Positions 1 through 64,000 of a stretch of DNA of 64,000 bases are shown piece after piece. The stretch is taken from positions 124,001-188,000 of the forward strand of contig NZ_AUCR01000001.1 of assembly GCF_000429865.1 (NCBI RefSeq), in the 5' to 3' direction. The notes under the pieces were generated by a model. That model searched no databases. It had not been told where the DNA came from and saw nothing but the letters and a program-made list of their open reading frames with translations. How positions within the stretch are numbered: position 1 is the first letter of the stretch; each line of letters begins with the position of its first letter. The position numbers were made by a program, and so were the translations under genes. This DNA is from Cucumibacter marinus DSM 18995 (GTDB taxonomy: Bacteria; Pseudomonadota; Alphaproteobacteria; Rhizobiales; Devosiaceae).

Positions 1-33
1 CGATTCTTGCCAGAGGGGACATGACCGCCCGGA

Positions 34-954
34 TCACCGGGCGTCGCCTTGCCGGGTATATTCGGCAGCGCATTGGCCCACCCAGTCGTTGAATGCCGTA
101 ACGTGAGGATCACTGCAGGCATGCAGCGGGGTGATGAAATAGTAAGATCGCTCGCTTTTCAGCGGATGGTCGAACACGACAGACAACGCCCCCGACCGAA
201 GTTCGGCCTCCACCATGAAGCGCGGCACGATAGCGGCGCCCTGGCCATGCACGGCGGCGGCAATGATCATCGAAAACTGGTCATAGCTCGCGCCGCCCGG
301 GGGCTGGCCGAACGAATGTCCGGCCATCTCGAACCATTCACACCACAAACCGGGCCGGCTGCTCAGGTGTAGCAGCGGACCTTCGATCAGATCGGCCGGG
401 CTGTTGGCGCGGCTTGCGCGCAGCATTTCCGGGCTCGCAACCGGCACCAGGTCCTCACCGAAAAGCGGGGAAACCTTGGCTTCAGGCCAATGCGGGGTTC
501 CGAAATGGAAGGCGCCGTCCATGCGCTCGGCCGCCAAATCGAAGGGCCTCAGCCTGCTTTTCAGATTGACCAGAATATCCGGATACAGGTGCCGGAATCC
601 ACCAAGCCGTGGAATCAGCCAGTGGGTGGCGAAGCTGGGCAGGACGGCAATGGTAATCGCCGATTTGCCCTGCGCCCTGTTGATCAGCGTTCGCGTTGAG
701 CTCTCAAGTTGTCCCAGCAGGGTGCGGACTTCAGGCAGATAGGAACTGCCGATCTCGGTCAGGTGTACCTGGTGATTGTTGCGCGCCAGCAGGGATACGC
801 CAAGCGCCTGTTCGAGCTGACGCACTCTCTTGCTGACGGCACCCTGGGAGAGAGAAAGGTCCTTGGCAGCCTGTGAGAAGCTTAAATGGCGGGCCGTCGC
901 CTCGAAAGCGATGAGGCCGGACATGGACGGTATCGATCTTCGGGGAAGCTCCAT
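34..954 (-). CDS. LysR-family transcriptional regulator (GcvA-like)
   Basis: A 306-aa LysR-type regulator. An N-terminal winged helix-turn-helix lies at about residues 16-70 (FEATARHLSFSQAAKDLSLS, then QGAVSKRVRQLEQALG), and the periplasmic-binding-protein-like effector domain starts near residue 95. The frame stays open upstream to 1068, but I chose the ATG at 954 because MELPRRSIPSM is the usual GcvA-type N-terminus. It is the last gene of the minus-strand operon that starts at 7840, 114 bp after the cyclodeaminase-like gene, so it probably controls that operon. The effector is unknown. The family call is secure; the role is inferred from position. Confidence 0.9.
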   Translation of the reverse strand: MELPRRSIPSMSGLIAFEATARHLSFSQAAKDLSLSQGAVSKRVRQLEQALGVSLLARNNHQVHLTEIGSSYLPEVRTLLGQLESSTRTLINRAQGKSAITIAVLPSFATHWLIPRLGGFRHLYPDILVNLKSRLRPFDLAAERMDGAFHFGTPHWPEAKVSPLFGEDLVPVASPEMLRASRANSPADLIEGPLLHLSSRPGLWCEWFEMAGHSFGQPPGGASYDQFSMIIAAAVHGQGAAIVPRFMVEAELRSGALSVVFDHPLKSERSYYFITPLHACSDPHVTAFNDWVGQCAAEYTRQGDAR

Positions 955-1068
955 GGCATTACCTGGACATTGGCCGGTTTGGGCTGGAGTGGTTTCAACA
1001 AGGGTCCATATGCTGAGCCCGGGGGAAGCGGGGCAGGGCAGTGCGTAGCTTCCCCCGGGGTGGCGCAA

Positions 1069-2043
1069 TCAGCTTGCGCAGCTCGTGGTGAAGGTGCGGC
1101 CGTAGTGCCGGTCCATCAGATATTTGGCGACGTAGTAGTCGATATGGCTGCCGCCGCCGTTCTTCATCATGGTGATCTCATCGGCTGACTGGCGGCCCGG
1201 AACCTTGCCCTGGCAAAGCTCGAACAAATCGCCTTTGACATCGTCCGGAGTGATGATGCCGCGTTCGTAGGGGCCTAGAAACTCACCCGACCGCGTGGTG
1301 GTCTGGCGATGATCCACGAAGATCGACGCGCGGGTCAGCACGTCATCATCGGCCTCGCGCATTTCGGGTGTGAAGGACCCCACAAGGTCGATATGGGCCC
1401 CTGGCTTGAGCAATTTGCCCTTGATGTGGGGGGTCTGCGCCATGGTGGCGCTCGATATGATGTCGGCTTGCGACACAGCGGCATCGAGATCGTCGACCGC
1501 ATGGGCGGCAATGCCGCGTTCCGACAGCGTATCGGCAAGCGCTTCCGCATTGGCAGCGGTGCGGTTCCAGATCTTCACTGACTTGATGCTCGGACGCGCT
1601 GCCATATGGGCTTCCACCAGATAGGGGGCCAGACCGCCAGCGCCGATCATCAGCATGTTTTCGGCATCCGGCCGGGACAAAATCTTGGAACCGAGTGCTG
1701 AATCCGATGAGGTCTTGCGGAAGATCATCGCTTCGCCGTCGATCACCGCTTCGGTCACGCCGGTGTCCGCATTGATGAACACATAAACCGAGTTTACCGT
1801 CGGCAGGTTGTGCCGCGCCTTGTTGTTGGGGAACGACGTGACGAGCTTAGCAAGAATGCCCTCCTGGGGCTGCCAGGCCGGCAGGATGATGAAAATGTCA
1901 GGCTGGCCCTCAGGATTCGGCTCCTGATAGATCAGCCGGTCCGACTGCTTCGGCATGCCGCCGAGATGGGCGGTTTCCAACGCGGGGATGAGCCCCTTGT
2001 AGTCAAGCAGCTCGTGCACGCGCCGCGCGTCGATCATTTCCAT
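1069..2043 (-). CDS. Ornithine cyclodeaminase / mu-crystallin family protein
   Basis: A 324-aa protein of the ornithine cyclodeaminase/mu-crystallin family, whose members are NAD(P)-dependent cyclodeaminases, imine reductases or amino-acid dehydrogenases. The nucleotide-binding loop GAGGLA is at 134-139. The substrate-site basic residues typical of the family are K66 (AKLVTSFP) and R109 (FRKTSSDSALGSK). A conserved LVGSFTPEMREAD segment follows near residue 220. A second in-frame ATG at 2037 is an alternative start. It lies 33 bp after the RidA-like gene in the ABC-transporter operon. Such enzymes make or reduce imines, which fits the RidA neighbour. True ornithine cyclodeaminase activity is not assured. 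Confidence 0.85.
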   Translation of the reverse strand: MEMIDARRVHELLDYKGLIPALETAHLGGMPKQSDRLIYQEPNPEGQPDIFIILPAWQPQEGILAKLVTSFPNNKARHNLPTVNSVYVFINADTGVTEAVIDGEAMIFRKTSSDSALGSKILSRPDAENMLMIGAGGLAPYLVEAHMAARPSIKSVKIWNRTAANAEALADTLSERGIAAHAVDDLDAAVSQADIISSATMAQTPHIKGKLLKPGAHIDLVGSFTPEMREADDDVLTRASIFVDHRQTTTRSGEFLGPYERGIITPDDVKGDLFELCQGKVPGRQSADEITMMKNGGGSHIDYYVAKYLMDRHYGRTFTTSCAS

Positions 2044-2076
2044 TCCTTCATCTCCTTGTCTTCTCGGTCCCGGCCT

Positions 2077-2559
2077 TCAGGCCGTGTCTTTTTCAATCTG
2101 AAAACTGGCTTCGATTTCCACGCAGGCGTCAAGCGGCAGGCTGGCGACGCCCACCGTACAGCGAACGTGACGCCCGGCCTCACCCAGAACATCGACCATG
2201 AGGTCGGAAGCGCCGTTGATCACTGCGGGGTGTTGGGAGAACCCGGCGCCTGCCTGCACGAAACCGCCCAGTCTGACGCAACGCGTAACGCGGTCGAGCC
2301 TGCCCCCGAGCACTGCATTGAGCTGCGAAAGAATGGCAATCGCACATTGCCGGGCGGCCGCCTGTGCATCGGGCAGATCGACAACCTTGCCGACTTCCCC
2401 GGCAAAGCGCTTGGGCAAACCGTTGCTGCCGGTGGGGAGCTGGCCGGAGATATGCACCATGTCGCCGATAATCGCCGCAGGCACATAATTGCCCTGCGCT
2501 GGCGGCGTATCGGGCAGCTCGATGCCGAGCCGGCTGAGATTTTCCTCAATAGTAGGCAT
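2077..2559 (-). CDS. RidA/YjgF-family protein (reactive imine deaminase-like)
   Basis: A 160-aa member of the RidA/YER057c/UK114 superfamily, in the slightly longer subgroup. Family hallmarks are visible: an N-terminal MPTIEENLSRLGIELPD, the VHISGQLP strand, and the C-terminal RCTVGVASLPLDACVEIE segment, whose arginine is the carboxylate-binding residue in active RidA. RidA proteins hydrolyse enamines and imines released by PLP enzymes or cyclodeaminases. Its place between the transporter ATPase (22-bp gap) and the cyclodeaminase-like gene suggests it handles an unstable imine made in this pathway. That pathway role is inference. Confidence 0.88.
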   Translation of the reverse strand: MPTIEENLSRLGIELPDTPPAQGNYVPAAIIGDMVHISGQLPTGSNGLPKRFAGEVGKVVDLPDAQAAARQCAIAILSQLNAVLGGRLDRVTRCVRLGGFVQAGAGFSQHPAVINGASDLMVDVLGEAGRHVRCTVGVASLPLDACVEIEASFQIEKDTA

Positions 2560-2581
2560 GGGTTCAGGCCCTCACTTCCAT

Positions 2582-3676
2582 TCAATCCTTGCGGGCAATG
2601 ACAGCGACATCCTCGGTCCGGCACGTAACGGTCATTTCTCCGCTTGCCGCTTCCAGCGTGCCCGGTCGTGCATCGATGAGCACCGACTGATCGCCGGCCA
2701 GCTCGAGATGTAGATGAACCCGGTCACCGAAATAGGTCTGCTCGGTTACCTTGCCGCACAGTCGAATATGATGGCCGTTATGCTCTGCTTGTGCGGAAAG
2801 TGCCTCTGGCCTGATAACGACCGTCGCGCTGTCACCCGGTTTGAGCGCATGAGGTGAGGTCACCCTGTTTGCGGGGATGGTCCACTCGGTGCCCGCCGTC
2901 TCCAGCCGTATCTCGCCGCCTTCGACTGCGGTTACGCTGGCCGGAAACAGATTGGCAGCGCCGACAAAGCTGGCGACGAACTCACTGACCGGGTTGGCAT
3001 AGACATTCTGTGGTGTATCCAGCTGTTCGATGCGTCCCTTGTTCATCACGGCCACGAGATCCGACATCGACATCGCCTCTTCCTGATCGTGGGTAACGAA
3101 GACGAAGGTCTTTTCAGTCCGCCGCTGAATGGATTTCAGCTCGCGTTGCATGTCCTGGCGCAGTTTGAGGTCGAGGGCGCCAAGCGGTTCATCAAGCAGC
3201 AGCGCGCTGGGATCCGGCGCCAGGGCACGGGCGAGGGCGACCCGCTGGCGCTGACCACCGGACAGGGCATCGGGATAGCGATTGCCGAGATCGGGCAAGC
3301 GGATCAGGTCGAGCAATTCCTGGCATCTATCGGCGATGGCCTTGCGGCCCATGCCCTGCATCTCGCAGCCGAAGCCGATATTTTGCGTCACCGTCATATG
3401 CGGGAACAGCGCATAGTCCTGGAAGACCATCTTGACTGGCCGGTTATGGGCGACGGCCCGCGTGATGTCCTTGCCGTCGACAAGAATTTCTCCGCTGTCG
3501 GGCTGTGCCAAGCCCACAATGGACCTCAAAAGTGTGGACTTGCCGCAACCCGAGGGACCGAGCAGCGTGATGAACACGCCTTTGTCGACCGTCAATGATA
3601 CGTCGTCGATCACGCGCAGGGCGCCGTACGCTTTCGAGATATTTCTGAGTTCGATCGCAGGAACGGTGTCAGTCAT
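2582..3676 (-). CDS. ABC transporter ATP-binding protein, polyamine/PotA type
   Basis: A 364-aa ATPase of the spermidine/putrescine (PotA) importer class. Walker A GPSGCGKST is at 40-48, followed by the Q-loop, the signature LSGGQRQRVALARAL, Walker B ALLLDEPLGALD, and a C-terminal TOBE domain of about 120 residues. The ATG at 3676 is chosen because homology starts at MTDTVPAIELRNISK; the open frame upstream is overlap with the permease gene. The start lies inside the end of the upstream permease gene (8-bp overlap), which suggests translational coupling. It would energise the two permeases and the binding protein encoded just upstream. The substrate is unknown. Confidence 0.93.
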   Translation of the reverse strand: MTDTVPAIELRNISKAYGALRVIDDVSLTVDKGVFITLLGPSGCGKSTLLRSIVGLAQPDSGEILVDGKDITRAVAHNRPVKMVFQDYALFPHMTVTQNIGFGCEMQGMGRKAIADRCQELLDLIRLPDLGNRYPDALSGGQRQRVALARALAPDPSALLLDEPLGALDLKLRQDMQRELKSIQRRTEKTFVFVTHDQEEAMSMSDLVAVMNKGRIEQLDTPQNVYANPVSEFVASFVGAANLFPASVTAVEGGEIRLETAGTEWTIPANRVTSPHALKPGDSATVVIRPEALSAQAEHNGHHIRLCGKVTEQTYFGDRVHLHLELAGDQSVLIDARPGTLEAASGEMTVTCRTEDVAVIARKD

Positions 3677-4490
3677 TGGTTTTGCCCGTGGCGGAAAGGG
3701 AGGTGTCGCGCCCGAGCCGGCGGCTCCGAATGAAGCGTTCGGCATAAAGGCCGAAGCCGGTGGTCACGATCAGAATGATGGTGGAGATGGCTGCAAGGCC
3801 CGGATCGAAGCCAAAGCGGAGCCGTGAGAACAGAAGGACCGGGAAAGTCTGTTCGAAGCCGCCCAGGAAGAATGAACGCACGAAGTCCTCGAACGAAAGC
3901 AGCATGCAGAACATGAAGGCGCCCAGGAGCGCTGGCGACAGGTAGGGCAGCACGATCCGGAACAGGACGATGAGGTCGTCAGCACCCAGGTTTCGAGCAG
4001 CATCGGCCATGTTCTGGCCCATGGAGTTGAGCCGGGTCAGCACCATGACAACCACAAAGGGCATGGAGGCGACCGCATGGCCGAAAGCAATGGCGAGCAT
4101 GCCGGTCTCGAGCCCGATCCTGCCAATGAAGATACGCAGCGCAATGGCCGACACCACGACCGGTAGAAAGGCAGGCAATACCACGAGTGCAACCAGCGCA
4201 CCGCGGAGCAGCCCCGAGGTTCGCGCCGTCAGGAAGGCAACCGGCAGGCCAACTAGGATTGAGATGGTCGTCGAGAGCAGAGCGACCTGCGCTGACAGCC
4301 ATAGCGATGCCAGGATGTCCCGATCGAACAGGACTTCGCGATACCACTGCGTGGTCCAGGCCTGGATCGGGAAGGCAACGAAGTTGGAATCCCGGAACCC
4401 CATGGCCGCCATGACGGCAAGCGGCAGAAACATGTAGGCGACGAACAGCCAGAACAGGCCGGGCAGGGCGAGGCGGCGCAGGAATTTCAT
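3669..4490 (-). CDS. ABC transporter permease, PotC type
   Basis: A 273-aa inner-membrane permease with about six hydrophobic segments. The binding-protein-dependent transport (EAA) loop is visible as AARNLGADDLIVLFRIVLP. The ATG at 4490 (MKFLRRLALPG) is preferred over the longer open frame because the first membrane segment follows at once. It overlaps the upstream PotB-like gene by 4 bp. It pairs with that permease to form the heterodimeric channel of a polyamine/opine-type importer (PotB/PotC order conserved). Confidence 0.92.
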   Translation of the reverse strand: MKFLRRLALPGLFWLFVAYMFLPLAVMAAMGFRDSNFVAFPIQAWTTQWYREVLFDRDILASLWLSAQVALLSTTISILVGLPVAFLTARTSGLLRGALVALVVLPAFLPVVVSAIALRIFIGRIGLETGMLAIAFGHAVASMPFVVVMVLTRLNSMGQNMADAARNLGADDLIVLFRIVLPYLSPALLGAFMFCMLLSFEDFVRSFFLGGFEQTFPVLLFSRLRFGFDPGLAAISTIILIVTTGFGLYAERFIRSRRLGRDTSLSATGKTND

Positions 4491-5416
4491 GCTGCCCTCC
4501 CGCGGCGCTTGCGCTGGAACAGGGCAACGAACAGGCCGACATAGGCGAGGGCCGATCCAGTCAGAATGATGCTGAAAGCGCTGCCGAGTGGCCAGGAATC
4601 GCCAGCCTTGGAAAAGATCTGCCCGATGGTTGAGGCGAACAGCGTGTTGCTGGGCCCTCCAAGCAGCTGCGGCATGGCATAGAGACCGATGACCAGGAGA
4701 AACACCAGCGTACAACCGGCGACGATGCCTTCGCGTGAAAGCGGCAGAACGACACGGAAAAAGCGCTGCCAGGCGGGCGCTCCGAGATTGGCAGCGGCCT
4801 CGAGCAGATTGTCGTCGATTTTTTCGAGCGCCGCATAGAGCGGGAGCAGCATATAAAGCGAGGTCAGATAGACGACGCCAATGGTCAGTGACACGTTGTT
4901 GTACAGAAGATCAAAGGGCGTGCCGGGCATGCCGATGAGCGAAAAGAACGAGTTCACCGCGCCGCGGTTGGCCAGCATCACAATCCAGGCAAAGCTGCGG
5001 ATGATTTCGCTGACCCAGAACGGGGCGACGACCAGCAGGAGCAGCCTTGTGCGCATGTTTTTTGGCGCCGCCTTGGAAATGTAGTAGGCGACCGGGAACA
5101 CCACGATCAGCGTGACGATGGTGGCAAGGCTGGCAAAGATGAAGGATCGCAGGAACGCCGTAATATAGAGAGGACGCTCGAAAAAGGTGGCATAGTGCCG
5201 TCCAGTCCATTCGATCGGTTCGCCCTGCGGTACGGGATAGCGATCGTAGAAACTGATTTCGACCATCTGGAACAGGGGCGTGATGTTTGTGGCGCCAATC
5301 CAGAGCACCGGAATAATGGCGACAAGGATCAGTCTGAGCAGTGGCGAACGGCCATAAAGCTCAAGCAATCCCCTATAGAGGGCAAATCTGCGCAGGCTGA
5401 TCAGTAGTCTCGTCAT
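4487..5416 (-). CDS. ABC transporter permease, PotB type
   Basis: A 309-aa inner-membrane permease of the PotB class, with about six transmembrane segments. The periplasmic region between the first two carries MVEISFYDRYP, and the EAA coupling loop AAANLGAPAWQRFFRVVLP is near residue 205. The ATG at 5416 (MTRLLISLRRFALYR) is chosen; the longer frame runs back towards the binding-protein gene without homology. It lies 55 bp downstream of the binding-protein gene and overlaps the PotC-like gene by 4 bp. It forms the other half of the import channel. Confidence 0.92.
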   Translation of the reverse strand: MTRLLISLRRFALYRGLLELYGRSPLLRLILVAIIPVLWIGATNITPLFQMVEISFYDRYPVPQGEPIEWTGRHYATFFERPLYITAFLRSFIFASLATIVTLIVVFPVAYYISKAAPKNMRTRLLLLVVAPFWVSEIIRSFAWIVMLANRGAVNSFFSLIGMPGTPFDLLYNNVSLTIGVVYLTSLYMLLPLYAALEKIDDNLLEAAANLGAPAWQRFFRVVLPLSREGIVAGCTLVFLLVIGLYAMPQLLGGPSNTLFASTIGQIFSKAGDSWPLGSAFSIILTGSALAYVGLFVALFQRKRRGRAA

Positions 5417-5471
5417 GGTGACGGCATGATCTCCGGTGAGAGGGGGCGGCCAGCGGCCGCCCCGGACAGTG

Positions 5472-6572
5472 TCAGGCTGCGCGGATTTCTTCCGCTGCCG
5501 TATCGACCAGATCGAAGATGAAGGCGGCGGTCTCCACATTTACCCAGGACAGGCGGGCCCGCTCGTCGGGGTCAAGCGACAGCGCTTCCTTTTCCTGGTC
5601 GGTCAAGAGCGCTTCGGTGCCCTTGATCGTGGCACTCAGACCCGTCGACCGCACGATCTCGGCGCCGTTTTCCGCATCACCCAGCAGCGCATTGAGGAAC
5701 GCATAGGCATTGGCCATGTTCGGCGCGTTATTGGTGATGTTGAACCCGTAGGCATAGGCCAGCCCGCCTTCACGCGGGATGGTGTAGCCGGCAGGGAACC
5801 CTTCCAGAATGAGCTGTGAGGAGGGTCCAGAGCCGGCCTGGGCGAGGCTGACGTCTCCGGTTACCATCATCTGCTGGATCTCGGTTGCGGCTTCGTAGTA
5901 GCGGCGCACCATATGCTTGTGATCGATGAGGAAGTCCCGCGTGGCATCGACTGCGCGCTGGGCAACGTCGACATTGTTGCCATAGCTGGCCGCGGACCCA
6001 TCATAACCGAGATAGTTCATCACGATCTGGAAGAAGTCCTGGATCTGATAGGCGGTGCGTCCGGCATTGGCCTCGTCGAACATCACGTCCCAGCTGGTCG
6101 GCTTTTCAAATTCTTCGGTGTTGTAGAGGAGGCCAGTGGAGACCACGACGAGCGGAACGCCCCAGCGTTCGCCGGCACGCGATACCCAGGAGGCGTCCGC
6201 ATATTCTTCCTCGATGAGGTTCCAGTTCTCGAGCCGCGATCGATCGATCGGTGCCAGGAAGCCGGCATCGACAAACTGGTAGAAGCGGTGACCGGCGCAG
6301 GTGACGATGTCAGCGCTGTAGTTGCCGTTTTCGGCGGCCATCAGGTTGAACTGTTCGCCCTGATCGGTGACCAGGCGAATATTCGTCCTGATGCCTGTTT
6401 CCTCCTCGAAACGGCGGCGGAACTCGTCGGTGACAAAGCCGTCATAGGCCCAGATATTCAGTTCATTGGTCTGGGCGAATGCAGAGCGGATGATGCCGGG
6501 GGCGGCCAGGGTGGCCAGACCTGCGGTGCCTGCGCCGCGTAGAACTTGTCGACGGGATGGTTTGTAACTCAT
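5472..6572 (-). CDS. ABC transporter substrate-binding protein, PotD type, Tat-exported
   Basis: A 366-aa periplasmic solute-binding protein of the spermidine/putrescine-like family. The N-terminus carries a twin-arginine motif (SRRQVLRG) and a hydrophobic stretch ending SAFAQ, so export by the Tat pathway is likely; mature protein begins near residue 35. Mature features such as LNIWAYDGFVTDEFRRRFEE are typical of the PotD/PotF class. It starts 2 bp after the PLP-enzyme gene, so the two are co-transcribed. The ligand cannot be read from sequence; an amino-acid derivative or opine is as likely as a polyamine. Confidence 0.92.
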   Translation of the reverse strand: MSYKPSRRQVLRGAGTAGLATLAAPGIIRSAFAQTNELNIWAYDGFVTDEFRRRFEEETGIRTNIRLVTDQGEQFNLMAAENGNYSADIVTCAGHRFYQFVDAGFLAPIDRSRLENWNLIEEEYADASWVSRAGERWGVPLVVVSTGLLYNTEEFEKPTSWDVMFDEANAGRTAYQIQDFFQIVMNYLGYDGSAASYGNNVDVAQRAVDATRDFLIDHKHMVRRYYEAATEIQQMMVTGDVSLAQAGSGPSSQLILEGFPAGYTIPREGGLAYAYGFNITNNAPNMANAYAFLNALLGDAENGAEIVRSTGLSATIKGTEALLTDQEKEALSLDPDERARLSWVNVETAAFIFDLVDTAAEEIRAA

Positions 6573-6574
6573 GT

Positions 6575-7840
6575 TCAGTCCTCCTCGTTCAGTACGTCTT
6601 GCTTGGCACCCATCGAGCTGTTGCGGCCGGATTCCCTGTTGTGATGATCCGGTTGATCCGTGGCAAGCGCGTTGAGTGCGTGAATAAGACGGTTGATATC
6701 CTCATGCGTGTTGTACGCATGCACGGATGCACGCACGAGCTGGGTGATCCCCTGTTCGATCAGCTCGGTCCGCGTAAGCTGGGTTGCGGAAACCGAAGTG
6801 TTGATGGACCACTCATTGCGAAGCCGCGAGACGATCGTCTCTGCGGGTAGATGCTGATGTGAGAAAGTCACGATGCCGCTTTTCTCGCGGCCCCGGTCCC
6901 GCAAGTTGAAACCGGGCAGGGCGGCAAGGTCGGTTCTCAGCGTATTTGAAAGGGTTTTGATGCGGGCCCAGATGTCGGCAACACCTGTGTCGAGGGCGTA
7001 GCGGCAAGCCACACCGAACCCGATATGAGCCGCAACATTGCTTTCCCAGAGCTCGAAGCGAGTTGCATTGTCGACGATCCGATAGTCATCGACCGCTACC
7101 CATTCTGCCGAACGGATGTCGAGCACGTGCGGTGATAACCGCTCGATCCAGTCTTGGCGGATCCATAGAAACCCGGTGCCCCTGGGGCCGCGCAGATATT
7201 TGCGCCCGGTGGCCGACAGCATGGTGCACCCGATGCGGCCGACATCGATCGGCATCTGACCGGCCGATTGGCACGCATCGAGTAGAAAGGGAATGGTATG
7301 GCGTCGCGCAATGGCGCCGATCTCTTCGACCGGATTGATCAGCCCGTCATTGGTCGGCATGTGCGATACGCAGATCAACCGGGTCCGCGAGTCGATCAGC
7401 GCTTCAAGTGCCGAGGGGTCAAGCGCGCCATTCCCATCGTCATCTGCGAGAACCACCTCGATCCCGAAGCGGTCCGCAGCGTGACGGAAGGCGATCATAT
7501 TGGAATTATATTCGGCGTGGCCGGTCACGACGCGGTCGCCGGGCTGCCAGTCCATAGCGTAGAAAATCGCCTGCCAGGCGCGCGTTGCGTTGTCGAGCAG
7601 AGCGATTTCCGATCTCTTGCCACCCACCAGATCGGCAGCGGCCTGATAGGCCTGATCGATCAGATGGCTCTGGCGGGCCGCTGCCTCATAGCCGCCGATA
7701 CTCTGCTCGAGGGCGAGGTGATCGAACACTGCCTGTGACACGGGAGCGGCCATAAGGCTGGCGCCAGCATTATTGAGATGCACAAGGCCGCTCTGGCAGC
7801 CCGGTGTTTCTGCTCTCAATCTGTCGGCATCCATTACCAT
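6575..7840 (-). CDS. Class V PLP-dependent enzyme (aminotransferase / NifS-like fold)
   Basis: A 421-aa fold-type I PLP enzyme of aminotransferase class V. The Schiff-base lysine is K214 in SATGRKYLRGPRGTGF. The ring-contacting D188 and Q191 lie in LLDACQSAGQ, and the N-terminal HLNNAGASL loop is typical. I prefer the ATG at 7840; the one at 7834 is nearly as good, and the longer frame is unsupported. It is the first gene of the operon. Members of this family include cysteine desulfurases, epimerases and C-S lyases, so it may transaminate or eliminate rather than desulfurate. It lies upstream of the transporter, RidA and the cyclodeaminase, which fits breakdown of an imported amino compound. 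Confidence 0.85.
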   Translation of the reverse strand: MVMDADRLRAETPGCQSGLVHLNNAGASLMAAPVSQAVFDHLALEQSIGGYEAAARQSHLIDQAYQAAADLVGGKRSEIALLDNATRAWQAIFYAMDWQPGDRVVTGHAEYNSNMIAFRHAADRFGIEVVLADDDGNGALDPSALEALIDSRTRLICVSHMPTNDGLINPVEEIGAIARRHTIPFLLDACQSAGQMPIDVGRIGCTMLSATGRKYLRGPRGTGFLWIRQDWIERLSPHVLDIRSAEWVAVDDYRIVDNATRFELWESNVAAHIGFGVACRYALDTGVADIWARIKTLSNTLRTDLAALPGFNLRDRGREKSGIVTFSHQHLPAETIVSRLRNEWSINTSVSATQLTRTELIEQGITQLVRASVHAYNTHEDINRLIHALNALATDQPDHHNRESGRNSSMGAKQDVLNEED

Positions 7841-8026
7841 GATTTGGCTTGATACTCCCTCGCGGTTTCGCGCAATTCCGTGTGGCGGCGATGGTCGCCA
7901 AGATGCTGATGTGATTGGCGTATTGCACGTCAGCAGCTGGAGAAGCGCGATCCAGGACCTAATCCTTGCATCGCAGAGGAGGGGCAAACAGATTGAAAAG
8001 ATTCATTGTTAGTATAAGCTGAGGTT
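7841..8026. promoter_or_regulatory. Divergent promoter region between PLP-enzyme operon and LysR gene
   Basis: This 186-bp gap separates the minus-strand catabolic operon from the plus-strand LysR gene, so it must hold promoters in both directions and is the expected place for LysR-type operators (T-N11-A). The stretch from 8000 to 8026 is AT-richer than its surroundings (ATTCATTGTTAGTATAAGC). I cannot define a specific operator. Confidence 0.45.
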
Positions 8027-8947
8027 ATGGTATTGAGGCGTCATCTCCCATCACCCAGCACGCTTTTCGTGTTCGAGGTTGCAGCCCGTCTGACGAATTT
8101 CTCGCGGGCGGCGCAGGAACTTAACATCACCCAACCCGCTGTCAGTCATGCAGTCGCGACGCTTGAGCAGCATCTGGGTCAACCTTTGTTCACCCGCGCT
8201 GGACCACATCTGGAGCTGACAGAGGCCGGGGAAAAGCTGAGTCGGGTCACCACCCGTTCCTTCCATGCCATCGAGGCCGTTCTGGAAGAAATCGAGGGGA
8301 GGGACAGTTCGCGGGAGATCGTCATGCTCTCGATTTCTTCGGGCATGGCAACGCATTGGCTGATGCCGCGCTATGGTGCATTTCGCGAGGTCTTTCCGCA
8401 CACCGATCTGCAATTCCAGCTGATAGCCGGCAGTGTCGGCGGGCCATTGCTCAATTGCGATCTCGGATTGCGCGTTGCCCAGGGTGAAGATGCGCGCGAG
8501 CTTGGCGGCTGGTTTGCGCCCGAGCGGGTGCTTGCGGTCGGCGCGCCAAGCTATCTCCGCGAACATGGCAGCTTTGACGAGCCCAAGGCAAACCACACGC
8601 TGATCCACCTTCCAGATCACTGGTTTGGCTGGCCCGAATTCGCGCAGAAGGCCGACATCCGGACCCCTGCCGGATACGACAAGCTTTCTTTCTCGGACTA
8701 CTCGGTGGTACTTCAGGCGGCCCTGAGCGGGCAGGGGCTGGCGCTCGCCTGGACCTCCGTTGCCTCCGGACTGATCATCAATGGCATGTTGGAACAGGCC
8801 TCCAAAACCGTGGTGGTGACCGACCGCAGCTATCATCTGGTCTCATCGAGCCAGCGCGCCACACGCGCGATCGTTCGCCATGTTCGTGACTGGCTGATTG
8901 CGGAGATGGAGAAGGACGAGAAGCTACTTTCGCACCTTCTTGGTTGA
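8027..8947 (+). CDS. LysR-family transcriptional regulator (GcvA-like)
   Basis: A 306-aa LysR-type regulator. The DNA-binding domain lies at about residues 10-68 (FEVAARLTNFSRAAQELNIT, then QPAVSHAVATLEQHLG), followed by the effector domain. It is transcribed away from the PLP-enzyme/ABC operon and towards the enolase-superfamily gene at 9065, the usual LysR arrangement. It could control either unit. A short purine run (GAGG at 8021-8024) sits very close to the ATG, so translation initiation may be weak. It is a distinct paralogue of the regulator at 34-954. Confidence 0.92.
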   Translation: MVLRRHLPSPSTLFVFEVAARLTNFSRAAQELNITQPAVSHAVATLEQHLGQPLFTRAGPHLELTEAGEKLSRVTTRSFHAIEAVLEEIEGRDSSREIVMLSISSGMATHWLMPRYGAFREVFPHTDLQFQLIAGSVGGPLLNCDLGLRVAQGEDARELGGWFAPERVLAVGAPSYLREHGSFDEPKANHTLIHLPDHWFGWPEFAQKADIRTPAGYDKLSFSDYSVVLQAALSGQGLALAWTSVASGLIINGMLEQASKTVVVTDRSYHLVSSSQRATRAIVRHVRDWLIAEMEKDEKLLSHLLG

Positions 8948-9064
8948 GCCTGATTTCACTGAGGTTATTCCCTCGGGTGGTGCACCCCTCACTTCTATTC
9001 CCTTTGCCCTGAACGGCCTCGGCCCGATCCTTTCGAGACGATCGAACCAACCCCGGACCGTTCA

Positions 9065-10285
9065 ATGAAAATCATCGCTGCCGACATCTACGTGGTGCCC
9101 ACAGGCAATCGCCGGGCCGTGCTGCTTAATCTTGAAACCGATGCCGGCATCAGCGGTATTGGCGAGGCAGGCGTCGCCTATGGCATGGGCTCAACGGCGG
9201 CAGCCGAGCTGCTGAGGACCACAGTCGAGCGGTTCGTCATTGGCCGTGATCCTTCACCGGTCGAGCGAATATGGAGCGACATATACGATCACAGCTTCTG
9301 GACCAAAGGCGGCGGGGCCCTGAGCACCTCTGCCCTGAGCGCGATCGACCACGCTTTGTGGGATATCAAGGGCAAGACCCTTGGTGTACCTGTTCATTCG
9401 CTGCTGGGCGGGCCATTTGCAGACAGCCTAGAGGTCTACGCCAATGGCTGGTGGCTCGATTGCCATACCGGCGATGAATACGCCGAGGCTGCCCTCAAGA
9501 TGGTGGATCGGGGATACACCGCACTCAAACTCTATCCCCTCGGAATGCCGGATCCGGTGACCGTGGTGCGGCATCCGGTTCGCCGTGCCTTGACGCCCGA
9601 CGCGCTTGAGCACGTGGTGGAGCGCATCGAGGTATTGCGCCATCGACTGGGCGACGGCGTAGAACTGCTTCTCGATTTCGGGGGCGGTCTGACCATGGAC
9701 CAGCTGCGGCGGCTGCTTGCGCGCATAGAACCGTTCCATCCCGGCTTTGTTGAAGAGCCCGTCGATCCGGCCATTCCGCAAGCCATGTCGGCGGTGCGTC
9801 AGATGACCTCGATCCCCTTGGCCGCCGGGGAGCGCGTCTATACTCGCTACGGTTTTCATGAGCTGCTGCAATCGAACGCGGTCGACATCATCCAGCCCGA
9901 TGTCTGCAATACCGGCGGTCTTTCCGAGGCTAAAAAAATCTCGGCCATGGCGGAGATCTACAATGTCCGGGTCGCGCCGCACAATTACGGCAGCACGCTG
10001 GCAACTGCGGTCTCCGCGCAGCTTTGCGCGGCGATTCCGAATTTCATGGTGCTCGAGTGTTTTCCCGATCATCATCTGGAGCCTGGCTACACGTCCGTCT
10101 TGCTCAATCCCCTGGAAGATACCCTCATTAGTGGCCGCTTGCCGGTCCCTGAAGCGCCGGGGCTTGGCGTCGAATTGTCACTCGAGACCATCGCCCCGCA
10201 TCGTTGGGCGCGGGTTACCTCTGCTGAACCCGAGACGACCCACAGCGGTGGGGTCCTCACCGCTAAGGGAGGCGGCATCAGCTAG
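9065..10285 (+). CDS. Mandelate racemase / muconate-lactonizing family (enolase superfamily) enzyme
   Basis: A 406-aa enolase-superfamily enzyme. The N-terminal capping domain is followed by a barrel with Mg2+ ligands D204 (LLLDFGGG), E230 (FVEEPVD) and E256 (AAGERVY). The His-Asp dyad of the mandelate racemase group is visible as D279 (IIQPDVCNTGG) and H306 (VAPHNYGS). K155 (ALKLYPLG) is at the position of the second acid/base strand. This pattern fits an acid-sugar dehydratase or racemase acting on a hydroxy-carboxylate; the exact substrate is not readable. It lies 117 bp after the LysR gene and may be its target. The C-terminal 40 residues diverge from typical members. Confidence 0.88.
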   Translation: MKIIAADIYVVPTGNRRAVLLNLETDAGISGIGEAGVAYGMGSTAAAELLRTTVERFVIGRDPSPVERIWSDIYDHSFWTKGGGALSTSALSAIDHALWDIKGKTLGVPVHSLLGGPFADSLEVYANGWWLDCHTGDEYAEAALKMVDRGYTALKLYPLGMPDPVTVVRHPVRRALTPDALEHVVERIEVLRHRLGDGVELLLDFGGGLTMDQLRRLLARIEPFHPGFVEEPVDPAIPQAMSAVRQMTSIPLAAGERVYTRYGFHELLQSNAVDIIQPDVCNTGGLSEAKKISAMAEIYNVRVAPHNYGSTLATAVSAQLCAAIPNFMVLECFPDHHLEPGYTSVLLNPLEDTLISGRLPVPEAPGLGVELSLETIAPHRWARVTSAEPETTHSGGVLTAKGGGIS

Positions 10286-10713
10286 GTCTGACGCCTGATA
10301 ACAGTATTGCCGCCACTGCCAGAGCAAAACGTTTGCCCCGCGCGGATAGGGTGCGCGTTTGCACACAAAATACCCCAATCGCCATTTCAGGTTTCTCTCT
10401 GATCATCCTTCCAGCGGTCAGTGCTGAGCAGTGGTCTTGCCCCCTGAACCCGGATCATTTTCGCTGGAGCAGGGTGTCTGGTGGGCCCATACCTAGGGAA
10501 ATGACGGGATCGGACGTCGTCGCTCCCCGAAAAAGAGGAGCAACTCCACTTCCTTCGCCGCTTCCAAGCGGGCGGCACCAGCCTTCGCGAACCTCCGGAG
10601 GAGGTTTGCGAGCGCAGGAAATCCTTGGGAGCGATGCTCGAATGGCGGAAAGGCCGTTTCCCCAGACATTCGATCCCGCAAAGGCCGACCAAAGATCGGC
10701 CGCCATGGGTGCC
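10286..10713. other. 428-bp gene-free stretch with inverted repeats
   Basis: No convincing gene lies between the enolase-superfamily gene and the SDR gene. The stretch holds a strong inverted repeat at about 10585-10611 (TCGCGAACCTCC, then GGAGGAGGTTTGCGA) and further GC-rich, partly self-complementary sequence at 10440-10560. Several frames are open but have no recognisable protein character. The texture resembles an intergenic repeat element of the kind scattered in alphaproteobacterial genomes, or the scar of a lost gene. I cannot tell which. Confidence 0.4.
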
Positions 10714-11526
10714 TCAGCCCTTCATCAGTTCCTTGATGCCGCCGATAAACGTTTCATCGTCCTGCGCCTTCCGGTCCTCCAGCAGGGCGTGTGCATCCGG
10801 ACCTGCGCGGAAGCGGAGGCGGTCGCCGCTCTCATTGGCGGCCTCCCAGATTACCCCGGCGATGACATCGGGAGAAGATGGGTCGGCGGCCAGCTTGGCG
10901 AACAGGCGCCCCATCGCCGCTGCCATGGGATCGTAGTCCGGCAGGTTTTCGTCCCTTGCAAAATCAAAGGAGCGGCCGCCGAAATCCGTTCTGACCATGC
11001 CCGGCTCAATGATCCGCACCCGGATGCCGAGCGGCTCCAACTCGTAATGCAGCGCCTCGGACAGGCCTTCCACGGCGAACTTGGTGCCGTGATAGAGCGT
11101 GCCAAGCGGGAAGGTTATCTGTCCGCCGATGGACGAGATATTGATGATCGTGCCGGATCGGTTTGCCCGCATGTGCGGCAGAATAGCCTTGGTCACCTCC
11201 AGGAGGCCGATCACGTTGGTGTCGAACTGGCGGCGTATCCGGTCCACCGAAAACGCCTCAAGGGGCCCGTACGCGCCGTATCCGGCGTTGTTCAGAAGAA
11301 CGTCGATCTGGCCGAAGCGGTCGATGCCGGCAGCGACCGCGTCCGCAATGGACCCTGCGTCCGTGACATCGAGTCGGGTGACAAGAACGTTGTCCAGCGC
11401 ACCAAGGTCGCCGCCAGCTGCGGTGTCGCGCATCGTGGCGACTACGTTCCAGCCCTCGGCCTGAAAGCGTTTGGCGGTGGCCTTGCCGATGCCCGAAGAG
11501 GCGCCCGTGATCAGGATGGTGTTCAT
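10714..11526 (-). CDS. Short-chain dehydrogenase/reductase (SDR), classical type
   Basis: A 270-aa classical SDR oxidoreductase. The Rossmann dinucleotide motif TGASSGIG is at 7-14 and NNAG near 79-82. The catalytic residues are S131/S132 (INISS), Y145 and K149 (YHGTK). The cofactor-binding strand ends in MRD, which suggests NADP(H). It lies 10 bp downstream of a second SDR gene, so the two form an operon, divergent from an AraC regulator. The substrate is unknown. Confidence 0.92.
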   Translation of the reverse strand: MNTILITGASSGIGKATAKRFQAEGWNVVATMRDTAAGGDLGALDNVLVTRLDVTDAGSIADAVAAGIDRFGQIDVLLNNAGYGAYGPLEAFSVDRIRRQFDTNVIGLLEVTKAILPHMRANRSGTIINISSIGGQITFPLGTLYHGTKFAVEGLSEALHYELEPLGIRVRIIEPGMVRTDFGGRSFDFARDENLPDYDPMAAAMGRLFAKLAADPSSPDVIAGVIWEAANESGDRLRFRAGPDAHALLEDRKAQDDETFIGGIKELMKG

Positions 11527-11536
11527 GTGCGTCTCC

Positions 11537-12406
11537 TCACGCGTTCAGGTCGAGCATCTGCTCGATGCCGAAATTCGTCATGACAGTGCGGGTTACGTCG
11601 TGCAACACGTCGTTGTAGCGTTCGATCTGTGGGCCGACGCCCGTATGATCGACAACCGTGCGGAAGGGTTTGCGGCGGTAGGGCAGGTCCAGCAGCGCCA
11701 CAACCGCCTCGGCAATCCGCTCGGGCCGCTGCGCCGGGGTGGCGTCCAACATCTGGGCAAGCCCGGCCGCCGACATCGCCGGCACCTGTGCGAAATCGCC
11801 ATAGCCAACCTCGCGCTGGGGATCGCTCGGCGCGATCATTCCCTCGAAAAAGGCCGTTGGCATCGCGCCGGGTTCGATGATGCAGGATTCGATGCCGAAG
11901 CCCGAGAGCTCCGTCCGATAGCATTCGACGATGGCTTCCAACGCCCATTTGGAAGCGGAATAGGTGCCGTAAAAGGGTGTGGCGATCCGGCCGATCAGAC
12001 TGGATGTGTAAAGGATGGTGCCGCGCCCTTGCTTGCGGAAGTGGGGCAGGGCCACCCGCATCACCCGTTGAACCCCCGTGACGTTGACATCGAAGACATG
12101 CGCCATGTCTTCGGGCGACATCAGTTCCTGGATGCCGTAGGAGCCGATCCCTGCATTGTTGAAAAGCACCTCCATACCGCCGAGCGCGGCAATGGCTTCG
12201 GTGACGCCCCGCTCCGTGCTGTCCGTGTCGGTCACGTCCATCTCGACTATCCGCGCGCCGGCGGCCTCAAGCGCGGCGACCGCGTCCGCATTCCGGCCGC
12301 TGCGGCTGCGCACGCTGCCCGCAACCTCATGCCCGCGCTCCAGTAGCGCCAGTGCCGTGGGTTTGCCGAGTCCCCCTGCAATCCCGGTGATCAAGACCTT
12401 TGCCAT
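11537..12406 (-). CDS. Short-chain dehydrogenase/reductase (SDR)
   Basis: A 289-aa SDR oxidoreductase. The dinucleotide-binding loop is TGIAGGLG (7-14), a slight variant of the usual TGxxxGIG. NNAG is at 83-86, and the catalytic residues are S135/S136, Y149 and K153 (YSASK). The frame is open far upstream, to 13243, across the AraC gene on the other strand; only the ATG at 12406 begins the homologous protein (MAKVLITG), and a GGAGG-type site precedes it. It is co-transcribed with the SDR gene at 10714 and is divergent from the AraC gene. Confidence 0.92.
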   Translation of the reverse strand: MAKVLITGIAGGLGKPTALALLERGHEVAGSVRSRSGRNADAVAALEAAGARIVEMDVTDTDSTERGVTEAIAALGGMEVLFNNAGIGSYGIQELMSPEDMAHVFDVNVTGVQRVMRVALPHFRKQGRGTILYTSSLIGRIATPFYGTYSASKWALEAIVECYRTELSGFGIESCIIEPGAMPTAFFEGMIAPSDPQREVGYGDFAQVPAMSAAGLAQMLDATPAQRPERIAEAVVALLDLPYRRKPFRTVVDHTGVGPQIERYNDVLHDVTRTVMTNFGIEQMLDLNA

Positions 12407-12562
12407 GTCCGTCCTCCTTGCGTTTCTGTTCGACGAACCTAATTCGGAGGCTGAGATCATTCTTTCATGATTTCCCGAATTTCTTGCCTGATCCTCCAAA
12501 CTACGCCATTTTTGCACAAACACATGGATGCACTGTGCTAGAACCGTTGCAAGGAGAAAGCC

Positions 12563-13453
12563 ATGGCCAGCGAAACCCTCTTGCATCACGTAGCGGCGTT
12601 GCTCGACCGGGAAGGACCGACAGAGGGCGCGCTTGCGCATGCGCCCAGCGGCATGCATTTTCTGCGGCATTCGACTCCGACCGGGCAGGACGCGACCGTC
12701 TACCGCCCGCTTCTCTGCCTCGTCCTGCAGGGTGCCAAGGAGGTTGGCACAAGCAAGCGGACCCTGCGCGTCGCGGATGGGCAGTCGCTCATCGTGAGCC
12801 ACGCGCTGCCAGTCATCTCGCGCATCACCCAGGCCGCGCCGGACAGGCCCTATGTCGCGGTTGTGTTCCCTATCGATCTCGACCTTTTGCGGGGGATGGC
12901 CGCGGACGTGCCGCCCGGCGGAAGCTGGAGCACACAAGACACGTTCTCGATTTCCCTTTGCCCGACCGACCTCGAAGTGGAAGAGGCGCTCTCGCGTTAT
13001 CTGCGGCAATGCGAAAACGACGAGGCGCGCCGCCTGCTGGCGCCAATCACGGCGCGGGAAATCCATGCCCGGCTGCTTCTGGGCTCTCATGCCGAACCCC
13101 TTCGAAGGCTCCTTTGGCATGACAGCACGGCCAGCCGAATTTTTCGGGTCACGCGGGACATCCAGTCGGACCTCGCACGCCCGATCGCCGTCGGAGACCT
13201 TGCGGAAAAGGCAGGCATGAGCAGTTCCGCGTTTTTCGAGCACTTCAAGTCGGTCACCGGCACGTCACCACTGCAATATCAGAAGGACTTGCGGCTCCTG
13301 CGCGCCCGCGAAACCCTGCGAAATACGAACGAGAAGGTCTCCAAGGTCGCGTTCGAGGTCGGATATGAGAGTTCAGCCCAATTCTCGAGGGAATACGCCC
13401 GCAAATTCGGTTTGCCGCCAAGGCAGGACCGCGCACTTCAGGCTGCGGAATAG
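12563..13453 (+). CDS. AraC-family transcriptional regulator
   Basis: A 296-aa AraC-type regulator. The N-terminal effector domain is of the AraC_N type seen in regulators of SDR/alcohol dehydrogenase genes (YRPLLCLVLQGAKEV). The C-terminal double helix-turn-helix occupies about residues 195-290 (VGDLAEKAGMSSSAFFEHFK and KVAFEVGYESSAQFSREYAR). A good ribosome-binding site, AAGGAG, is at 12551-12556. It is transcribed divergently from the two SDR genes across a 156-bp gap, so it probably activates them in response to an aldehyde or other toxic carbonyl. That inducer class is inference. Confidence 0.92.
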   Translation: MASETLLHHVAALLDREGPTEGALAHAPSGMHFLRHSTPTGQDATVYRPLLCLVLQGAKEVGTSKRTLRVADGQSLIVSHALPVISRITQAAPDRPYVAVVFPIDLDLLRGMAADVPPGGSWSTQDTFSISLCPTDLEVEEALSRYLRQCENDEARRLLAPITAREIHARLLLGSHAEPLRRLLWHDSTASRIFRVTRDIQSDLARPIAVGDLAEKAGMSSSAFFEHFKSVTGTSPLQYQKDLRLLRARETLRNTNEKVSKVAFEVGYESSAQFSREYARKFGLPPRQDRALQAAE

Positions 13454-13621
13454 TCGTCGGTCAACCGCAGCTCGGTTTCGACAGCAGGCATTTCTTGGGC
13501 GGCAGTTGAATCGGCTTGGTTGAGCTTTGCAAGTCGTTGAAAGTTGAATTCGAGGGTAGTCCCGTTCACTTTGCCCGTGTTCTGTTGAGGAATCGATCGG
13601 CACCAGGGAGAAGGCCCCGAT

Positions 13622-14959
13622 ATGCTGACAGTCCTGTTTCGCGTCTGGGCCCTGTTGTTCGGCATGATCCTGATCATGATCGGGAACGGCATGCAGTCGA
13701 CCCTGATCGGTGTGCGTGGCGGGATCGAGGGCTTCTCCACCTTCGAGTTGTCGGTGATATCCTCCGCCTATTTCGCCGGTTTTCTGATCGGTTCGCGCGT
13801 TGCCTCCAAGCTGATCCGCGAAGTGGGGCATGTGCGGGTCTTTGCGGCGCTCGGCTCATTCATGTCGGCGGGTCTGATCGCATTCCCGATCGTGCTCGAG
13901 CCCTGGGCCTGGGTGCTGATCCGGCTGCTGCTGGGGTTCTGCCTTTCCGGTGTCTATGTGTCGGCGGAGAGCTGGCTCAATGACAAGGCCACCAACAAGA
14001 CCCGCGGCACCATCCTTTCAGCCTATATGCTGGCTCAGACGGTGGGGCTGGTGAGTGCGCAGGTGCTGGTGGGCATCTCGCCGGTCGATACCTTTGCCGC
14101 CTTTGCCCTGGCCTCAATCCTGGTGTCGGTCTCTTTTGCCCCGATCCTGCTCTCGGCCAGCCCGGCGCCCGTGATCGCCAATGTGAAACCGATGAGCCTC
14201 AAGCGGCTGTTCGATACCTCTCCACTGGCAACGGTGGGGATGGTGTTGCTGGGGGGCGTTCTGGCCGCCCAGTTCGGCATGGCGGCTGTCTATGGCAGCG
14301 TGATCGGGCTCTCGGTCACCGGCATCACGACATTCATCGCCGCGATCTTTGTGGGGTCGGTTGTCTTCCAGATCCCGGTTGGCTGGCTTTCCGACATTTT
14401 CGACCGTCGGCTGCTCATTCTCGGGGTCGCGCTGATGGGCGGGTTTGCCTGCCTGTTGCCATGGATTGCCGGGCCAAGCTACCCGGTGCTGCTGATCACC
14501 GGATTCGTGATGGGCGGCATGGCAACCCCGCTCTATTCGCTGCTCGTGGCCTACACCAATGACTATCTCGAGCTTGACGACATGCCGGCAGCGGCAGGTG
14601 GGATCCTGTTCATCTACGGGGTTGGCGCGATCATCGGCCCTCTGGTGATCGGGCAGATGATGGATCTGATCGGCGCCAATGGCTTCTGGCTGTTTCTCTC
14701 GGGCGCGTTTCTGGCGATGGCCGCGTGGTGCGCTTTCCGCATGCGGGTCAGCGATGCACCGAGCATGGAAGAGGCGGGGGACTATGTGTCGCTGTCGCCC
14801 ACGGCTTCCCAGGTGGCGGTGACGGCCGTGACCGAATGGAGCGCCGAGCACGATGCCCAGTCCGACGATGGCGAAGACGCCAATGCCGAGGCGGACGATA
14901 CCGAAGAACAGAACAACAGAACAACAAGGCCTAGGCCATGTCGTTCAGAACACCGGTGA
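13622..14959 (+). CDS. MFS transporter (YcaD-like) with acidic C-terminal tail
   Basis: A 445-aa major facilitator with about 12 membrane segments. Features of the YcaD-like subgroup include ISSAYFAGFLIGS near residue 50, VYVSAESWLND near 115 and a cytoplasmic WLSDIFDRR loop near 255. After the last membrane segment (about residue 370) a hydrophilic, acidic tail of roughly 60 residues follows (SDDGEDANAEADDTEEQN). The tail runs into the 3' end of the convergent MocR gene, overlapping it by 29 bp. A start at the ATG 13622 places the first membrane helix at once. The substrate is unknown. Confidence 0.88.
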   Translation: MLTVLFRVWALLFGMILIMIGNGMQSTLIGVRGGIEGFSTFELSVISSAYFAGFLIGSRVASKLIREVGHVRVFAALGSFMSAGLIAFPIVLEPWAWVLIRLLLGFCLSGVYVSAESWLNDKATNKTRGTILSAYMLAQTVGLVSAQVLVGISPVDTFAAFALASILVSVSFAPILLSASPAPVIANVKPMSLKRLFDTSPLATVGMVLLGGVLAAQFGMAAVYGSVIGLSVTGITTFIAAIFVGSVVFQIPVGWLSDIFDRRLLILGVALMGGFACLLPWIAGPSYPVLLITGFVMGGMATPLYSLLVAYTNDYLELDDMPAAAGGILFIYGVGAIIGPLVIGQMMDLIGANGFWLFLSGAFLAMAAWCAFRMRVSDAPSMEEAGDYVSLSPTASQVAVTAVTEWSAEHDAQSDDGEDANAEADDTEEQNNRTTRPRPCRSEHR

Positions 14960-16379
14960 GCTTGGCCGCAGCCGCGTTCAGAGCCTCTTCATCAAAGCCG
15001 GCATAACCGAGCAGCAGTCCTTGAGGAGGCTCGGGCAGGCTGGCATGGGACGACAGTGCCCTCAGGCCAAGCCCTTGAGCGCGTGCGGCGAGTTGAATAT
15101 CGAGATCGGATACCCGTTCGCGAAGCGGAGACAGGAGCGGCAGGCAAAGATGCATGCCGGAGGGATCGGGACGGATCTCGAGCATCCCGGCCGCGCCGGA
15201 AAGGGCTTCAACAAGGCATTTCTGGCGCTTCGCGTAGGTGCGGCGCATGCGCCGGAGGTGGGCAGCAAACTCGCCGCTTTGCATGAAAGACGCCAGGGCG
15301 GGTTGCGGCACAAGGGACGCACGCAGGCCGACCATTGAGAGGTAATCCCTAACCGCGCCGGCAAAGTGCTGGGGAACGACGAGATAGCCCAGCCGGAGTG
15401 CCGGGCTCAGCAATTTCGAATAGCTGCCGATGTAGGCCGTGCGCAACAAACCATCGAGGCCCGACAGGGAGGGCAGGGGCTGGCCCTCGTAACGAAATTC
15501 ACTGTCGTAATCATCCTCGATCACCAGCGCGTCGTCGCGCTCTGCCCGTTCCAGCAGTTCGAGACGCCGGCCCAGTGGCATGGCGATGCCGGTCGGGTAA
15601 TGCCGGGACGGGGTGACGATGACTGCTGCCGGACGTGACGGGATCATCGCCGGATCGAGCCCTTGCTGATCGATGCGAACGGGATTTGCAGTGCAACCGG
15701 CGCGTTCGACGGCGCGGCGCATGCTGGCCCAGCCGGGATCCTCGACAACCACCGGCCGCGCCTTGTCGATAAGGGCGTTGCAGATGATATCGAAGGCCTC
15801 CCAGGCACCGCTGGTGACAATGATCTGCTCGGGCGATGCTTCGAGACCACGCCAGGCCGAGAGATGAGCGCTGATCGCCTCGCGAAGCGGTCGCCAACCA
15901 AATGCATCCGCCTTGTTAAGAAGCGCCGCCTCAGGATCGCGCCAGGCGCGTTCGAGATGCCGGGCCCAGTGCTTGTGCGGAAACAGGGACTGGTCCGACA
16001 AATCCGTTTGGAACGGTGCCCATGGTCGCTGTTTGCCGGCGGGATTTCCGGCCGGAGCCGTTTCCCTGGGGGCAGGGCGCACGAGGTGCGGCAAATGGTC
16101 GGAAACAAAGGTGCCCGCGCCCCGCCGCGCTGCCAGATAGCCCTCGGCCATGAGCTGGTCATAGGCGCTGGTCACGGTCATGCGGGAAACGGAGAGCTCG
16201 GCCGCAAGCGCCCGGCTAGAGGGCAGGCGCAGCCCGGAGACTCCCTCAAGCTCCCCCAGCATGGCGCGCAGCCGATCAATCAACTGGACGTGCAGCGGGG
16301 TGGACGCGCCGCGATCCAGGGTCAGCCCGAAGAGTGCCGCATCGAAATTGGACTGATGTTTTTGTCTGCTACTGGCCAT
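14931..16379 (-). CDS. MocR-type regulator (GntR helix-turn-helix fused to aminotransferase fold)
   Basis: A 482-aa MocR-subfamily protein. A GntR winged helix-turn-helix spans about residues 27-95 (LRLPSSRALAAELSVSRMTV), followed by a linker and a class I aminotransferase-like domain. That domain keeps the conserved EDDYDSEFRYEGQPLPSL segment and the PLP lysine K322 in GSYSKLLSPALRLGY. Such proteins sense PLP or an amino-acid adduct and regulate a neighbouring gene. Here the divergent neighbour, 62 bp away, is a pyridoxamine-phosphate-oxidase-like flavoprotein, its likely target. This could be a PdxR-like circuit, but vitamin B6 genes are not adjacent. Confidence 0.92.
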   Translation of the reverse strand: MASSRQKHQSNFDAALFGLTLDRGASTPLHVQLIDRLRAMLGELEGVSGLRLPSSRALAAELSVSRMTVTSAYDQLMAEGYLAARRGAGTFVSDHLPHLVRPAPRETAPAGNPAGKQRPWAPFQTDLSDQSLFPHKHWARHLERAWRDPEAALLNKADAFGWRPLREAISAHLSAWRGLEASPEQIIVTSGAWEAFDIICNALIDKARPVVVEDPGWASMRRAVERAGCTANPVRIDQQGLDPAMIPSRPAAVIVTPSRHYPTGIAMPLGRRLELLERAERDDALVIEDDYDSEFRYEGQPLPSLSGLDGLLRTAYIGSYSKLLSPALRLGYLVVPQHFAGAVRDYLSMVGLRASLVPQPALASFMQSGEFAAHLRRMRRTYAKRQKCLVEALSGAAGMLEIRPDPSGMHLCLPLLSPLRERVSDLDIQLAARAQGLGLRALSSHASLPEPPQGLLLGYAGFDEEALNAAAAKLTGVLNDMA

Positions 16380-16441
16380 GCAAATATAGCCAATACCGGT
16401 TTACAGGCAGGGCATCAAGACGGCATGCAAGGATGATCGAC
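16380..16441. promoter_or_regulatory. Short divergent promoter region, MocR / PPOX gene pair
   Basis: Only 62 bp separate the MocR start from the PPOX-family start. Promoters in both directions and the MocR operator must lie here or inside the gene ends. AT-rich sequence next to the MocR start (CAAATATAGCCAATACCGG) is the best candidate for promoter or operator elements. No clear direct repeat is visible to me. Confidence 0.4.
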
Positions 16442-17095
16442 ATGAACGAAACCCTGCCCATCACCGAACGGTCGCGCCTCCGCCGGTCGCACGAACGCGG
16501 CCAATTCGACCGCGAGACGGTCAATGCCATTCTTGATGCACAACCCATGTGCAGCGTGGGTTATGTCATTGACGGCAAACCCTATGTGACACCGACCCTG
16601 CAATGGCGCGAAGGCAATCATGTCTATTGGCACGGGTCGTCGGCAAGCCGCGCGCTGCGCAACCAGAAGGAGGCGGATGTCTGCCTGACGGTGGCCATAC
16701 TCGACGGTTTCGTTCTGGCACGCTCGGGCATGCACCATTCGGTGAACTCCCGTTCTGTGATGCTGTTCGGCAAGGCGTTCAAGATCGAAGACCCTGCGGA
16801 GAAGCACGCAAAGCTGGGGCGGTTCGTCAATTCCCTCTTCCCGGGTCGATATGAGATGCTGCGCGCCGAGCATCAACAGGACCTCAAGGCTACCACGCTA
16901 CTGGGCATGGAGATTACCGAGGGCAGCGCCAAGGCCCGGGCTGGCGGCCCCAATGACGAAGAAACGGATTACGACCTGCCGATCTGGGCGGGCGTCGTGC
17001 CGGTGCGCATGGAAGTTGGTGAGCCCGTTCCTGACCCGCGCAACCGGCCGGAGGTCGAAATGCCTGAGCATGTCCGGGCATACCGCTTTGGTTGA
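16442..17095 (+). CDS. Pyridoxamine 5'-phosphate oxidase-family flavoprotein (split-barrel FMN-binding)
   Basis: A 217-aa protein of the PNPOx-like FMN-binding split-barrel family, nearer the NimA-type flavin proteins than true PdxH. Diagnostic segments are VGYVIDGKPYVTPTLQWREG and YWHGSSASRALRN near residues 40-75, and a C-terminal PIWAGVVPVRM. I chose the ATG at 16442 because AAGGA at 16429-16433 sits about 8 nt before it; an ATG at 16433 would leave no room for that site. It is divergent from the MocR regulator, which probably controls it. The reaction is unknown; FMN- or PLP-linked chemistry is the inference. Confidence 0.85.
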   Translation: MNETLPITERSRLRRSHERGQFDRETVNAILDAQPMCSVGYVIDGKPYVTPTLQWREGNHVYWHGSSASRALRNQKEADVCLTVAILDGFVLARSGMHHSVNSRSVMLFGKAFKIEDPAEKHAKLGRFVNSLFPGRYEMLRAEHQQDLKATTLLGMEITEGSAKARAGGPNDEETDYDLPIWAGVVPVRMEVGEPVPDPRNRPEVEMPEHVRAYRFG

Positions 17096-17101
17096 TTGCG
17101 A

Positions 17102-19660
17102 TCAGGCGCGGATGTGATGGCTGCGCAAAAGCGGCGCCGAGGGGATCGACAGCGTTCGCCAGGTTGAGATTGCATTGGGAATCGTCGCCGTGGCCAGCGC
17201 TGCCAGGATCACGGCGGCGATCAGACCCGGATGCGAGGAAAAGGCGACATCAAGCTCACGTTGGGCGATGACAAAGGCCGCACCGATCCCCAGCCCCGCT
17301 GCCACAAAGGCGGCGAAAAGAAACATCAGGCTGGTTTCGATGATCTGGGCTGCAACGATCTCGCCCCGGGTCGCGCCCAGGGCTTTTTGGATGATGGCGT
17401 CGGTCCGGCGCTTTTTGTGGCCGGCTGTCATGGTGCCGATCAGCACGAACAGTCCGTTGGCGACCGCCAGACTTCCGACCAGGTTGACCGCCAGCCCGAG
17501 TTGGCCAAACACGGCAGCGAGGCGATTCAGGGCGTCCCCGATGGGTATGAAGGACACTGTGGGGAAGGTGCGGGCGAGAGTGCGTTCGACATCCTTTTCC
17601 TGCCCGCCGGCAGCGCGGATCGTGCCGAGATAGGTCGAGGGATAGAACTCGACATCCCCGGGGGACAGGGCAATCAGGAAATCGGTGCCCTGCAGCCAGT
17701 CATAATCGCGGAAGCTGGTAATCCTGGCCTCGATCAGTTCCCCGAACAGCCGAATGGTCATCGTGTCGCCCACTGACAAGCCGAGATCGGCCTGCAGGGA
17801 AGAATGCAGCGAGACAAGCGGTTCGCCGAAATAGTCTTCGGGCCACCATTCGCCATCGGTGATCTCGGAGCCGTCCGGCAGGTCGCGGAGCCAGGTCACA
17901 GGGATTTCGCCGGAAAGGAGCTGCTCGGCCTGCGCTGTCGAGCCGCTCATGCCTTCGCTGGGCTCGCCATTGATCGCGGTTACCGCGCCGCGCAACATGG
18001 GGCTCCAGCGGAAGGCCGTGATCTGCGGATCATCCTGGGTGAGCGTTTCAAGCGCCTCAACTTCGTCGTCGAACAGGTCGGTCGCCACGAAGGTTGGTGC
18101 GTTGCCCCGGAACGCGCCTGTGAGCTGTTCGTAAAGATTGCTTTCGAGCAGGACCACGACCACCAGCATGGCGATGCCGAGCCCGACCACATTGACGACG
18201 ACGAGGGCCGTCGAACCCGGCCCGTGAATATTGCGCAGAGCGTGACGTAGGACGCGCAGCCTGAGTGGAGGCAGGGATTTGAGCCCGGCCTTCAGGACAA
18301 CCCCGGAAAAGCGCAGCGCGACAAGCGCAAGTCCCACGCCGAGAGCAGCGAACGTCACCAGCATCAAATCGTTCGACGCGGCAACGGCGAGCGCGAAGAT
18401 GCCGGCGGCCACCAGAAGGATCGGAATGAAAATCATCGGCCGGAGGACAAACCGCCAGTCCGAGGAGAAGCCTGAAGGGTCGACCGAGCGGAACAACAGG
18501 GCGGGGCTGACCTGCTGGGCCCGCATCAGCGGCACGTAGCAGTATCCAAAACCGGTGAGCACGCCGAAGCCGAGGGCCACAAGGAGCGGCGCCGGGTCGA
18601 TATGCGGGCGCAGTTCGACGCTGAGCGCGCTGCCCACAAGGGGCAGCAGCAATTGCGACACCAGCACACCGATCAAAATGCCGAGGCACACCCCGATCAG
18701 GGTCAGAATACCGATCTGGATGAGGTAGTGCGCCAGCACCCGGCCCTTGGTGGCGCCGAGGCTGCGCAAGACCGCAATCGAAGTCCGGCGCTCGTTGATA
18801 TAGGCGGTGATGCTGTTGGAGATGCCGACCCCGCCAACCAACAGGGAGGCGAGCCCGACAATCGGCAGGAAATGCGCGAAGAGATCGTAATAGCGCACCA
18901 GATTGCCCGCGGCGTCGCGCGGGGACCGCACGGTCATGACGGGATCGGTGAATTCTTCAAGAACGGCGCGCTTGGCGGTCTCGAAGTCGAGCTCGTCGAG
19001 CAGGATCTTGTAACGATGCCGGTTCACAAGGCCGGGGAGGGGTGGATTGTACTCGCCCAGTCCTTCGAACCCTTCCACCGAAATCAGTGTCAGAACGCCC
19101 AGCCTGAACCCGCGCGCCGCGGCATCCGGGATCGACGACACCACGCCGCGGATTTCGAAAGGCGTGCCGGAGATATCGAAACGCCCGCCAATCTCGAGAT
19201 CCAGCCAGTCGAGCAGCAAAGGATCGACCAGTGCGCCGAATGCCCCGTCGCGGAACGCCAGGAAAGCGGTGCGGTCGGCATCGGGACCGAGTTGCGGGCT
19301 GACGATCGATCCAGCGAGGGGGTAAGTGTCCCCAGTCGCCAGCACGTCGACCAGTGCGGAGTTGCCGCCGGACTTGGCGTGGCCGTTGGTGTCAACGACA
19401 TGGGCAACGGCGCCGAGTGAATTGAGATAGTCGAGTTCCCCCGGCTCGGCGCTTCGCCCGGCCCAGGAGACCTCAAGATCGCCGCCCATCAGCACGGCGG
19501 CGTTGTCTTCCACGGCCTGTTGCAGGCTGGACCCCACAGAACCGACAGCGGCAATGACGCTGGTGCCGAGCGCCAGATAGACGATGAACACGGCAAATCG
19601 GCGCAGATCGCCGCGCAGGTCGGCAACCGCCAGCCGTGACCATCGCAGAAAGCGCGTCAC
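17102..19660 (-). CDS. ABC transporter permease, FtsX family (YbbP-like)
   Basis: An 852-aa inner-membrane protein with two FtsX-type permease domains. The N-terminal helix (AVFIVYLALGTSVIAAVGSV) is followed by a large periplasmic domain. A first membrane group spans about residues 265-395 and contains SIAVLRSLGATKGRVL. A second periplasmic domain and a C-terminal membrane group (IIQKALGATRGEIVAAQ) follow. Size and arrangement match YbbP. It overlaps the ATPase gene upstream by 4 bp. These complexes act in envelope or outer-membrane biogenesis, or in lipid/antimicrobial efflux, as mechanotransmitters rather than pores. In enterobacteria the pair adjoins tesA; here it does not. Confidence 0.88.
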   Translation of the reverse strand: MTRFLRWSRLAVADLRGDLRRFAVFIVYLALGTSVIAAVGSVGSSLQQAVEDNAAVLMGGDLEVSWAGRSAEPGELDYLNSLGAVAHVVDTNGHAKSGGNSALVDVLATGDTYPLAGSIVSPQLGPDADRTAFLAFRDGAFGALVDPLLLDWLDLEIGGRFDISGTPFEIRGVVSSIPDAAARGFRLGVLTLISVEGFEGLGEYNPPLPGLVNRHRYKILLDELDFETAKRAVLEEFTDPVMTVRSPRDAAGNLVRYYDLFAHFLPIVGLASLLVGGVGISNSITAYINERRTSIAVLRSLGATKGRVLAHYLIQIGILTLIGVCLGILIGVLVSQLLLPLVGSALSVELRPHIDPAPLLVALGFGVLTGFGYCYVPLMRAQQVSPALLFRSVDPSGFSSDWRFVLRPMIFIPILLVAAGIFALAVAASNDLMLVTFAALGVGLALVALRFSGVVLKAGLKSLPPLRLRVLRHALRNIHGPGSTALVVVNVVGLGIAMLVVVVLLESNLYEQLTGAFRGNAPTFVATDLFDDEVEALETLTQDDPQITAFRWSPMLRGAVTAINGEPSEGMSGSTAQAEQLLSGEIPVTWLRDLPDGSEITDGEWWPEDYFGEPLVSLHSSLQADLGLSVGDTMTIRLFGELIEARITSFRDYDWLQGTDFLIALSPGDVEFYPSTYLGTIRAAGGQEKDVERTLARTFPTVSFIPIGDALNRLAAVFGQLGLAVNLVGSLAVANGLFVLIGTMTAGHKKRRTDAIIQKALGATRGEIVAAQIIETSLMFLFAAFVAAGLGIGAAFVIAQRELDVAFSSHPGLIAAVILAALATATIPNAISTWRTLSIPSAPLLRSHHIRA

Positions 19661-20361
19661 GACTGATCCTCTCCGGCGATCGGGGTGAGATGTCCCCGAT
19701 CCATACCGAGGCGACGGTCTGCCCTGAGTGCCAGCGCCGGGTCATGAGTGATCAGGACCATCGCGGTCTTCTGTTTGCGGGTGACGGAAAACATCAGCTC
19801 CCCGATCCGCGTTGCCGTATCCTGGTCGAGGCTGCCTGTGGGCTCGTCCGCCAGCAACAGTCGCGGTTCGGTGACCATGGCCCGCGCAAGGCCCACCCGC
19901 TGCTGTTCACCACCTGACAGGGCGCCGGGCAGATGGGTCAGCCGGTCCTTGAGGCCGACTTCCTCGAGCATGGCCGCAGCCGCTTCACGGGCCTGGCGCA
20001 GCGGCATTTCGGGCCGCGCGATCTCGAGGGCAAGCCCGACATTGTCGAGCGCAGTAAGGGAGGGAACCAGGTGGAAGTGCTGAAAGATGATACCAATATT
20101 TTCGCGGCGATAGACTGCAAGGTTGTCTTCGTTCAAAGCCCGAAGATCATGTCCGGCAACTTCGACCTTGCCACCGGTCGCCCGTTCGAGGCCCGCCAGA
20201 ACCATCAAAAGCGAGGTCTTGCCGCTGCCCGAAGGACCGACAATCGCAACGGCTTCGCTGGGGCCAAGGCTCAGATTGATGTCCTTGAGGACATGAAGCG
20301 GCTCGCCCCCAAGAGACAGAACCAGGTTGGCGTCTTGGGTGTCGATGATCAGTCCGGACAT
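19657..20361 (-). CDS. ABC transporter ATP-binding protein, LolD/MacB type (YbbA-like)
   Basis: A 234-aa ATPase of the LolD/MacB/YbbA class. Walker A GPSGSGKTS is near residues 45-53, followed by the signature ALSGGEQQRVGLARAM and Walker B LLLADEPTGSLD. The TGSLD D-loop is diagnostic of this class. The ATG at 20361 (MSGLIIDTQDANLVLS) is chosen; the open frame continues upstream without homology. Coupled by 4-bp overlap to the YbbP-like permease, its partner at the inner membrane. It is divergent from the exported protein gene at 20610. Confidence 0.92.
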   Translation of the reverse strand: MSGLIIDTQDANLVLSLGGEPLHVLKDINLSLGPSEAVAIVGPSGSGKTSLLMVLAGLERATGGKVEVAGHDLRALNEDNLAVYRRENIGIIFQHFHLVPSLTALDNVGLALEIARPEMPLRQAREAAAAMLEEVGLKDRLTHLPGALSGGEQQRVGLARAMVTEPRLLLADEPTGSLDQDTATRIGELMFSVTRKQKTAMVLITHDPALALRADRRLGMDRGHLTPIAGEDQS

Positions 20362-20609
20362 AGAATTCGATTGGGCCTGTGTGTCTCTAGGCGGAATGTG
20401 CTGCGTATCGCGTTTACGAGCGCCACGGCTGCAGTCCGCGAAGAATAAGGGACCAAACAGACCGGTTACGCAAGGCAGGGACCGGTCCGGGAACGAGATG
20501 TCCACGCGATTGTGCATAGTTAGGCCTTGAAATCCGGGCCCGCGTTGTGCGCAATGCGCTCGCGGCTATACTTGAACGGCTCACAGGGTAAGGGAAGGCG
20601 CGCATACCT

Positions 20610-21158
20610 ATGGGGACTTCATCAACTAATCCGGTGACGCTGGGGCGCACCATTCGGGCTGCGGCGGTTGCTGCAGCGGCTCTTGCCCTGCCGATTTCGG
20701 CAGATGCAGGCGAACGGGAAATGAGCCTGCTCGAATCCTATGTCGGCGAGTGGGACGGCACGGCCAAACTTCTCGGCGGCGACGAGCCGGAAGATTTCAC
20801 CTGCCGCATGACAATCACCGAGGCACGAACACCCAAGATCTATTATGTCGGGCGGTGCACATTGGTCGGCCTCAATCTGACCGTCAGCGGTGCCATCGGG
20901 TTCAACGACAACACCCGTCGCTATGAAGGCGTAATGTCCTCAAACACTGCGTTTTCCGGGATTGCGCTGGGCCGCATCCGTGGCAGCTCGATCGTTTTCG
21001 ACTTCGAGGAACGTCAACCCGGAGATCAGGACGACGAAGTGGCCATCGATGCCCAGATCACGCTCAAGGGCGAGACGGTGACCGTTGATTTCTCGATCGC
21101 GTTCTCGGATTCCGGCGAGACACTGACCACTTCGGTGCCGTTCGGCCGTCGCGGATAA
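20610..21158 (+). CDS. Exported protein of unknown function, beta-rich (lipocalin/DUF1579-like texture)
   Basis: A 182-aa protein not recognised as a named family. The N-terminal 34 residues form a signal peptide (AAAVAAAALALPISADAG). The mature part opens with LLESYVGEWDGTAKLL, a motif seen at the start of small beta-barrel proteins, then alternates short hydrophobic strands (IYYVGRCTLVGLNLTVSG) with polar turns and ends VPFGRRG. Two cysteines (in FTCRM and GRCTL) could form a disulfide. It is divergent from the YbbA/YbbP genes across 248 bp. A periplasmic ligand-binding barrel is plausible but unproven. Confidence 0.7.
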   Translation: MGTSSTNPVTLGRTIRAAAVAAAALALPISADAGEREMSLLESYVGEWDGTAKLLGGDEPEDFTCRMTITEARTPKIYYVGRCTLVGLNLTVSGAIGFNDNTRRYEGVMSSNTAFSGIALGRIRGSSIVFDFEERQPGDQDDEVAIDAQITLKGETVTVDFSIAFSDSGETLTTSVPFGRRG

Positions 21159-21162
21159 GACC

Positions 21163-22833
21163 CTACCAGGCGATATCCTTGCCATCGAGCGCGGCCAGCA
21201 ATTTGCGGTCGTGCTCGTAAATATCTGCGCGGAACTGGGGCACGCCGTCCTCGACCCATGCCGTCAAATAGGCGATGTGGACCGGGATCGGCTGCTCGAG
21301 TGACACGACGGTCCGTTCGCCCGATGCAAGCACCGAATCGATTCGGTTACGATCCCAACCGGGCACACCGCCGACCGCGAGCACCTGTTGCGCCAGATCG
21401 AGGGGCCGCTGCAGTCTCACGCAGCCGTGACTGAAGGCCCGTTCAGAGCGGGAGAACAATGAACGGGACGGGGTATCGTGCAGATAGACATTGTGGGGGT
21501 TGGGGAACATCAGCTTGACCCGGCCAAGCGCATTGTTGGCGCCCGGACGCTGCCGGATCTGGAACGGGAAATTGCCCGGCCCGAACTGGCGCCAGTCGAT
21601 CGACCGCAAATCGTAGACCTGGTCACCTGACACCGCCTCGAAACCCTGGCTGGCGAGACGCGCGGGATTGGCGCGCAGCTCTTGGAGCTGTTCGTCGAGC
21701 GCAATCGAGGACGGCACGTTCCAATAGGGATTGAACTCGAGATAGCGGATGCGGTCGCTGAAGACCGGCGTCCGGCTGTAGGGCTTGCCGACAACGACAT
21801 TCATGCGTTCTTCGACGACGTCGTTGCGCACGCGCTTGAGTTCGAAACCGGCAATATTCACAAAGACATACTGAGCGCCGAGATCCTCCGGCATCCATCG
21901 CCAGCGTTCCATCGCCACTTCGATGGAGGCAATGCGGTCATCGATGGTGACATTCAGGGCACCGACGGTCGCCGGTCCGACCGCACCATCGACATCAAGA
22001 CCGTGCTCTGCCTGAAACTTTTCGACGGCGGCGACCAGCGCCTCGTCATAAACGGTTTCAGTCCCCGGTTCGGCGAGCAGCAGCAGTGGGTCCCTGACTC
22101 CCAGCCTCGCCCGCAGGTCGGCGACACGCGGGTCGTCCATCCCGGGTTTGAGCGTTTCGCCGAAGGGCATGGCGGGCCAACCGCCTGACGCGCGCAATTG
22201 CCGGAAACCCGCCAGGGCATTGCGGAGATCTCGATACTCCTCGGCTGAAGGCTGCATCCCGGCGAAAAAGGCATCCATGTCCGTCGCCGTCATTGCCGCA
22301 TTCAGCGCGGCGACCTGATCAATCGAACGCTTCTGAAGGAAGAAGTTCGGGTCGATGCGGCTGGGCAGAAACCTGCCGACATGCAGGTCTGAGGCGTATT
22401 CCAGCATGGCGGCAGAGAGATGCAATTCTATGACGGCCTGTCCGCGCAGGTCGGCGCGAGGTGCGGCATCGACAAGCGCCTGCAACTGACCAGAAGGATA
22501 GTCGCCCGGCCGCAAGCCATCGATTTCAGCGCGGCTGAGCCGGTCGACCAGACCCTGGCCGCGTGTGGTTCCCAACCAGATGAACCGGGTATCCTGAGCC
22601 GAATAGAACTCGAGCAGGGATTCGCGCCGCTGCTGGACCGGCAGGGGGAGGCGCGGCTCGTTCTCCAACAGATCGATGAGGTTCAGGCGCACGACCGCCA
22701 GATCGCGCGGATCGCTGGCGGTCTGGGCGCGGGCGTCAGCGGCCAGCATGCCAAGAATCCAGCCGGCAATGACCAGAACGCCCACAAGCAGGCGGGGCAA
22801 ACAGATCGGCAGATTGAGGAAAGGAATGCGCAT
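21163..22833 (-). CDS. L,D-transpeptidase (YcbB-like) with peptidoglycan-binding domain
   Basis: A 556-aa exported or membrane-anchored L,D-transpeptidase. A signal/anchor segment (LLVGVLVIAGWILGMLAADA) is followed by a helical domain, a peptidoglycan-binding-like repeat (VAAVEKFQAEHGLDVDGAVG) and a YkuD catalytic domain with the signature FSHGCVRL. The nucleophile is Cys471 and the partner histidine lies in VYLHDTPSRSLF. It forms 3-3 cross-links in peptidoglycan. The ATG at 22833 (MRIPFLNLPI) gives the signal peptide; the longer frame does not. It lies 14 bp after an amino-acid-binding protein gene and is probably co-transcribed with it. Confidence 0.92.
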   Translation of the reverse strand: MRIPFLNLPICLPRLLVGVLVIAGWILGMLAADARAQTASDPRDLAVVRLNLIDLLENEPRLPLPVQQRRESLLEFYSAQDTRFIWLGTTRGQGLVDRLSRAEIDGLRPGDYPSGQLQALVDAAPRADLRGQAVIELHLSAAMLEYASDLHVGRFLPSRIDPNFFLQKRSIDQVAALNAAMTATDMDAFFAGMQPSAEEYRDLRNALAGFRQLRASGGWPAMPFGETLKPGMDDPRVADLRARLGVRDPLLLLAEPGTETVYDEALVAAVEKFQAEHGLDVDGAVGPATVGALNVTIDDRIASIEVAMERWRWMPEDLGAQYVFVNIAGFELKRVRNDVVEERMNVVVGKPYSRTPVFSDRIRYLEFNPYWNVPSSIALDEQLQELRANPARLASQGFEAVSGDQVYDLRSIDWRQFGPGNFPFQIRQRPGANNALGRVKLMFPNPHNVYLHDTPSRSLFSRSERAFSHGCVRLQRPLDLAQQVLAVGGVPGWDRNRIDSVLASGERTVVSLEQPIPVHIAYLTAWVEDGVPQFRADIYEHDRKLLAALDGKDIAW

Positions 22834-22847
22834 CCCGTTGGTCCCCG

Positions 22848-23843
22848 TCACTGCATGGGCGGCGCATAGAGCAGGCCGCCCTGGGTCCACAAGGCATTGA
22901 GCCCGCGGCCGAGTTCGAGGGGGCTCTGCGTGCCCAGATTGCGTTCGAAGATGGCGGCGTATGTCCCGACATCGCCAATCAGGCGGGCATACCATCCGGG
23001 ATCGAGCCGGAATGCTTCGGTCATCGATTCGCCGAGCAGGCTGGTCGTTTCAGTATCGTCGGCCGAGAGATCGAGTTCTTCCGCGGTCACGAGCGCGAAC
23101 AGGGTCCACCGCACGAGATCACGCCAGACCGGATCGTCCTGGCGCACCACAGGTCCCAGCGGTTCCTTGGAGATAACATCGCGCAGCAGGATGTGATCGT
23201 CTGGAGAAGCCAGCAGGCTGCGTTCGGCCGCCAGCGCCGAGCGGTCAGCGGTATAGGCGTCGCATTCCCCCGCCTCATAGGCGGCACGGGCGTCGTCTCG
23301 TTCGGCGAAGGTGCTGATTTCAAGCGACATGCCGGCGCCCTCGAAAAAGTGGCGTGCATTCTGTTCGCTGGTGGTGCCGGATACCACGCAAACTGTTGCG
23401 CCGGCGAGCTGGAGGGGATTGGTGACCCCGTAAAGTGCCGGTAGCAGGAAGCCCTGGCCGTCATAATAGCTCACGCCCGCGAAATCGAGACCAAGCATCA
23501 GGTCCCGGCTCAAGGTCCAGGTGCTGTTGCGAGACAACAAATCGATTTGTCCTTGCCCGAGCGCCTCGAACCGCTCGGCAGCGGTCAGCGGTACATAATC
23601 GACAAGGTTGGTGTCACCCAGTGTCACCGAGGCGACGGCCTTGCAGAAATCGACATCGAAGCCGACCCAGCTGCCATCCTCCGCCTGCTCGGAAAACCCG
23701 CGCAACCCTTCACTGACACCACAAACCAGGCGACCGCGTTCGCGCACATCGCCCAGCGTGTCCGCCGCGGCGGGCAGGCTGGTTAAAAGTGCGGGGCCAC
23801 CAGTCAGGATCAAGGCAGCCAGCTGCCGGAAATTGAGGGTCAT
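22848..23843 (-). CDS. Amino-acid ABC transporter substrate-binding protein (AapJ-like), orphan
   Basis: A 331-aa periplasmic binding protein resembling the general L-amino-acid binding protein AapJ. Signal peptide of about 27 residues (LILTGGPALLTSLPAAAD), then GDVRERGRLVCGVSEGLRGF, GFDVDFCKAVA, DLLSRNSTWTLSRD and CDAYTADRSALA, all typical of the family. No permease or ATPase of the matching transporter is nearby. Instead it sits 14 bp upstream of an L,D-transpeptidase gene. It may serve a transporter encoded elsewhere or have a cell-wall-linked role. Confidence 0.9.
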   Translation of the reverse strand: MTLNFRQLAALILTGGPALLTSLPAAADTLGDVRERGRLVCGVSEGLRGFSEQAEDGSWVGFDVDFCKAVASVTLGDTNLVDYVPLTAAERFEALGQGQIDLLSRNSTWTLSRDLMLGLDFAGVSYYDGQGFLLPALYGVTNPLQLAGATVCVVSGTTSEQNARHFFEGAGMSLEISTFAERDDARAAYEAGECDAYTADRSALAAERSLLASPDDHILLRDVISKEPLGPVVRQDDPVWRDLVRWTLFALVTAEELDLSADDTETTSLLGESMTEAFRLDPGWYARLIGDVGTYAAIFERNLGTQSPLELGRGLNALWTQGGLLYAPPMQ

Positions 23844-24027
23844 GGATATCCCTGTTGGGTCATTGAGCCACGATTTGATTGTGCGGATTTGGGTCCCGAA
23901 AACAATGGGTTTGTGACCGTGAGGGAGACTGCTCCTGCGCCCCGAGTCTTGGGCATGTACCTATCGCAGCCTCGTTTTTGTCCCTAGGGTGATCGCATCA
24001 GGCCACCCAGCTGAACCGGAGCGTCCG

Positions 24028-24441
24028 ATGAAAGCGATCACTTGCGGCATTGTCATGGCGATCGGGCTGCTGACCGTCTCTTCACCCCTGGCGCAGGATG
24101 CCGGCGGCCCGGGACGCATGAGCTGGCGCATTGCGGCCATCAATGGCGAAGCCGCTGCCGGCAACCCGACCATGCGGTTCGGCTCGGACGGTGCAATCTC
24201 CGGCCGAACGGGATGCAACAGCTATCGCGGGGCCGGTGAGTTTGCAGACGGCACGCTGACCATGACCGGGCCTGTGGCTGCCACCCTGATGGCCTGCCTC
24301 GGGGACGGGCTGCAAGAGCAGGAACGCTCGATCCTTGGCACCCTTGAGGGCACCGTTTCAGTAGAATTCGACCCTTTCAGCGATGTGCTGACGCTGAAGA
24401 ACACCGTGTCCGAAACCGTCCTGACACTGATCCAGCAATAA
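24028..24441 (+). CDS. META-domain (HslJ-like) exported protein
   Basis: A 137-aa secreted protein. The signal peptide (ITCGIVMAIGLLTVSSPLAQ) precedes a META/HslJ domain recognised by TMRFGSDGAISGRTGCNSYRG (split here as TMRFGSDGAISG and RTGCNSYRG), then MTGPVAATLMACLGDGLQEQE. Two cysteines are conserved in such domains. HslJ-type proteins are envelope proteins linked to novobiocin resistance and heat stress in enterobacteria; the biochemical role is not established. The ATG at 24028 is chosen because it directly precedes the signal peptide. Confidence 0.85.
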   Translation: MKAITCGIVMAIGLLTVSSPLAQDAGGPGRMSWRIAAINGEAAAGNPTMRFGSDGAISGRTGCNSYRGAGEFADGTLTMTGPVAATLMACLGDGLQEQERSILGTLEGTVSVEFDPFSDVLTLKNTVSETVLTLIQQ

Positions 24442-24553
24442 TTCGATCAAATGCGCCGACCAACCCGTCGGTTTGATCGGAATCAAGGATTTGACCGCGC
24501 CTCCAGGGCAGGTTGCGCCAGGCGGTCAGAAGGCCGGAGCAAGGGCTTCATTG

Positions 24554-25411
24554 ATGTTCAAGATCATCCTCGTGATTCTCTTCGTGCTTGGCGCTGCAGT
24601 GTTTGCAGGCTTTGCCTATGTCTATGTGTTGCGCAGCGGGGACGACGCCCAGGCGCAGGCCGCCCGTGAGCAGCTTCTCGCCAGTGCCGAAACACCGGCA
24701 GGCACTTATTCACCGGAGCTCGTGGCGGCATTGCCGGAGGCCGCGCAGCGCTATTTTGCCTTTTCGATCACACCCGGATCCCAGATCCGGACGGTCGCCA
24801 GCTTCGAGATGGGCGGCGAATTCGGCATGGGCAATGCCGAGCAGGGCAGTTATCTCCCGATGAACGCAGACCAGGTCCTGGCGCTGCCCCACGGCCTCAT
24901 CTGGCGCGCCAAGGCCGGTGAGGGGCTGATGCGGATGTCCGGATCGGACGGCACGGCGAGCGGCGAGCACTGGACGAAGTTCTGGCTGTTCGGCGTCATT
25001 CCCGTGGTTCGGGCAGAAGGTGGCAAGGATCTGGCTCGCTCCGCCTTTGGCCGGATGGCAGCCGAAGCGGCAATCTGGACACCGGCGGCGCTGCTGCCCG
25101 GCGAAGGCATTGAGTGGGTCGAGGCCGGGCCCGATCTGGCCCGTGCGGTTATTTCCGCAGATGGCCTGAGCCAGACAGTCGATATTGCTCTCGACAACGC
25201 AGGCCGGCCCCAATCCGTGTCAATGATGCGTTGGAACAACGCCAATCCCGAAGGTGTGTGGCAAGAGCAACCCTTTGGCGGCACGCTCGACGATTTCCGA
25301 GAAATCGACGGCTATCGTGTGGCATTTGCGGTCGATGCCGGCAATTTCTTCGGCACGCCGGACTTCTTCCCGTTCTTCAAGGCACGCCTGACCGCATTTC
25401 GGTTCGAATAG
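24554..25411 (+). CDS. Membrane-anchored DUF6544-like protein
   Basis: A 285-aa protein with one N-terminal membrane anchor (IILVILFVLGAAVFAGFAYV) and a large extracytoplasmic domain. The segments ALPEAAQRYFAFSITPGSQI and VRAEGGKDLARSAFGRMAAE resemble the DUF6544/DUF6920 group of uncharacterised proteins, which tend to carry LP-x-x-x-RY and an outer-membrane-lipoprotein-like fold. The ATG at 24554 is the first with the anchor. It lies 112 bp after the META-domain gene, on the same strand, and 46 bp before pxpB. No function can be assigned. Confidence 0.7.
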   Translation: MFKIILVILFVLGAAVFAGFAYVYVLRSGDDAQAQAAREQLLASAETPAGTYSPELVAALPEAAQRYFAFSITPGSQIRTVASFEMGGEFGMGNAEQGSYLPMNADQVLALPHGLIWRAKAGEGLMRMSGSDGTASGEHWTKFWLFGVIPVVRAEGGKDLARSAFGRMAAEAAIWTPAALLPGEGIEWVEAGPDLARAVISADGLSQTVDIALDNAGRPQSVSMMRWNNANPEGVWQEQPFGGTLDDFREIDGYRVAFAVDAGNFFGTPDFFPFFKARLTAFRFE

Positions 25412-25457
25412 GTCAACCACCGCTTGCCCTCATCATGCGATCAGGTAAAAGGCGATA

Positions 25458-26138
25458 ATGACCGTTGAATCCATCGGCACCATGCCCAATGCGATCCTGC
25501 ATCCCCTTGGCGATGCGGCGCTTCTTGTTAAGTTCGGCAATGACGTGGGCAGCGGAGCGAACCGGGCGGCCATTGGCTTTGCGGATATCCTCAAACGCGC
25601 GCGCTTGCCGGGGGTGGCCGAAATCGCAACGTCTCTGGTTTCGGTATTCGTCGGCTACGATCCGGCAAGGGTCAGTTTTCAGGTGTTGAGCGGTGAAATC
25701 CGCCTCCGACTGCCAGGGACACTCCCGGCCTTGCCGGATATGGGCGAGCCATTCCCGATCGAGGTCGAATATGGCGGCGCGGGCGGTCCGGATTTCCAGG
25801 CGGTGTGCGACGCGCTCGAATTGACGCCCGACGAACTGATTGCCGCGCATCAGACCGGTACTCCCCGGGTGCTGTCGGGCGGCTTCTCGCCCGGCTTCGT
25901 CTATATCGGACCGCATGAGGCCAATCTCACGGTGCCGCGTCGTGAAACGCTGCGCGAAGACGTGCCGGCAGGCAGCGTGTTGTTTGCCGCCGGACAGACA
26001 GCGATCACCGCTACCCGCATCCGCACTGGATGGAATGTCATCGGACGCACCGATTTCCGGAATTTCGACCTCGCCAGGACCCCGCCGGTCACCCTGATGC
26101 CGGGGCGGATTATCCAGTTCGCAGGCGGGCTGGCATGA
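25458..26138 (+). CDS. pxpB: 5-oxoprolinase subunit PxpB (KipI-like)
   Basis: A 226-aa allophanate-hydrolase-subunit-1 family protein, here subunit B of ATP-dependent 5-oxoprolinase. Conserved segments are LHPLGDAALLVKFGNDV near the N-terminus and LSGGFSPGFVYIG near residue 140. With PxpC and PxpA it opens 5-oxoproline (pyroglutamate) to glutamate using ATP. The order pxpB-pxpC-pxpA with 4-bp overlaps at both junctions supports the call over the Bacillus KipI role. An ATG at 25482 is an alternative start. Confidence 0.92.
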   Translation: MTVESIGTMPNAILHPLGDAALLVKFGNDVGSGANRAAIGFADILKRARLPGVAEIATSLVSVFVGYDPARVSFQVLSGEIRLRLPGTLPALPDMGEPFPIEVEYGGAGGPDFQAVCDALELTPDELIAAHQTGTPRVLSGGFSPGFVYIGPHEANLTVPRRETLREDVPAGSVLFAAGQTAITATRIRTGWNVIGRTDFRNFDLARTPPVTLMPGRIIQFAGGLA

Positions 26139-27028
26139 GTGCGATCACGTTCAGCCGTGTGTCGCCGGGATCGACGGTACAGGACGAGGGCCGGCCTGGT
26201 AAACGCGTCTACGGTGCCGCTGCCGGCGGCCCCATGGATCGCGGCGCTTTCCTCGAAGGCGGGCGTCTGCTGACGGAGAAGGCCGGCTCCGCCGCACTCG
26301 AGCTGGGCATGTTGGGCGCCGATTTCACCTATGCCGGCGCAGGCGCGCAAATGGCGGTCTCGGGCGGCGATTTCAAGATCCTGATCAACGGCCAGCAGCG
26401 TGGATGGCCGGGCCTGCATCAGCTTGAAGACGGGGACAGGGTCGAGATCACGACCGGCCAATCCGGCCTTTATGGCTATGCGCGTTTCGACCGCGAGATC
26501 GATATCGAACCGGTGATGGGCAGCCGGTCGGCCAACCTTATGGCGGGGCTCGGTGGCGGCGCGCTCACGGCCGGCGACCGCATCGGATTCTTGCAGGCGT
26601 CGAATAGCCCCCCGGGCGACACCTCTGGCAGTCCTTGGCTCGAGGGGCCAATCCGGGTGCTGCCAGGTCTTCACGCCTCATTGCTTGGATCGCGCTGGGC
26701 TGACCTTTTCGACGCCGACTTCGAAATCACGTCCCGATTTGACCGTATGGGCATCCGGCTCAACGACCGGAACGGTTTCTTTGCCGAATTTGACGCCGGT
26801 TCGCTGGTCTCCGATTTCGTGGTGCCCGGGGATGTGCAGATCCTGGGCGATGGGACACCTGTTATCCTGATGCGTGACCACCAGCCGACAGGCGGCTATC
26901 CCCGCGTGGCCACGGTAATATCAGCAGAGCTCGACCGGCTGGCGCAGATGCGGCCGGGGACCCGGCTGCAGTTCCAGCCCGCTACGCTTGCCGAGGCCCA
27001 GCGCCTGGCGCGTGGAGGCGCAGCATGA
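26135..27028 (+). CDS. pxpC: 5-oxoprolinase subunit PxpC (KipA-like)
   Basis: A 297-aa allophanate-hydrolase-subunit-2 family protein. The N-terminus VSPGSTVQDEGRPG and the central GLGGGALTAGDRIGF, followed near the C-terminus by MRDHQPTGGYPRVATV, are the usual family landmarks. It forms a complex with PxpB that phosphorylates 5-oxoproline for ring opening. The ATG at 26135 overlaps the pxpB stop (ATGA); the longer frame upstream reads through pxpB without homology. It overlaps pxpA by 4 bp at its end. Confidence 0.92.
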   Translation: MSAITFSRVSPGSTVQDEGRPGKRVYGAAAGGPMDRGAFLEGGRLLTEKAGSAALELGMLGADFTYAGAGAQMAVSGGDFKILINGQQRGWPGLHQLEDGDRVEITTGQSGLYGYARFDREIDIEPVMGSRSANLMAGLGGGALTAGDRIGFLQASNSPPGDTSGSPWLEGPIRVLPGLHASLLGSRWADLFDADFEITSRFDRMGIRLNDRNGFFAEFDAGSLVSDFVVPGDVQILGDGTPVILMRDHQPTGGYPRVATVISAELDRLAQMRPGTRLQFQPATLAEAQRLARGGAA

Positions 27029-27768
27029 AGACGATCGATCTCAATGCCGATCTCGGCGAGGGAATGGGCGACGATGACGCCATGTTCGAGATCGTGACCA
27101 GCGCCAGTATCGCCTGTGGCGGACATGCCGGCACGCGCAAGACCATTCGGCACGCCCTGCAGCAGGCCAGGAAGCACGGCGTCATCATTGGTGCCCACCC
27201 CGGCTATGAAGACAGAGAGAATTTCGGGCGAGTGCCGCTCGAGTTGAGCGAAAGCGAACTCGAGGATCAGGTCACCCGGCAGCTTGAAGGCATGATCGAG
27301 ATCGCGATCGAGGAGCAGGCGGACGTTCGGTATGTCAAGTTGCACGGCGCGCTCGCGAACCTTGCATCAACCGATGAAAAGACGGCCGAGGCCGCTTTCA
27401 AGGCGGTCGCCCGGATATCAGAGGACTTCGCGATCCTGGCGCTCGAAAGCAGCGCGCAGGAACGGGTGGCTCGGGATCTCGGCCTCGAGGTCTTCACCGA
27501 AGCCTATGCGGACCGGCGCTACGGACCCGATGGGCTGCTGTTGTCCCGGCGGCGGGCGAATTCGGTAATTACCGAACCGGACGATGTGGTCGAGCAATGC
27601 CTCCGACTTGCGGAACGCCACGAAATCGTGGCAGCGGAGGGCTCTGTTCTCACCAGCAAGGCACAGTCGATCTGCCTGCATGGTGACACCAAGAACGCTG
27701 TGGCGCTGGCAAAGGCGGTGCGCGCCGCACTGGAGGAGGCCGGCGTTTCGGTTTCGAGTTTTATCTGA
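27025..27768 (+). CDS. pxpA: 5-oxoprolinase subunit PxpA (LamB/YcsF family)
   Basis: A 247-aa LamB/YcsF-family protein of usual length. The N-terminal metal-binding segment [24 protein letters not shown] near residue 35, [14 protein letters not shown] near 60, [12 protein letters not shown] near 105 and [17 protein letters not shown] near 160 are all conserved. It is the catalytic hydrolase subunit of 5-oxoprolinase, returning glutamate from spontaneously cyclised glutamine or glutamate. It is translationally coupled to pxpC. Confidence 0.93.
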
Positions 27769-27796
27769 TCAGGGCAAATGGGCAGGGGACAAGGGC

Positions 27797-28699
27797 ATGA
27801 CTGCGACCAGAATTGACGGCAAGAGCTTCGCGGCGGGGCTGCGCGAGAGGATTGCGAGCCATGTTGCGAGCTTGAAGGCCGATCATGGGCTGGTGCCGGG
27901 GCTGGCGGTCGTCATTGTGGGCGAAGACCCGGCAAGCCAGGTTTATGTGCGCAACAAGGCCAAGCAGACCGAAGAGGTCGGCATGGCCTCGTTCAAACAT
28001 GAGTTGCCTGCGGATACTTCAGAAGCGGATTTGCTGGCGCTGATCGACAAGCTCAACAACGATCCGGCGGTACACGGGATTCTGGTTCAGATGCCGGTGC
28101 CCGACCAGATCAATCCCAAGGCGGTCATCAATGCCATCGAACCGGCCAAGGATGTCGACTGCTTCACGCCGGTGAATGTGGGCAAGCTGACGATTGGCGA
28201 TCCTGCGCCGGTCTCGTGTACGCCACTTGGCTGCCTGATGTTGCTGCGCGACAGCCTCGGCGACCTGACCGGCAAGCATGCGGTGATCATCGGGCGCTCG
28301 AACCTTGTCGGCAAGCCGATGGCGCAGCTCCTTCTACGCGACAACTGTACGGTGACGATCGCGCATTCGCGCACTGCGGATCTGCCCGGGGTCTGCCGGC
28401 AGGCCGATATCGTTGTCGCAGCGGTCGGCCGGGCCGAAATGGTCAAGGGCGACTGGATCAAGCCCGGCGCGACAGTGATCGATGTGGGCATCAACCGTAT
28501 CGATGCCCCCGAGCGTGGCGAAGGCAAGACCCGGCTCGTGGGCGATGTGGCGTTCGAGGAAGCTTCCGAGAAGGCTGCCGCGATCACACCGGTGCCTGGT
28601 GGGGTCGGGCCGATGACTATCGCCTGCTTGCTCGCGAATACGGTGACGGCGATGTGCCTTGCCAATGGCATTGAGCCGCCCAGGGATTTGACGGCCTAG
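27797..28699 (+). CDS. folD: Bifunctional methylene-H4folate dehydrogenase / methenyl-H4folate cyclohydrolase
   Basis: A 300-aa FolD. The active-site tyrosine and lysine are in [14 protein letters not shown], followed by [12 protein letters not shown] and [12 protein letters not shown]. The NADP-binding loop is [14 protein letters not shown] and the family ends with [16 protein letters not shown]. It interconverts 5,10-methylene- and 10-formyl-tetrahydrofolate in the cytoplasm. The ATG at 27797 follows AAGGG at 27791-27795. It is 28 bp after pxpA. One-carbon folate units from this pool could feed the methionine synthase operon starting 6 kb away, through MetF encoded elsewhere. Confidence 0.96.
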
Positions 28700-28714
28700 T
28701 TTGCCCTCAGGATA

Positions 28715-28825
28715 GAACCTCGTCCTTCGACAAGCTCAGGAGGAGGTTCCATCCACCGCGCTGTCCCGGACCCGATCAGGGACCTCGTAGCGATAGTCGG
28801 ACCGGCCCCGGATCAAGTCCGGGGC
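28715..28825. repeat. REP-like composite of three hairpins between folD and nuclease gene
   Basis: Three inverted repeats lie in tandem. The first is 28715-28749 (GAACCTCGTCCT paired with AGGAGGAGGTTC, loop TCGACAAGCTC). The second is 28763-28783 (GTCCC/GGGAC). The third, 28805-28825, has perfect 8-bp arms GCCCCGGA/TCCGGGGC around TCAAG. The sequences CCTTCGACAAGCTCAGGA and CCCCGGATCAAGTCCGGGG are of the type dispersed widely between alphaproteobacterial genes. Lying between convergent genes, the hairpins may also terminate transcription or protect mRNA 3' ends. Confidence 0.75.
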
Positions 28826-28875
28826 GGCATGGGTCGACTGGCTCATTCTGATGGCTCCGTGACACTCAAGGGCGC

Positions 28876-29421
28876 CTAGCACCAGCTGCCCCGGCGGCCG
28901 GACCAGGTGCGGGCAAGGCCTTCTGTCACGAGGATCTGGCCGAGGGAAACGCCATCCCGCTCAAGCACGCGAAGCTTGCGGCCATAGCGGTCCGCATCGC
29001 GTGCGCCGTCGCGCACCACGTCGAACGGGCCTTCATTCACAAGGGCGATCAGCCTGCGCTTGGCTTCGTGCCCGAGCCGGCGCTCGCTGGCGCATTCGGG
29101 TGTGCTGATCTCCGGGGTGTTGATGTCGGTGAGGCGGATCTTTTCGCCATCGATCCACAGGGTGTCGCCATCGACGAAACAGTTGATGCGGTTGGATGAA
29201 GGGCAGGACGCGAACTTCGGGGACGCGATGGTCTGCATCACCTTTCGGTCGAGCAGGAAATCGGCGACCGGTTTGAGGTCGCCCCGCAGCAAAAGAGTGC
29301 CAACGCCTGCGCTGACGGCGAAAGCGATCAGCGATGGCAGCACCGTCGCGAGCAGGCGCGATGACCTGCGAATGCCCCTTCGCTGACTGCCGTAGCGTGT
29401 CGCCAAGACGATGCCATTCAC
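28876..29421 (-). CDS. Membrane-anchored thermonuclease-like (SNase) family protein
   Basis: A 181-aa staphylococcal-nuclease-fold protein. One N-terminal membrane helix (LLATVLPSLIAFAVSAGVGT, about residues 24-43) anchors it, probably facing the periplasm. The catalytic pattern is present: arginine and glutamate in KIRLTDINTPE, a metal-binding aspartate in VDGDTLWIDG, and the second arginine in DRYGRKLRVL. Four cysteines could form disulfides. SNase proteins cleave DNA or RNA with Ca2+. It lies downstream of the methionine synthase operon on the same strand, with an 86-bp gap, and is probably unrelated to it. Confidence 0.88.
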   Translation of the reverse strand: MNGIVLATRYGSQRRGIRRSSRLLATVLPSLIAFAVSAGVGTLLLRGDLKPVADFLLDRKVMQTIASPKFASCPSSNRINCFVDGDTLWIDGEKIRLTDINTPEISTPECASERRLGHEAKRRLIALVNEGPFDVVRDGARDADRYGRKLRVLERDGVSLGQILVTEGLARTWSGRRGSWC

Positions 29422-29507
29422 CGATTGCCAGCCCAGACAATGGACCTGGGGCGGTGAAACTGCGGTTAAGACGGTGGGTTCGATATTGGGGTGACTACCT
29501 AGACCGT

Positions 29508-31535
29508 CTAGCGTTCGCGGCGGCGACGGCGTCTGGGCCGATCACCCGGCTGGGCGGCTGGTTCCAGCGGGGCCAGGTCAAAATGCGTGCGCGTCTTGAC
29601 GAATGGGTCGGCAGAGTTCGGCAGGCCCATGGCGGCGACGAAATGCTCCTGGAACTTGGGTTCGAGGGCCGTCTCGATCTTGGTGACCGCCCGCACTTCA
29701 CGCTCGATTTCCCGGCGTTGCGCGACGTCCAGCAACGCGGTGAGGGCGCCCTGACCGGCAGCATTGCCGACAGCGGTGACGTTCTCGACTGCGCAATCGG
29801 GGACGAGGCCCAGCAACAGGGCATATGCCGGGTCGATATATGACCCGAAGGCGCCGGCGAGCTTGATCTCGCCGAGTTCGCTCAGATCGGCCTTGTCCAT
29901 CAAGAGCCGGACACCCGCATAGAGCGCCGCCTTGGCGAGCTGGATCGCGCGCACATCATTCTGGGTGATGGTGAGGCGAGGATTGCTGTCGTTGAGCACA
30001 TAGGACCAGGTCCGGCCGTTCTCGACGAGATAGGGCGCTTCCGCCTCGGTCCGCGGGGCTCGGATAATGCCATCGGGCGAGAGAATGCCTGCGCGCAGCA
30101 TCTCGCCGATGATCTCGATGATGCCAGAGCCGCAAATCCCGGTGACGCCGGTGGCCTTGGACGCGCCGAAAAATTCGGGACGGTCGGACCAGAACTCGGT
30201 GCCGATGATCTTGAAGCTGGCCTTCAGGGTTTCGGGATCGATGCGAACGCGCTCGATGGCGCCGGGCGCAGCCCGTTGGCCGCAGGAAATCTCTGCACCC
30301 TCGAAAGCCGGTCCCGTCGGCGAGGAGGCGGCGTAGACCGCCTTGCCATCCCAAAGCAGGATTTCGGCATTGGTGCCGACATCGACGATCAGGACCGGAT
30401 GGTCTTCGCGCTGCGGGGCCTGCGCAAGCAGCACGGCGGCTGCGTCAGCCCCGACATGGCCGGCGATCAGCGGCAACAGATAGACCGAGGCCCCTTTGCC
30501 GAGCGAGATACCGATCTCATCGGCCCGGCAGCGCACGGCGTCGGACTGGACAAGCGCGAACGGCGCCTGTCCGAGTTCAGTCGGATCAAGGCCGAGAAAC
30601 AGGTGATGCATGATCGGGTTGGCCACGAACACCGCATCGAGCAGGGCACCGCGCGGCGTGCCGGACATCTTCAACAGGTCGCCGACCAGCGTGTTGATGG
30701 CCTTGCGAACGGCCTCGGTCAGGTTCTCGCGCCCGCCCTTGTTCATCATCACATAGGAGACGCGGCTCATCAGATCCTCGCCGAAGCGGATCTGAGGATT
30801 GGCGACACCGGTCGAGGCGAGGATTTCGCCGGTCATCAGGTCGACCAGATGAGCTGCGATCGTGGTCGAACCGATATCGACAGCGAGACCGGTCAGGGTT
30901 TCGTTGTATCCGGGCAGGATCGACACAATCTCGGGGCGGTCGCCGGCGGTGTTGACGGCGGCCGTGACTTTCCAGTCCGCCTTTCTCAGCGTGCGCTGCA
31001 GGGTTTGCAGCAAGTCGAAGCGAATCCTGACGTTTTCGAGATCGAAACTTGATTCAATTGCTGAAACCAACCGGTCGGCATCGCCCAGCGGGTTGTGCAT
31101 GTCGGACTCTTCGACCTCGACATAGCAGAGCCGGACCGCCGGATGTCGATGCATGCCGACAGTGGTCGCATCCTTGCGGATTGTCTGGCCCGCAATGCGG
31201 AAGGCATCGGGCACATCGACAACCAGATCGCCCTCGATCGTCGCCAGGCAGGAGAGCCGATTCTCGGGATCGACGTTCTTGTTGGCCGCGCATTCACGCT
31301 CGGTCGTGCCTGCGGGCGAAAGATGATCCGCAGCGCTCTTGACCTTGTGCTTGGCAAAATCGCCTTCGGCGACGGAAATCTGGCACTTGCCGCAGATGCC
31401 GCGGCCACCGCAGACGCTTTCGATATAGACACCAAGGTCGCGCGCGGCATCGAGCACAGGGGTACCGCGCGGGAAACGCCCGCGCTTGCCCGAGGGCTGA
31501 AAAACGATCAGCGCATCATTGGCGGCATCGGCCAC
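29508..31535 (-). CDS. RamA/RACo-like corrinoid reductive activator: [2Fe-2S] ferredoxin domain plus ASKHA ATPase
   Basis: A 675-aa protein. The N-terminal ferredoxin domain holds the cluster ligands C42, C48, C51 (VCGGRGICGKCQ) and C96 (LSCLA). It is followed by a linker domain and an actin-like ATPase domain (GLAVDIGSTTIAAHLVDL; LIVDVGTNAEILL; AGAFGSYIDPAYALLLGLVP), the DUF4445/RACo_C group. These proteins use ATP to reduce inactive Co(II) corrinoid back to Co(I). Here it would replace the missing MetH activation domain. I chose GTG at 31535 because GAAGGA stands 6 nt before it and it begins just after the upstream stop; an ATG at 31688 would overlap the methyltransferase gene by 131 bp. 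The protein ends in an arginine-rich tail (GDRPRRRRRRER). Confidence 0.88.
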   Translation of the reverse strand: MADAANDALIVFQPSGKRGRFPRGTPVLDAARDLGVYIESVCGGRGICGKCQISVAEGDFAKHKVKSAADHLSPAGTTERECAANKNVDPENRLSCLATIEGDLVVDVPDAFRIAGQTIRKDATTVGMHRHPAVRLCYVEVEESDMHNPLGDADRLVSAIESSFDLENVRIRFDLLQTLQRTLRKADWKVTAAVNTAGDRPEIVSILPGYNETLTGLAVDIGSTTIAAHLVDLMTGEILASTGVANPQIRFGEDLMSRVSYVMMNKGGRENLTEAVRKAINTLVGDLLKMSGTPRGALLDAVFVANPIMHHLFLGLDPTELGQAPFALVQSDAVRCRADEIGISLGKGASVYLLPLIAGHVGADAAAVLLAQAPQREDHPVLIVDVGTNAEILLWDGKAVYAASSPTGPAFEGAEISCGQRAAPGAIERVRIDPETLKASFKIIGTEFWSDRPEFFGASKATGVTGICGSGIIEIIGEMLRAGILSPDGIIRAPRTEAEAPYLVENGRTWSYVLNDSNPRLTITQNDVRAIQLAKAALYAGVRLLMDKADLSELGEIKLAGAFGSYIDPAYALLLGLVPDCAVENVTAVGNAAGQGALTALLDVAQRREIEREVRAVTKIETALEPKFQEHFVAAMGLPNSADPFVKTRTHFDLAPLEPAAQPGDRPRRRRRRER

Positions 31536-31547
31536 GGCAGATCCTTC
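31533..31547 (-). promoter_or_regulatory. Ribosome-binding site deciding the GTG start of the corrinoid activator
   Basis: On the minus strand, GAAGGA (31547-31542) lies 6 nt before GTG (31535-31533). This falls in the 22-bp gap after the methyltransferase stop codon (31560-31558). The spacing supports GTG as the start instead of the distant ATG at 31688. Confidence 0.7.
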
Positions 31548-31557
31548 GCAGTTGGGG

Positions 31558-32475
31558 TCAACCCCGGGCGCGGCGGCGGCCGGAACGGCGGCCACGGCGG
31601 CCTTCGCCGCCTTCTTCGCCTTCAGGCGCGGCAGGTCGGTTGGCGGAAAGCCAGGCCATGCAGTCCGGGTCAAAGCCGTTGAGCACATTGGCAGCGCGCA
31701 CGGCGTCCATCTGCTCCTTATGCAGCGGGCTCATGATCGCGGAGGTCATGCCGCAGGCCGAAGCCATGGCGATGAAGGTGCCGGTCATGGTGTGGCGGTT
31801 GGGAATGCCAAAGCCCACATTCGACGCACCGCAGGTGGTGTTGACCTTGAGCTCCTCGCGCAGGCGGCGCACCAGGCGGAAAACCTGGGTTCCGGCATCG
31901 TTCATGGCGCCGACCGGCATGACAAGCGGGTCGACGATAACGTCTGAACGCGGGATGCCGTGATCTTCGGCGCGCTCGACAATCTTCTTGGCGACTGCGT
32001 ACCGCACATCGGGGTCGGTCGAGATACCGGTCTCGTCATTCGAGATGGCAACGACAGCAGCACCGTGTTTCTTGACCAGCGGCAGGACGCGCTCGAGGGA
32101 TTCATCCTCACCGGTCACCGAGTTAACGAGCGGCTTGCCCTGATAAACGGACAGGCCGGCCTCAAGAGCGTCGATGATCGAGGAGTCGATCGACAGCGGG
32201 ACGTCGGTGATCGACTGGATCAGCTGGATGCATTCAGCGAGGATTTTGGGTTCATCGGCCAGCGGCACCCCGGCATTGACGTCGAGCACGGTGGCACCGG
32301 CGGCAACCTGCGCCAGCGCATCGGCCTGAACGGTGTCGTAATTGCCTTCCTTCATCTCGGCAGCGAGCTTCTTGCGGCCGGTGGGATTGATCTTCTCGCC
32401 GATCACGCAGAAGGGCTGATCGAACCCGATCACGACTTCCTTGGTGGGCGAGGAGAGGGTGGTCCTGACGGTCAT
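31558..32475 (-). CDS. Methyltetrahydrofolate:corrinoid methyltransferase (pterin-binding MetH-domain protein)
   Basis: A 305-aa pterin-binding (DHPS-like TIM barrel) methyltransferase corresponding to the folate domain of MetH and to MtvB/AcsE. Landmarks are FCVIGEKINPTGRKKLAAEM, ATVLDVNAGVP, PLSIDSS, NSVTGEDESLERVLPLVKKH, VDPLVMPVGA and the asparagine-rich CGASNVGFGIPNRH. It transfers the methyl of 5-methyl-tetrahydrofolate to the Co(I) corrinoid protein encoded three genes upstream. After residue about 280 it switches to a Gly/Arg tail (GRRGRRSGRRRARG). It follows the PF13769-type gene by 8 bp. Confidence 0.92.
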   Translation of the reverse strand: MTVRTTLSSPTKEVVIGFDQPFCVIGEKINPTGRKKLAAEMKEGNYDTVQADALAQVAAGATVLDVNAGVPLADEPKILAECIQLIQSITDVPLSIDSSIIDALEAGLSVYQGKPLVNSVTGEDESLERVLPLVKKHGAAVVAISNDETGISTDPDVRYAVAKKIVERAEDHGIPRSDVIVDPLVMPVGAMNDAGTQVFRLVRRLREELKVNTTCGASNVGFGIPNRHTMTGTFIAMASACGMTSAIMSPLHKEQMDAVRAANVLNGFDPDCMAWLSANRPAAPEGEEGGEGRRGRRSGRRRARG

Positions 32476-32483
32476 GGGGTGTC

Positions 32484-32783
32484 CTATGCTTCGCTACCGC
32501 CGCGTTCGGCCAGTTCGGCCAGCCGCTTGGCGGAATATTCGGTTTCGATTCTTTCGGCCAGCGCCTCGATGGCGGCCTCGAGGTCATCGCCTTCGAGCTC
32601 AACGGGTGCCTTGCGCCATTCCTCGAGATAGGCGTCGGTATCCGAGGCGCCCGATTTCATCGCCGCCTTGTCAACCGCAACCAGGAAGCGCGGCGCAAGG
32701 GCCCGCTTTTTGGCCTTGCGGCCCTTCCCGGCAACGATCTGGGTCGGGATGTCGCGCCAGTAGATGATCTGGGCATCGCTCAT
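32484..32783 (-). CDS. Small PF13769 'virulence factor'-type protein of the corrinoid operon
   Basis: A 99-aa protein. The N-terminal IIYWRDIPTQIVAGKGRKAK and the following FLVAVDKAAMKSGASDTDAY and LEEWRKAPVE match what I remember of the PF13769 'virulence factor' family; the family name reflects annotation history, not a shown role. No signal peptide or membrane segment, so it is cytoplasmic. It overlaps the DUF1638 gene by 4 bp and precedes the pterin methyltransferase by 8 bp. Its fixed place inside the split methionine synthase operon suggests an accessory role in assembly or cobalamin handling. This is inference. Confidence 0.8.
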   Translation of the reverse strand: MSDAQIIYWRDIPTQIVAGKGRKAKKRALAPRFLVAVDKAAMKSGASDTDAYLEEWRKAPVELEGDDLEAAIEALAERIETEYSAKRLAELAERGGSEA

Positions 32784-33397
32784 TGGGCAGCCTCCTTGAG
32801 AAAGGGCTCGAGCAGGCCGAAGCCGGTCTCGATCCGTTCGTAACGCAGGCCCAGCCGATCGGCGGCCTCACGGGCTTTGGCGTCGAGCTTTTCATCCGGG
32901 GTCTGCACAAGGTGCATCAACCGCGTGTAATTGCCGAAATAGGCTTCGAGCAGTTCGGGATGCCGGTCGAGCCCCAATGGCTTGTAGACCAGCGTGTCGA
33001 ACTGGCGGGCGAGATAGTCGGTCAGATAGAAGGTGCCCGGCTCGCGGTCCTGCACTTCTTCAAACCGGTCGAGGCCCGTGAAGAAGGCATAGCAATGGGC
33101 ACCGGGCAGACGCTCGGCACCGTGCTTTTCAAGCACCTCGTCGAGTTTGCCGGCAGTGCCGCAATCGCCATAGCCGGCGAACAAGACCTCGCAGCGCGAG
33201 GACAGCTCGTGCATGGCCTTGTCGACCGCCGCCGGGATATCGCGGGGCGTGTTGTGCAGGGCAGCCGGCAGGAACTTTACCTCGATATGCCTCAGGCCCG
33301 GCTGGTCGGCCAGGGCGAGCACTTCGCGTGCGAGCGCCCCGCAGGCCACTAGCCCCACGCGCTTCTGGCCGGCAGTGATGTCGGCGGTTGCTGTCAC
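32780..33397 (-). CDS. DUF1638 protein of the corrinoid methyltransferase operon
   Basis: A 205-aa DUF1638-family protein. Visible landmarks are GLVACGALAREVLAL, FLPAALHNTPRDIPAAVDKA, VLFAGYGDCGTAGKLDEVL, GAHCYAFFTG and FYLTDYLARQFD. Conserved cysteines and histidines (C in VACGAL, H in ALHNTP, C in GDCGT, H and C in GAHCY) could bind metal. It sits 12 bp after the corrinoid protein gene. From memory, large-scale mutant fitness work linked DUF1638 to cobalamin-dependent methionine synthesis in marine alphaproteobacteria; the mechanism is not known to me. Confidence 0.88.
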   Translation of the reverse strand: MTATADITAGQKRVGLVACGALAREVLALADQPGLRHIEVKFLPAALHNTPRDIPAAVDKAMHELSSRCEVLFAGYGDCGTAGKLDEVLEKHGAERLPGAHCYAFFTGLDRFEEVQDREPGTFYLTDYLARQFDTLVYKPLGLDRHPELLEAYFGNYTRLMHLVQTPDEKLDAKAREAADRLGLRYERIETGFGLLEPFLKEAAQ

Positions 33398-33409
33398 AGT
33401 TTACTCCCG

Positions 33410-34096
33410 TCAGGCCCGCTGCGAGACGAGCCTTTTTGCGGTGTCGACGGCCACGGCGGCGTCCTTGCAATAGGCGTCCGCGCCGATGGCCTCACCGAAT
33501 TCCTCATTGAGCGGCGCTCCGCCGACCAGAACGATCAGCTGGTCGCGAATGCCCTTTTCCTTCAGCGTCTCGATGACGACCTTCATATAGGTCATGGTGG
33601 TCGTCAGCAGCGCCGACATGCCCAGGATATCGGGCTTATGTTCCTCGATGGCGGCGAGGAACTGGTCGACGTCGGTGTTGATGCCAAGGTCGATCACCTC
33701 GAATCCCGCGCCTTCCATCATCATGCCGACAAGGTTCTTGCCGATATCGTGGATATCGCCCTTGACGGTGCCGACCACCATCTTGCCCATTTTCGGCGCG
33801 CCGGTTTCTGTCAGCAGCGGCCTGAGGATGTGCATTCCCGCCTTCATGGCATTGGCCGCGAGCAGCACTTCGGGCACGAATAGAATGCCGTCGCGGAAGT
33901 CGTCGCCGACAACCTTCATACCGGAGACGAGTGCCTTGGTCAGAATGTCGTAGGGCGCCCATCCGCGTTCGAGCAGGATGTTGACGCCTTCCTCGATCTC
34001 TTCCTTCAGCCCGTCATAAAGGTCGTCCTGCATCTGCTCGACAAGTTCGTCGTCGGGCAGTTCGGACAGGATGATGTCGTCTTCCTCGTCGGCCAT
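33410..34096 (-). CDS. Corrinoid (cobalamin)-binding protein, MtbC/MetH-domain type
   Basis: A 228-aa methyltransferase-cognate corrinoid protein. The helical cap domain covers residues 20-95. The cobalamin-binding Rossmann domain carries the base-off motif D114-x-H116-x-x-G119 (VKGDIHDIGKNLV) with H116 as the lower cobalt ligand, followed by DILGMSALLTTTM and QLIVLVGGAPL. It would shuttle methyl groups from methyl-H4folate to homocysteine between the two methyltransferases of this operon. It follows the homocysteine methyltransferase gene by 39 bp. Confidence 0.93.
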   Translation of the reverse strand: MADEEDDIILSELPDDELVEQMQDDLYDGLKEEIEEGVNILLERGWAPYDILTKALVSGMKVVGDDFRDGILFVPEVLLAANAMKAGMHILRPLLTETGAPKMGKMVVGTVKGDIHDIGKNLVGMMMEGAGFEVIDLGINTDVDQFLAAIEEHKPDILGMSALLTTTMTYMKVVIETLKEKGIRDQLIVLVGGAPLNEEFGEAIGADAYCKDAAVAVDTAKRLVSQRA

Positions 34097-34135
34097 AAGT
34101 TCGCTCTGGGGGTAACTCGTCAGTTGCTAATGCGT

Positions 34136-35137
34136 TCAGGCGCGGCGGCGGCGGCGCTGGGGACGACCGCCCCCGACAGCTTCCGAAGGCGGAGACACGA
34201 GGGGGCCAAGCCGCTCGATGATCTCTTCCTTGGTCGGCCGTTCGCCGCCATTGTGCCGGTCGATGGCGTCGCGCATCGCCGCGACATGCTCTGCGGTATT
34301 GCCGCAGCAGCCGCCAACAATCCGTGCGCCGATACTCACCGCGAGCCGGGCATAATCTGCCATCAACTCGACGGTACCGGTGTAGACGACCTCGTCGCCC
34401 TTCACCTTGGGAATGCCTGCATTGGCCTTGCACACAACCGGCACACCATCTGCGTTGGCGGTCATGTCGAGGGCCGCAACCAGAAGGTCAGAGGCACCGA
34501 CACCGCAGTTTGAGCCGAATGCTTCCGGTCGCGGATCCTTGCCAGCCATGGTGCGGGCGAAATCGGCCGGTGCCAGCCCCATCATCGTGCGCCCTGCGGT
34601 ATCGAAGCTGGCGGTCACGACATAGGGCAGGCCAACCGTGTTGGCCGCTTGAATTGCGGCGTCGATTTCCTCGGGCGCGGACATGGTTTCAATCCAGGCG
34701 ACATCGGCGCCGCCCTGCTTGAGGCCAGTCATCTGCTCCTCGAATGCCTCGACGGCCCCTTCATAGGAGAGGGCACCGAGCGGGACCAGCAGATCACCGG
34801 TGGGACCGACCGAACCGGCGATCACGATCGGTCGGCCGGCGTTTGCGGCGGTTTCAGCGGCAATCTCGGCGCCGCGCGCATTCACCTCGACCACGCGGTC
34901 GTCAAGCTGATGCAGGTGCAGCCGGCGGGCCGTGCCGCCAAAGGTGTTGGTGATGATGATGTCGGAACCGGCATCAATGAAGCCCTGGTGGAGCTTCTTG
35001 ATGCGATCGACATGATTGAAATTCCACGCCTCGGGTGCCTGGCCGGAATCGAGACCCATCGGGATCAGATTGGTCCCGGTTGCGCCGTCCGCGAGCAGCA
35101 CCTCACGTTCGGCCAGCAATTGCGCAAGCTTGTTCAT
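34136..35137 (-). CDS. Homocysteine S-methyltransferase family protein (BHMT / MetH Hcy domain)
   Basis: A 333-aa homocysteine-binding TIM-barrel protein equivalent to the N-terminal domain of MetH. The zinc ligands are C211 (GSNCGVG) and C277/C278 (GGCCGN). Upstream are LLADGATGTNLIPMG and ITNTFGGTARRL. It would accept the methyl from the corrinoid protein to make methionine. The ATG at 35137 has a purine-rich site (GGTGGAGAGG) just upstream; the frame is open further up without homology. It ends with an arginine-rich tail (GGGRPQRRRRRA). First gene of the operon; betaine as donor is the main alternative, but its operon partners favour a split methionine synthase. Confidence 0.92.
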   Translation of the reverse strand: MNKLAQLLAEREVLLADGATGTNLIPMGLDSGQAPEAWNFNHVDRIKKLHQGFIDAGSDIIITNTFGGTARRLHLHQLDDRVVEVNARGAEIAAETAANAGRPIVIAGSVGPTGDLLVPLGALSYEGAVEAFEEQMTGLKQGGADVAWIETMSAPEEIDAAIQAANTVGLPYVVTASFDTAGRTMMGLAPADFARTMAGKDPRPEAFGSNCGVGASDLLVAALDMTANADGVPVVCKANAGIPKVKGDEVVYTGTVELMADYARLAVSIGARIVGGCCGNTAEHVAAMRDAIDRHNGGERPTKEEIIERLGPLVSPPSEAVGGGRPQRRRRRA

Positions 35138-35194
35138 CAGCCTCTCCACCTTTCGGGGTTCGAGTGCAATTTGCGCCCTCATAGCACAGAAATC

Positions 35195-35214
35195 ATATAA
35201 AGAAAGCTTTATAT
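35195..35214. promoter_or_regulatory. Perfect dyad operator candidate (SahR-like) upstream of methionine synthase operon
   Basis: The sequence ATATAAAGAAAGCTTTATAT has perfect 8-bp arms (ATATAAAG / CTTTATAT) around a 4-bp centre. It lies 58 bp upstream of the homocysteine methyltransferase start, where a promoter should be. From memory it resembles operators of SahR, the ArsR-type regulator that responds to S-adenosylhomocysteine in proteobacteria. It could also affect rlpA, which is divergent. No regulator gene is present in the window. Confidence 0.6.
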
Positions 35215-35345
35215 CATGTCGATGCGGATTTGTCTCTCCCCGCTATGTCCTTGCTGGGGGTCACGAATTTGTGCGTCGAGGCGATAGCTGGTATAAGGCG
35301 CGCAGTAACACACCTGAAACCATGAGTTGAAGGTGGACTGGCAGG

Positions 35346-36449
35346 GTGGCGTCGTCTCGATATGATGACGGCACTATGGGGACAGAAGTGATCGCGTCGG
35401 ACCAGTCCAAATCGGCCCGCCTGAAGGGATTTGCGGCTGCTGCAGTGCTTGCGGCGGCTTTGCCATTTCTGGCGGCTTGTGGCTCGGACAGCCAAATCAA
35501 CACCAAGACCAAGTTTTCCTCGTCGGAATACGGGGTGACGGCGTCGCCGCGCCTGGTTCACGGCAAGAAGGTGCCCAAGGGCGGTGGCCGCTATCAGGTC
35601 GGCAAGCCCTATCAGGTCGCCGGAAAGTGGTACACGCCGGCTGAAGACCCGAATTATTCGGCGATCGGCCTGGCGTCCTGGTATGGGCCAAACTTCCATG
35701 GGCGGATGACCGCCAATGGCGAGATCTTCGACATGAACGGCATCTCGGCGGCGCATCCGACGCTACCGTTGCCGAGCTATGTCCGGGTCACCAACATGGC
35801 CAATGGCCGCTCGATGATCGTCCGGGTCAATGACCGCGGTCCCTATGCCCATGGCCGCGTGATCGACCTTTCGTCCCGAGTGGCCGAAATGCTCGATTTC
35901 CGCCATAGCGGCACCGCGAAGGTCAAAGTCGATTATGTCGGCCGCGCGCCGCTGAATGGCGATGACACGCGCTATCTGATGGCGAGCCTCAACAGTCCTG
36001 CGGTTCCGCCACTGGCGCGTCCCGATGCCGGTCAAACCATCCGGGTCGCCACGCGCCCGGTGCGCAAGACCATTGGTTTCCTGTCAGCAATTGGCAATCT
36101 GCTGGCGTTCAACGAAGCCGACGATGCGACGGTCAACAGCCTTGTGCCAGCGGCCCATGCTGCCGCCGAAATGGCGGGCAGGGGGGATTCCCTGCGGGCG
36201 TGGCAGCAAACCACCGATCTTGAAGCACGCAACGTCAATATGGGAGTCGGTGCGTTCGTGGATGCTGATGAGGCTGAAGCGATCGGCAAGGCATTCGCCC
36301 GCCTTGCCTATGTCGAGATGCGCCCGGTCGAAAAGAACGGCCAACCGGCGACCGAAGTTCGTATCGATACCCTCAAGGAAGGGGTGACCCGGTCTGACGT
36401 TGTCGACCTGACCCGGGAACTTGGCCTTCAAGACATCGTTTTGTACTAA
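35346..36449 (+). CDS. rlpA: Septal ring lytic transglycosylase RlpA family lipoprotein
   Basis: A 367-aa lipoprotein. The signal sequence ends in lipobox LAAC (cysteine at residue 45), so it is probably outer-membrane anchored. The double-psi beta-barrel domain spans about residues 107-200, with SAIGLASWYGPNFHGRMTAN, GISAAHPTLPLPSYV and VRVNDRGPYAHGRVIDLS. The catalytic aspartate and histidine of active RlpA are both in that barrel. The C-terminal 150 residues lack an evident SPOR repeat. GTG at 35346 is given as the start; ATG at 35376 would still leave a complete signal. It precedes dacF by 95 bp, as in other alphaproteobacteria. Confidence 0.9.
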   Translation: MASSRYDDGTMGTEVIASDQSKSARLKGFAAAAVLAAALPFLAACGSDSQINTKTKFSSSEYGVTASPRLVHGKKVPKGGGRYQVGKPYQVAGKWYTPAEDPNYSAIGLASWYGPNFHGRMTANGEIFDMNGISAAHPTLPLPSYVRVTNMANGRSMIVRVNDRGPYAHGRVIDLSSRVAEMLDFRHSGTAKVKVDYVGRAPLNGDDTRYLMASLNSPAVPPLARPDAGQTIRVATRPVRKTIGFLSAIGNLLAFNEADDATVNSLVPAAHAAAEMAGRGDSLRAWQQTTDLEARNVNMGVGAFVDADEAEAIGKAFARLAYVEMRPVEKNGQPATEVRIDTLKEGVTRSDVVDLTRELGLQDIVLY

Positions 36450-36544
36450 TTGCATGATGAGGTAACGGCTGAGGCCAGTTCGCGCGGGCGAACGGGTCTG
36501 GGTCGACCCCGGGGGCAGAACACCGTTAGGGAAAGCGTGTTGCT

Positions 36545-37711
36545 GTGCGGCTGAGTTATTTTGTACCGGTTCTGATCATCACGGTTCTGGGGGCCATCAC
36601 CCCGGCCAGTGCGCAGCTCGAATTCGATACCCGTGCCCGGTTTGCGCTTCTGATGGATGCCGAAAGCGGCACGGTCCTTTACCAGAAAAACGCCGATACG
36701 GAGATGGAGCCGGCCAGCATGGCCAAGCTCATGACCATCGCCGTGGTGTTCGACCAACTGAAGACAGGCCGGCTCTCCCTCGACGATGAATTTTTCATAT
36801 CCGAAAAGGCCTGGCGGGAGGGCGGAGCTGGGTCCGGCGGCTCGACGATGTTTGCCGAACTCAATTCCAAGGTCGCTGTCGAGAACCTCGTCAAGTCCGT
36901 CATCATCCAGTCGGGGAACGACGCCAGCATCGCCCTTGCCGAGGGGATCGGCGGGACCGAGGGCACATTCGTCCTGATGATGAATGACATGGCCGATGAG
37001 ATCGGTCTCGAGAATTCGCATTTCACCAATTCGACCGGGCTGCCAGACCCCGAAATGCACGTCACAGCGCGCGATCTGGCCCAGCTCGCCCGCCATGTTG
37101 TCCATGAGTACCCCGAATACTATTCGATCTTCTCTGAGCCGAGCTTTGAGTGGAACGGGATCAAGCAATCGAACCGCAATACGCTTCTGGGCGACGGAAT
37201 CGGCGTAGACGGGCTGAAAACCGGCCATACCGAGGCTGCCGGATATGGCATCGTTGCCTCGACCACTGAAGGCGGGCGGCGATTGATTGCCGTGCTTCAC
37301 GGCATGGATTCGATTTCCGAACGCAAGGAAGAAGCGCGCAAGCTCGTTACCTGGGGCAGCCGCAGTTTCGAACACATCCAGGCCTTCGATGAAGGGGAGG
37401 TCGTCGATCATGCGCTTGTCTATGGCGGGGAGAAGCCCGAAGTGCCGCTGATCGGCCGTGGCGCGGTCGAACTCTACCTGCCCAAGGGCGGTCAGCGTTG
37501 CCTGCGCGCCTCGGTTGTCTATTTCGGACCGCTGATGCCCCCTGTGGAAGAAGGAGCGGAGGTTGCAGCGCTCAAGGTTTGGTGCGATGAGCAGTTGATC
37601 CAGTCCTCTCCGCTCTACGCCGCCGAGACGGTGAAAGAAGGGGGGCTCATCCGCAAGGCCACGGATGCTTTCAAGGAACTCACGCTCGGCTGGCTTTTCC
37701 GGGCGCTCTAG
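36545..37711 (+). CDS. dacF: D-alanyl-D-alanine carboxypeptidase (PBP5/6 family)
   Basis: A 388-aa penicillin-binding protein of the DacC/DacF family, beginning at GTG. The signal peptide ends near residue 23 (ITPASAQ). Active-site motifs are S58-M-A-K61 (EPASMAKLM), SGN (IIQSGNDASIALAE) and KTG (VDGLKTGHTEAAGYG). A C-terminal beta domain (about 275-365) and an amphipathic anchor helix (FKELTLGWLFRAL) follow. It trims terminal D-alanine from peptidoglycan stem peptides in the periplasm. It lies between rlpA and tmk in the usual alphaproteobacterial order. The symbol follows family naming. Confidence 0.92.
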   Translation: MRLSYFVPVLIITVLGAITPASAQLEFDTRARFALLMDAESGTVLYQKNADTEMEPASMAKLMTIAVVFDQLKTGRLSLDDEFFISEKAWREGGAGSGGSTMFAELNSKVAVENLVKSVIIQSGNDASIALAEGIGGTEGTFVLMMNDMADEIGLENSHFTNSTGLPDPEMHVTARDLAQLARHVVHEYPEYYSIFSEPSFEWNGIKQSNRNTLLGDGIGVDGLKTGHTEAAGYGIVASTTEGGRRLIAVLHGMDSISERKEEARKLVTWGSRSFEHIQAFDEGEVVDHALVYGGEKPEVPLIGRGAVELYLPKGGQRCLRASVVYFGPLMPPVEEGAEVAALKVWCDEQLIQSSPLYAAETVKEGGLIRKATDAFKELTLGWLFRAL

Positions 37712-37744
37712 ACGCCGAGTGCTAGCGGGAGCCCTCTTCACGCA

Positions 37745-38404
37745 ATGACCGCCCGTTTTATCACATTCGAAGGTGGCGAGGGCGTCGGAAAGTCCACGCA
37801 AATCAAACGCTTGATGCATTCTCTGTCGCGCGAAGGCATTGAAGTTGTGCGCACGCGTGAACCGGGTGGAACGCCCAAGGCCGAAGCAATCCGCTCGTTC
37901 ATTCTGCAAGGCAAGTGCGAGGAGTGGGGTGCGGGGGCCGAGGCGGTTTTGTTCGCCGCGGCGCGGTTCGATCATGTCGAATCACTGATCGCACCGAATC
38001 TTGATGGCGGCAGCTGGGTTCTCTCGGACCGGTTCCATGATTCAACACGGGCCTATCAGGGTCTCACCGACGGGGTGCCGGACAAGCTGATCGATGCGCT
38101 TGAAGTGCTGGCACTCAATGGCCGCTCGCCCGATCTCACAGTGCTGCTCGACATGGATCCCAAAATCGCGTTCGAGCGCGTGGCAATGCGCGCGGAAGAA
38201 GACGGGTTGATGGTGCCGCCCGACCGGTTCGAGAAGGAAACGCTCGACTGGCACCGTAAGCTCCGTGACGGTTTCCTGTCGATCGCCAAGAATAATCCTG
38301 ATCGCTGCATCGTGCTCGACGCCAATCGCGACGAGGACGCGCTCGAAGACGCGATCTGGGAAGTGGTGGTCAAGCGGTTCCCCGAGTTGCAACGGGCGAG
38401 CTGA
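37745..38404 (+). CDS. tmk: Thymidylate kinase
   Basis: A 219-aa dTMP kinase. The P-loop is FEGGEGVGKSTQ (residues 7-18), the DRX motif is VLSDRFHDSTRAYQG, and TREPGGTPKAEAIR lies near residue 40. It phosphorylates dTMP to dTDP for DNA synthesis. It is 33 bp after dacF and is followed by holB one base after its stop codon, as in many bacteria. Confidence 0.96.
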   Translation: MTARFITFEGGEGVGKSTQIKRLMHSLSREGIEVVRTREPGGTPKAEAIRSFILQGKCEEWGAGAEAVLFAAARFDHVESLIAPNLDGGSWVLSDRFHDSTRAYQGLTDGVPDKLIDALEVLALNGRSPDLTVLLDMDPKIAFERVAMRAEEDGLMVPPDRFEKETLDWHRKLRDGFLSIAKNNPDRCIVLDANRDEDALEDAIWEVVVKRFPELQRAS

Positions 38405-38405
38405 T

Positions 38406-39449
38406 ATGGCCCGCGCCCAGCCACAGGACGAGACCCCGCAACGCGAATATGACGAGATTCCGGGGGTCACGCCGCCTGAGCAGACCCGTGCGCTGTTCGG
38501 CCATGCCACAGCGCGCGATGCGGTGCTCGACGCTCACCAGGAAGGCAAGTTGCATCATGGCTGGCTGGTGCATGGTCCGCGCGGGATCGGCAAGGCAACG
38601 CTGGCATTTGATCTGGCCCGATCGCTGTTGGCCCGCAGTTCGGATCAGTCCGCGGAAGTGGTCAGCGAACAGATCGCACAAGGCGCGCATCCCAATGTGA
38701 CGCTGCTGCGGCGCCGGCCCAATCCCAAGACCGGCCGGTTCGGGACGCAGATCACCGTCGACGATGTGCGGCGGGTGAACAGCTTCTTCCATCATTCCTC
38801 GGCACGGGCAGGGCTGCGGATTGCCATCGTGGATGCGCTGGATGACCTCAACCGCAATGCGGCCAATGCGCTGTTGAAAACGCTTGAGGAACCGCCGGCG
38901 TCGAGCCTGTTCATCCTCATCGCCCATCGGCCGGGCACCGTGTTGCCCACGATCCGGTCGCGTACGCGCAGCCTCAGCCTGCAGCCGCTCTCGCCTGAGG
39001 ATACTGAGCGGGCAGTGACCGCGCAGACGGATACGGACGACACCGGCGACCTCGAACACGCGCTCTCGCTGGCGCATGGCCGGCCCCGCAAGGCCTTCGA
39101 GGTGTTGCGGCTGACCGACAGCGCCGCGCTCGACGCGCTTGAAACCTGGTTGAGCCATGCCGAGCGGCATTCCGGCACCGATCACCTCGAGATCGCGGCG
39201 GCGCTGACAGCCAAGCGCGACAGTGGCGGGTTTCACCTTGCTCTCGAGCGGATTGCCGACTGGCTGGCCGCCGAAACGCGGCATGCGGCGCTGACAAGGG
39301 CAGGGGGCCGCTGGCGGCTTGAAAGCCTTCTCGCGCTGTGGGACAAGGCGCAGGCTCTGGCTCAAGAGCAGCAGATCTATAATCTCGACCGCCAACAGAC
39401 CCTTTTGACCATACTCGACGATGTCCGCACTCTGCCGCGGGCCGAATGA
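38406..39449 (+). CDS. holB: DNA polymerase III subunit delta'
   Basis: A 347-aa delta' clamp-loader subunit. It has the AAA+ fold with [20 protein letters not shown] near residue 50 (a P-loop-like but degenerate nucleotide site), then [17 protein letters not shown] and [20 protein letters not shown], the latter highly conserved. It helps load the sliding clamp. The ATG at 38406 starts 1 bp after the tmk stop codon. Its stop overlaps the metG start by 4 bp. Confidence 0.95.
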
Positions 39450-41011
39450 AGCGAATCCGATCCATGTCCAAGCCCGCCTATTACATCACCACGGCTATTC
39501 ACTACCCGAACGGCGCCCCGCATATCGGGCATGCCTATGAGATGATCGGGGCTGATGCCGTTGCCCGGTTCAAGGCGCTGGACGGGTTCGATGTGTTCTT
39601 TCTGACCGGCACGGACGAGCACGGCATCAAGATGGTGCGCACGGCTCAGGACAAGGGCATCACCGTGCAGGAACTGGCCCAGCAGAATTCCGAGCGGTTC
39701 AAGGAGCTGGCTGCGGCGGTCAACATGTCCAATTCAGACTTCATCCGTACCACCGAGGAGCGCCATTACAAGGCGAGCCAGGATATCTGGCGGCGGATGC
39801 AGGCCAATGGCGACATCTTTGAAGGCACCTATGCCGGCTGGTATTCGGTGCGCGACGAAGCCTATTACGACGAGAGCGAGCTCGAAGCCGGCGAGGATGG
39901 CGAAAAGCTGTCGCCGCAAGGCACGCCGGTCGAGTGGGTCGAGGAAACCAGCTATTTCTTCCGCCTGTCCGCTTTCGCCGATCGGCTGATGGCGCATTAC
40001 GAAAAGAACCCTGATTTCATCGGTCCGGCCTCGCGCCGCAATGAAGTGATGAGCTTCGTGAAGGGCGGGCTGTTCGATCTGTCGATCTCGCGCACGACCT
40101 TCGACTGGGGCATTCCGGTGCCCGATGCGCCCGAACACGTGATGTATGTCTGGGTCGATGCGCTGACCAACTATCTGACGGGCGTCGGCTATCCGGATAC
40201 GGAATCGGAGAGCTATAAGCGCTATTGGCCGGCGGACGTGCATGTCATCGGCAAGGACATCATCCGCTTCCACACGGTCTATTGGCCGGCCTTCCTGATG
40301 TCGGCGGGGCTGCCGCTGCCCAAGCGCGTCTATGCCCACGGGTTCTTGACCAGCGAAGGCAAGAAGATGTCCAAATCGCTGGGCAATGTGGTTGATCCCT
40401 TTGATCTGCTTGGTGAATTTGGCACCGACCCGGTGCGCTACTATTTCCTCAGGGAAGTGAATTTCGGCAATGACGGGGACTACACCCGCGAGCGCTTTAT
40501 CAATCGCTGCAATGCCGATCTCGCCAATGATTTCGGCAATCTGGCCCAGCGCTCACTGTCGATGATCGCCAAGAATTGCGAGGGCAAGATCCCCGAACCC
40601 GGCGCGCTGACAGATGAAGACCAGGCCTTGCTTGATGCTTGCGTCAACGCGATCGGCAAGGCACGGGCCGCAATGGACCGTCAGCATGTTCATGATGCTG
40701 TCGCAGCGATCTGGGATGTGGTTGCAGACGCCAACCGCTATTTCGCCGGGAAGGAGCCCTGGGCGCTGAAGAAGACCGATCCCGCGCGCATGCAGACCGT
40801 TCTTTATGTCACGGCAGAAGCCATCCGGCGCCTCGCCATTCCGGCGCTGGCGATTGTCCCGGATTCGGCGGGCCGGATCCTCGATTTCCTCGGGGTGGCT
40901 GAAGGCGCCCGCACGATCGCGCATGTTTCGGACGAGGCCAAATTGGTGCCTGGCACCGCGCTGCCGACGCCCGAACCGGTCTTCCGCCGGCTCGAGAAGG
41001 ACGACGCCTGA
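39446..41011 (+). CDS. metG: Methionyl-tRNA synthetase
   Basis: A 521-aa class I aminoacyl-tRNA synthetase. HIGH at 26-29 ([12 protein letters not shown]), [10 protein letters not shown] near residue 52 and KMSKS at 307-311 are present. The anticodon-binding helical domain follows ([15 protein letters not shown]). The short length and absence of a C-terminal dimerisation domain are typical of alphaproteobacterial MetG. An alternative ATG lies at 39464 ([10 protein letters not shown]). The gene is coupled to holB by a 4-bp overlap. Confidence 0.96.
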
Positions 41012-41013
41012 TC

Positions 41014-41790
41014 ATGCTGGTCGACAGCCATTGCCATCTCGATTTCGACAGCCTTCAATCCGATATCGAAGGCGTGATGGCGCGCGCCAGAGAGGCTGGC
41101 GTCGAACGAATGGTGACGATCTCGACGCGGATCAAGCGGTTCGACGAGATCACGGCCATCGCCGAGCGGTTCGAGAATGTCTACTGCTCGGTCGGCACGC
41201 ACCCGCACAATGCCCATGAGGAACTCGATATCGATGTCGAGGAGATCGTGAGGCTGTCGGCGCATCCCAAATGCGTGGCGATTGGCGAAGCCGGGCTCGA
41301 CTACCACTATGACAACTCGCCCCGTGACGCACAGGAAACCGGATTTCGACGTCACATTGCAGCGGCCCGGGAGACTGGTTTGCCGCTCGTCATCCATGCG
41401 CGGGAAGCAGACGACGACGTCGCCGCGATCCTTGAGGAAGAAACAGGGAAGGGGGCCTTCCCCTTCGTTTTGCACTGTTTCTCATCGGGGCCCGAACTTG
41501 CGAAACGCGGCCTTGCCCTTGGCGGCTATGTGTCGTTCTCCGGCATTGTGACCTTCAATTCCGCCAAAGCGGTGCAGGAGGTCGCCCGGACCGTGCCCGC
41601 CGACCGCATGCTGGTCGAAACCGACGCGCCTTACCTGGCGCCGGTGCCGCATCGGGGCCAATCCAACGAACCGGGGTTTGTGCGCAACACGGCCGAATTC
41701 GTCGCCAAGCTTCGTGACATGGCGTTCGAGGAACTCGCTGAGACGACGACGGCCAATTTCGACCGTTTGTTCGCCAAGGCGGCGCGATAA
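41014..41790 (+). CDS. TatD-family metal-dependent hydrolase (DNase-like)
   Basis: A 258-aa TatD-family hydrolase. Metal-binding motifs are DSHCHLDF at the N-terminus, AIGEAGLDYHY near residue 90, VIHAREADDD near 127, FVLHCFSSGPELA near 150 and LVETDAPYLAPVPHRG near 205. It acts in the cytoplasm as a 3'-5' exonuclease or related phosphoesterase. It starts 2 bp after metG and precedes the metallo-beta-lactamase-fold gene by 1 bp, a conserved trio. Confidence 0.94.
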   Translation: MLVDSHCHLDFDSLQSDIEGVMARAREAGVERMVTISTRIKRFDEITAIAERFENVYCSVGTHPHNAHEELDIDVEEIVRLSAHPKCVAIGEAGLDYHYDNSPRDAQETGFRRHIAAARETGLPLVIHAREADDDVAAILEEETGKGAFPFVLHCFSSGPELAKRGLALGGYVSFSGIVTFNSAKAVQEVARTVPADRMLVETDAPYLAPVPHRGQSNEPGFVRNTAEFVAKLRDMAFEELAETTTANFDRLFAKAAR

Positions 41791-41791
41791 C

Positions 41792-42604
41792 ATGGTTGCG
41801 CCCGACCGGATCACCGCGCGCATTCTGGGCTGCGGATCGTCCGGCGGCGTGCCACGTATCGGCAATGACTGGGGTGATTGCGACCCCAACAATCCCAGGA
41901 ACCGCCGCAGGCGCTGTGCGCTGCTGATCACGGGCGAAAAGGATGGCGGCAAAACTCGCGTCCTGATCGACACCGGTTGCGATATCCGCGAACAATTGCT
42001 CGATGCCGGCGTGTCCGAGGTCGATGCCGTTTTCTACACCCATGAACATGCCGACCACACGCATGGGATCGACGATCTCCGCGTGCTGGCGCTCAACAGT
42101 CGCCGCCGTGTCGATGTCTATTATTCGCGCGCCACAGAAGTCCGCATGCTGGCGGCCTTCGGCTATTGCTTCGTGTCACCGCCCGAGAGCGACTATCCGC
42201 CGATCCTGAATGCGAACTATGTAGAGGACGGTGAAACCGTTTCGGTCGAAGGCGAGGGCGGGACACTCGAACTCACCGCCTTTACCCAGAGGCATGGCAA
42301 TATCGACTCGCTGGGATATCGAATCAAGAACCTCGCCTATTCTTGTGATATCAATGGCTTGCCATCCACTTCTATACCGACACTTGAGAACCTTGAGACT
42401 TGGATTGTCGATGCCTTGCGGCCCACGCCGCATGTCAGCCATTTCTCGCTGCCCGACGCCTTGCACTGGATCGACCGCGTCAATCCTCGGCGGGCCATCC
42501 TGACAAACATGCATATCGATATGGACTACGAAACCGTACTCCGAGACACGCCAGACCGTGTCGAACCGGCCTATGACGGTATGGAAATAGCGATCAAGGG
42601 CTAG
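41792..42604 (+). CDS. MBL-fold metal-dependent hydrolase (PhnP-like)
   Basis: A 270-aa metallo-beta-lactamase-fold hydrolase. It opens with ARILGCGSSGGVPRIGNDWG and carries the metal motif FYTHEHADHTHGIDDLR near residue 80. Downstream histidines lie in HVSHFSLPDALHW and ILTNMHIDMDYE. It resembles PhnP (cyclic phosphodiesterase) and RNase Z-like proteins and commonly follows tatD in alphaproteobacteria. The ATG at 41792 is chosen; homology starts there. Substrate not established. Confidence 0.92.
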   Translation: MVAPDRITARILGCGSSGGVPRIGNDWGDCDPNNPRNRRRRCALLITGEKDGGKTRVLIDTGCDIREQLLDAGVSEVDAVFYTHEHADHTHGIDDLRVLALNSRRRVDVYYSRATEVRMLAAFGYCFVSPPESDYPPILNANYVEDGETVSVEGEGGTLELTAFTQRHGNIDSLGYRIKNLAYSCDINGLPSTSIPTLENLETWIVDALRPTPHVSHFSLPDALHWIDRVNPRRAILTNMHIDMDYETVLRDTPDRVEPAYDGMEIAIKG

Positions 42605-42621
42605 GCCGGCCGGTGTGAAAA

Positions 42622-42653
42622 CGGGGGGCAGGGGCCCTTCCCGCTTTCTTTTG
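42622..42653 (+). terminator. Possible rho-independent terminator after the metG-tatD-MBL operon
   Basis: A bulged GC stem (CGGG and GGG pairing with CCC and CCCG around CAGGGG) is followed by the T-rich run CTTTCTTTT. It lies 18 bp past the MBL-gene stop. Two mismatched bases in the stem keep the call tentative. Confidence 0.35.
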
Positions 42654-42724
42654 CTGATCTGCATGCTCGACGCCCGACAAGCTTCATTTTATGAAAGCCT
42701 GAGATAAACGGCGCCGGGAACCAC

Positions 42725-43237
42725 ATGGATCTGCAGACCTTCAAAGCAACATTTCCGGATATCCGGGTTCATCTTGACTGGGCCGCGGTGCATGAGCGCG
42801 GCCACGAGATCCAAACCACGGTTCTGACTGATCCGGCTGAACTGGGTCAGGTCTATTCCGCATTCCAGGAAAGTCTTGGGCGCCTCGATCCACACTTCCT
42901 GCATTGGATCCTGACCCGGAAGATCACGCTCGCAGAGGCCATGCTGCGGTTTCATGAACTGCCAGACAATGTGCAATCAGACATTGAGCTCATGCGACAG
43001 GAATGCTGCGCAGCAGCAGAGCCGGTTCGCCTGGACGTGCCGGCATGCAGATTGCCGCGGAACGGGTTTTATCTGCTGGATGGCAATCATCGCTGCACTG
43101 CGGTGCTGATGAGTGGTCGCGCCTTTGAGGTGAAGCTGCACGTGATTCAGGGAGCGGAGCACGAGCCCATTTCGCCGGATATCGGCCGCTGCCGTGAGCG
43201 GCGGCTACCATCCCGCATAACCAAAAAAGTTCCATAA
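42725..43237 (+). CDS. Unrecognised 170-aa protein with ParB/sulfiredoxin-like DGNHR motif
   Basis: I do not recognise this family. No signal peptide or membrane segment is seen, so it is probably cytoplasmic. The segment NGFYLLDGNHRCTAVLMSG near residue 115 resembles the GxHR nucleotide-binding motif of the ParB/sulfiredoxin fold (as in DGNHRxxAA). The N-terminal half (ILTRKITLAEAMLRFHELP) is helical. Codon use appears less biased than in neighbours, and it lies alone between the tatD operon and the tautomerase. Its stop codon is inside a perfect 16-bp palindrome. Confidence 0.65.
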   Translation: MDLQTFKATFPDIRVHLDWAAVHERGHEIQTTVLTDPAELGQVYSAFQESLGRLDPHFLHWILTRKITLAEAMLRFHELPDNVQSDIELMRQECCAAAEPVRLDVPACRLPRNGFYLLDGNHRCTAVLMSGRAFEVKLHVIQGAEHEPISPDIGRCRERRLPSRITKKVP

Positions 43238-43248
43238 TATATATTATG
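43233..43248. promoter_or_regulatory. Perfect 16-bp AT-rich palindrome, operator candidate
   Basis: CATAATATATATTATG reads identically on both strands and includes the stop codon of the preceding gene. It is followed 15 bp later by a perfect AGGAGG (43264-43269). An AT-only palindrome this long is unusual in such GC-rich sequence and suits binding by a dimeric regulator near a promoter for downstream genes. Confidence 0.5.
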
Positions 43249-43446
43249 CGAATCCGTTATGTGAGGAGGTTGACGTGTTGGGCCGGCCTTTGAGACGGAT
43301 GCCAATCCCCTGCCGGACGCTCGCCGGTGCCAGCAAAGCCTGCAGACCGCGACATCCACATTCCACTCGACATCAACGATGCGTCGCGTCTCGATATGGT
43401 GACCGGCATCCGCCGGATTCGTTTCACCGCAACCGGAGCGCAGCGC

Positions 43447-43668
43447 ATGCCCTATGTGAACATTAAAATCACTCGTGAAGGCGGACCTACCGGCACCGGA
43501 CCGAGTGCCGAGCAGAAAGCAAGGTTGATCGAGGGCGTCACGGCTTTGCTCCAGGACGTGCTGGGCAAAGACCCGAAAACGACCGTTGTCGTGATCGATG
43601 AGGTTGAAATGGACAATTGGGGCATCGGCGGGCTGCCCGTCGATGATTTCCGGAAGCAGTCGAGCTAG
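43447..43668 (+). CDS. 4-oxalocrotonate tautomerase-like protein
   Basis: A 73-aa tautomerase-superfamily protein. After removal of the initiator methionine the catalytic Pro1 is exposed (MPYVNIKITREG). The C-terminal half LGKDPKTTVVVIDEVEMDNWGIGG is the usual one, shown here in full motif as VVVIDEVEMDNWGIGG. Such enzymes form hexamers and tautomerise enol/keto acids; many have unassigned substrates. The frame is open upstream to 43327, but only the ATG at 43447 gives Pro at position 2; GGAG sits 8 nt before it. An insertion (GPTGTGPS) makes it slightly longer than the 62-aa archetype. Confidence 0.9.
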   Translation: MPYVNIKITREGGPTGTGPSAEQKARLIEGVTALLQDVLGKDPKTTVVVIDEVEMDNWGIGGLPVDDFRKQSS

Positions 43669-43763
43669 AACTCTGTCAGGACGTGACGGCTGCGTGGCGT
43701 GACTTGCACCGATTTGCAGCATCGCATAGGACCGGAGGATCGCTACTCCACCGGGATTTACCC

Positions 43764-44594
43764 ATGCCGAGCACCATCCAACCGTCCCGCGATCTGTCGC
43801 GGCTCATCGAGATCATGGCGGCACTCAGGGACCCCGAAACCGGCTGTCCATGGGATCTCGAGCAGGATTTCGCGTCGATCCGGCACTACACGATCGAGGA
43901 AGCCTATGAAGTTGCCGACGCCATTGAGCGTGAGGACTACGCACATTTGCGCGAGGAGCTCGGTGATCTGCTGTTGCAGCCCATCTATCATGCGCAGATG
44001 GCCAAGGAAGATGGGCTGTTCGACATTGGCGACGTGATCTACGCGATTACCGAGAAACTGATCCGCCGCCACCCACATGTGTTCGGCGACGTCGAGCGCA
44101 CCGAAGCCTCAGGTGCCAAGGCCAATTGGGAAGCACAGAAGGACAAGGAGCGCGCTGCCAAGTCGGGCGGCAACGCCGCACCGCCTTCGGTGCTCGACGA
44201 TGTGCCCAACGCTCTGCCCGCCCTGACCCGTGCCGAGAAGATCGGCAAGCGCGTGGCCAAGGTCGGTTTCGACTGGAATTCGCCCGAAGGCGCCGCAGCC
44301 AAGGTGCGTGAGGAACTCGATGAAGTCGCCGCCGCAGCCGAAACCGGCGACCGCTCACATGTCGAAGAAGAGATCGGCGACATGCTGTTCTCCGCCGCCC
44401 AGCTCGCCCGCAAACACGGGGTCGACCCGGAGGCTGCGTTGCGCGACGCCAATCTCAAATTCGCGCGCCGTTTCCATCACGTGGAAGCACGCTGCCGGGA
44501 AGACGGTATCGACATCGGAACCGTCGGCATCAGCCAACTCGAAGCCTATTGGGGCGAAGTCCGGGCCGCCGACAAAGACGCGAAATCACGCTGA
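43764..44594 (+). CDS. mazG: Nucleoside triphosphate pyrophosphohydrolase MazG
   Basis: A 276-aa MazG with tandem all-alpha NTP-PPase domains. The first holds GCPWDLEQDFASIRHYTIEE and ADAIEREDYAHLREELGDLL near residues 25-70, each given here within limits. The second has VREELDEVAAA and HVEEEIGDMLFSAAQLARK near 180-215. Its EExxE and ExxD motifs bind Mg2+. It hydrolyses NTPs or dNTPs to monophosphates and pyrophosphate. It is convergent with hflX, with 1 bp between the stop codons. Confidence 0.95.
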   Translation: MPSTIQPSRDLSRLIEIMAALRDPETGCPWDLEQDFASIRHYTIEEAYEVADAIEREDYAHLREELGDLLLQPIYHAQMAKEDGLFDIGDVIYAITEKLIRRHPHVFGDVERTEASGAKANWEAQKDKERAAKSGGNAAPPSVLDDVPNALPALTRAEKIGKRVAKVGFDWNSPEGAAAKVREELDEVAAAAETGDRSHVEEEIGDMLFSAAQLARKHGVDPEAALRDANLKFARRFHHVEARCREDGIDIGTVGISQLEAYWGEVRAADKDAKSR

Positions 44595-44595
44595 A

Positions 44596-45969
44596 TCAAG
44601 CGGATGTCTTACTCAAGGAAATGTCGTTAAATTTCGACAGAAATTGAGCAATTTCCGATTGTGGGACCTTGACGTGCAAATCGCTTCCGCCATCGTCCCG
44701 GTTTTGGCGTTCAATCACTTCCGCATGGTCGTAGAGCCAACTCAGGCGGCGTCCGTCGCTGACCGGAAGCGTCATCCAGTAATCCCGGCTGGCCCCGTCG
44801 AGAGTTTCTTCGATGGCGGAAAACAGGGTATCCATGCCCTCCCCGGTCAAGGCTGACACATCGACAATGCGGGTGTCACCGGACGCAGCGTTGCGCAGAG
44901 CCTGAACCCGCTCGGGATCCATCAGATCAATCTTGTTCCAGACCTCGATCATCGGCGTTGTCGCGGGGTCGACCCCCAGATCACCAAGGATCTGCATCAC
45001 GTCTTCCGCCTCGGCGACCGTACTGGGGCTCGCCAGGTCTCGCACATGCAAGACGATATCGGCCTCAGTGACTTCCTCGAGCGTCCCGCGGAAGGCAGCG
45101 ACAAGGCTCGTGGGCAAGTCCGACACGAACCCGACGGTGTCGGTGAACAGGACCTCCCTGCCCTTTGGCAGGTTCGCCCTGCGTGCCGTCGTATCGAGAG
45201 TGGCAAAGAGCTGGTCCTGCGCCACGACGCCGGCCGATGTCAGCCGGTTGAACAAGGTCGATTTGCCGGCATTGGTGTAACCGACAAGCGCGATGACGGG
45301 CATGCGCGCGGCCTTGCGAGCCTTGCGCTGCTCGCGCCGTTGGCTGGCGATCTTGTCGATGCGCTTTTCGAGCACCAGGATACGTTCCTGGAGCAAGCGC
45401 CGGTCGGCTTCGATCTGGGTTTCACCCGGGCCGCCGATGAAGGACTGCGCGCCCCTTTGGCGCTCAAGGTGGGTCCATGAGCGGACAAGCCGCCCTTTCT
45501 GATAGCTCAGATGGGCCAGTTCGACCTGGAGCACACCTTCCCGCGTGGCTGCGCGTTCACCAAAGATTTCAAGGATAAGCGCGGTTCTGTCGAGCACCTT
45601 GGCGCCTGTCTGGCGTTCGAGATTGCGTTGCTGGACCGGGCTCAATTGCGCATCGATCAGCAACAGCTCGATCTTGTCGTTTTCAACAAGGTCGTGCAGC
45701 CGCTCGACTTGCCCGCCCCCGATATAGGTCGCGGGCTTGACCATCTTGACCGGCACGATTTCGGAAAAGGCGATTTCGAGACGGATGGCGCGCGCCAGCC
45801 CCTCGAATTCAGCAAGACGCGCCTCGGCGCTGCGCGCCGCGGCCTTGTCTCCGGTGTCGGGGCAGATGAGGCCGGCACGGGTTGGTGCAACGCGCCGGTC
45901 AACAAAGGTTTTCGGGCCGCGCTTGAGGGAAAAGCCCTCGTCTTGCGGCTGGTTATGAGACGGAGTCAG
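44596..45969 (-). CDS. hflX: GTPase HflX (probable CTG start)
   Basis: A 457-aa HflX, a ribosome-associated GTPase that splits stalled ribosomes. The G domain holds G1 [20 protein letters not shown] and NKIDLMD. The N-terminal HflX domain includes [20 protein letters not shown] and [16 protein letters not shown]. The first ATG or GTG in frame (GTG 45756) would remove about 70 N-terminal residues with family character ([17 protein letters not shown]). The frame stays open to CTG at 45969, which overlaps the hfq stop as CTGA and has AAGGA 9 nt before it. I therefore take CTG as the start, giving a normal family length. Confidence 0.88.
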
Positions 45970-46223
45970 TCGTTTTGGTCCTTGTCGCCACCATCGGGGT
46001 CAAAAAGCTGGATCGGCGCGCCTGGCATTATCGTCGAAATGGCGTGCTTGTAGACAAGCTGCGATTGCGCGTCCCGACGCAACAACAGGCAGAAATTGTC
46101 GAACCAGGTAATGACACCCTGAAGTTTTACACCGTTGACCAGAAAAACGGTCACCGGAACTTTGTTCTTTCGGACGTGATTAAGAAACGCGTCCTGTAAA
46201 TTCTGATTCTTTTCACTGGGCAT
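45966..46223 (-). CDS. hfq: RNA chaperone Hfq
   Basis: An 85-aa Hfq. The Sm1 motif region [20 protein letters not shown] is followed by [20 protein letters not shown] and the Sm2 region [13 protein letters not shown]. The short acidic C-terminus (GGDKDQND) is typical of alphaproteobacteria. It forms a hexamer that binds small RNAs and mRNAs. AGAGG lies 7 nt before the ATG. A 164-bp gap upstream separates it from trkH, so it probably has its own promoter. Confidence 0.98.
45967..45983 (-). promoter_or_regulatory. Ribosome-binding site and CTG start codon of hflX inside the hfq 3' end
   Basis: On the minus strand AAGGA, then nine bases (CCAAAACGA), then CTG (45969-45967). The CTG overlaps the hfq TGA stop (45968-45966). 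The arrangement is that of a normal ATGA-type coupling, with CTG in place of ATG. Confidence 0.6.
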
Positions 46224-46387
46224 TGGGCGGCCTCTTTTCGGTGCGAGCCGTTCGATTCGGCTCTGTTTTTATGACGTCCCCTCAGCGCCTCGTACCGCAG
46301 CCGGGTTGCGCCATGACGCATATCAGTGCCACTTAACAACGGTTGTATGACACAGTTTACCTGTACTTTGTAGTATCTTGGCGACGA

Positions 46388-47830
46388 CTACCACTCGGCG
46401 CGCGCCGCAACCGCCAGGATCACCAGCATCTCGATGCGCCCTGCAAGCGCAACCAGTGCAATGGCCACTTCAGTCGCCGGATCCGGTACCGGTCCTGCGA
46501 ATTCAGCGAGGCCAATGCCAACAACCCCTGCTATCGAACTTAGGGAGCCAATGGCCAGAGACAAGGACCCTTCGAGCGAATAGCCGATAATCGCAAAGGC
46601 GAGAGTCGCCAAGGCAACGGTCAGCAGGAAGACAAAAAAGAAGCTCCAGATCGACCGGATATTGACGAAATCCTCGGCATTGCCGCCGGACCTTCCAGGG
46701 AGCACGGCATGTGGAAAAACGAGCTGTCGCGTCTCGTGCAGGGTGTGGGTCAACATGGCACCGACCCGAAACATGCGCAGACCGCCGCCCGGAGAATAGC
46801 TGCCCGCCCCCACCGTTGCGAGGATCAGCACCAGCAATAGCGGCATGGAGAAGCCCAGGCCCGGTGTGTGCACGATGCCGGAAGTGCTCAGGATCGATGC
46901 CGCGTCGAACAGGCGGCGCACGAACACATCGATCACTGAACCGGTGACGGGATTGATGCCAAGCAGGGTGATCAGTGTCGTGAGAACGGCAACCCCCACG
47001 ACAACTCCGATGAAGGCATAGCTTTCCCTATGCTGGCCGAGCAGCTCAACCCGCCGGCTGAGCAGCATATTGTGCCAAAGGATCGATGTGCCACCGATGA
47101 TCATGAACAGCACCATGACGAGTTCGGCGGCCTTGTTGTTGAACACCGATCCACCCGTTGCCAAAGGCAGATAGCCATTGGTGGAGAGTGCTGAAAACCC
47201 GGCAATCACCGCACCAAGCGGTGGCACGCCGGCAACCATCAGCGCCACGGCACAGGCCAGGGTGAAGGCCGCATAGGGTACGAAGATCTCGCCGGCCGTT
47301 CGCACCAGGCGCGGATCACGGCCGCTCTTGGAGTGCAGGACGAGCCGCAGATTGCGGTTGGGCAGGCCGCCGACGCGATAGGGCGCGAGCACATAAATGA
47401 TGATGATCAGGGCCAGAAAGCCGCCATACCAGGCGGTGATCGCTCGGAACACCATCATGGCCGGCGCGGGCGTGGCGCCATCGGCCGCCCCGAAACTGAC
47501 TCCGAGCGTGACGAGCGCCGAAACCGCCTCAAAAAAGGCCGAGGTGAAGTCGTGCCGTTCAACGATGAGGATCGGGAGCATTGCGGCAATGGTCATCACC
47601 GCCCAGGTCACCGAAACCAGCGAGAATGTCTGTGCGCGAGAGAGCGGGCGCATGCGGGTCTGCAGCGCCCAGAAGACATTCACGGCCACGAAGATGTAGG
47701 CGAGCGCGCTCAACCCCAGCCCTTCGGCGCTTCGCCAGTCGCCGGCAGCGAGCGCTGCAACCAGCGGCAGCAGCAGCGCGACGGCGTAGCCGGCGAGCGC
47801 TGCAGAGGCGAGGACGAAGGTGGTGGGCAT
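46388..47830 (-). CDS. trkH: Potassium uptake protein TrkH
   Basis: A 480-aa integral membrane protein with about ten hydrophobic segments and pore-loop-like segments of the Trk/Ktr family (VSALVTLGVSFGAADG, ALSTNGYLPLA, ILSTSGIVHTPGLGF, VGAGSYSPGGGLRMFRV). Filter glycines are in TLG, STNG, STSG and GSYSPGG. It takes up K+ under TrkA control. It lies 10 bp after trkA. Compared with E. coli TrkH the filter motifs are somewhat divergent, so ion selectivity is inferred. Confidence 0.9.
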   Translation of the reverse strand: MPTTFVLASAALAGYAVALLLPLVAALAAGDWRSAEGLGLSALAYIFVAVNVFWALQTRMRPLSRAQTFSLVSVTWAVMTIAAMLPILIVERHDFTSAFFEAVSALVTLGVSFGAADGATPAPAMMVFRAITAWYGGFLALIIIIYVLAPYRVGGLPNRNLRLVLHSKSGRDPRLVRTAGEIFVPYAAFTLACAVALMVAGVPPLGAVIAGFSALSTNGYLPLATGGSVFNNKAAELVMVLFMIIGGTSILWHNMLLSRRVELLGQHRESYAFIGVVVGVAVLTTLITLLGINPVTGSVIDVFVRRLFDAASILSTSGIVHTPGLGFSMPLLLVLILATVGAGSYSPGGGLRMFRVGAMLTHTLHETRQLVFPHAVLPGRSGGNAEDFVNIRSIWSFFFVFLLTVALATLAFAIIGYSLEGSLSLAIGSLSSIAGVVGIGLAEFAGPVPDPATEVAIALVALAGRIEMLVILAVAARAEW

Positions 47831-47840
47831 CGCCAGGACC

Positions 47841-49217
47841 TCAGAAGAAGTCGATGCTGACGCGGAACATCTGCTCGACCTGTCGGACGGCAGAGGCGAC
47901 TGCGAAGACGATCACGAAGTCACCTGCCTCGACACGGACATCGCCGGAAGGCAGCAGCACCTCCCTGCCCCGGATAATGGCACCGACGCGCACGCCGGCG
48001 CCGAATTCGAAATCTCTCAACGGGCGGCCGACCAGCGGCGAGGTTTCGAGCGCTTCGGCCTCGATGATCTCGGCCGCGCCGTTATGCAGTGTGTAGACGC
48101 CGCGGATGCGGCCCCGCCGAACATGGCGCAGGATCTTGGAGACCGTGACCGCACGGGGGTTGATGAACGCATCGACACCCAGCCGGCGGGCAAAGCGCGG
48201 ATACTGGGTCTGGTTGACGAGCGCGATGGTCGAAGGGCAGCCCAGTTCGCTCGCGAGCACCGAGGACAGGATATTGGTCTCATCGTCATTGGTCAGGCCG
48301 AGGAACATGTGCGCGTCGCGGACGTCGACCTCGCGCATGATGTCTTCGGCCAGCGCATCGCCATAGACGACGATTGAATTGGACATGGTTTCGGCGGCGG
48401 CCTGGGCATGTTCGCGGCTGGCCTCGATGAGGCGGATCGAGACGCCCTGCCCCGATGCCTCGAGCTTCGAGGCGACATAGCGCCCGATATTGCCAGCACC
48501 GCCAATAACGATGCGCGAGGGAGACGGCTCGTCGCGGCCGAACAGGGCCAGGGTGCGGTGCACCTGGTCGCGCGAGACCGCCACATAGGCCTCGTCACCC
48601 GGCAGGATCTGGTCGCGCGAATGCAGCGCCAGTAGCTTGCCGTCACGGCGCACGCCCATCACCGTGGCGTTGAGGTTGGGAAACAGGTCTGTGAGCTGGT
48701 TGAGCGGCGTATCGATGACCGCGCAATCTTCCTTCACGTCGATGGCCAGCACGACAACCCGCTCGTCCTCGAAGGTGATGATGTCCGAGGCGCCGGGATA
48801 GGCGATGCGCTGCAGGATGATGTCACCGACCTCGACCTCGGGCGAAATGATCACGTCGATCGGCAGATGGTCGCGGGCGAACAGATTGCTCCATTCGGAT
48901 TGCAGATAGCTCTGGGCACGGATACGGGCGATCCGGGTCGGAATGTTGAAGATCGAATGACCGACCTGGCAGGCGGTCATGTTGACCTCGTCGACCTGGG
49001 TCACGGCGATCAGCATGTCGGCGTCGCGCGCACCGGCCTGGGCCAGAATGTCAGGGTGCGAGCCATGCCCGTGAATGCCGCGCGCATCCAGTGTGTCGCG
49101 GATGCGTTGGACGAGTTCGGGATTGTTGTCGATGACGGTGACTTCATTGCCCTCGATCGACAGCCGCTCGGCAATGCCGTACCCGACCTGTCCCGCCCCT
49201 GAAATGATCACGCGCAT
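47841..49217 (-). CDS. trkA: Trk system potassium transporter TrkA
   Basis: A 458-aa cytoplasmic regulator with two RCK/TrkA-N units. Each has a Rossmann nucleotide loop: GAGQVGYGIAERL at residues 7-19 and GGAGNIGRYVASKLE near 234-248. Two TrkA-C domains follow (near 140-220 and 375-455). It gates TrkH by binding NAD(H)/ATP. It sits between ntrX and trkH; a trkA behind ntrYX is common in Hyphomicrobiales. Confidence 0.95.
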   Translation of the reverse strand: MRVIISGAGQVGYGIAERLSIEGNEVTVIDNNPELVQRIRDTLDARGIHGHGSHPDILAQAGARDADMLIAVTQVDEVNMTACQVGHSIFNIPTRIARIRAQSYLQSEWSNLFARDHLPIDVIISPEVEVGDIILQRIAYPGASDIITFEDERVVVLAIDVKEDCAVIDTPLNQLTDLFPNLNATVMGVRRDGKLLALHSRDQILPGDEAYVAVSRDQVHRTLALFGRDEPSPSRIVIGGAGNIGRYVASKLEASGQGVSIRLIEASREHAQAAAETMSNSIVVYGDALAEDIMREVDVRDAHMFLGLTNDDETNILSSVLASELGCPSTIALVNQTQYPRFARRLGVDAFINPRAVTVSKILRHVRRGRIRGVYTLHNGAAEIIEAEALETSPLVGRPLRDFEFGAGVRVGAIIRGREVLLPSGDVRVEAGDFVIVFAVASAVRQVEQMFRVSIDFF

Positions 49218-49259
49218 GATTGTTGAACCTTTTGGCCTTGTTGCCAGTTGGGGATGGGA

Positions 49260-50639
49260 TCAAAGACCGAGCGAGCGCAGCTTGCGGTGCAGCGCCGAGC
49301 GTTCCATGCCCACGAACTCCGCGGTCTTGGAGATATTGCCGCCGAACCGCTCGATCTGGGCGACGAGATATTGCCGCTCGAAGATCTCGCGGGCTTCCCG
49401 CAAGGGCAGGCTCATCAGATGCGTGCTCGCCTCGGCGTCGTCCATGGTTGGCAGCACTTCGCCAATATCGGGCGGCAGCATGGCGGCGGTGATCACCCCA
49501 TCCGCGGGCAGATTGTCCCGCAACAGGATCAGCAGCCGCTCGACCACGTTCTTGAGCTGACGCGCATTGCCGGGCCAGTCCTGCGCCTGCAGCACGGCCA
49601 GGGCATCCTCGGAGATCGAGACCCCGGTCAAATTGTTCATCTTCGAGAGACGCTCGACAAACGTCGCGACCAGTTCCGGGATATCCTCGCGCCGCTCCCT
49701 GAGGGGTGGCAGGTGCACGGGAACCACGGCCAGGCGGTGGAACAGATCGGCGCGGAACTGCCCGGTCTCGATCAGGCGAGAGAGATTGGCCGAGGTCGAG
49801 GAGACCAGCCGCACATCGACGTCGACAGTGCCATGGCCGTTGACCCGTTGAAATCGGTTTTCAACCAGGGCCCGCAACAGCGACGCCTGGGCGTCGTCCG
49901 GCAGAACGGAGACCTCGCCAAGATAGATGGTGCCCCCATGGGCGCGTTCGAGCGCACCGGCGGTCACCTGCCCACCATTGTCCGTCTGGCGCTCCTCGCC
50001 AAACAGCGCGGTGGCGATGTCCTGCGGCGGATAAAGGGTCAGATTGACTTCGACAAAGGGACCGCTGGCGCGATGGGACATGTCGTGCAGGACGCGTGCG
50101 CAAAGGCTCTTGCCGGTGCCGGTCGCGCCCGAGATCATGACCCGTGAATTGCTCTGTGCAGTTTTTTCGAGCGCCGAGCGGATCTGGCCCATGGCATGGG
50201 AATTCCCGATCAGATTGGCCGGTCCCTCCCCGGTCTTTTCCTTGAGTTCGGCGACTTCGGACCGCAAGCGCTGGGTTTCGACCGCTCGTTGGGCGACCAG
50301 CAGCAACCGATCGATCTTGAACGGCTTCTCGATATAGTCGTAGGCGCCGCGCTTGATGGCGGAAACCGCGGTTTCGACGTTGCCGTGCCCTGAAATCATG
50401 ACGACGGGAATGTCAGGATAGCTGGTCTGGATCGCATCGAGCAGCTGCAAGCCATCGAGGGAGCTGCCCTGCATCCAGATATCGAGAAAGACCAGGTTGG
50501 GCCGACGCGCGGCGATGGCCGCGAGCGCGCTGTCGGAGTCGTGGGCCGAGCGCGTGGCATAGCCTTCGTCTTCGAGGATGCCGCCGATCAATTCGCGGAT
50601 GTCTTCCTCATCGTCGACAATCAATACGTCCAACGCCAT
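49260..50639 (-). CDS. ntrX: Nitrogen regulation response regulator NtrX
   Basis: A 459-aa response regulator. The receiver domain (1-120) has phosphoacceptor D53 (LVFLDIWMQG). The AAA+ domain has Walker A GATGTGKS near residue 166 and RLVSSTSANLSRLIETGQF. The C-terminal Fis-type HTH is MERSALHRKLRSLGL. The GAFTGA loop needed for sigma-54 activation is absent: the region reads EERQTDNGGQVTAGALERAHGG split around QTDNGGQVTAG. That absence is known for alphaproteobacterial NtrX. It works with NtrY, whose gene directly abuts it, in nitrogen and redox signalling. Confidence 0.95.
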   Translation of the reverse strand: MALDVLIVDDEEDIRELIGGILEDEGYATRSAHDSDSALAAIAARRPNLVFLDIWMQGSSLDGLQLLDAIQTSYPDIPVVMISGHGNVETAVSAIKRGAYDYIEKPFKIDRLLLVAQRAVETQRLRSEVAELKEKTGEGPANLIGNSHAMGQIRSALEKTAQSNSRVMISGATGTGKSLCARVLHDMSHRASGPFVEVNLTLYPPQDIATALFGEERQTDNGGQVTAGALERAHGGTIYLGEVSVLPDDAQASLLRALVENRFQRVNGHGTVDVDVRLVSSTSANLSRLIETGQFRADLFHRLAVVPVHLPPLRERREDIPELVATFVERLSKMNNLTGVSISEDALAVLQAQDWPGNARQLKNVVERLLILLRDNLPADGVITAAMLPPDIGEVLPTMDDAEASTHLMSLPLREAREIFERQYLVAQIERFGGNISKTAEFVGMERSALHRKLRSLGL

Positions 50640-52958
50640 CTACTTCTCCACGACGGCCAGCGCTTCGCTTGCGGCCTTCTCATGATCCTTGTTCGGGTCT
50701 TCGCCGCCCTCAGACGGCGTTTCGGGCGCGGTTTCCGCAGCTGCCCGCGGCAGGGTGAAGGCAAAGCACGCCCCTACCCGGCCGGATTCGTCCGGTTCTG
50801 AATCGAGCAGTTCGATCGTGCCGCCATGCTGTTCGATGATCTTCGAGACAATGGCAAGCCCCAGCCCGGTGCCTTTTTCCCGTGTCGTCATATAGGGTTC
50901 GAGCAGGCGCTGCCGGCTTTCGCCGGGCCACCCGACCCCATTATCAGATACCTTTACGCAAACCGAGCCGGGCTGTTCCTCGATCGACACGCAGATGTGC
51001 GGATCGGGAATTTGACTCATATCCGCACCTTCGATGGCCTCGGCGGCGTTCTTGATCAGGTTGATCAGGGCTTGCGACATCAGCCGGTCGTCAAACGGCA
51101 CGATCACGGGCCCCTTGCCGATATCGGCGGTCACCTCGATCTCGGCGTGCCGCACCCCTTCCATGAACACAGCCTGGCGTACGGTTTCCGCGAGATCGGC
51201 GGGCTGGATCTGGGCGGTCGGCATGCGGGCAAAGGCCGAGAATTCATCGACCATGCGACCGATATCGCCAACCTGGCGAACGATGGTGGAGGTACATTTG
51301 TCAAAGACCTCGAAATCATCCTCGAGTTTTTTCGAATAGCGCCGGCGCAACCGTTCGGCAGAAAGCTGGATCGGGGTCAGCGGGTTCTTGATCTCATGGG
51401 CAATGCGGCGGGCGACATCGGCCCAGGCGCTGGTGCGCTGTGCGGCCACCAGGTCGGTGATGTCGTCAAGGGTGAATACGAAACCCTTGGAATCGGTCAC
51501 CGTGCCCTCCCGCGTCGCGCGCACCTGATAGATACGCTCCTCGCCAAAGCGCTTGAGGGTAATCTGTTCCTGGATCTTGCCGCGCCGGGCATGGGCGGCC
51601 TTTTCGAGGAAAGTTTCCAGTTCGGGTACGGCTTCGCTCAAATGCATGCCGACGAGGTCGGGCTCGTTTGTGGCCAGGATGAGGCTGGCCCGGCCATTGA
51701 GGAGCGTAATGCGCCCGAACTGGTCGAGGCCCACCACGCCCGCGGACACACCCTCCAGCACCGCCTCGGTGAACTGGCGCCGCTGGTCCATGGTCTGGTT
51801 GGCCTGCAAGAGCGCCTGCCGTTGCGAATTGAGCTGCAGGGTCATGCGGTTGAACCGGTCGGACAGGTCGTGCATGTCGCCGGTCTTTTCGATCAGCGGC
51901 ACCTGCACCTCGAGATCGCCTTCCGACACCCGGTTCGAGGCCACCATGAGGTTGCGGATCGGCGCCACGAGCCGGTTCGCAATGGCGATACCGACCCAGA
52001 CCGCAGCAAGCAGCAGAATGACCGCGAGCCCGAAATAGAGAATGGCAAAGGTGAGCTGGAAAACCAGCCGGCTCGATTCATATTCGCGGTAGGCTGACAC
52101 GTTCCGGTCCGTCAGGCGCATATATTCGAGCACTTCGGCATCGACCGGCCGGGCAACGAACAGATAGAGCCCCTGATAGCCGCGCAGTCCCACGATCCCG
52201 CCGATCAGATTGGTCCGGCCCGGTGAGATCAGCGTCGGCTGGCCGACAGTGACCCCACTCAGATCGCCCTCCGGCAATCCCGGTGTGGGCCCCGCCGAAC
52301 TGGTTTGCGCGCGCATGACCACATTCTTGTTCCCATCGATGATCATGGCGTAAGGCAGCGCGCGCACCTGCACGATATTGGTGAAGATGCGCTGGAAAGT
52401 GGATTGGTCGCTCTCGAAGGTATTGCGTGCCTGCTCGAGTTCGGCGGCAACCCCGACGATATCGTCGCGCAGCACTTCGGCATGTTCGAGCATGTAGGAG
52501 CGCGCGATCAGGCGCGAGTTCTCGACCATCACCCGGTTGCGTTCGGAGAACCAGTAATCGAGCCCCTGATTGAGCGTCAGCGTTGCGACGACCGCGACCA
52601 GAAGCGCGGGCACTGCGGCAATGGCGGCAAAGGTGATCACCAGCCGCACGTGAAGCCGCGAGCCGGCCTGCTTGCGCACGCGCGATTGCACCAGCATCCA
52701 CGCTTCGGTGATCAGCAGCGCAATCACCAGCAGAACCAAGGCGGCATTCACGGCCCAGATATAACCCCAGACTTCAGGCTCGGGGTCGAGCGGCGTGGCG
52801 CCCATCAAGACGAGGAAAGAGAAACCGGCCGCGACGACCGAGGCGGCGACGACGATGACGCCGAGGATGCGCAGCCCGCGATTCGTGGAGAAGAAGATCT
52901 GCCTGATCCGGCCAGCCCCGGGCGATGCGGACGGCGGCTGTTTCTCGCTGTCGGTCAT
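50640..52958 (-). CDS. ntrY: Nitrogen regulation sensor histidine kinase NtrY
   Basis: A 772-aa membrane histidine kinase. Two N-terminal membrane pairs (about residues 20-125) precede a periplasmic sensor region of about 180 residues. Another helix (AILYFGLAVILLLAAVWVGI), HAMP (LVAPIRNLMVASNRVSEGDL), PAS (EAVLEGVSAGVVGLDQFGRI) and kinase domains follow. H-box HEIKNPLTPIQLSAERLRR holds the phosphorylated histidine, and GTGLGLAIVSKI is the G-box. The ATG at 52958 (MTDSEKQPP) is chosen; another lies at 52982. A 184-bp gap separates it from ntrC, so ntrYX may have its own promoter. Confidence 0.94.
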   Translation of the reverse strand: MTDSEKQPPSASPGAGRIRQIFFSTNRGLRILGVIVVAASVVAAGFSFLVLMGATPLDPEPEVWGYIWAVNAALVLLVIALLITEAWMLVQSRVRKQAGSRLHVRLVITFAAIAAVPALLVAVVATLTLNQGLDYWFSERNRVMVENSRLIARSYMLEHAEVLRDDIVGVAAELEQARNTFESDQSTFQRIFTNIVQVRALPYAMIIDGNKNVVMRAQTSSAGPTPGLPEGDLSGVTVGQPTLISPGRTNLIGGIVGLRGYQGLYLFVARPVDAEVLEYMRLTDRNVSAYREYESSRLVFQLTFAILYFGLAVILLLAAVWVGIAIANRLVAPIRNLMVASNRVSEGDLEVQVPLIEKTGDMHDLSDRFNRMTLQLNSQRQALLQANQTMDQRRQFTEAVLEGVSAGVVGLDQFGRITLLNGRASLILATNEPDLVGMHLSEAVPELETFLEKAAHARRGKIQEQITLKRFGEERIYQVRATREGTVTDSKGFVFTLDDITDLVAAQRTSAWADVARRIAHEIKNPLTPIQLSAERLRRRYSKKLEDDFEVFDKCTSTIVRQVGDIGRMVDEFSAFARMPTAQIQPADLAETVRQAVFMEGVRHAEIEVTADIGKGPVIVPFDDRLMSQALINLIKNAAEAIEGADMSQIPDPHICVSIEEQPGSVCVKVSDNGVGWPGESRQRLLEPYMTTREKGTGLGLAIVSKIIEQHGGTIELLDSEPDESGRVGACFAFTLPRAAAETAPETPSEGGEDPNKDHEKAASEALAVVEK

Positions 52959-53142
52959 GGATCGCCCAAGCCTTGTTGTCATTGGCGCATCAGGGGGTCG
53001 CCTGTCGCTACGCGCTATCTGGGACTCAAGCGCACGGAAAACACCGTAGAGTCGCCAATTTCCGGCAGGTGTTCAATAGGTTTGTTGCCAAAATGTGACA
53101 GTGTCGTGACCGGCCTCTAAATGGGCTGTTGTGCGAAGACCA

Positions 53143-54597
53143 CTATCCGTCCCGGCGGGTCTGTCGAACAATCTCGATCTGATGGGCGGCGATCTTCTTG
53201 CGCAAGGTGTTGCGGTTGATGCCGAGAAGCTCTGATGCCTTGATCTGGTTGCCGCCGCAGGCGTTGAGCGCCATGGAAATCAGCGGCGCTTCGACGGTTG
53301 CGATCAGGTCCTGATGCAGTCCGGCTGGCGGCAGATCGGGCTGGTAGCGCTGGAACAATCCCGACAGATGCGCCTCGACCGCGCTCGTCAGGTCACCGGG
53401 GCTCGAACTGCCAGATGGCGCTGACGGTGCGTCGCCGACATTGAGTTCGGCGCGCACGATCTCGGGCGAGATGGTTTCGTCTGCATAAAGCGCCACAATG
53501 CGGCGAACGAGGTTTTCGAGTTCGCGGACGTTGCCCGGCCACTCATGGGCGCGCATGGCGTCGAGCGCGGCGGTGCTGAAATCGCGCGCCGGATCTCCCT
53601 CGCCCTGTGCTTCGGCGAGAAAGTGATTGGCGAGATCGGGAATGTCATCGAGCCGTTCCCTGAGCGGCGGCAGGCGGAGCGGCACCACATTGAGCCGATA
53701 GTAAAGGTCTTCGCGGAACAGGCCCTGACGGATGAGCTGGCTGAGATCGCGATGGGTGGCTGCGATGATCCGCACATCGGTGCGGATCGGCGTCCGGCCG
53801 CCGACACGGGTATATTCGCCTTCCTGCAGCACCCGCAAAAGCCGGGTCTGGGCTTCCATCGGCATGTCGCCGATCTCATCGAGAAACAGCGTCCCCTGTT
53901 CGGCCTGTTCAAACCGGCCTGCACTTCGGTTCGTAGCCCCGGTGAACGCACCCTTTTCGTGCCCGAAAAGCTCGGCTTCGATCAGGTCGCGGGGAATGGC
54001 GGCCATGTTGATGGCGACAAAGGGTCCATTGCGACGGCGTCCGAACTGGTGGAGCGCGCGGGCAACCAGCTCCTTGCCGGTGCCGCTCTCGCCATTGATC
54101 AGCACCGTCAGGTCGGTCTGCATCAACCTGGCAAGCGCGCGATAGATATCCTGCATGGCCGCCGAGCGGCCAACCAGCGGCATCTGTTCGGACTGCACTT
54201 CCCTATCGCCGTTCGACTTGCGCGAGGCGCGGGCATCGGCGAGCGCGCGTCCAACAATCGCGGTCAGCTCATCGAGATCGAACGGCTTGGGCAGATATTC
54301 ATAGGCACCGGATTCGGAAGCCTTGATCGCGGTCATGAAGGTGTTCTGTGCGCTCATCACCACAATGGGCAGGTCCGGGCGGGCCTTGCGGATACGGGGC
54401 ATGACATCAAAGGCATTGCCGTCAGGCATGGCGACATCGGTCACCAGAATATCGCCCTCGCCCCGGGACACCCAATTCCACATGGTCGAGAGATTGCCTG
54501 TCGGCATCACCTCGTAACCGGCCCGTGTCAGCGCCTGGTTGAGGACCATGCGGATGGCTGCATCGTCGTCGGCAAGAAGCACGGTCTGCGCGCTCAT
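53143..54597 (-). CDS. ntrC: Nitrogen regulation response regulator NtrC
   Basis: A 484-aa sigma-54 activator. The receiver domain has phosphoacceptor D54 ([12 protein letters not shown]). The AAA+ domain has Walker A GESGTGKE, the intact GAFTGA loop ([15 protein letters not shown]), [10 protein letters not shown] and the R-finger region. The C-terminal Fis-type HTH is [20 protein letters not shown]. It activates nitrogen-assimilation promoters when phosphorylated by NtrB. Coupled to ntrB by a 4-bp overlap. Confidence 0.97.
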
Positions 54598-55718
54598 GCC
54601 TCTTCCTCCACCGGACGTTGCTCGGGTGCCCGTGAATCGGCGGCGAGCGGCAGCAGAACGCGGAACCGGGTATGACCGGGATGACTGGCGCAGTCGATCA
54701 CTCCGCCATGGTTGCCGACAAACTTGGCGACGAGCGCGAGACCAAGTCCGCTGCCTGTGGTCTTGGTGGTGACGAAAGGTTCGAACAGATGCGGCAGAAC
54801 GTCCTGGGGCACACCGGGGCCGTTATCCTCGACCACGATCTCGAGGGGCAGCGACACGCGTTCGGCGACACCGGGAACCTGGATGCGGATGCCCGGCCGG
54901 AAAGCGGTCGATATCGTAATCGTGGCTTTTTCCCTGTTTCCAAAGGCTTCCGCTGCATTCTTCACCAAGTTCAGGAAGACCTGGATGAGCTGATCGCGGT
55001 CGCCCATGACCGGCGGCAGCGAGGGGTCATAGTGTTCGACGATGTCGATGCCTCGCGCCACGCCGTTCTGCGCCAGAAGCTTCACGCGGGAGAGCACCGA
55101 GTGGATGTTGAGGGGTTCGGCTTCGAGCGGACGATCGTCGCCGAACTTTTCCATGCGGTCGACAAGCGAGACGATCCTGTCCGCTTCATCGCGAACGAGA
55201 CGCGCCAATTCGCGATCGTCTTCGCCTGCGGACTGTTCAAGAAGCTGAGCGGCGCCGCGAATGCCGGAAAGCGGATTCTTGATCTCATGAGCCAGCATGC
55301 CGGCCAGGCCGATCACCGAACGGGCCGCGCCGCGCGAGACCAGTTGCCGGTCGATAGTGTCGGCGATCGTGCGCTCCTGGATCAGCACCGCCACAAGCGG
55401 CTCACCTTCCGCAAAGGGACTGGCATACAGGTCAGCCACCCGGTCCTCGCCGATGCGGATTGTGCCCAGCGACACCCGGTACTCGCTGGCGGGCGCTCCG
55501 CGCTCAAAGACGCGTGTCACCAGTGAGATCAAAGGCGAGTCGAACGGAATGTGATCGGTCAGCGACTGGCGCTGCAGGACAGTCGCCGAGGTCTTGAAGA
55601 AGCTCTCCGCCGCATAGTTAGCGTAGACAATGCTGAGATTGTCGTCACAGACCAGCACCGGCTGGGCGAGCGCGCGCATGGCGGCCGCTGCGATCTGGGT
55701 GTGATTGGTGTCGCTCAT
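54594..55718 (-). CDS. ntrB: Nitrogen regulation sensor histidine kinase NtrB
   Basis: A 374-aa soluble histidine kinase (also called GlnL). A PAS domain covers about residues 10-115 ([20 protein letters not shown]). H-box [20 protein letters not shown] is near 140, the N-box [14 protein letters not shown] near 245, and G-boxes include [15 protein letters not shown]. It phosphorylates NtrC in response to PII proteins. It overlaps dusB by 4 bp at its start, the conserved nifR3-ntrBC order. Confidence 0.96.
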
Positions 55719-56737
55719 GCGGCGGTTCTTTCTGCCGAAGGCGAACCGGTGTCGGAGAACAGATCGCCGAGCATGCGCGTCACGACGGCGGGATCGTCTT
55801 CGGTCAAAACGGCCTTGCGTTGTTCCGCGTCGACATTGGCGGTTTCAGCCAGTGTATCGAGATACCAGCCGATATGTTTGCGGGCACACCGGACGGCGAG
55901 TTCGGGGCCATATTCGTCGCGCATCAAATCGTAGTGCTCGACCACGAGTGCTGCCAAATCGTCGCCTTGCGGCGCCGGTTTTGGTGCCCTGCCTGCCAAC
56001 TGGTCAGCGATTTGACCTACAATCCAGGGCTTGCCTTGAGCGCCGCGCCCGATCATCGCCGCATCGGCGCCTGAGAGCGCGAGCGCCTCCTGGGCATCCT
56101 TGAAGCTCAGGATGTCGCCATTGACGACAAGCGGCACATCAATCGCGTCGCGAACAGCGCGGATGGGCTCCCAGCGGGCTTCACCCTTGTAGAATTGCTG
56201 CCGGGTCCGGCCGTGGACGGTGATCATCTGCGCGCCGGCATCGACGGCGCGACGCGCCATGTCAGGCGCATTGAGGTCGGCATCGTCCCATCCGAGGCGC
56301 ATCTTGACCGTCACCGGCACCTTCACCGCCTTAACAACCGCCTCAACAAGGCCGATGGCGATATCGGGCACACGCATCAGCGCCGAACCGGCATAGCCGT
56401 TTGTCACCCGCTTGGCGGGGCACCCCATATTGATGTCGATTATTTCGGCGCCGGCATCCTCGGCAATGCATGCGCCTTCTGCCAGCCATTCGGCCTCGCA
56501 GCCAGCGAGCTGCACCATATGCGGCAGACGCGCCGGCTTGCCGAGGCGGCGATGCATGTCCTCGTGCCCGGTTGCAAGCGCAGCACTGGCGATCATCTCG
56601 GAGACCACCATACCCGCACCATAACGCTCGGCAATGCGGCGGAACGAGCGGTCGGTGATCCCTGACAATGGCGCCAGGAACGCATTGCCGGGAAAGGTCA
56701 CGTTGCCGAGAGAGATTTCCGGGAGCGTCCGCTCCAT
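55715..56737 (-). CDS. dusB: tRNA dihydrouridine synthase DusB
   Basis: A 340-aa FMN-dependent tRNA dihydrouridine synthase (NifR3 family). FMN-barrel landmarks are [19 protein letters not shown], the catalytic C106 in [43 protein letters not shown] and VNGDILSF. It reduces uridines in the tRNA D-loop. The ATG at 56737 has GAGG 5 nt upstream; an ATG-initiated extension to 56764 lacks support. First gene of the dusB-ntrBC operon, divergent from ispDF. Confidence 0.95.
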
Positions 56738-56891
56738 ATTTGCCTCAATTCTACGCAAGGGCACCTGATTGCCTAATTAATAGACAATCGCGATCTGCAC
56801 ATCAATGCGGCAGTTTGGCATTGGCGGCGCTTGCGCCGCTCGCGGCGGCTGCGTAAACCGGCGGGACCGAACAATCAAGCGACCATATGCC

Positions 56892-58067
56892 ATGCCGCCG
56901 CCTGCCCAACCCTTTGCTGCCATTCTCGTTGCCGCCGGCTCGGGCAGCCGCATGGGCGCGGGCGACTTCCCCAAGCAATATCGCCCCTATCGAGGCAAAC
57001 CGGTAATCCGGCACAGCATCGAGGCCTTTCTGGCCACTCCGGGGCTTGAAGCACTGGTCTGTGTCATCGCGCCAAACCATAGGGCGCACTACGACGCCCT
57101 CGGCCTTGACGATCCGAGGATTCTGGCCCCCGTTCCCGGCGGCGCCACGCGCCAGCAATCGGTGCTGGCGGGGCTGGAAGCGCTGGGGGAAACCGGCGTC
57201 CCGGTGGCCCTGATCCACGACGCCGCCCGCCCCAACGTCACGAAAGAGCTGATTGTGCGGGTCGCCGCAGAGGCGGGAGCCCGTGGCGGCGCCCTGCCCG
57301 TTCGGCCGGTCACCGACACCATCAAGCAATCCGACGACGGGGATCACGCCGGCCGGACACTCGACCGCAGCCGGCTGTTCGCGGCCCAGACCCCACAAGG
57401 CTTTGCGTTCGCTCCGATTCTTGACGCGCATCGCCGCGCAGCCGACGAGCCCGGTGAATTCACCGACGATGCGGCGATCGCGGAATGGGCCGGGCTTGCC
57501 GTGACGCTGGTTGAAGGCGAAGCCACCAACACCAAGCTGACCTATGCCGAGGACTTTCACGGCCAGGGAGACGTCACCATGGAAACCCGGATCGGAACCG
57601 GCTTCGACGTTCACGCTTTCGAGGCCGGGGATCACGTCACGCTTTGCGGCGTGCAGATCCCGCATGACGCCGCGCTCAAGGGGCATTCAGATGCGGATGT
57701 AGGGATGCACGCGATCACCGACGCCCTCTATGGCGCGTTGGCCGAGGGCGATATCGGGCGGCATTTCCCGCCCAGCGAGGCGCGATGGAAGGCTGCGGAT
57801 TCCCGGATCTTTCTCGACCACGCCGCGAAACTGGTCGCCGGCAAGGGCGGTCGCATTGTCAATCTCGACGTCACGATCATCTGCGAAACCCCGAAGATCG
57901 GACCGCATGCCGAGGCCATGCGCCACGTCATTGCCGGGATCTGCGGTATCGCCGAGCACCGGGTGTCGATTAAGGCCACGACCAGCGAGCAACTGGGGTT
58001 CACGGGCCGCCGCGAAGGTATAGCCGCCATGGCGAGTGCCAGTATCGAGGTGCCGCGCGATGTTTGA
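56892..58067 (+). CDS. ispDF: Bifunctional IspD/IspF enzyme of the MEP isoprenoid pathway
   Basis: A 391-aa fusion. The N-terminal 2-C-methyl-D-erythritol 4-phosphate cytidylyltransferase domain (about 1-225) has AAILVAAGSGSRMGAGDFPK and LIHDAARPNV. The C-terminal 2,4-cyclodiphosphate synthase domain (about 235-390) has RIGTGFDVHAFEAGDHV, KGHSDADVGMHAITDAL and the closing SIKATTSEQLGFTGRREG. The ispDF fusion is typical of alphaproteobacteria. The ATG at 56892 (MPPPAQPF) is chosen; earlier frame has no homology. It overlaps the cinA start by 8 bp. Confidence 0.96.
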   Translation: MPPPAQPFAAILVAAGSGSRMGAGDFPKQYRPYRGKPVIRHSIEAFLATPGLEALVCVIAPNHRAHYDALGLDDPRILAPVPGGATRQQSVLAGLEALGETGVPVALIHDAARPNVTKELIVRVAAEAGARGGALPVRPVTDTIKQSDDGDHAGRTLDRSRLFAAQTPQGFAFAPILDAHRRAADEPGEFTDDAAIAEWAGLAVTLVEGEATNTKLTYAEDFHGQGDVTMETRIGTGFDVHAFEAGDHVTLCGVQIPHDAALKGHSDADVGMHAITDALYGALAEGDIGRHFPPSEARWKAADSRIFLDHAAKLVAGKGGRIVNLDVTIICETPKIGPHAEAMRHVIAGICGIAEHRVSIKATTSEQLGFTGRREGIAAMASASIEVPRDV

Positions 58068-58554
58068 TGCCGAGACAACCGCTCTCGCCTCACGGGTGAT
58101 CGACGCTCTCACTGCCCGGGGCATGATGATGGTGACCGGGGAAAGTTGTACCGGCGGACTGATCGCCGGGGCGTTGACCTCGGTTTCCGGTTCATCGTCA
58201 GCGGTTTACGGGGGCTTCGTGACCTATGCGAATGAAGCCAAGCGGGATTTCATCGGCGTGCCGATGGCACTGATCGAAGACAAAGGCGCGGTCTCCGAAG
58301 AGGTCGCGCGCGCCATGGCCGAAGGCGCGCTGAAAACATCCGGCGCCGATCTTGCGGTGGCTGTCACCGGCGTTGCCGGTCCCGATGGCGGCACACCGGA
58401 CAAGCCGGTCGGGCTCGTGCATTTCGGCTGTGCGATCAAGGGTTTGACGATTCATCGTGAAGAGCGTTTCGGCGCCATCGGCCGGGAGGTCATCCGGGCA
58501 GAGACCGTCAAGACGGTGCTCAGGCTGGTGCTCGAAGTGCTCGATCAGGCGTAA
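58060..58554 (+). CDS. pncC: CinA C-terminal-domain protein (nicotinamide mononucleotide deamidase, PncC-like)
   Basis: A 164-aa stand-alone CinA C-terminal domain. Landmarks are MVTGESCTGGLIAGALT near residue 25, YGGFVTYANEAK near 52, GAVSEEVARAMAEGAL near 80, and VAVTGVAGPDGGTPDKPVGL near 105. Such proteins deamidate NMN to nicotinate mononucleotide in pyridine nucleotide salvage. It starts inside the end of ispDF and its last 10 bp overlap the convergent ratA-like gene. Confidence 0.92.
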   Translation: MFDAETTALASRVIDALTARGMMMVTGESCTGGLIAGALTSVSGSSSAVYGGFVTYANEAKRDFIGVPMALIEDKGAVSEEVARAMAEGALKTSGADLAVAVTGVAGPDGGTPDKPVGLVHFGCAIKGLTIHREERFGAIGREVIRAETVKTVLRLVLEVLDQA

Positions 58555-58985
58555 AGCTCGCGGGCGCGGTCGAGAAAGGCCGCAATGATCTCTTCCTGCT
58601 TGGCCGCAAAGGCCGGCTCGGCGACCGCCGCAATGAGCGGGTTGGCGATGGCAAAGGAAATGTCGAAGGTCACGTGACATCCCTCCTCCGCCGGTACGAA
58701 TTGCCAAAGGCTGTCGAGATGCGAGAACGGCCCGTCGATGGCGCTGGCGGCAATGGTCAGCGCCTCCGGGTTGAAGGTGACTTCACTCGTATAGGCCTGG
58801 CGCACCGGCCCGAACTGGATGCCCATCCGGGCATGCACATTGTCTTTATCGGCCCCCGGCGGCGACCAGACCTCCATGCTCGAGCAATTGGGCAGAAAGT
58901 CCGGATACGCCTTCAGGTCCCCCACCATCCGATACATCTGATCGGCGGTGTAAGGCAGGTGCTTGGCGAAGTCGATCTGTCTCAT
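58545..58985 (-). CDS. RatA/Coq10-like START-domain protein
   Basis: A 146-aa polyketide-cyclase/START-fold protein of the RatA-Coq10 family. It starts [20 protein letters not shown], then [18 protein letters not shown] and [19 protein letters not shown]. In alphaproteobacteria such proteins sit beside lipA and are thought to act as coenzyme-Q-binding chaperones in respiration; the ribosome-inhibitor (toxin) role described for RatA is an alternative. It overlaps lipA by 4 bp. Confidence 0.9.
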
Positions 58986-59944
58986 GCCCGTCCGAGCTTG
59001 GCCTCGCGGGCGGCGCGCAACCGTTCGAAATCCTCGCCTGCGTGGTGCGAAGAGCGGGTGAGCGGGCTGGAAGAGACCATCAGGAACCCCTTGGCGAAGG
59101 CGATCTTCTCGAAGGCCTTGAACTCATCGGGGGTGACGAAGCGCTCGATGGCGTGGTGCTTCTTGGTCGGCTGCAGATACTGCCCGATGGTCAGAAAGTC
59201 GACATCGGCGGAACGCAGATCGTCCATCAGTTGCAGAACTTCATTCCGCTCTTCGCCCAGCCCGACCATGATCCCGGACTTGGTGAAGATGGTGGGATCG
59301 AGTTCCTTGACCTGCTGAAGAAGCCGGATCGAATGGAAATACCGGGCACCGGGCCGCACCGTCAGATATTTGGACGGCACGGTTTCAAGATTGTGGTTGA
59401 AGACGTCGGGCTTGGCCGCCACGACCTTCTCGAGCGCGCCGGGCTTGCGCAGGAAGTCGGGCGTCAGGATCTCGATGGTCGTCTCCGGGCAACGCCGGCG
59501 CAGCGCCTCGATCACCTCGACAAAGTGCTGGGCGCCGCCATCCTCAAGGTCATCGCGGTCGACCGAGGTGATCACAATGTGCTTGAGACCGAGCTTTTCT
59601 GCGGCGATGGCCACGTTTTCCGGCTCGTCCGGGTCGAGCGGGGTGGGAATGCCGGTCGTCACATTACAGAACGCGCAGGCGCGGGTGCAGATCTCGCCCA
59701 TGATCATCATGGTGGCGTGCTTTTTGGACCAGCATTCCCCGATATTCGGGCAACCGGCCTCCTCGCACACTGTGACGAGATTGTTCTCGCGCACGATCTC
59801 CTGGGTTTCCTTGTAGACCGGAGACCCCGGCGCCCTCACCCGGATCCAGTCAGGCTTGCGCATGATCGGATTGTCGGGCCGATGGGCCTTTTCGGGGTGC
59901 CGCGCACGCGGCGCGGCCTCGGTCGTGTCGATCAGGGTAACCAC
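58982..59944 (-). CDS. lipA: Lipoyl synthase
   Basis: A 320-aa radical-SAM lipoyl synthase. The auxiliary cluster ligands are C60, C65 and C71 ([16 protein letters not shown]); the radical-SAM cluster ligands are C86, C90 and C93 (CTRACAFC). A conserved C-terminal [10 protein letters not shown] segment supplies the serine ligand. It inserts two sulfurs into octanoyl groups on E2 proteins. Its clustering with lpdA and the E2 gene fits supply of lipoate to pyruvate dehydrogenase. It precedes the RatA-like gene with a 4-bp overlap. Confidence 0.97.
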
Positions 59945-59967
59945 AAGGTGTTCCTTATCGTTGGCGC

Positions 59968-60219
59968 TCAGGCGATGGCCCGGGCAATGGCGACGACGAT
60001 GATCGCACCGCCGGCTGCAACCACGATCTGTCTGAGCAGATCATGCTCGATGGGAATCTGGATGCCGAAATAGCTGACAATGAAGCCGCCGACAACCGAA
60101 CCGAGCAGCCCGGAGATCAGGTAGCGGATCAACCCGCCCTTACCGCCAAGCAGCAGCCGGGCAACCCACCCGGCAACCAGCCCGATCACGATCCAGATGA
60201 TGATTGAAGTACCGTCCAT
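59968..60219 (-). CDS. GlsB/YeaQ/YmgE-family small membrane protein (a)
   Basis: An 83-aa membrane protein of the transglycosylase-associated (GlsB/YeaQ/YmgE) family. It has three hydrophobic glycine-rich helices: [40 protein letters not shown] and a C-terminal [18 protein letters not shown]. The function is not established; family members are often stress-induced. It lies 6 bp after a second family member, in tandem, between lpdA and lipA. Confidence 0.85.
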
Positions 60220-60225
60220 CGCCGG

Positions 60226-60477
60226 TCAGCCCTGGCGCAGCTTGTACTGGCGATAACCCCAGATCAGCGCGCAGGCACCGACGATGCCGGCGATGAGCTG
60301 AAAGATGATGTTGCCGCCATTGATCCCCAGAAACAGGGACATGATGAGGTTGACGATGAACGCACCGGCCACGCCGAGCACGACATTGATCACCAGGCTG
60401 TGGTCGGCTTTCATCAGCTTTTCAGCGATATAACCGGCGACCCCGCCGATAATCAGGGCCAGAATGAATCCCCACAT
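60226..60477 (-). CDS. GlsB/YeaQ/YmgE-family small membrane protein (b)
   Basis: An 83-aa membrane protein of the same family as its downstream neighbour. It has LALIIGGVAGYIAEKLMKAD, VLGVAGAFIVNLIMSLFLGI and a C-terminal hydrophobic helix ending in YRQYKLRQG. The two are clearly divergent paralogues with little identity beyond glycine spacing, so the duplication is old. Function unknown; a role in envelope stress is possible. Confidence 0.85.
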   Translation of the reverse strand: MWGFILALIIGGVAGYIAEKLMKADHSLVINVVLGVAGAFIVNLIMSLFLGINGGNIIFQLIAGIVGACALIWGYRQYKLRQG

Positions 60478-60521
60478 GGTTCTTCCTTTCGCTTGAAGTC
60501 CATTAAGCGGCGAACCGCCCC

Positions 60522-61964
60522 CTATATATTGAGAACCCGACCATACGCATCAAGGACACTCTCCTTCATTGTTTCGGAAAGCGTGGGATGCGGGAAGATG
60601 GTGTGCATCAGTTCTTCCTCGGTCGTCTCCAGATTCATCGAGACGACGAAACCCTGGATGAGCTCGGTCACTTCCGGCCCGACCATATGGGCACCGAGCA
60701 GTTCTCCGGTCTTCTTGTCGAAAATTGTCTTGACCAGACCATTCGGCTCGCCAAGCGCAATCGCCTTGCCGTTGCCGATAAAGGGAAAGCGGCCAACGCG
60801 GATTTCGCGACCGGCTTCTTTTGCCTTGGCTTCGGTGAGACCGACACTGGCGATCTGCGGCTCGCAATAGGTGCAGCCGGGCACCTTCAGCTTGTCGGTC
60901 GGGTGGACACCATCAAGGCCGGCGATCTTTTCGACGCAGATCACGCCCTCATGCTCGGCCTTGTGGGCCAGCATGGGCGGACCCGCCACGTCACCAATGG
61001 CGTAGATGCCGTCGACATTGGTACGGCCATAGCCATCGATCTGGATGGTGCCACGATCGGTTTTTACGCCCAGCTCTTCAAGGCCGAGACCCTCGATATT
61101 GCCTTGCACGCCAACGGCGGAGATCAGCACGTCAGCATCAATCGACTGCTTGTTGCCATCCTTGCCCTCGATGTCCGCTTTCACACCGGATTTAGTCTTT
61201 TCGACCTTGGTCACCTTGGCGTCGGTGAGGAATTTCAGACCGCGCTTTTCGAACTGCTTGCGGGCGAGCGCGGCGATTTCCGCGTCCTCAACAGGCAGAA
61301 TCTGCGGCAGTAGCTCAACCACAGTCACCTCGGCGCCAAGCGCGCGATAGAAGGAGGCGAATTCGATGCCGATGGCACCCGAGCCCATCACCAGAACGGA
61401 TTTGGGCATGGTCTTGGGCTTCATGGCCTCGAAATAGGTCCAGATCTTCTCGCCATCCGGCTCGATGCCGGGCAGCACGCGCGGACGGGCACCGGTCGCG
61501 ATAATGATGTGCTTGGCCTTGTAGGTGCCTTCCGGCAAAACCCCGCGCGGGGTCGGCACCTGCGGCTCGACGGCGGCCTTCTCCGTCTTTGAGACCTTGA
61601 CCTCGCCTTTCTTGACGATCTTGGCCTCACCCCAGATGACGTCGATCTTGTTCTTCTTCATCAGCCCGTTGACACCCTGGCTGAGCTGGCCGGCAACCCC
61701 GCGCGAGCGCTTGACCACATCGCCGATATCGAAGCCGAACTTTTCTGCCGACAGGCCATAGTCCTTGGCATGAACCATATGACCATAGATCTCGGCAGAC
61801 CGGAGCAGCGCCTTTGTGGGGATGCAGCCCCAGTTGAGGCAAATGCCGCCCATATGCTCGCGCTCGACAACGGCAACTTTCTTGCCGAGCTGCGCTGCGC
61901 GGATGGCCGCGATATAGCCGCCCGGTCCCGAACCGATGACCATGATGTCGTAGGTGTCTGCCAT
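60522..61964 (-). CDS. lpdA: Dihydrolipoamide dehydrogenase (E3)
   Basis: A 480-aa flavoprotein. The FAD loop is VIGSGPGGYIAAIRAAQLG. The redox disulfide is C42/C47 (GGICLNWGCIPTKALL). The NAD loop is VMGSGAIGIEFASFYRALGA, and the dimer-interface C-terminus ends with MHTIFPHPTLSETMKE, which bears the catalytic histidine and glutamate. It reoxidises lipoyl groups of the pyruvate dehydrogenase complex. A 20-odd-residue insertion near position 128 (EKAAVEPQVPTPRG) is common in the alphaproteobacterial PDH-linked form. Confidence 0.96.
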   Translation of the reverse strand: MADTYDIMVIGSGPGGYIAAIRAAQLGKKVAVVEREHMGGICLNWGCIPTKALLRSAEIYGHMVHAKDYGLSAEKFGFDIGDVVKRSRGVAGQLSQGVNGLMKKNKIDVIWGEAKIVKKGEVKVSKTEKAAVEPQVPTPRGVLPEGTYKAKHIIIATGARPRVLPGIEPDGEKIWTYFEAMKPKTMPKSVLVMGSGAIGIEFASFYRALGAEVTVVELLPQILPVEDAEIAALARKQFEKRGLKFLTDAKVTKVEKTKSGVKADIEGKDGNKQSIDADVLISAVGVQGNIEGLGLEELGVKTDRGTIQIDGYGRTNVDGIYAIGDVAGPPMLAHKAEHEGVICVEKIAGLDGVHPTDKLKVPGCTYCEPQIASVGLTEAKAKEAGREIRVGRFPFIGNGKAIALGEPNGLVKTIFDKKTGELLGAHMVGPEVTELIQGFVVSMNLETTEEELMHTIFPHPTLSETMKESVLDAYGRVLNI

Positions 61965-62000
61965 GATAACCTCTGTTCCCGGCGCACATGACGCGCGCCG

Positions 62001-62642
62001 CTAAAGCTCCAGAATTGAAGTGACGACGGGCACAAGCGCCTCGCCGATCGCCCGCGTGTTGGCCGCATCGAGATGAACGCCGTCGATGGGAGACGCGACC
62101 GCAACATCTGCGGCATCAAAGAAATGCGCGCCTTCTAGGCCCGCCCAGTGCCGATAATGGCGTGCGAGTTCTTTCGAGTTTTCGATCGCTCCGGCGAAAT
62201 TCTCACCCATGATCGGATCGTCGCTCCTGACCGCATGCGGCGGCGACATCACCAAAACCTGCGGCGCTGCATAGCGCGGGTCTTCGGCATGGTGGCCGCG
62301 GACGATCCTGATCAGGCGCCGTATTCCCTGCCCGGCAGCGGCGGGGCGGCCATGCAGGGCCGCCCTCAGATCGTTGGACCCGAGCATGATGATGACGAGA
62401 TCGAGCGGCGCATGGCTAGCCAGAAAGACCGGCAGGATGCGCGCGCCGTTCCGCTCGATGCTGCTGCTGCCATCCTCATAGGCGGTGGTGCGACCGCCCA
62501 GTCCTTCGGCGATAATCCGTGCCTTGCCGCCGAGCCCCGCCTCGAGGGCCGAGGGCCAACGGTCATCATAGGCATGGCGGAGACCCGTTGCCGGGTCCTC
62601 GCCAAAAGTCAGACTGTCGCCGAAGCACAGGATGGTTTTCAT
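62001..62642 (-). CDS. SGNH/GDSL-family hydrolase (arylesterase-like)
   Basis: A 213-aa SGNH hydrolase. Block I TILCFGDSLTFGEDP has the catalytic serine, block III IIMLGSNDLRA, and block V DGVHLDAANTRAIGEAL the catalytic aspartate and histidine. No signal peptide is seen, so it is probably cytoplasmic. The ATG at 62642 (MKTILCFGDS) is preferred over the one at 62654. It lies 1 bp after the secreted-protein gene at 62644 and 36 bp before lpdA. Confidence 0.9.
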   Translation of the reverse strand: MKTILCFGDSLTFGEDPATGLRHAYDDRWPSALEAGLGGKARIIAEGLGGRTTAYEDGSSSIERNGARILPVFLASHAPLDLVIIMLGSNDLRAALHGRPAAAGQGIRRLIRIVRGHHAEDPRYAAPQVLVMSPPHAVRSDDPIMGENFAGAIENSKELARHYRHWAGLEGAHFFDAADVAVASPIDGVHLDAANTRAIGEALVPVVTSILEL

Positions 62643-62643
62643 G

Positions 62644-63147
62644 TCAGCGTCCATACTCCGAAACCAGGCGTTCCAGCTTCTCGTTTCGATGCTTCAGATC
62701 GAAAGGGCGCTGGCTTGCGGTCAGCCTGAACGGCCGGCCTTTCACGCGCGAGTGGAAGAACCGACCCGCCGAGGTCACGATGATGCACTCGCCCAAAAAA
62801 TATCGGCCGAATACGAAGCAGAGCAACGACTTGTTCTCTCCGAAATAGTCGATCTCCCAAACTCCTGTCCGATTGACGGCTGCATCGTTGTTGAGCGCCA
62901 CGAACGTCCCGTCATTGCGGAACTCCACCAGCGAATAGTCTTCCAACGGAAAGGCTGCGGAACCCATCCGCGTGCGGACCAGATAGGTGTATCCCGCGAA
63001 TTCAGCCTTGAGCGCAGCGGCGCCGCCGTCTCGGCCCACCTTGATGAGGTATCGGCCCTGAACGTCTTCGACCTGCTGCGCGCCAGCACTCATCGTGAAG
63101 GCCAAGGCAACAACAATGCCAAGCAGCATGGTTCTGATCGTGTTCAT
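62644..63147 (-). CDS. Secreted protein of unknown function (paralogue of the next gene upstream)
   Basis: A 167-aa protein with a signal peptide (LLGIVVALAFTMSAGAQ). I do not recognise the family. The C-terminal half has a GxW segment (NRTGVWEIDYFGE), then a cysteine pair (LLCFV and GECII) and GRPFRLTAS. The same pattern with near-identical spacing occurs in the gene at 63149, so the two are paralogues. It is 1 bp downstream of that gene. Its C-terminus is basic and hydrophilic. Likely periplasmic. Confidence 0.75.
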   Translation of the reverse strand: MNTIRTMLLGIVVALAFTMSAGAQQVEDVQGRYLIKVGRDGGAAALKAEFAGYTYLVRTRMGSAAFPLEDYSLVEFRNDGTFVALNNDAAVNRTGVWEIDYFGENKSLLCFVFGRYFLGECIIVTSAGRFFHSRVKGRPFRLTASQRPFDLKHRNEKLERLVSEYGR

Positions 63148-63148
63148 C

Positions 63149-63685
63149 TCACAGCCCCTTCTGCTTTGCCATCTTGGCGAGTGTGATTTTCCGACTCATG
63201 CGGAATTGAGGAGCCTCTCCGGCAGTCAGTCCAAAAGGGTTACCGTCAGTGATCTCTCGAAAATTTGCGGTCCCGCCGCGGAAGCAGTCTGACAAACCGG
63301 ATTGGGTTGCCAGTTGGAAGCAGGGATCCAGGACGCCCGGAATGATTTCACGCACCTTCCAGCGCCCGGGCAATGCAACCTTGTATTTGCCGTTCCACCA
63401 GACGAGATCGCCGTTCGATTTGGCATAGGCAATGAACGAGCCGGTGTTCAGTATTCGTTTGAGCGAATCCCCTCTGGCGCGCGATGTGACTTCAACGCGA
63501 ATGGTTTTGTTGCCGAACTCACGTTTGGCATACGACATGCCTTGCCCGAGCATCCGGTCAAGATCACTCCAGTGAAGCGGACGGATCTCGAGCGCAGACG
63601 CCGGCATAGCTGTCGCGATTGCGACTAGTGCGGCCAGCAAGATCTGAAATATTGGGCGGTTAGAAATCAAGGACGTATCCTCCAA
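63149..63685 (-). CDS. Secreted protein of unknown function (paralogue of the next gene downstream)
   Basis: A 178-aa protein with a signal peptide (ILLAALVAIATAMPASALE). Not recognised. The pattern GRWKVREII, then two cysteines (DPCFQ and SDCFR) and GNPFGLTAG, parallels the downstream protein (GVWEI, LCF, EC, GRPFRLTA), with the tryptophan-to-first-cysteine distance identical. It lies 26 bp after the pyruvate dehydrogenase E2 gene, so both secreted proteins are probably transcribed with the PDH genes. Confidence 0.75.
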   Translation of the reverse strand: MEDTSLISNRPIFQILLAALVAIATAMPASALEIRPLHWSDLDRMLGQGMSYAKREFGNKTIRVEVTSRARGDSLKRILNTGSFIAYAKSNGDLVWWNGKYKVALPGRWKVREIIPGVLDPCFQLATQSGLSDCFRGGTANFREITDGNPFGLTAGEAPQFRMSRKITLAKMAKQKGL

Positions 63686-63711
63686 TCGAAAACAGGAGGC
63701 GATGATGTCCG

Positions 63712-64000
63712 CTAGGCCAACATCATCACCGGTGTTTCGATCAGCCGCTTGAATTCGCTTAGCAATTCTGCCCCGAGCGCCCCATCGACCGATCGATGGT
63801 CGCAGGACAGCGTTACGGACATGAATTGACCAGTCAGGATTTCTCCGTTCTCCACATAGACTCGCTCTTCGCCGGCCCCGACAGCCAGAATTGTGCCGTG
63901 CGGCGGGTTGATGACGGCGCCGAAGTCCTTGATCCCGTACATGCCGAGATTGGAGACCGAGGATGAACCGCCCTGGTATTCATGGGGCGCGAGCTTCTTG
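63712..64000 (-). CDS. pdhC: Pyruvate dehydrogenase E2 (dihydrolipoamide acetyltransferase), C-terminal part
   Basis: Only the last 95 residues are in the window; the gene continues past the right edge. The catalytic domain end is clear: NLGMYGIKDFGAVINPPHG and the active-site CDHRSVDGALGAEL with the catalytic histidine and aspartate. It transfers acetyl groups to CoA in the pyruvate dehydrogenase complex; lpdA, three genes downstream, supplies E3. Branched-chain or 2-oxoglutarate E2 cannot be excluded, but the neighbourhood favours PDH. Confidence 0.92.
   Translation of the reverse strand, partial: KKLAPHEYQGGSSSVSNLGMYGIKDFGAVINPPHGTILAVGAGEERVYVENGEILTGQFMSVTLSCDHRSVDGALGAELLSEFKRLIETPVMMLA

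Follow-up and report, generated by a model that had tools for sequence, protein, structure and literature searches.

A 170-aa open reading frame (ORF) of Cucumibacter marinus DSM 18995 is a genuine orphan gene, apparently of recent acquisition, whose product belongs to a protein family that has no entry in the databases searched for known families. It was studied within a 64,000-nucleotide stretch of the genome (hereafter the window), and its translation contains the motif LLDGNHRCTAVLM. We read the product as a small protein that may depend on a nucleotide and perhaps takes part in surface-glycan metabolism. The initial annotation had described the ORF, a stop codon inside a palindrome, a downstream AGGAGG and a 63-codon frame opening with GTG, and the coordinates of all of these proved correct (Table 1).

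Table 1 Features of the locus in window coordinates, with the basis of each assignment
Feature	Position	Strand	Basis
ORF, 170 aa, subfamily A, without Pfam or NCBIfam entry	42725..43237	+	ORF calling, homologues, selection
Candidate helix resembling the ParB C-motif (Box I), residues about 84-98	42974..43018	+	hhalign register; inferred
D119-G-N-H-R123 loop, candidate phosphate motif (GxxR, Box II)	43079..43093	+	Family alignment and the definition in PMC12704722
Cys156-Arg157	43190..43195	+	Family alignment counted by eye
Perfect 16-bp palindrome CATAATATATATTATG, zero loop, single copy in genome	43233..43248	.	Genome search
AGGAGG and 63-codon GTG frame, judged non-coding	43264..43466	+	GC by position, Pfam, homologue search
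2-Hydroxymuconate (4-oxalocrotonate) tautomerase family protein, 73 aa, ATG-CCC (Pro1)	43447..43668	+	TIGR00013, PF01361

Homologues of the protein are present but sparse in the host's own bacterial family. A search with the single protein at E ≤0.01 matched 15 of 136 genomes, its own included, and a search with profile A1, an alignment of 19 members, gave 20 members (the window protein among them) in 14 of the 136 genomes and 3 of 16 genera. Since 19 homologues occur in this bacterial family, the ORF is beyond chance, and it is a real gene. One match of the single-protein search (G528, E 0.009, with an internal stop codon) was not recovered by the profile and was discarded as a member. Scans of the host's class (385 genomes) and order (397 genomes), own genome included, returned its own copy and four weak matches with E of 0.002-0.01, in scans that allowed at most nine and eight candidates per genome among the matches listed and that divergent members could escape. 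Three of the four were judged to be chance from the matched stretches. The fourth and best (G746, E 0.0024), in which the match surrounds a GAHR loop, reads by eye as a ParB domain and counts in favour of a relation to ParB.

In a tree of the 20 proteins, the window protein grouped with seven others as subfamily A (support 100/99), separate from twelve proteins of the sister subfamily B (100/99). The window protein has the longest end branch in this tree (1.63), and its exact placement within A is unsure. Sorted from the profile matches, both subfamilies are present in six genomes. Values of dN/dS were about 0.12-0.39 in six pairs of relatives, the lowest of them from a pair with dS near saturation, and by this measure purifying selection acts on the family in the pairs tested. 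The comparison covered relatives of the window gene, which has a best identity of 33% and no close orthologue in the genomes searched. Four residues (P106, D119, N121, and H122) are invariant in all 19 aligned members. Among the 18 others aligned, R123 is replaced by His in one and G120 by Phe or Cys in three, the loop of the L041 relative reading D-C-N-H-R. By eye, six of the seven other subfamily-A proteins have a Cys with Lys or Arg after it and stop no more than four residues further on. The window protein continues for 13 residues beyond Arg157, which is why its stop codon lies further downstream, in the palindrome. A small indel close to the 3′ end of the gene may account for these extra residues (43196-43237).

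Relatives were also found outside the host lineage, where two archaeal contigs and one phage contig encode proteins with a DGNHR loop. Over 26 columns the archaeal relatives give a strong alignment with the family, scoring 57.8. They are encoded on Pacearchaeota-labelled contigs (L002 3689-4345 and L003 1967-2644), are 218 and 225 aa long, share the stretch FYLLDGNHR, and have no Pfam match. The phage relative came from a profile scan of viral contigs with subfamily B; scans with the whole set or an A-led set found none. As a query, the phage protein matched only its own contig among the viral contigs, nothing in the phage records, and the PHROG profiles only at E 0.11, and an archaeal relative used as query had no match in the viral contigs. 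The phage contig (L147) also carries a weak ParB_N-like ORF, 1779-2498, under the Pfam cut-off.

The initial annotation had seen no recognisable family in this gene, and that assessment held: with E values up to 1 allowed, neither Pfam nor NCBIfam matched the window protein, and PHROG did so weakly. The PHROG match, to a phage family of unknown function (phrog_5931), covers window residues 117-143 at E 0.009; with E up to 1, five of the 19 members match it. The common part is the DGNHR loop with the residues that follow it, and the loop region alone is matched (profile positions 65-89 of 282). Several other matches of individual members were not accepted as family assignments, namely Pfam DUF7752 (three of 19 members, best E 0.069), FERM_N_2 (one member, E 0.0014), LPD28 (one member, E 0.018) and DUF6057 (one member, E 0.16), the NCBIfam matches (best E 0.083), and PHROG 20754 (one member, E 0.023). 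A defence system was likewise rejected, as the window protein has no PADLOC match and each model matched at most one of 19 members (best E 0.046). The PDB gave no match to the window protein alone, and profile searches there yielded no relevant relative, the only matches at E ≤10 being chains of MoaC (0.74) and BamB (1.8). Plasmid records, phage records, and viral contigs held no match to the window protein, so a phage or plasmid origin is not supported by sequence. A literature search on the word "DGNHR" gave no paper, and in a search on ParB-like nuclease domains with capsule and glycosyltransferase terms the ParB term was absent among the matches listed.

A resemblance to the ParB/Srx fold had been proposed in the initial annotation from a motif in the translation, with a profile search and structure prediction named as checks. 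The phosphate (P) motif of this fold is defined as GxxR in a 2025 survey (PMC12704722), and a GxxR motif (Box II) is present in the window protein as G120-N-H-R123. When the family was aligned by hhalign with 48 ParB_N domains of relatives, family columns 90-145 fell onto ParB 24-80, with GNHR on GERR. The score was 15.7. When the ParB columns were shuffled, 8 of 100 trials reached or exceeded it, as did 4 of 100 when the family columns were shuffled; reversal controls scored 15.8 (family reversed) and 14.9 (ParB reversed). Against 24 diverse ParB_N domains, a subset picked after the 48-domain result, the score was 19.1 and was reached by none of 200 column shuffles (best 18.0), again with GNHR on GxxR. 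The archaeal proteins scored low against ParB (13.3 and 14.8). The motif is there and the register is the expected one, but the alignment is weak, and its statistics are mixed and depend on the domain set (19.1 versus 15.7). PF02195, the ParB_N/ParB-CTPase profile, had no match in any of the 19 members at E up to 1. The structure prediction contributed no usable model (pLDDT 44 and 42); a helix spans residues 81-101 or 81-97 in these low-confidence AlphaFold models, and the hhalign match to ParB begins at residue 85. We consider it evenly balanced whether the protein is a divergent ParB/Srx-like nucleotide-binding protein.

If so, what the family shares with ParB_N would be the GxxR motif and, by profile alignment, the order helix-strand-strand-loop-helix, within the aligned columns only. 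The C-terminal half (about residues 80-145) would then form a divergent ParB/Srx-like nucleotide-binding core made up, in order, of a helix, two strands, the GNHR phosphate loop, a second helix, and a further strand, and the family-specific N-terminal half would probably set the partner or substrate. Canonical ParB differs in its other features: Pfam recognised no helix-turn-helix, other DNA-binding, or dimerisation domain in the 170-aa protein, and no parA was seen by eye in the ORFs around the gene. Because a DNA-binding domain was not recognised and D119, N121, and H122 are more conserved than G120 and R123, a nucleotide-dependent small-molecule enzyme in the manner of SerK or Srx, or an NTP-controlled switch, seems more likely than a DNA-partition protein.

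Two known proteins illustrate such a role. SerK, a free-serine kinase, is annotated as ParB yet works on a metabolite (PMC5120207). Its likeness to the 170-aa protein would be one of functional analogy. Structures of SerK or SbnI are present in the PDB, where searches with the family found no sequence match to either, and no serine-metabolism context was noted. Sulfiredoxin (Srx) is described as related to the ParB fold in PMC12704722. The resemblance in this case would be that of a single-domain protein of ParB fold. In Srx the phosphate loop holds a catalytic Cys, whereas the window loop D-G-N-H-R is without Cys.

The leading alternative is that the protein is a lineage-restricted orphan enzyme of unrelated fold, with a metal or catalytic site made up of Asp119, Asn121, and His122, and that the GxxR is coincidental. 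The lack of an accepted Pfam or NCBIfam match or a relevant PDB relative would fit this, as would the retention of D, N, and H while G and R vary and the mixed outcome of the hhalign controls. The coincidence is harder to reconcile with the correct register against the diverse ParB domains, where no shuffle did as well, and the archaeal and phage proteins have the same loop and flanks, so the family is not strictly lineage-restricted. We consider an unrelated fold less likely than not. Even were the ParB fold wrong, the proteins would still make up a family under selection that carries a motif resembling an active site and has no name in the databases.

The neighbours of some relatives point towards a role for the protein in surface-glycan or nucleotide-sugar metabolism, which we regard as a lead rather than an established link. 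Nineteen loci, covering the 20 members, were read, and glycan genes adjoin a member in three of them: in G049 and G558 the member has GT8, Wzy_C, and Caps_synth genes as neighbours, and one G544 member adjoins a GT25 gene. In G558 (L028 7851-8887) a B gene and an A gene stand in tandem with a 4-base overlap, within a surface-polysaccharide gene cluster. For the 135-aa DGNHR protein of the phage contig (L147 4734-5141), the stop codon and the start of a GDP-mannose 4,6-dehydratase gene overlap in the sequence ATGA. In the other 16 loci, including that of the window, inspection by eye recognised no gene for a glycosyltransferase or for nucleotide-sugar metabolism beside the member. Some of these adjoin murA, an envelope gene, and a DUF2948-like gene in a housekeeping setting, some lie near an O-succinylhomoserine sulfhydrylase-like gene, and others are elsewhere (all by eye).

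Taken whole, our preferred explanation of a ParB/Srx-like core in a nucleotide-dependent, glycan-linked protein of recent import falls a little short of an even chance. A broader version seems a long shot, namely that the family is a ParB/Srx branch missed by PF02195, with paralogous subfamilies A and B that stand in tandem in one genome, and that it serves as a nucleotide-dependent phosphotransferase or switch in the surface-glycan metabolism of bacteria and phages. If PF02195 does fail to see a family in which the phosphate motif is retained, this would suggest that surveys undercount the ParB fold. The 2025 survey was itself seeded with PF02195, and it reports no reliable rule predicting nucleotide specificity (PMC12704722). 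A link to glycan genes would in turn give a testable role apart from DNA segregation.

The stop codon of the ORF (TAA, 43235-43237) lies within the palindrome, which the initial annotation had proposed to look for elsewhere. Allowing up to two mismatches, the genome search found it in this one place only, so a repeated genome-wide operator was rejected; it may still act as a local site. The window contains three perfect palindromes of at least 16 bp, where 20 shuffles keeping local composition gave 1.3 on average. In its own 100-bp stretch, though, the palindrome is unusual, since shuffling of that stretch only gave one in 0.25% of 2000 trials. Overall, it looks ordinary for 64 kb and not clearly beyond chance. 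These data bear on the possibility that the protein is a ParB-like, NTP-controlled regulator or switch acting on DNA or on a partner protein, with the palindrome as a possible local operator. ParB-fold proteins are often switches (PMC12704722), the palindrome sits between the 170-aa gene and the tautomerase gene, and one promoter-like site on the minus strand (43265 to 43236) overlaps it, against an expectation of 0.7 for the region. Such a regulator is nevertheless improbable, given that Pfam finds no DNA-binding domain, that the palindrome is single-copy and of a length expected in the window, and that no promoter-like site was found on the plus strand of 42400-44000.

The locus itself looks like a site of recent acquisition. 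The gene order is tatD (as we take the first gene to be), an MBL-fold hydrolase gene, the 170-aa gene, the tautomerase gene, and mazG, with Pfam support for the MBL, tautomerase, and MazG assignments. Loci around the MBL gene were read in the host and 29 relatives, 1.5 kb to either side where the contig allows; of these loci, only that of the host contains the 170-aa gene or the tautomerase gene, and a mazG match lies downstream within the stretch in 15 of the 29 relatives. Several relatives carry other genes, or nothing recognisable, between the MBL gene and mazG (42605-43763 in the window), and because of the other genes found there the slot appears variable in general. The 170-aa and tautomerase genes thus share a variable slot between two conserved genes. 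GC3 of the 170-aa gene is 0.63 compared to 0.69-0.81 in 14 neighbours, and its codon score (own script) is the lowest of 17 genes compared; some other members of the family likewise have a lower GC3 than any of their neighbours. The initial annotation had called the locus newly acquired or decayed. Acquisition is supported by the lowest GC3 and codon score, the absence from this position in 29 of 29 relatives, and the long branch, and decay is not supported, as the gene is full length with its motif intact. The gene looks recently acquired rather than decayed, and it would have arrived recently to lie now beside the tautomerase gene. That the window copy is a functionless or degenerating import is improbable as well: the longest end branch, the lowest codon score, and the C-terminal tail past the usual end could be read that way, but no stop codon interrupts the frame along the full length of the family, the DGNHR motif is complete, and atypical codons are also compatible with a foreign donor.

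A terminator-like site (42622-42643) lies just 3′ of the MBL gene, so the 170-aa gene may be transcribed separately from it; five such sites occur in 42400-44000, against 1.1 expected. ARAGORN found no tRNA over the window, where no Rfam family reached its gathering score either.

Fifteen bases past the palindrome stands the AGGAGG (43264-43269), followed by the GTG (43275) of the 63-codon frame, which ends at 43466. An AGGAGG with a start codon 4-9 bases further on occurs 10 times in the window, counting both strands. The GC content of the frame at codon positions 1-3 is 0.66/0.62/0.55, and it has no Pfam match. Partial matches were found in 16 other genomes of the 136 (E 1.5e-4 to 0.01, 29-58% identity), six of them with internal stop codons, and we read these as probable chance matches of an Arg-rich frame. 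The frame was rejected as a gene on its non-coding-like GC, the lack of a Pfam match or convincing homologue, and its overlap with the start of the tautomerase gene; on this basis it looks non-coding. The initial annotation, which saw no recognisable product after the AGGAGG, was right about the GTG frame, but the tautomerase gene begins at an ATG (43447) in another frame.

The tautomerase is a separate downstream protein, distinct from the 170-aa protein. It scores 79.2 bits against TIGR00013 (cut-off 56.9) and 64.1 bits against PF01361 (cut-off 22), and its N-terminus reads MPYVNIK, with Pro1 following Met. Matches to it occur in 21 of 81 genomes searched, its own included, and 18 of the 23 outside its own genome begin at residue 34-40 of the longer frame, beside the ATG at 43447 (residue 41).
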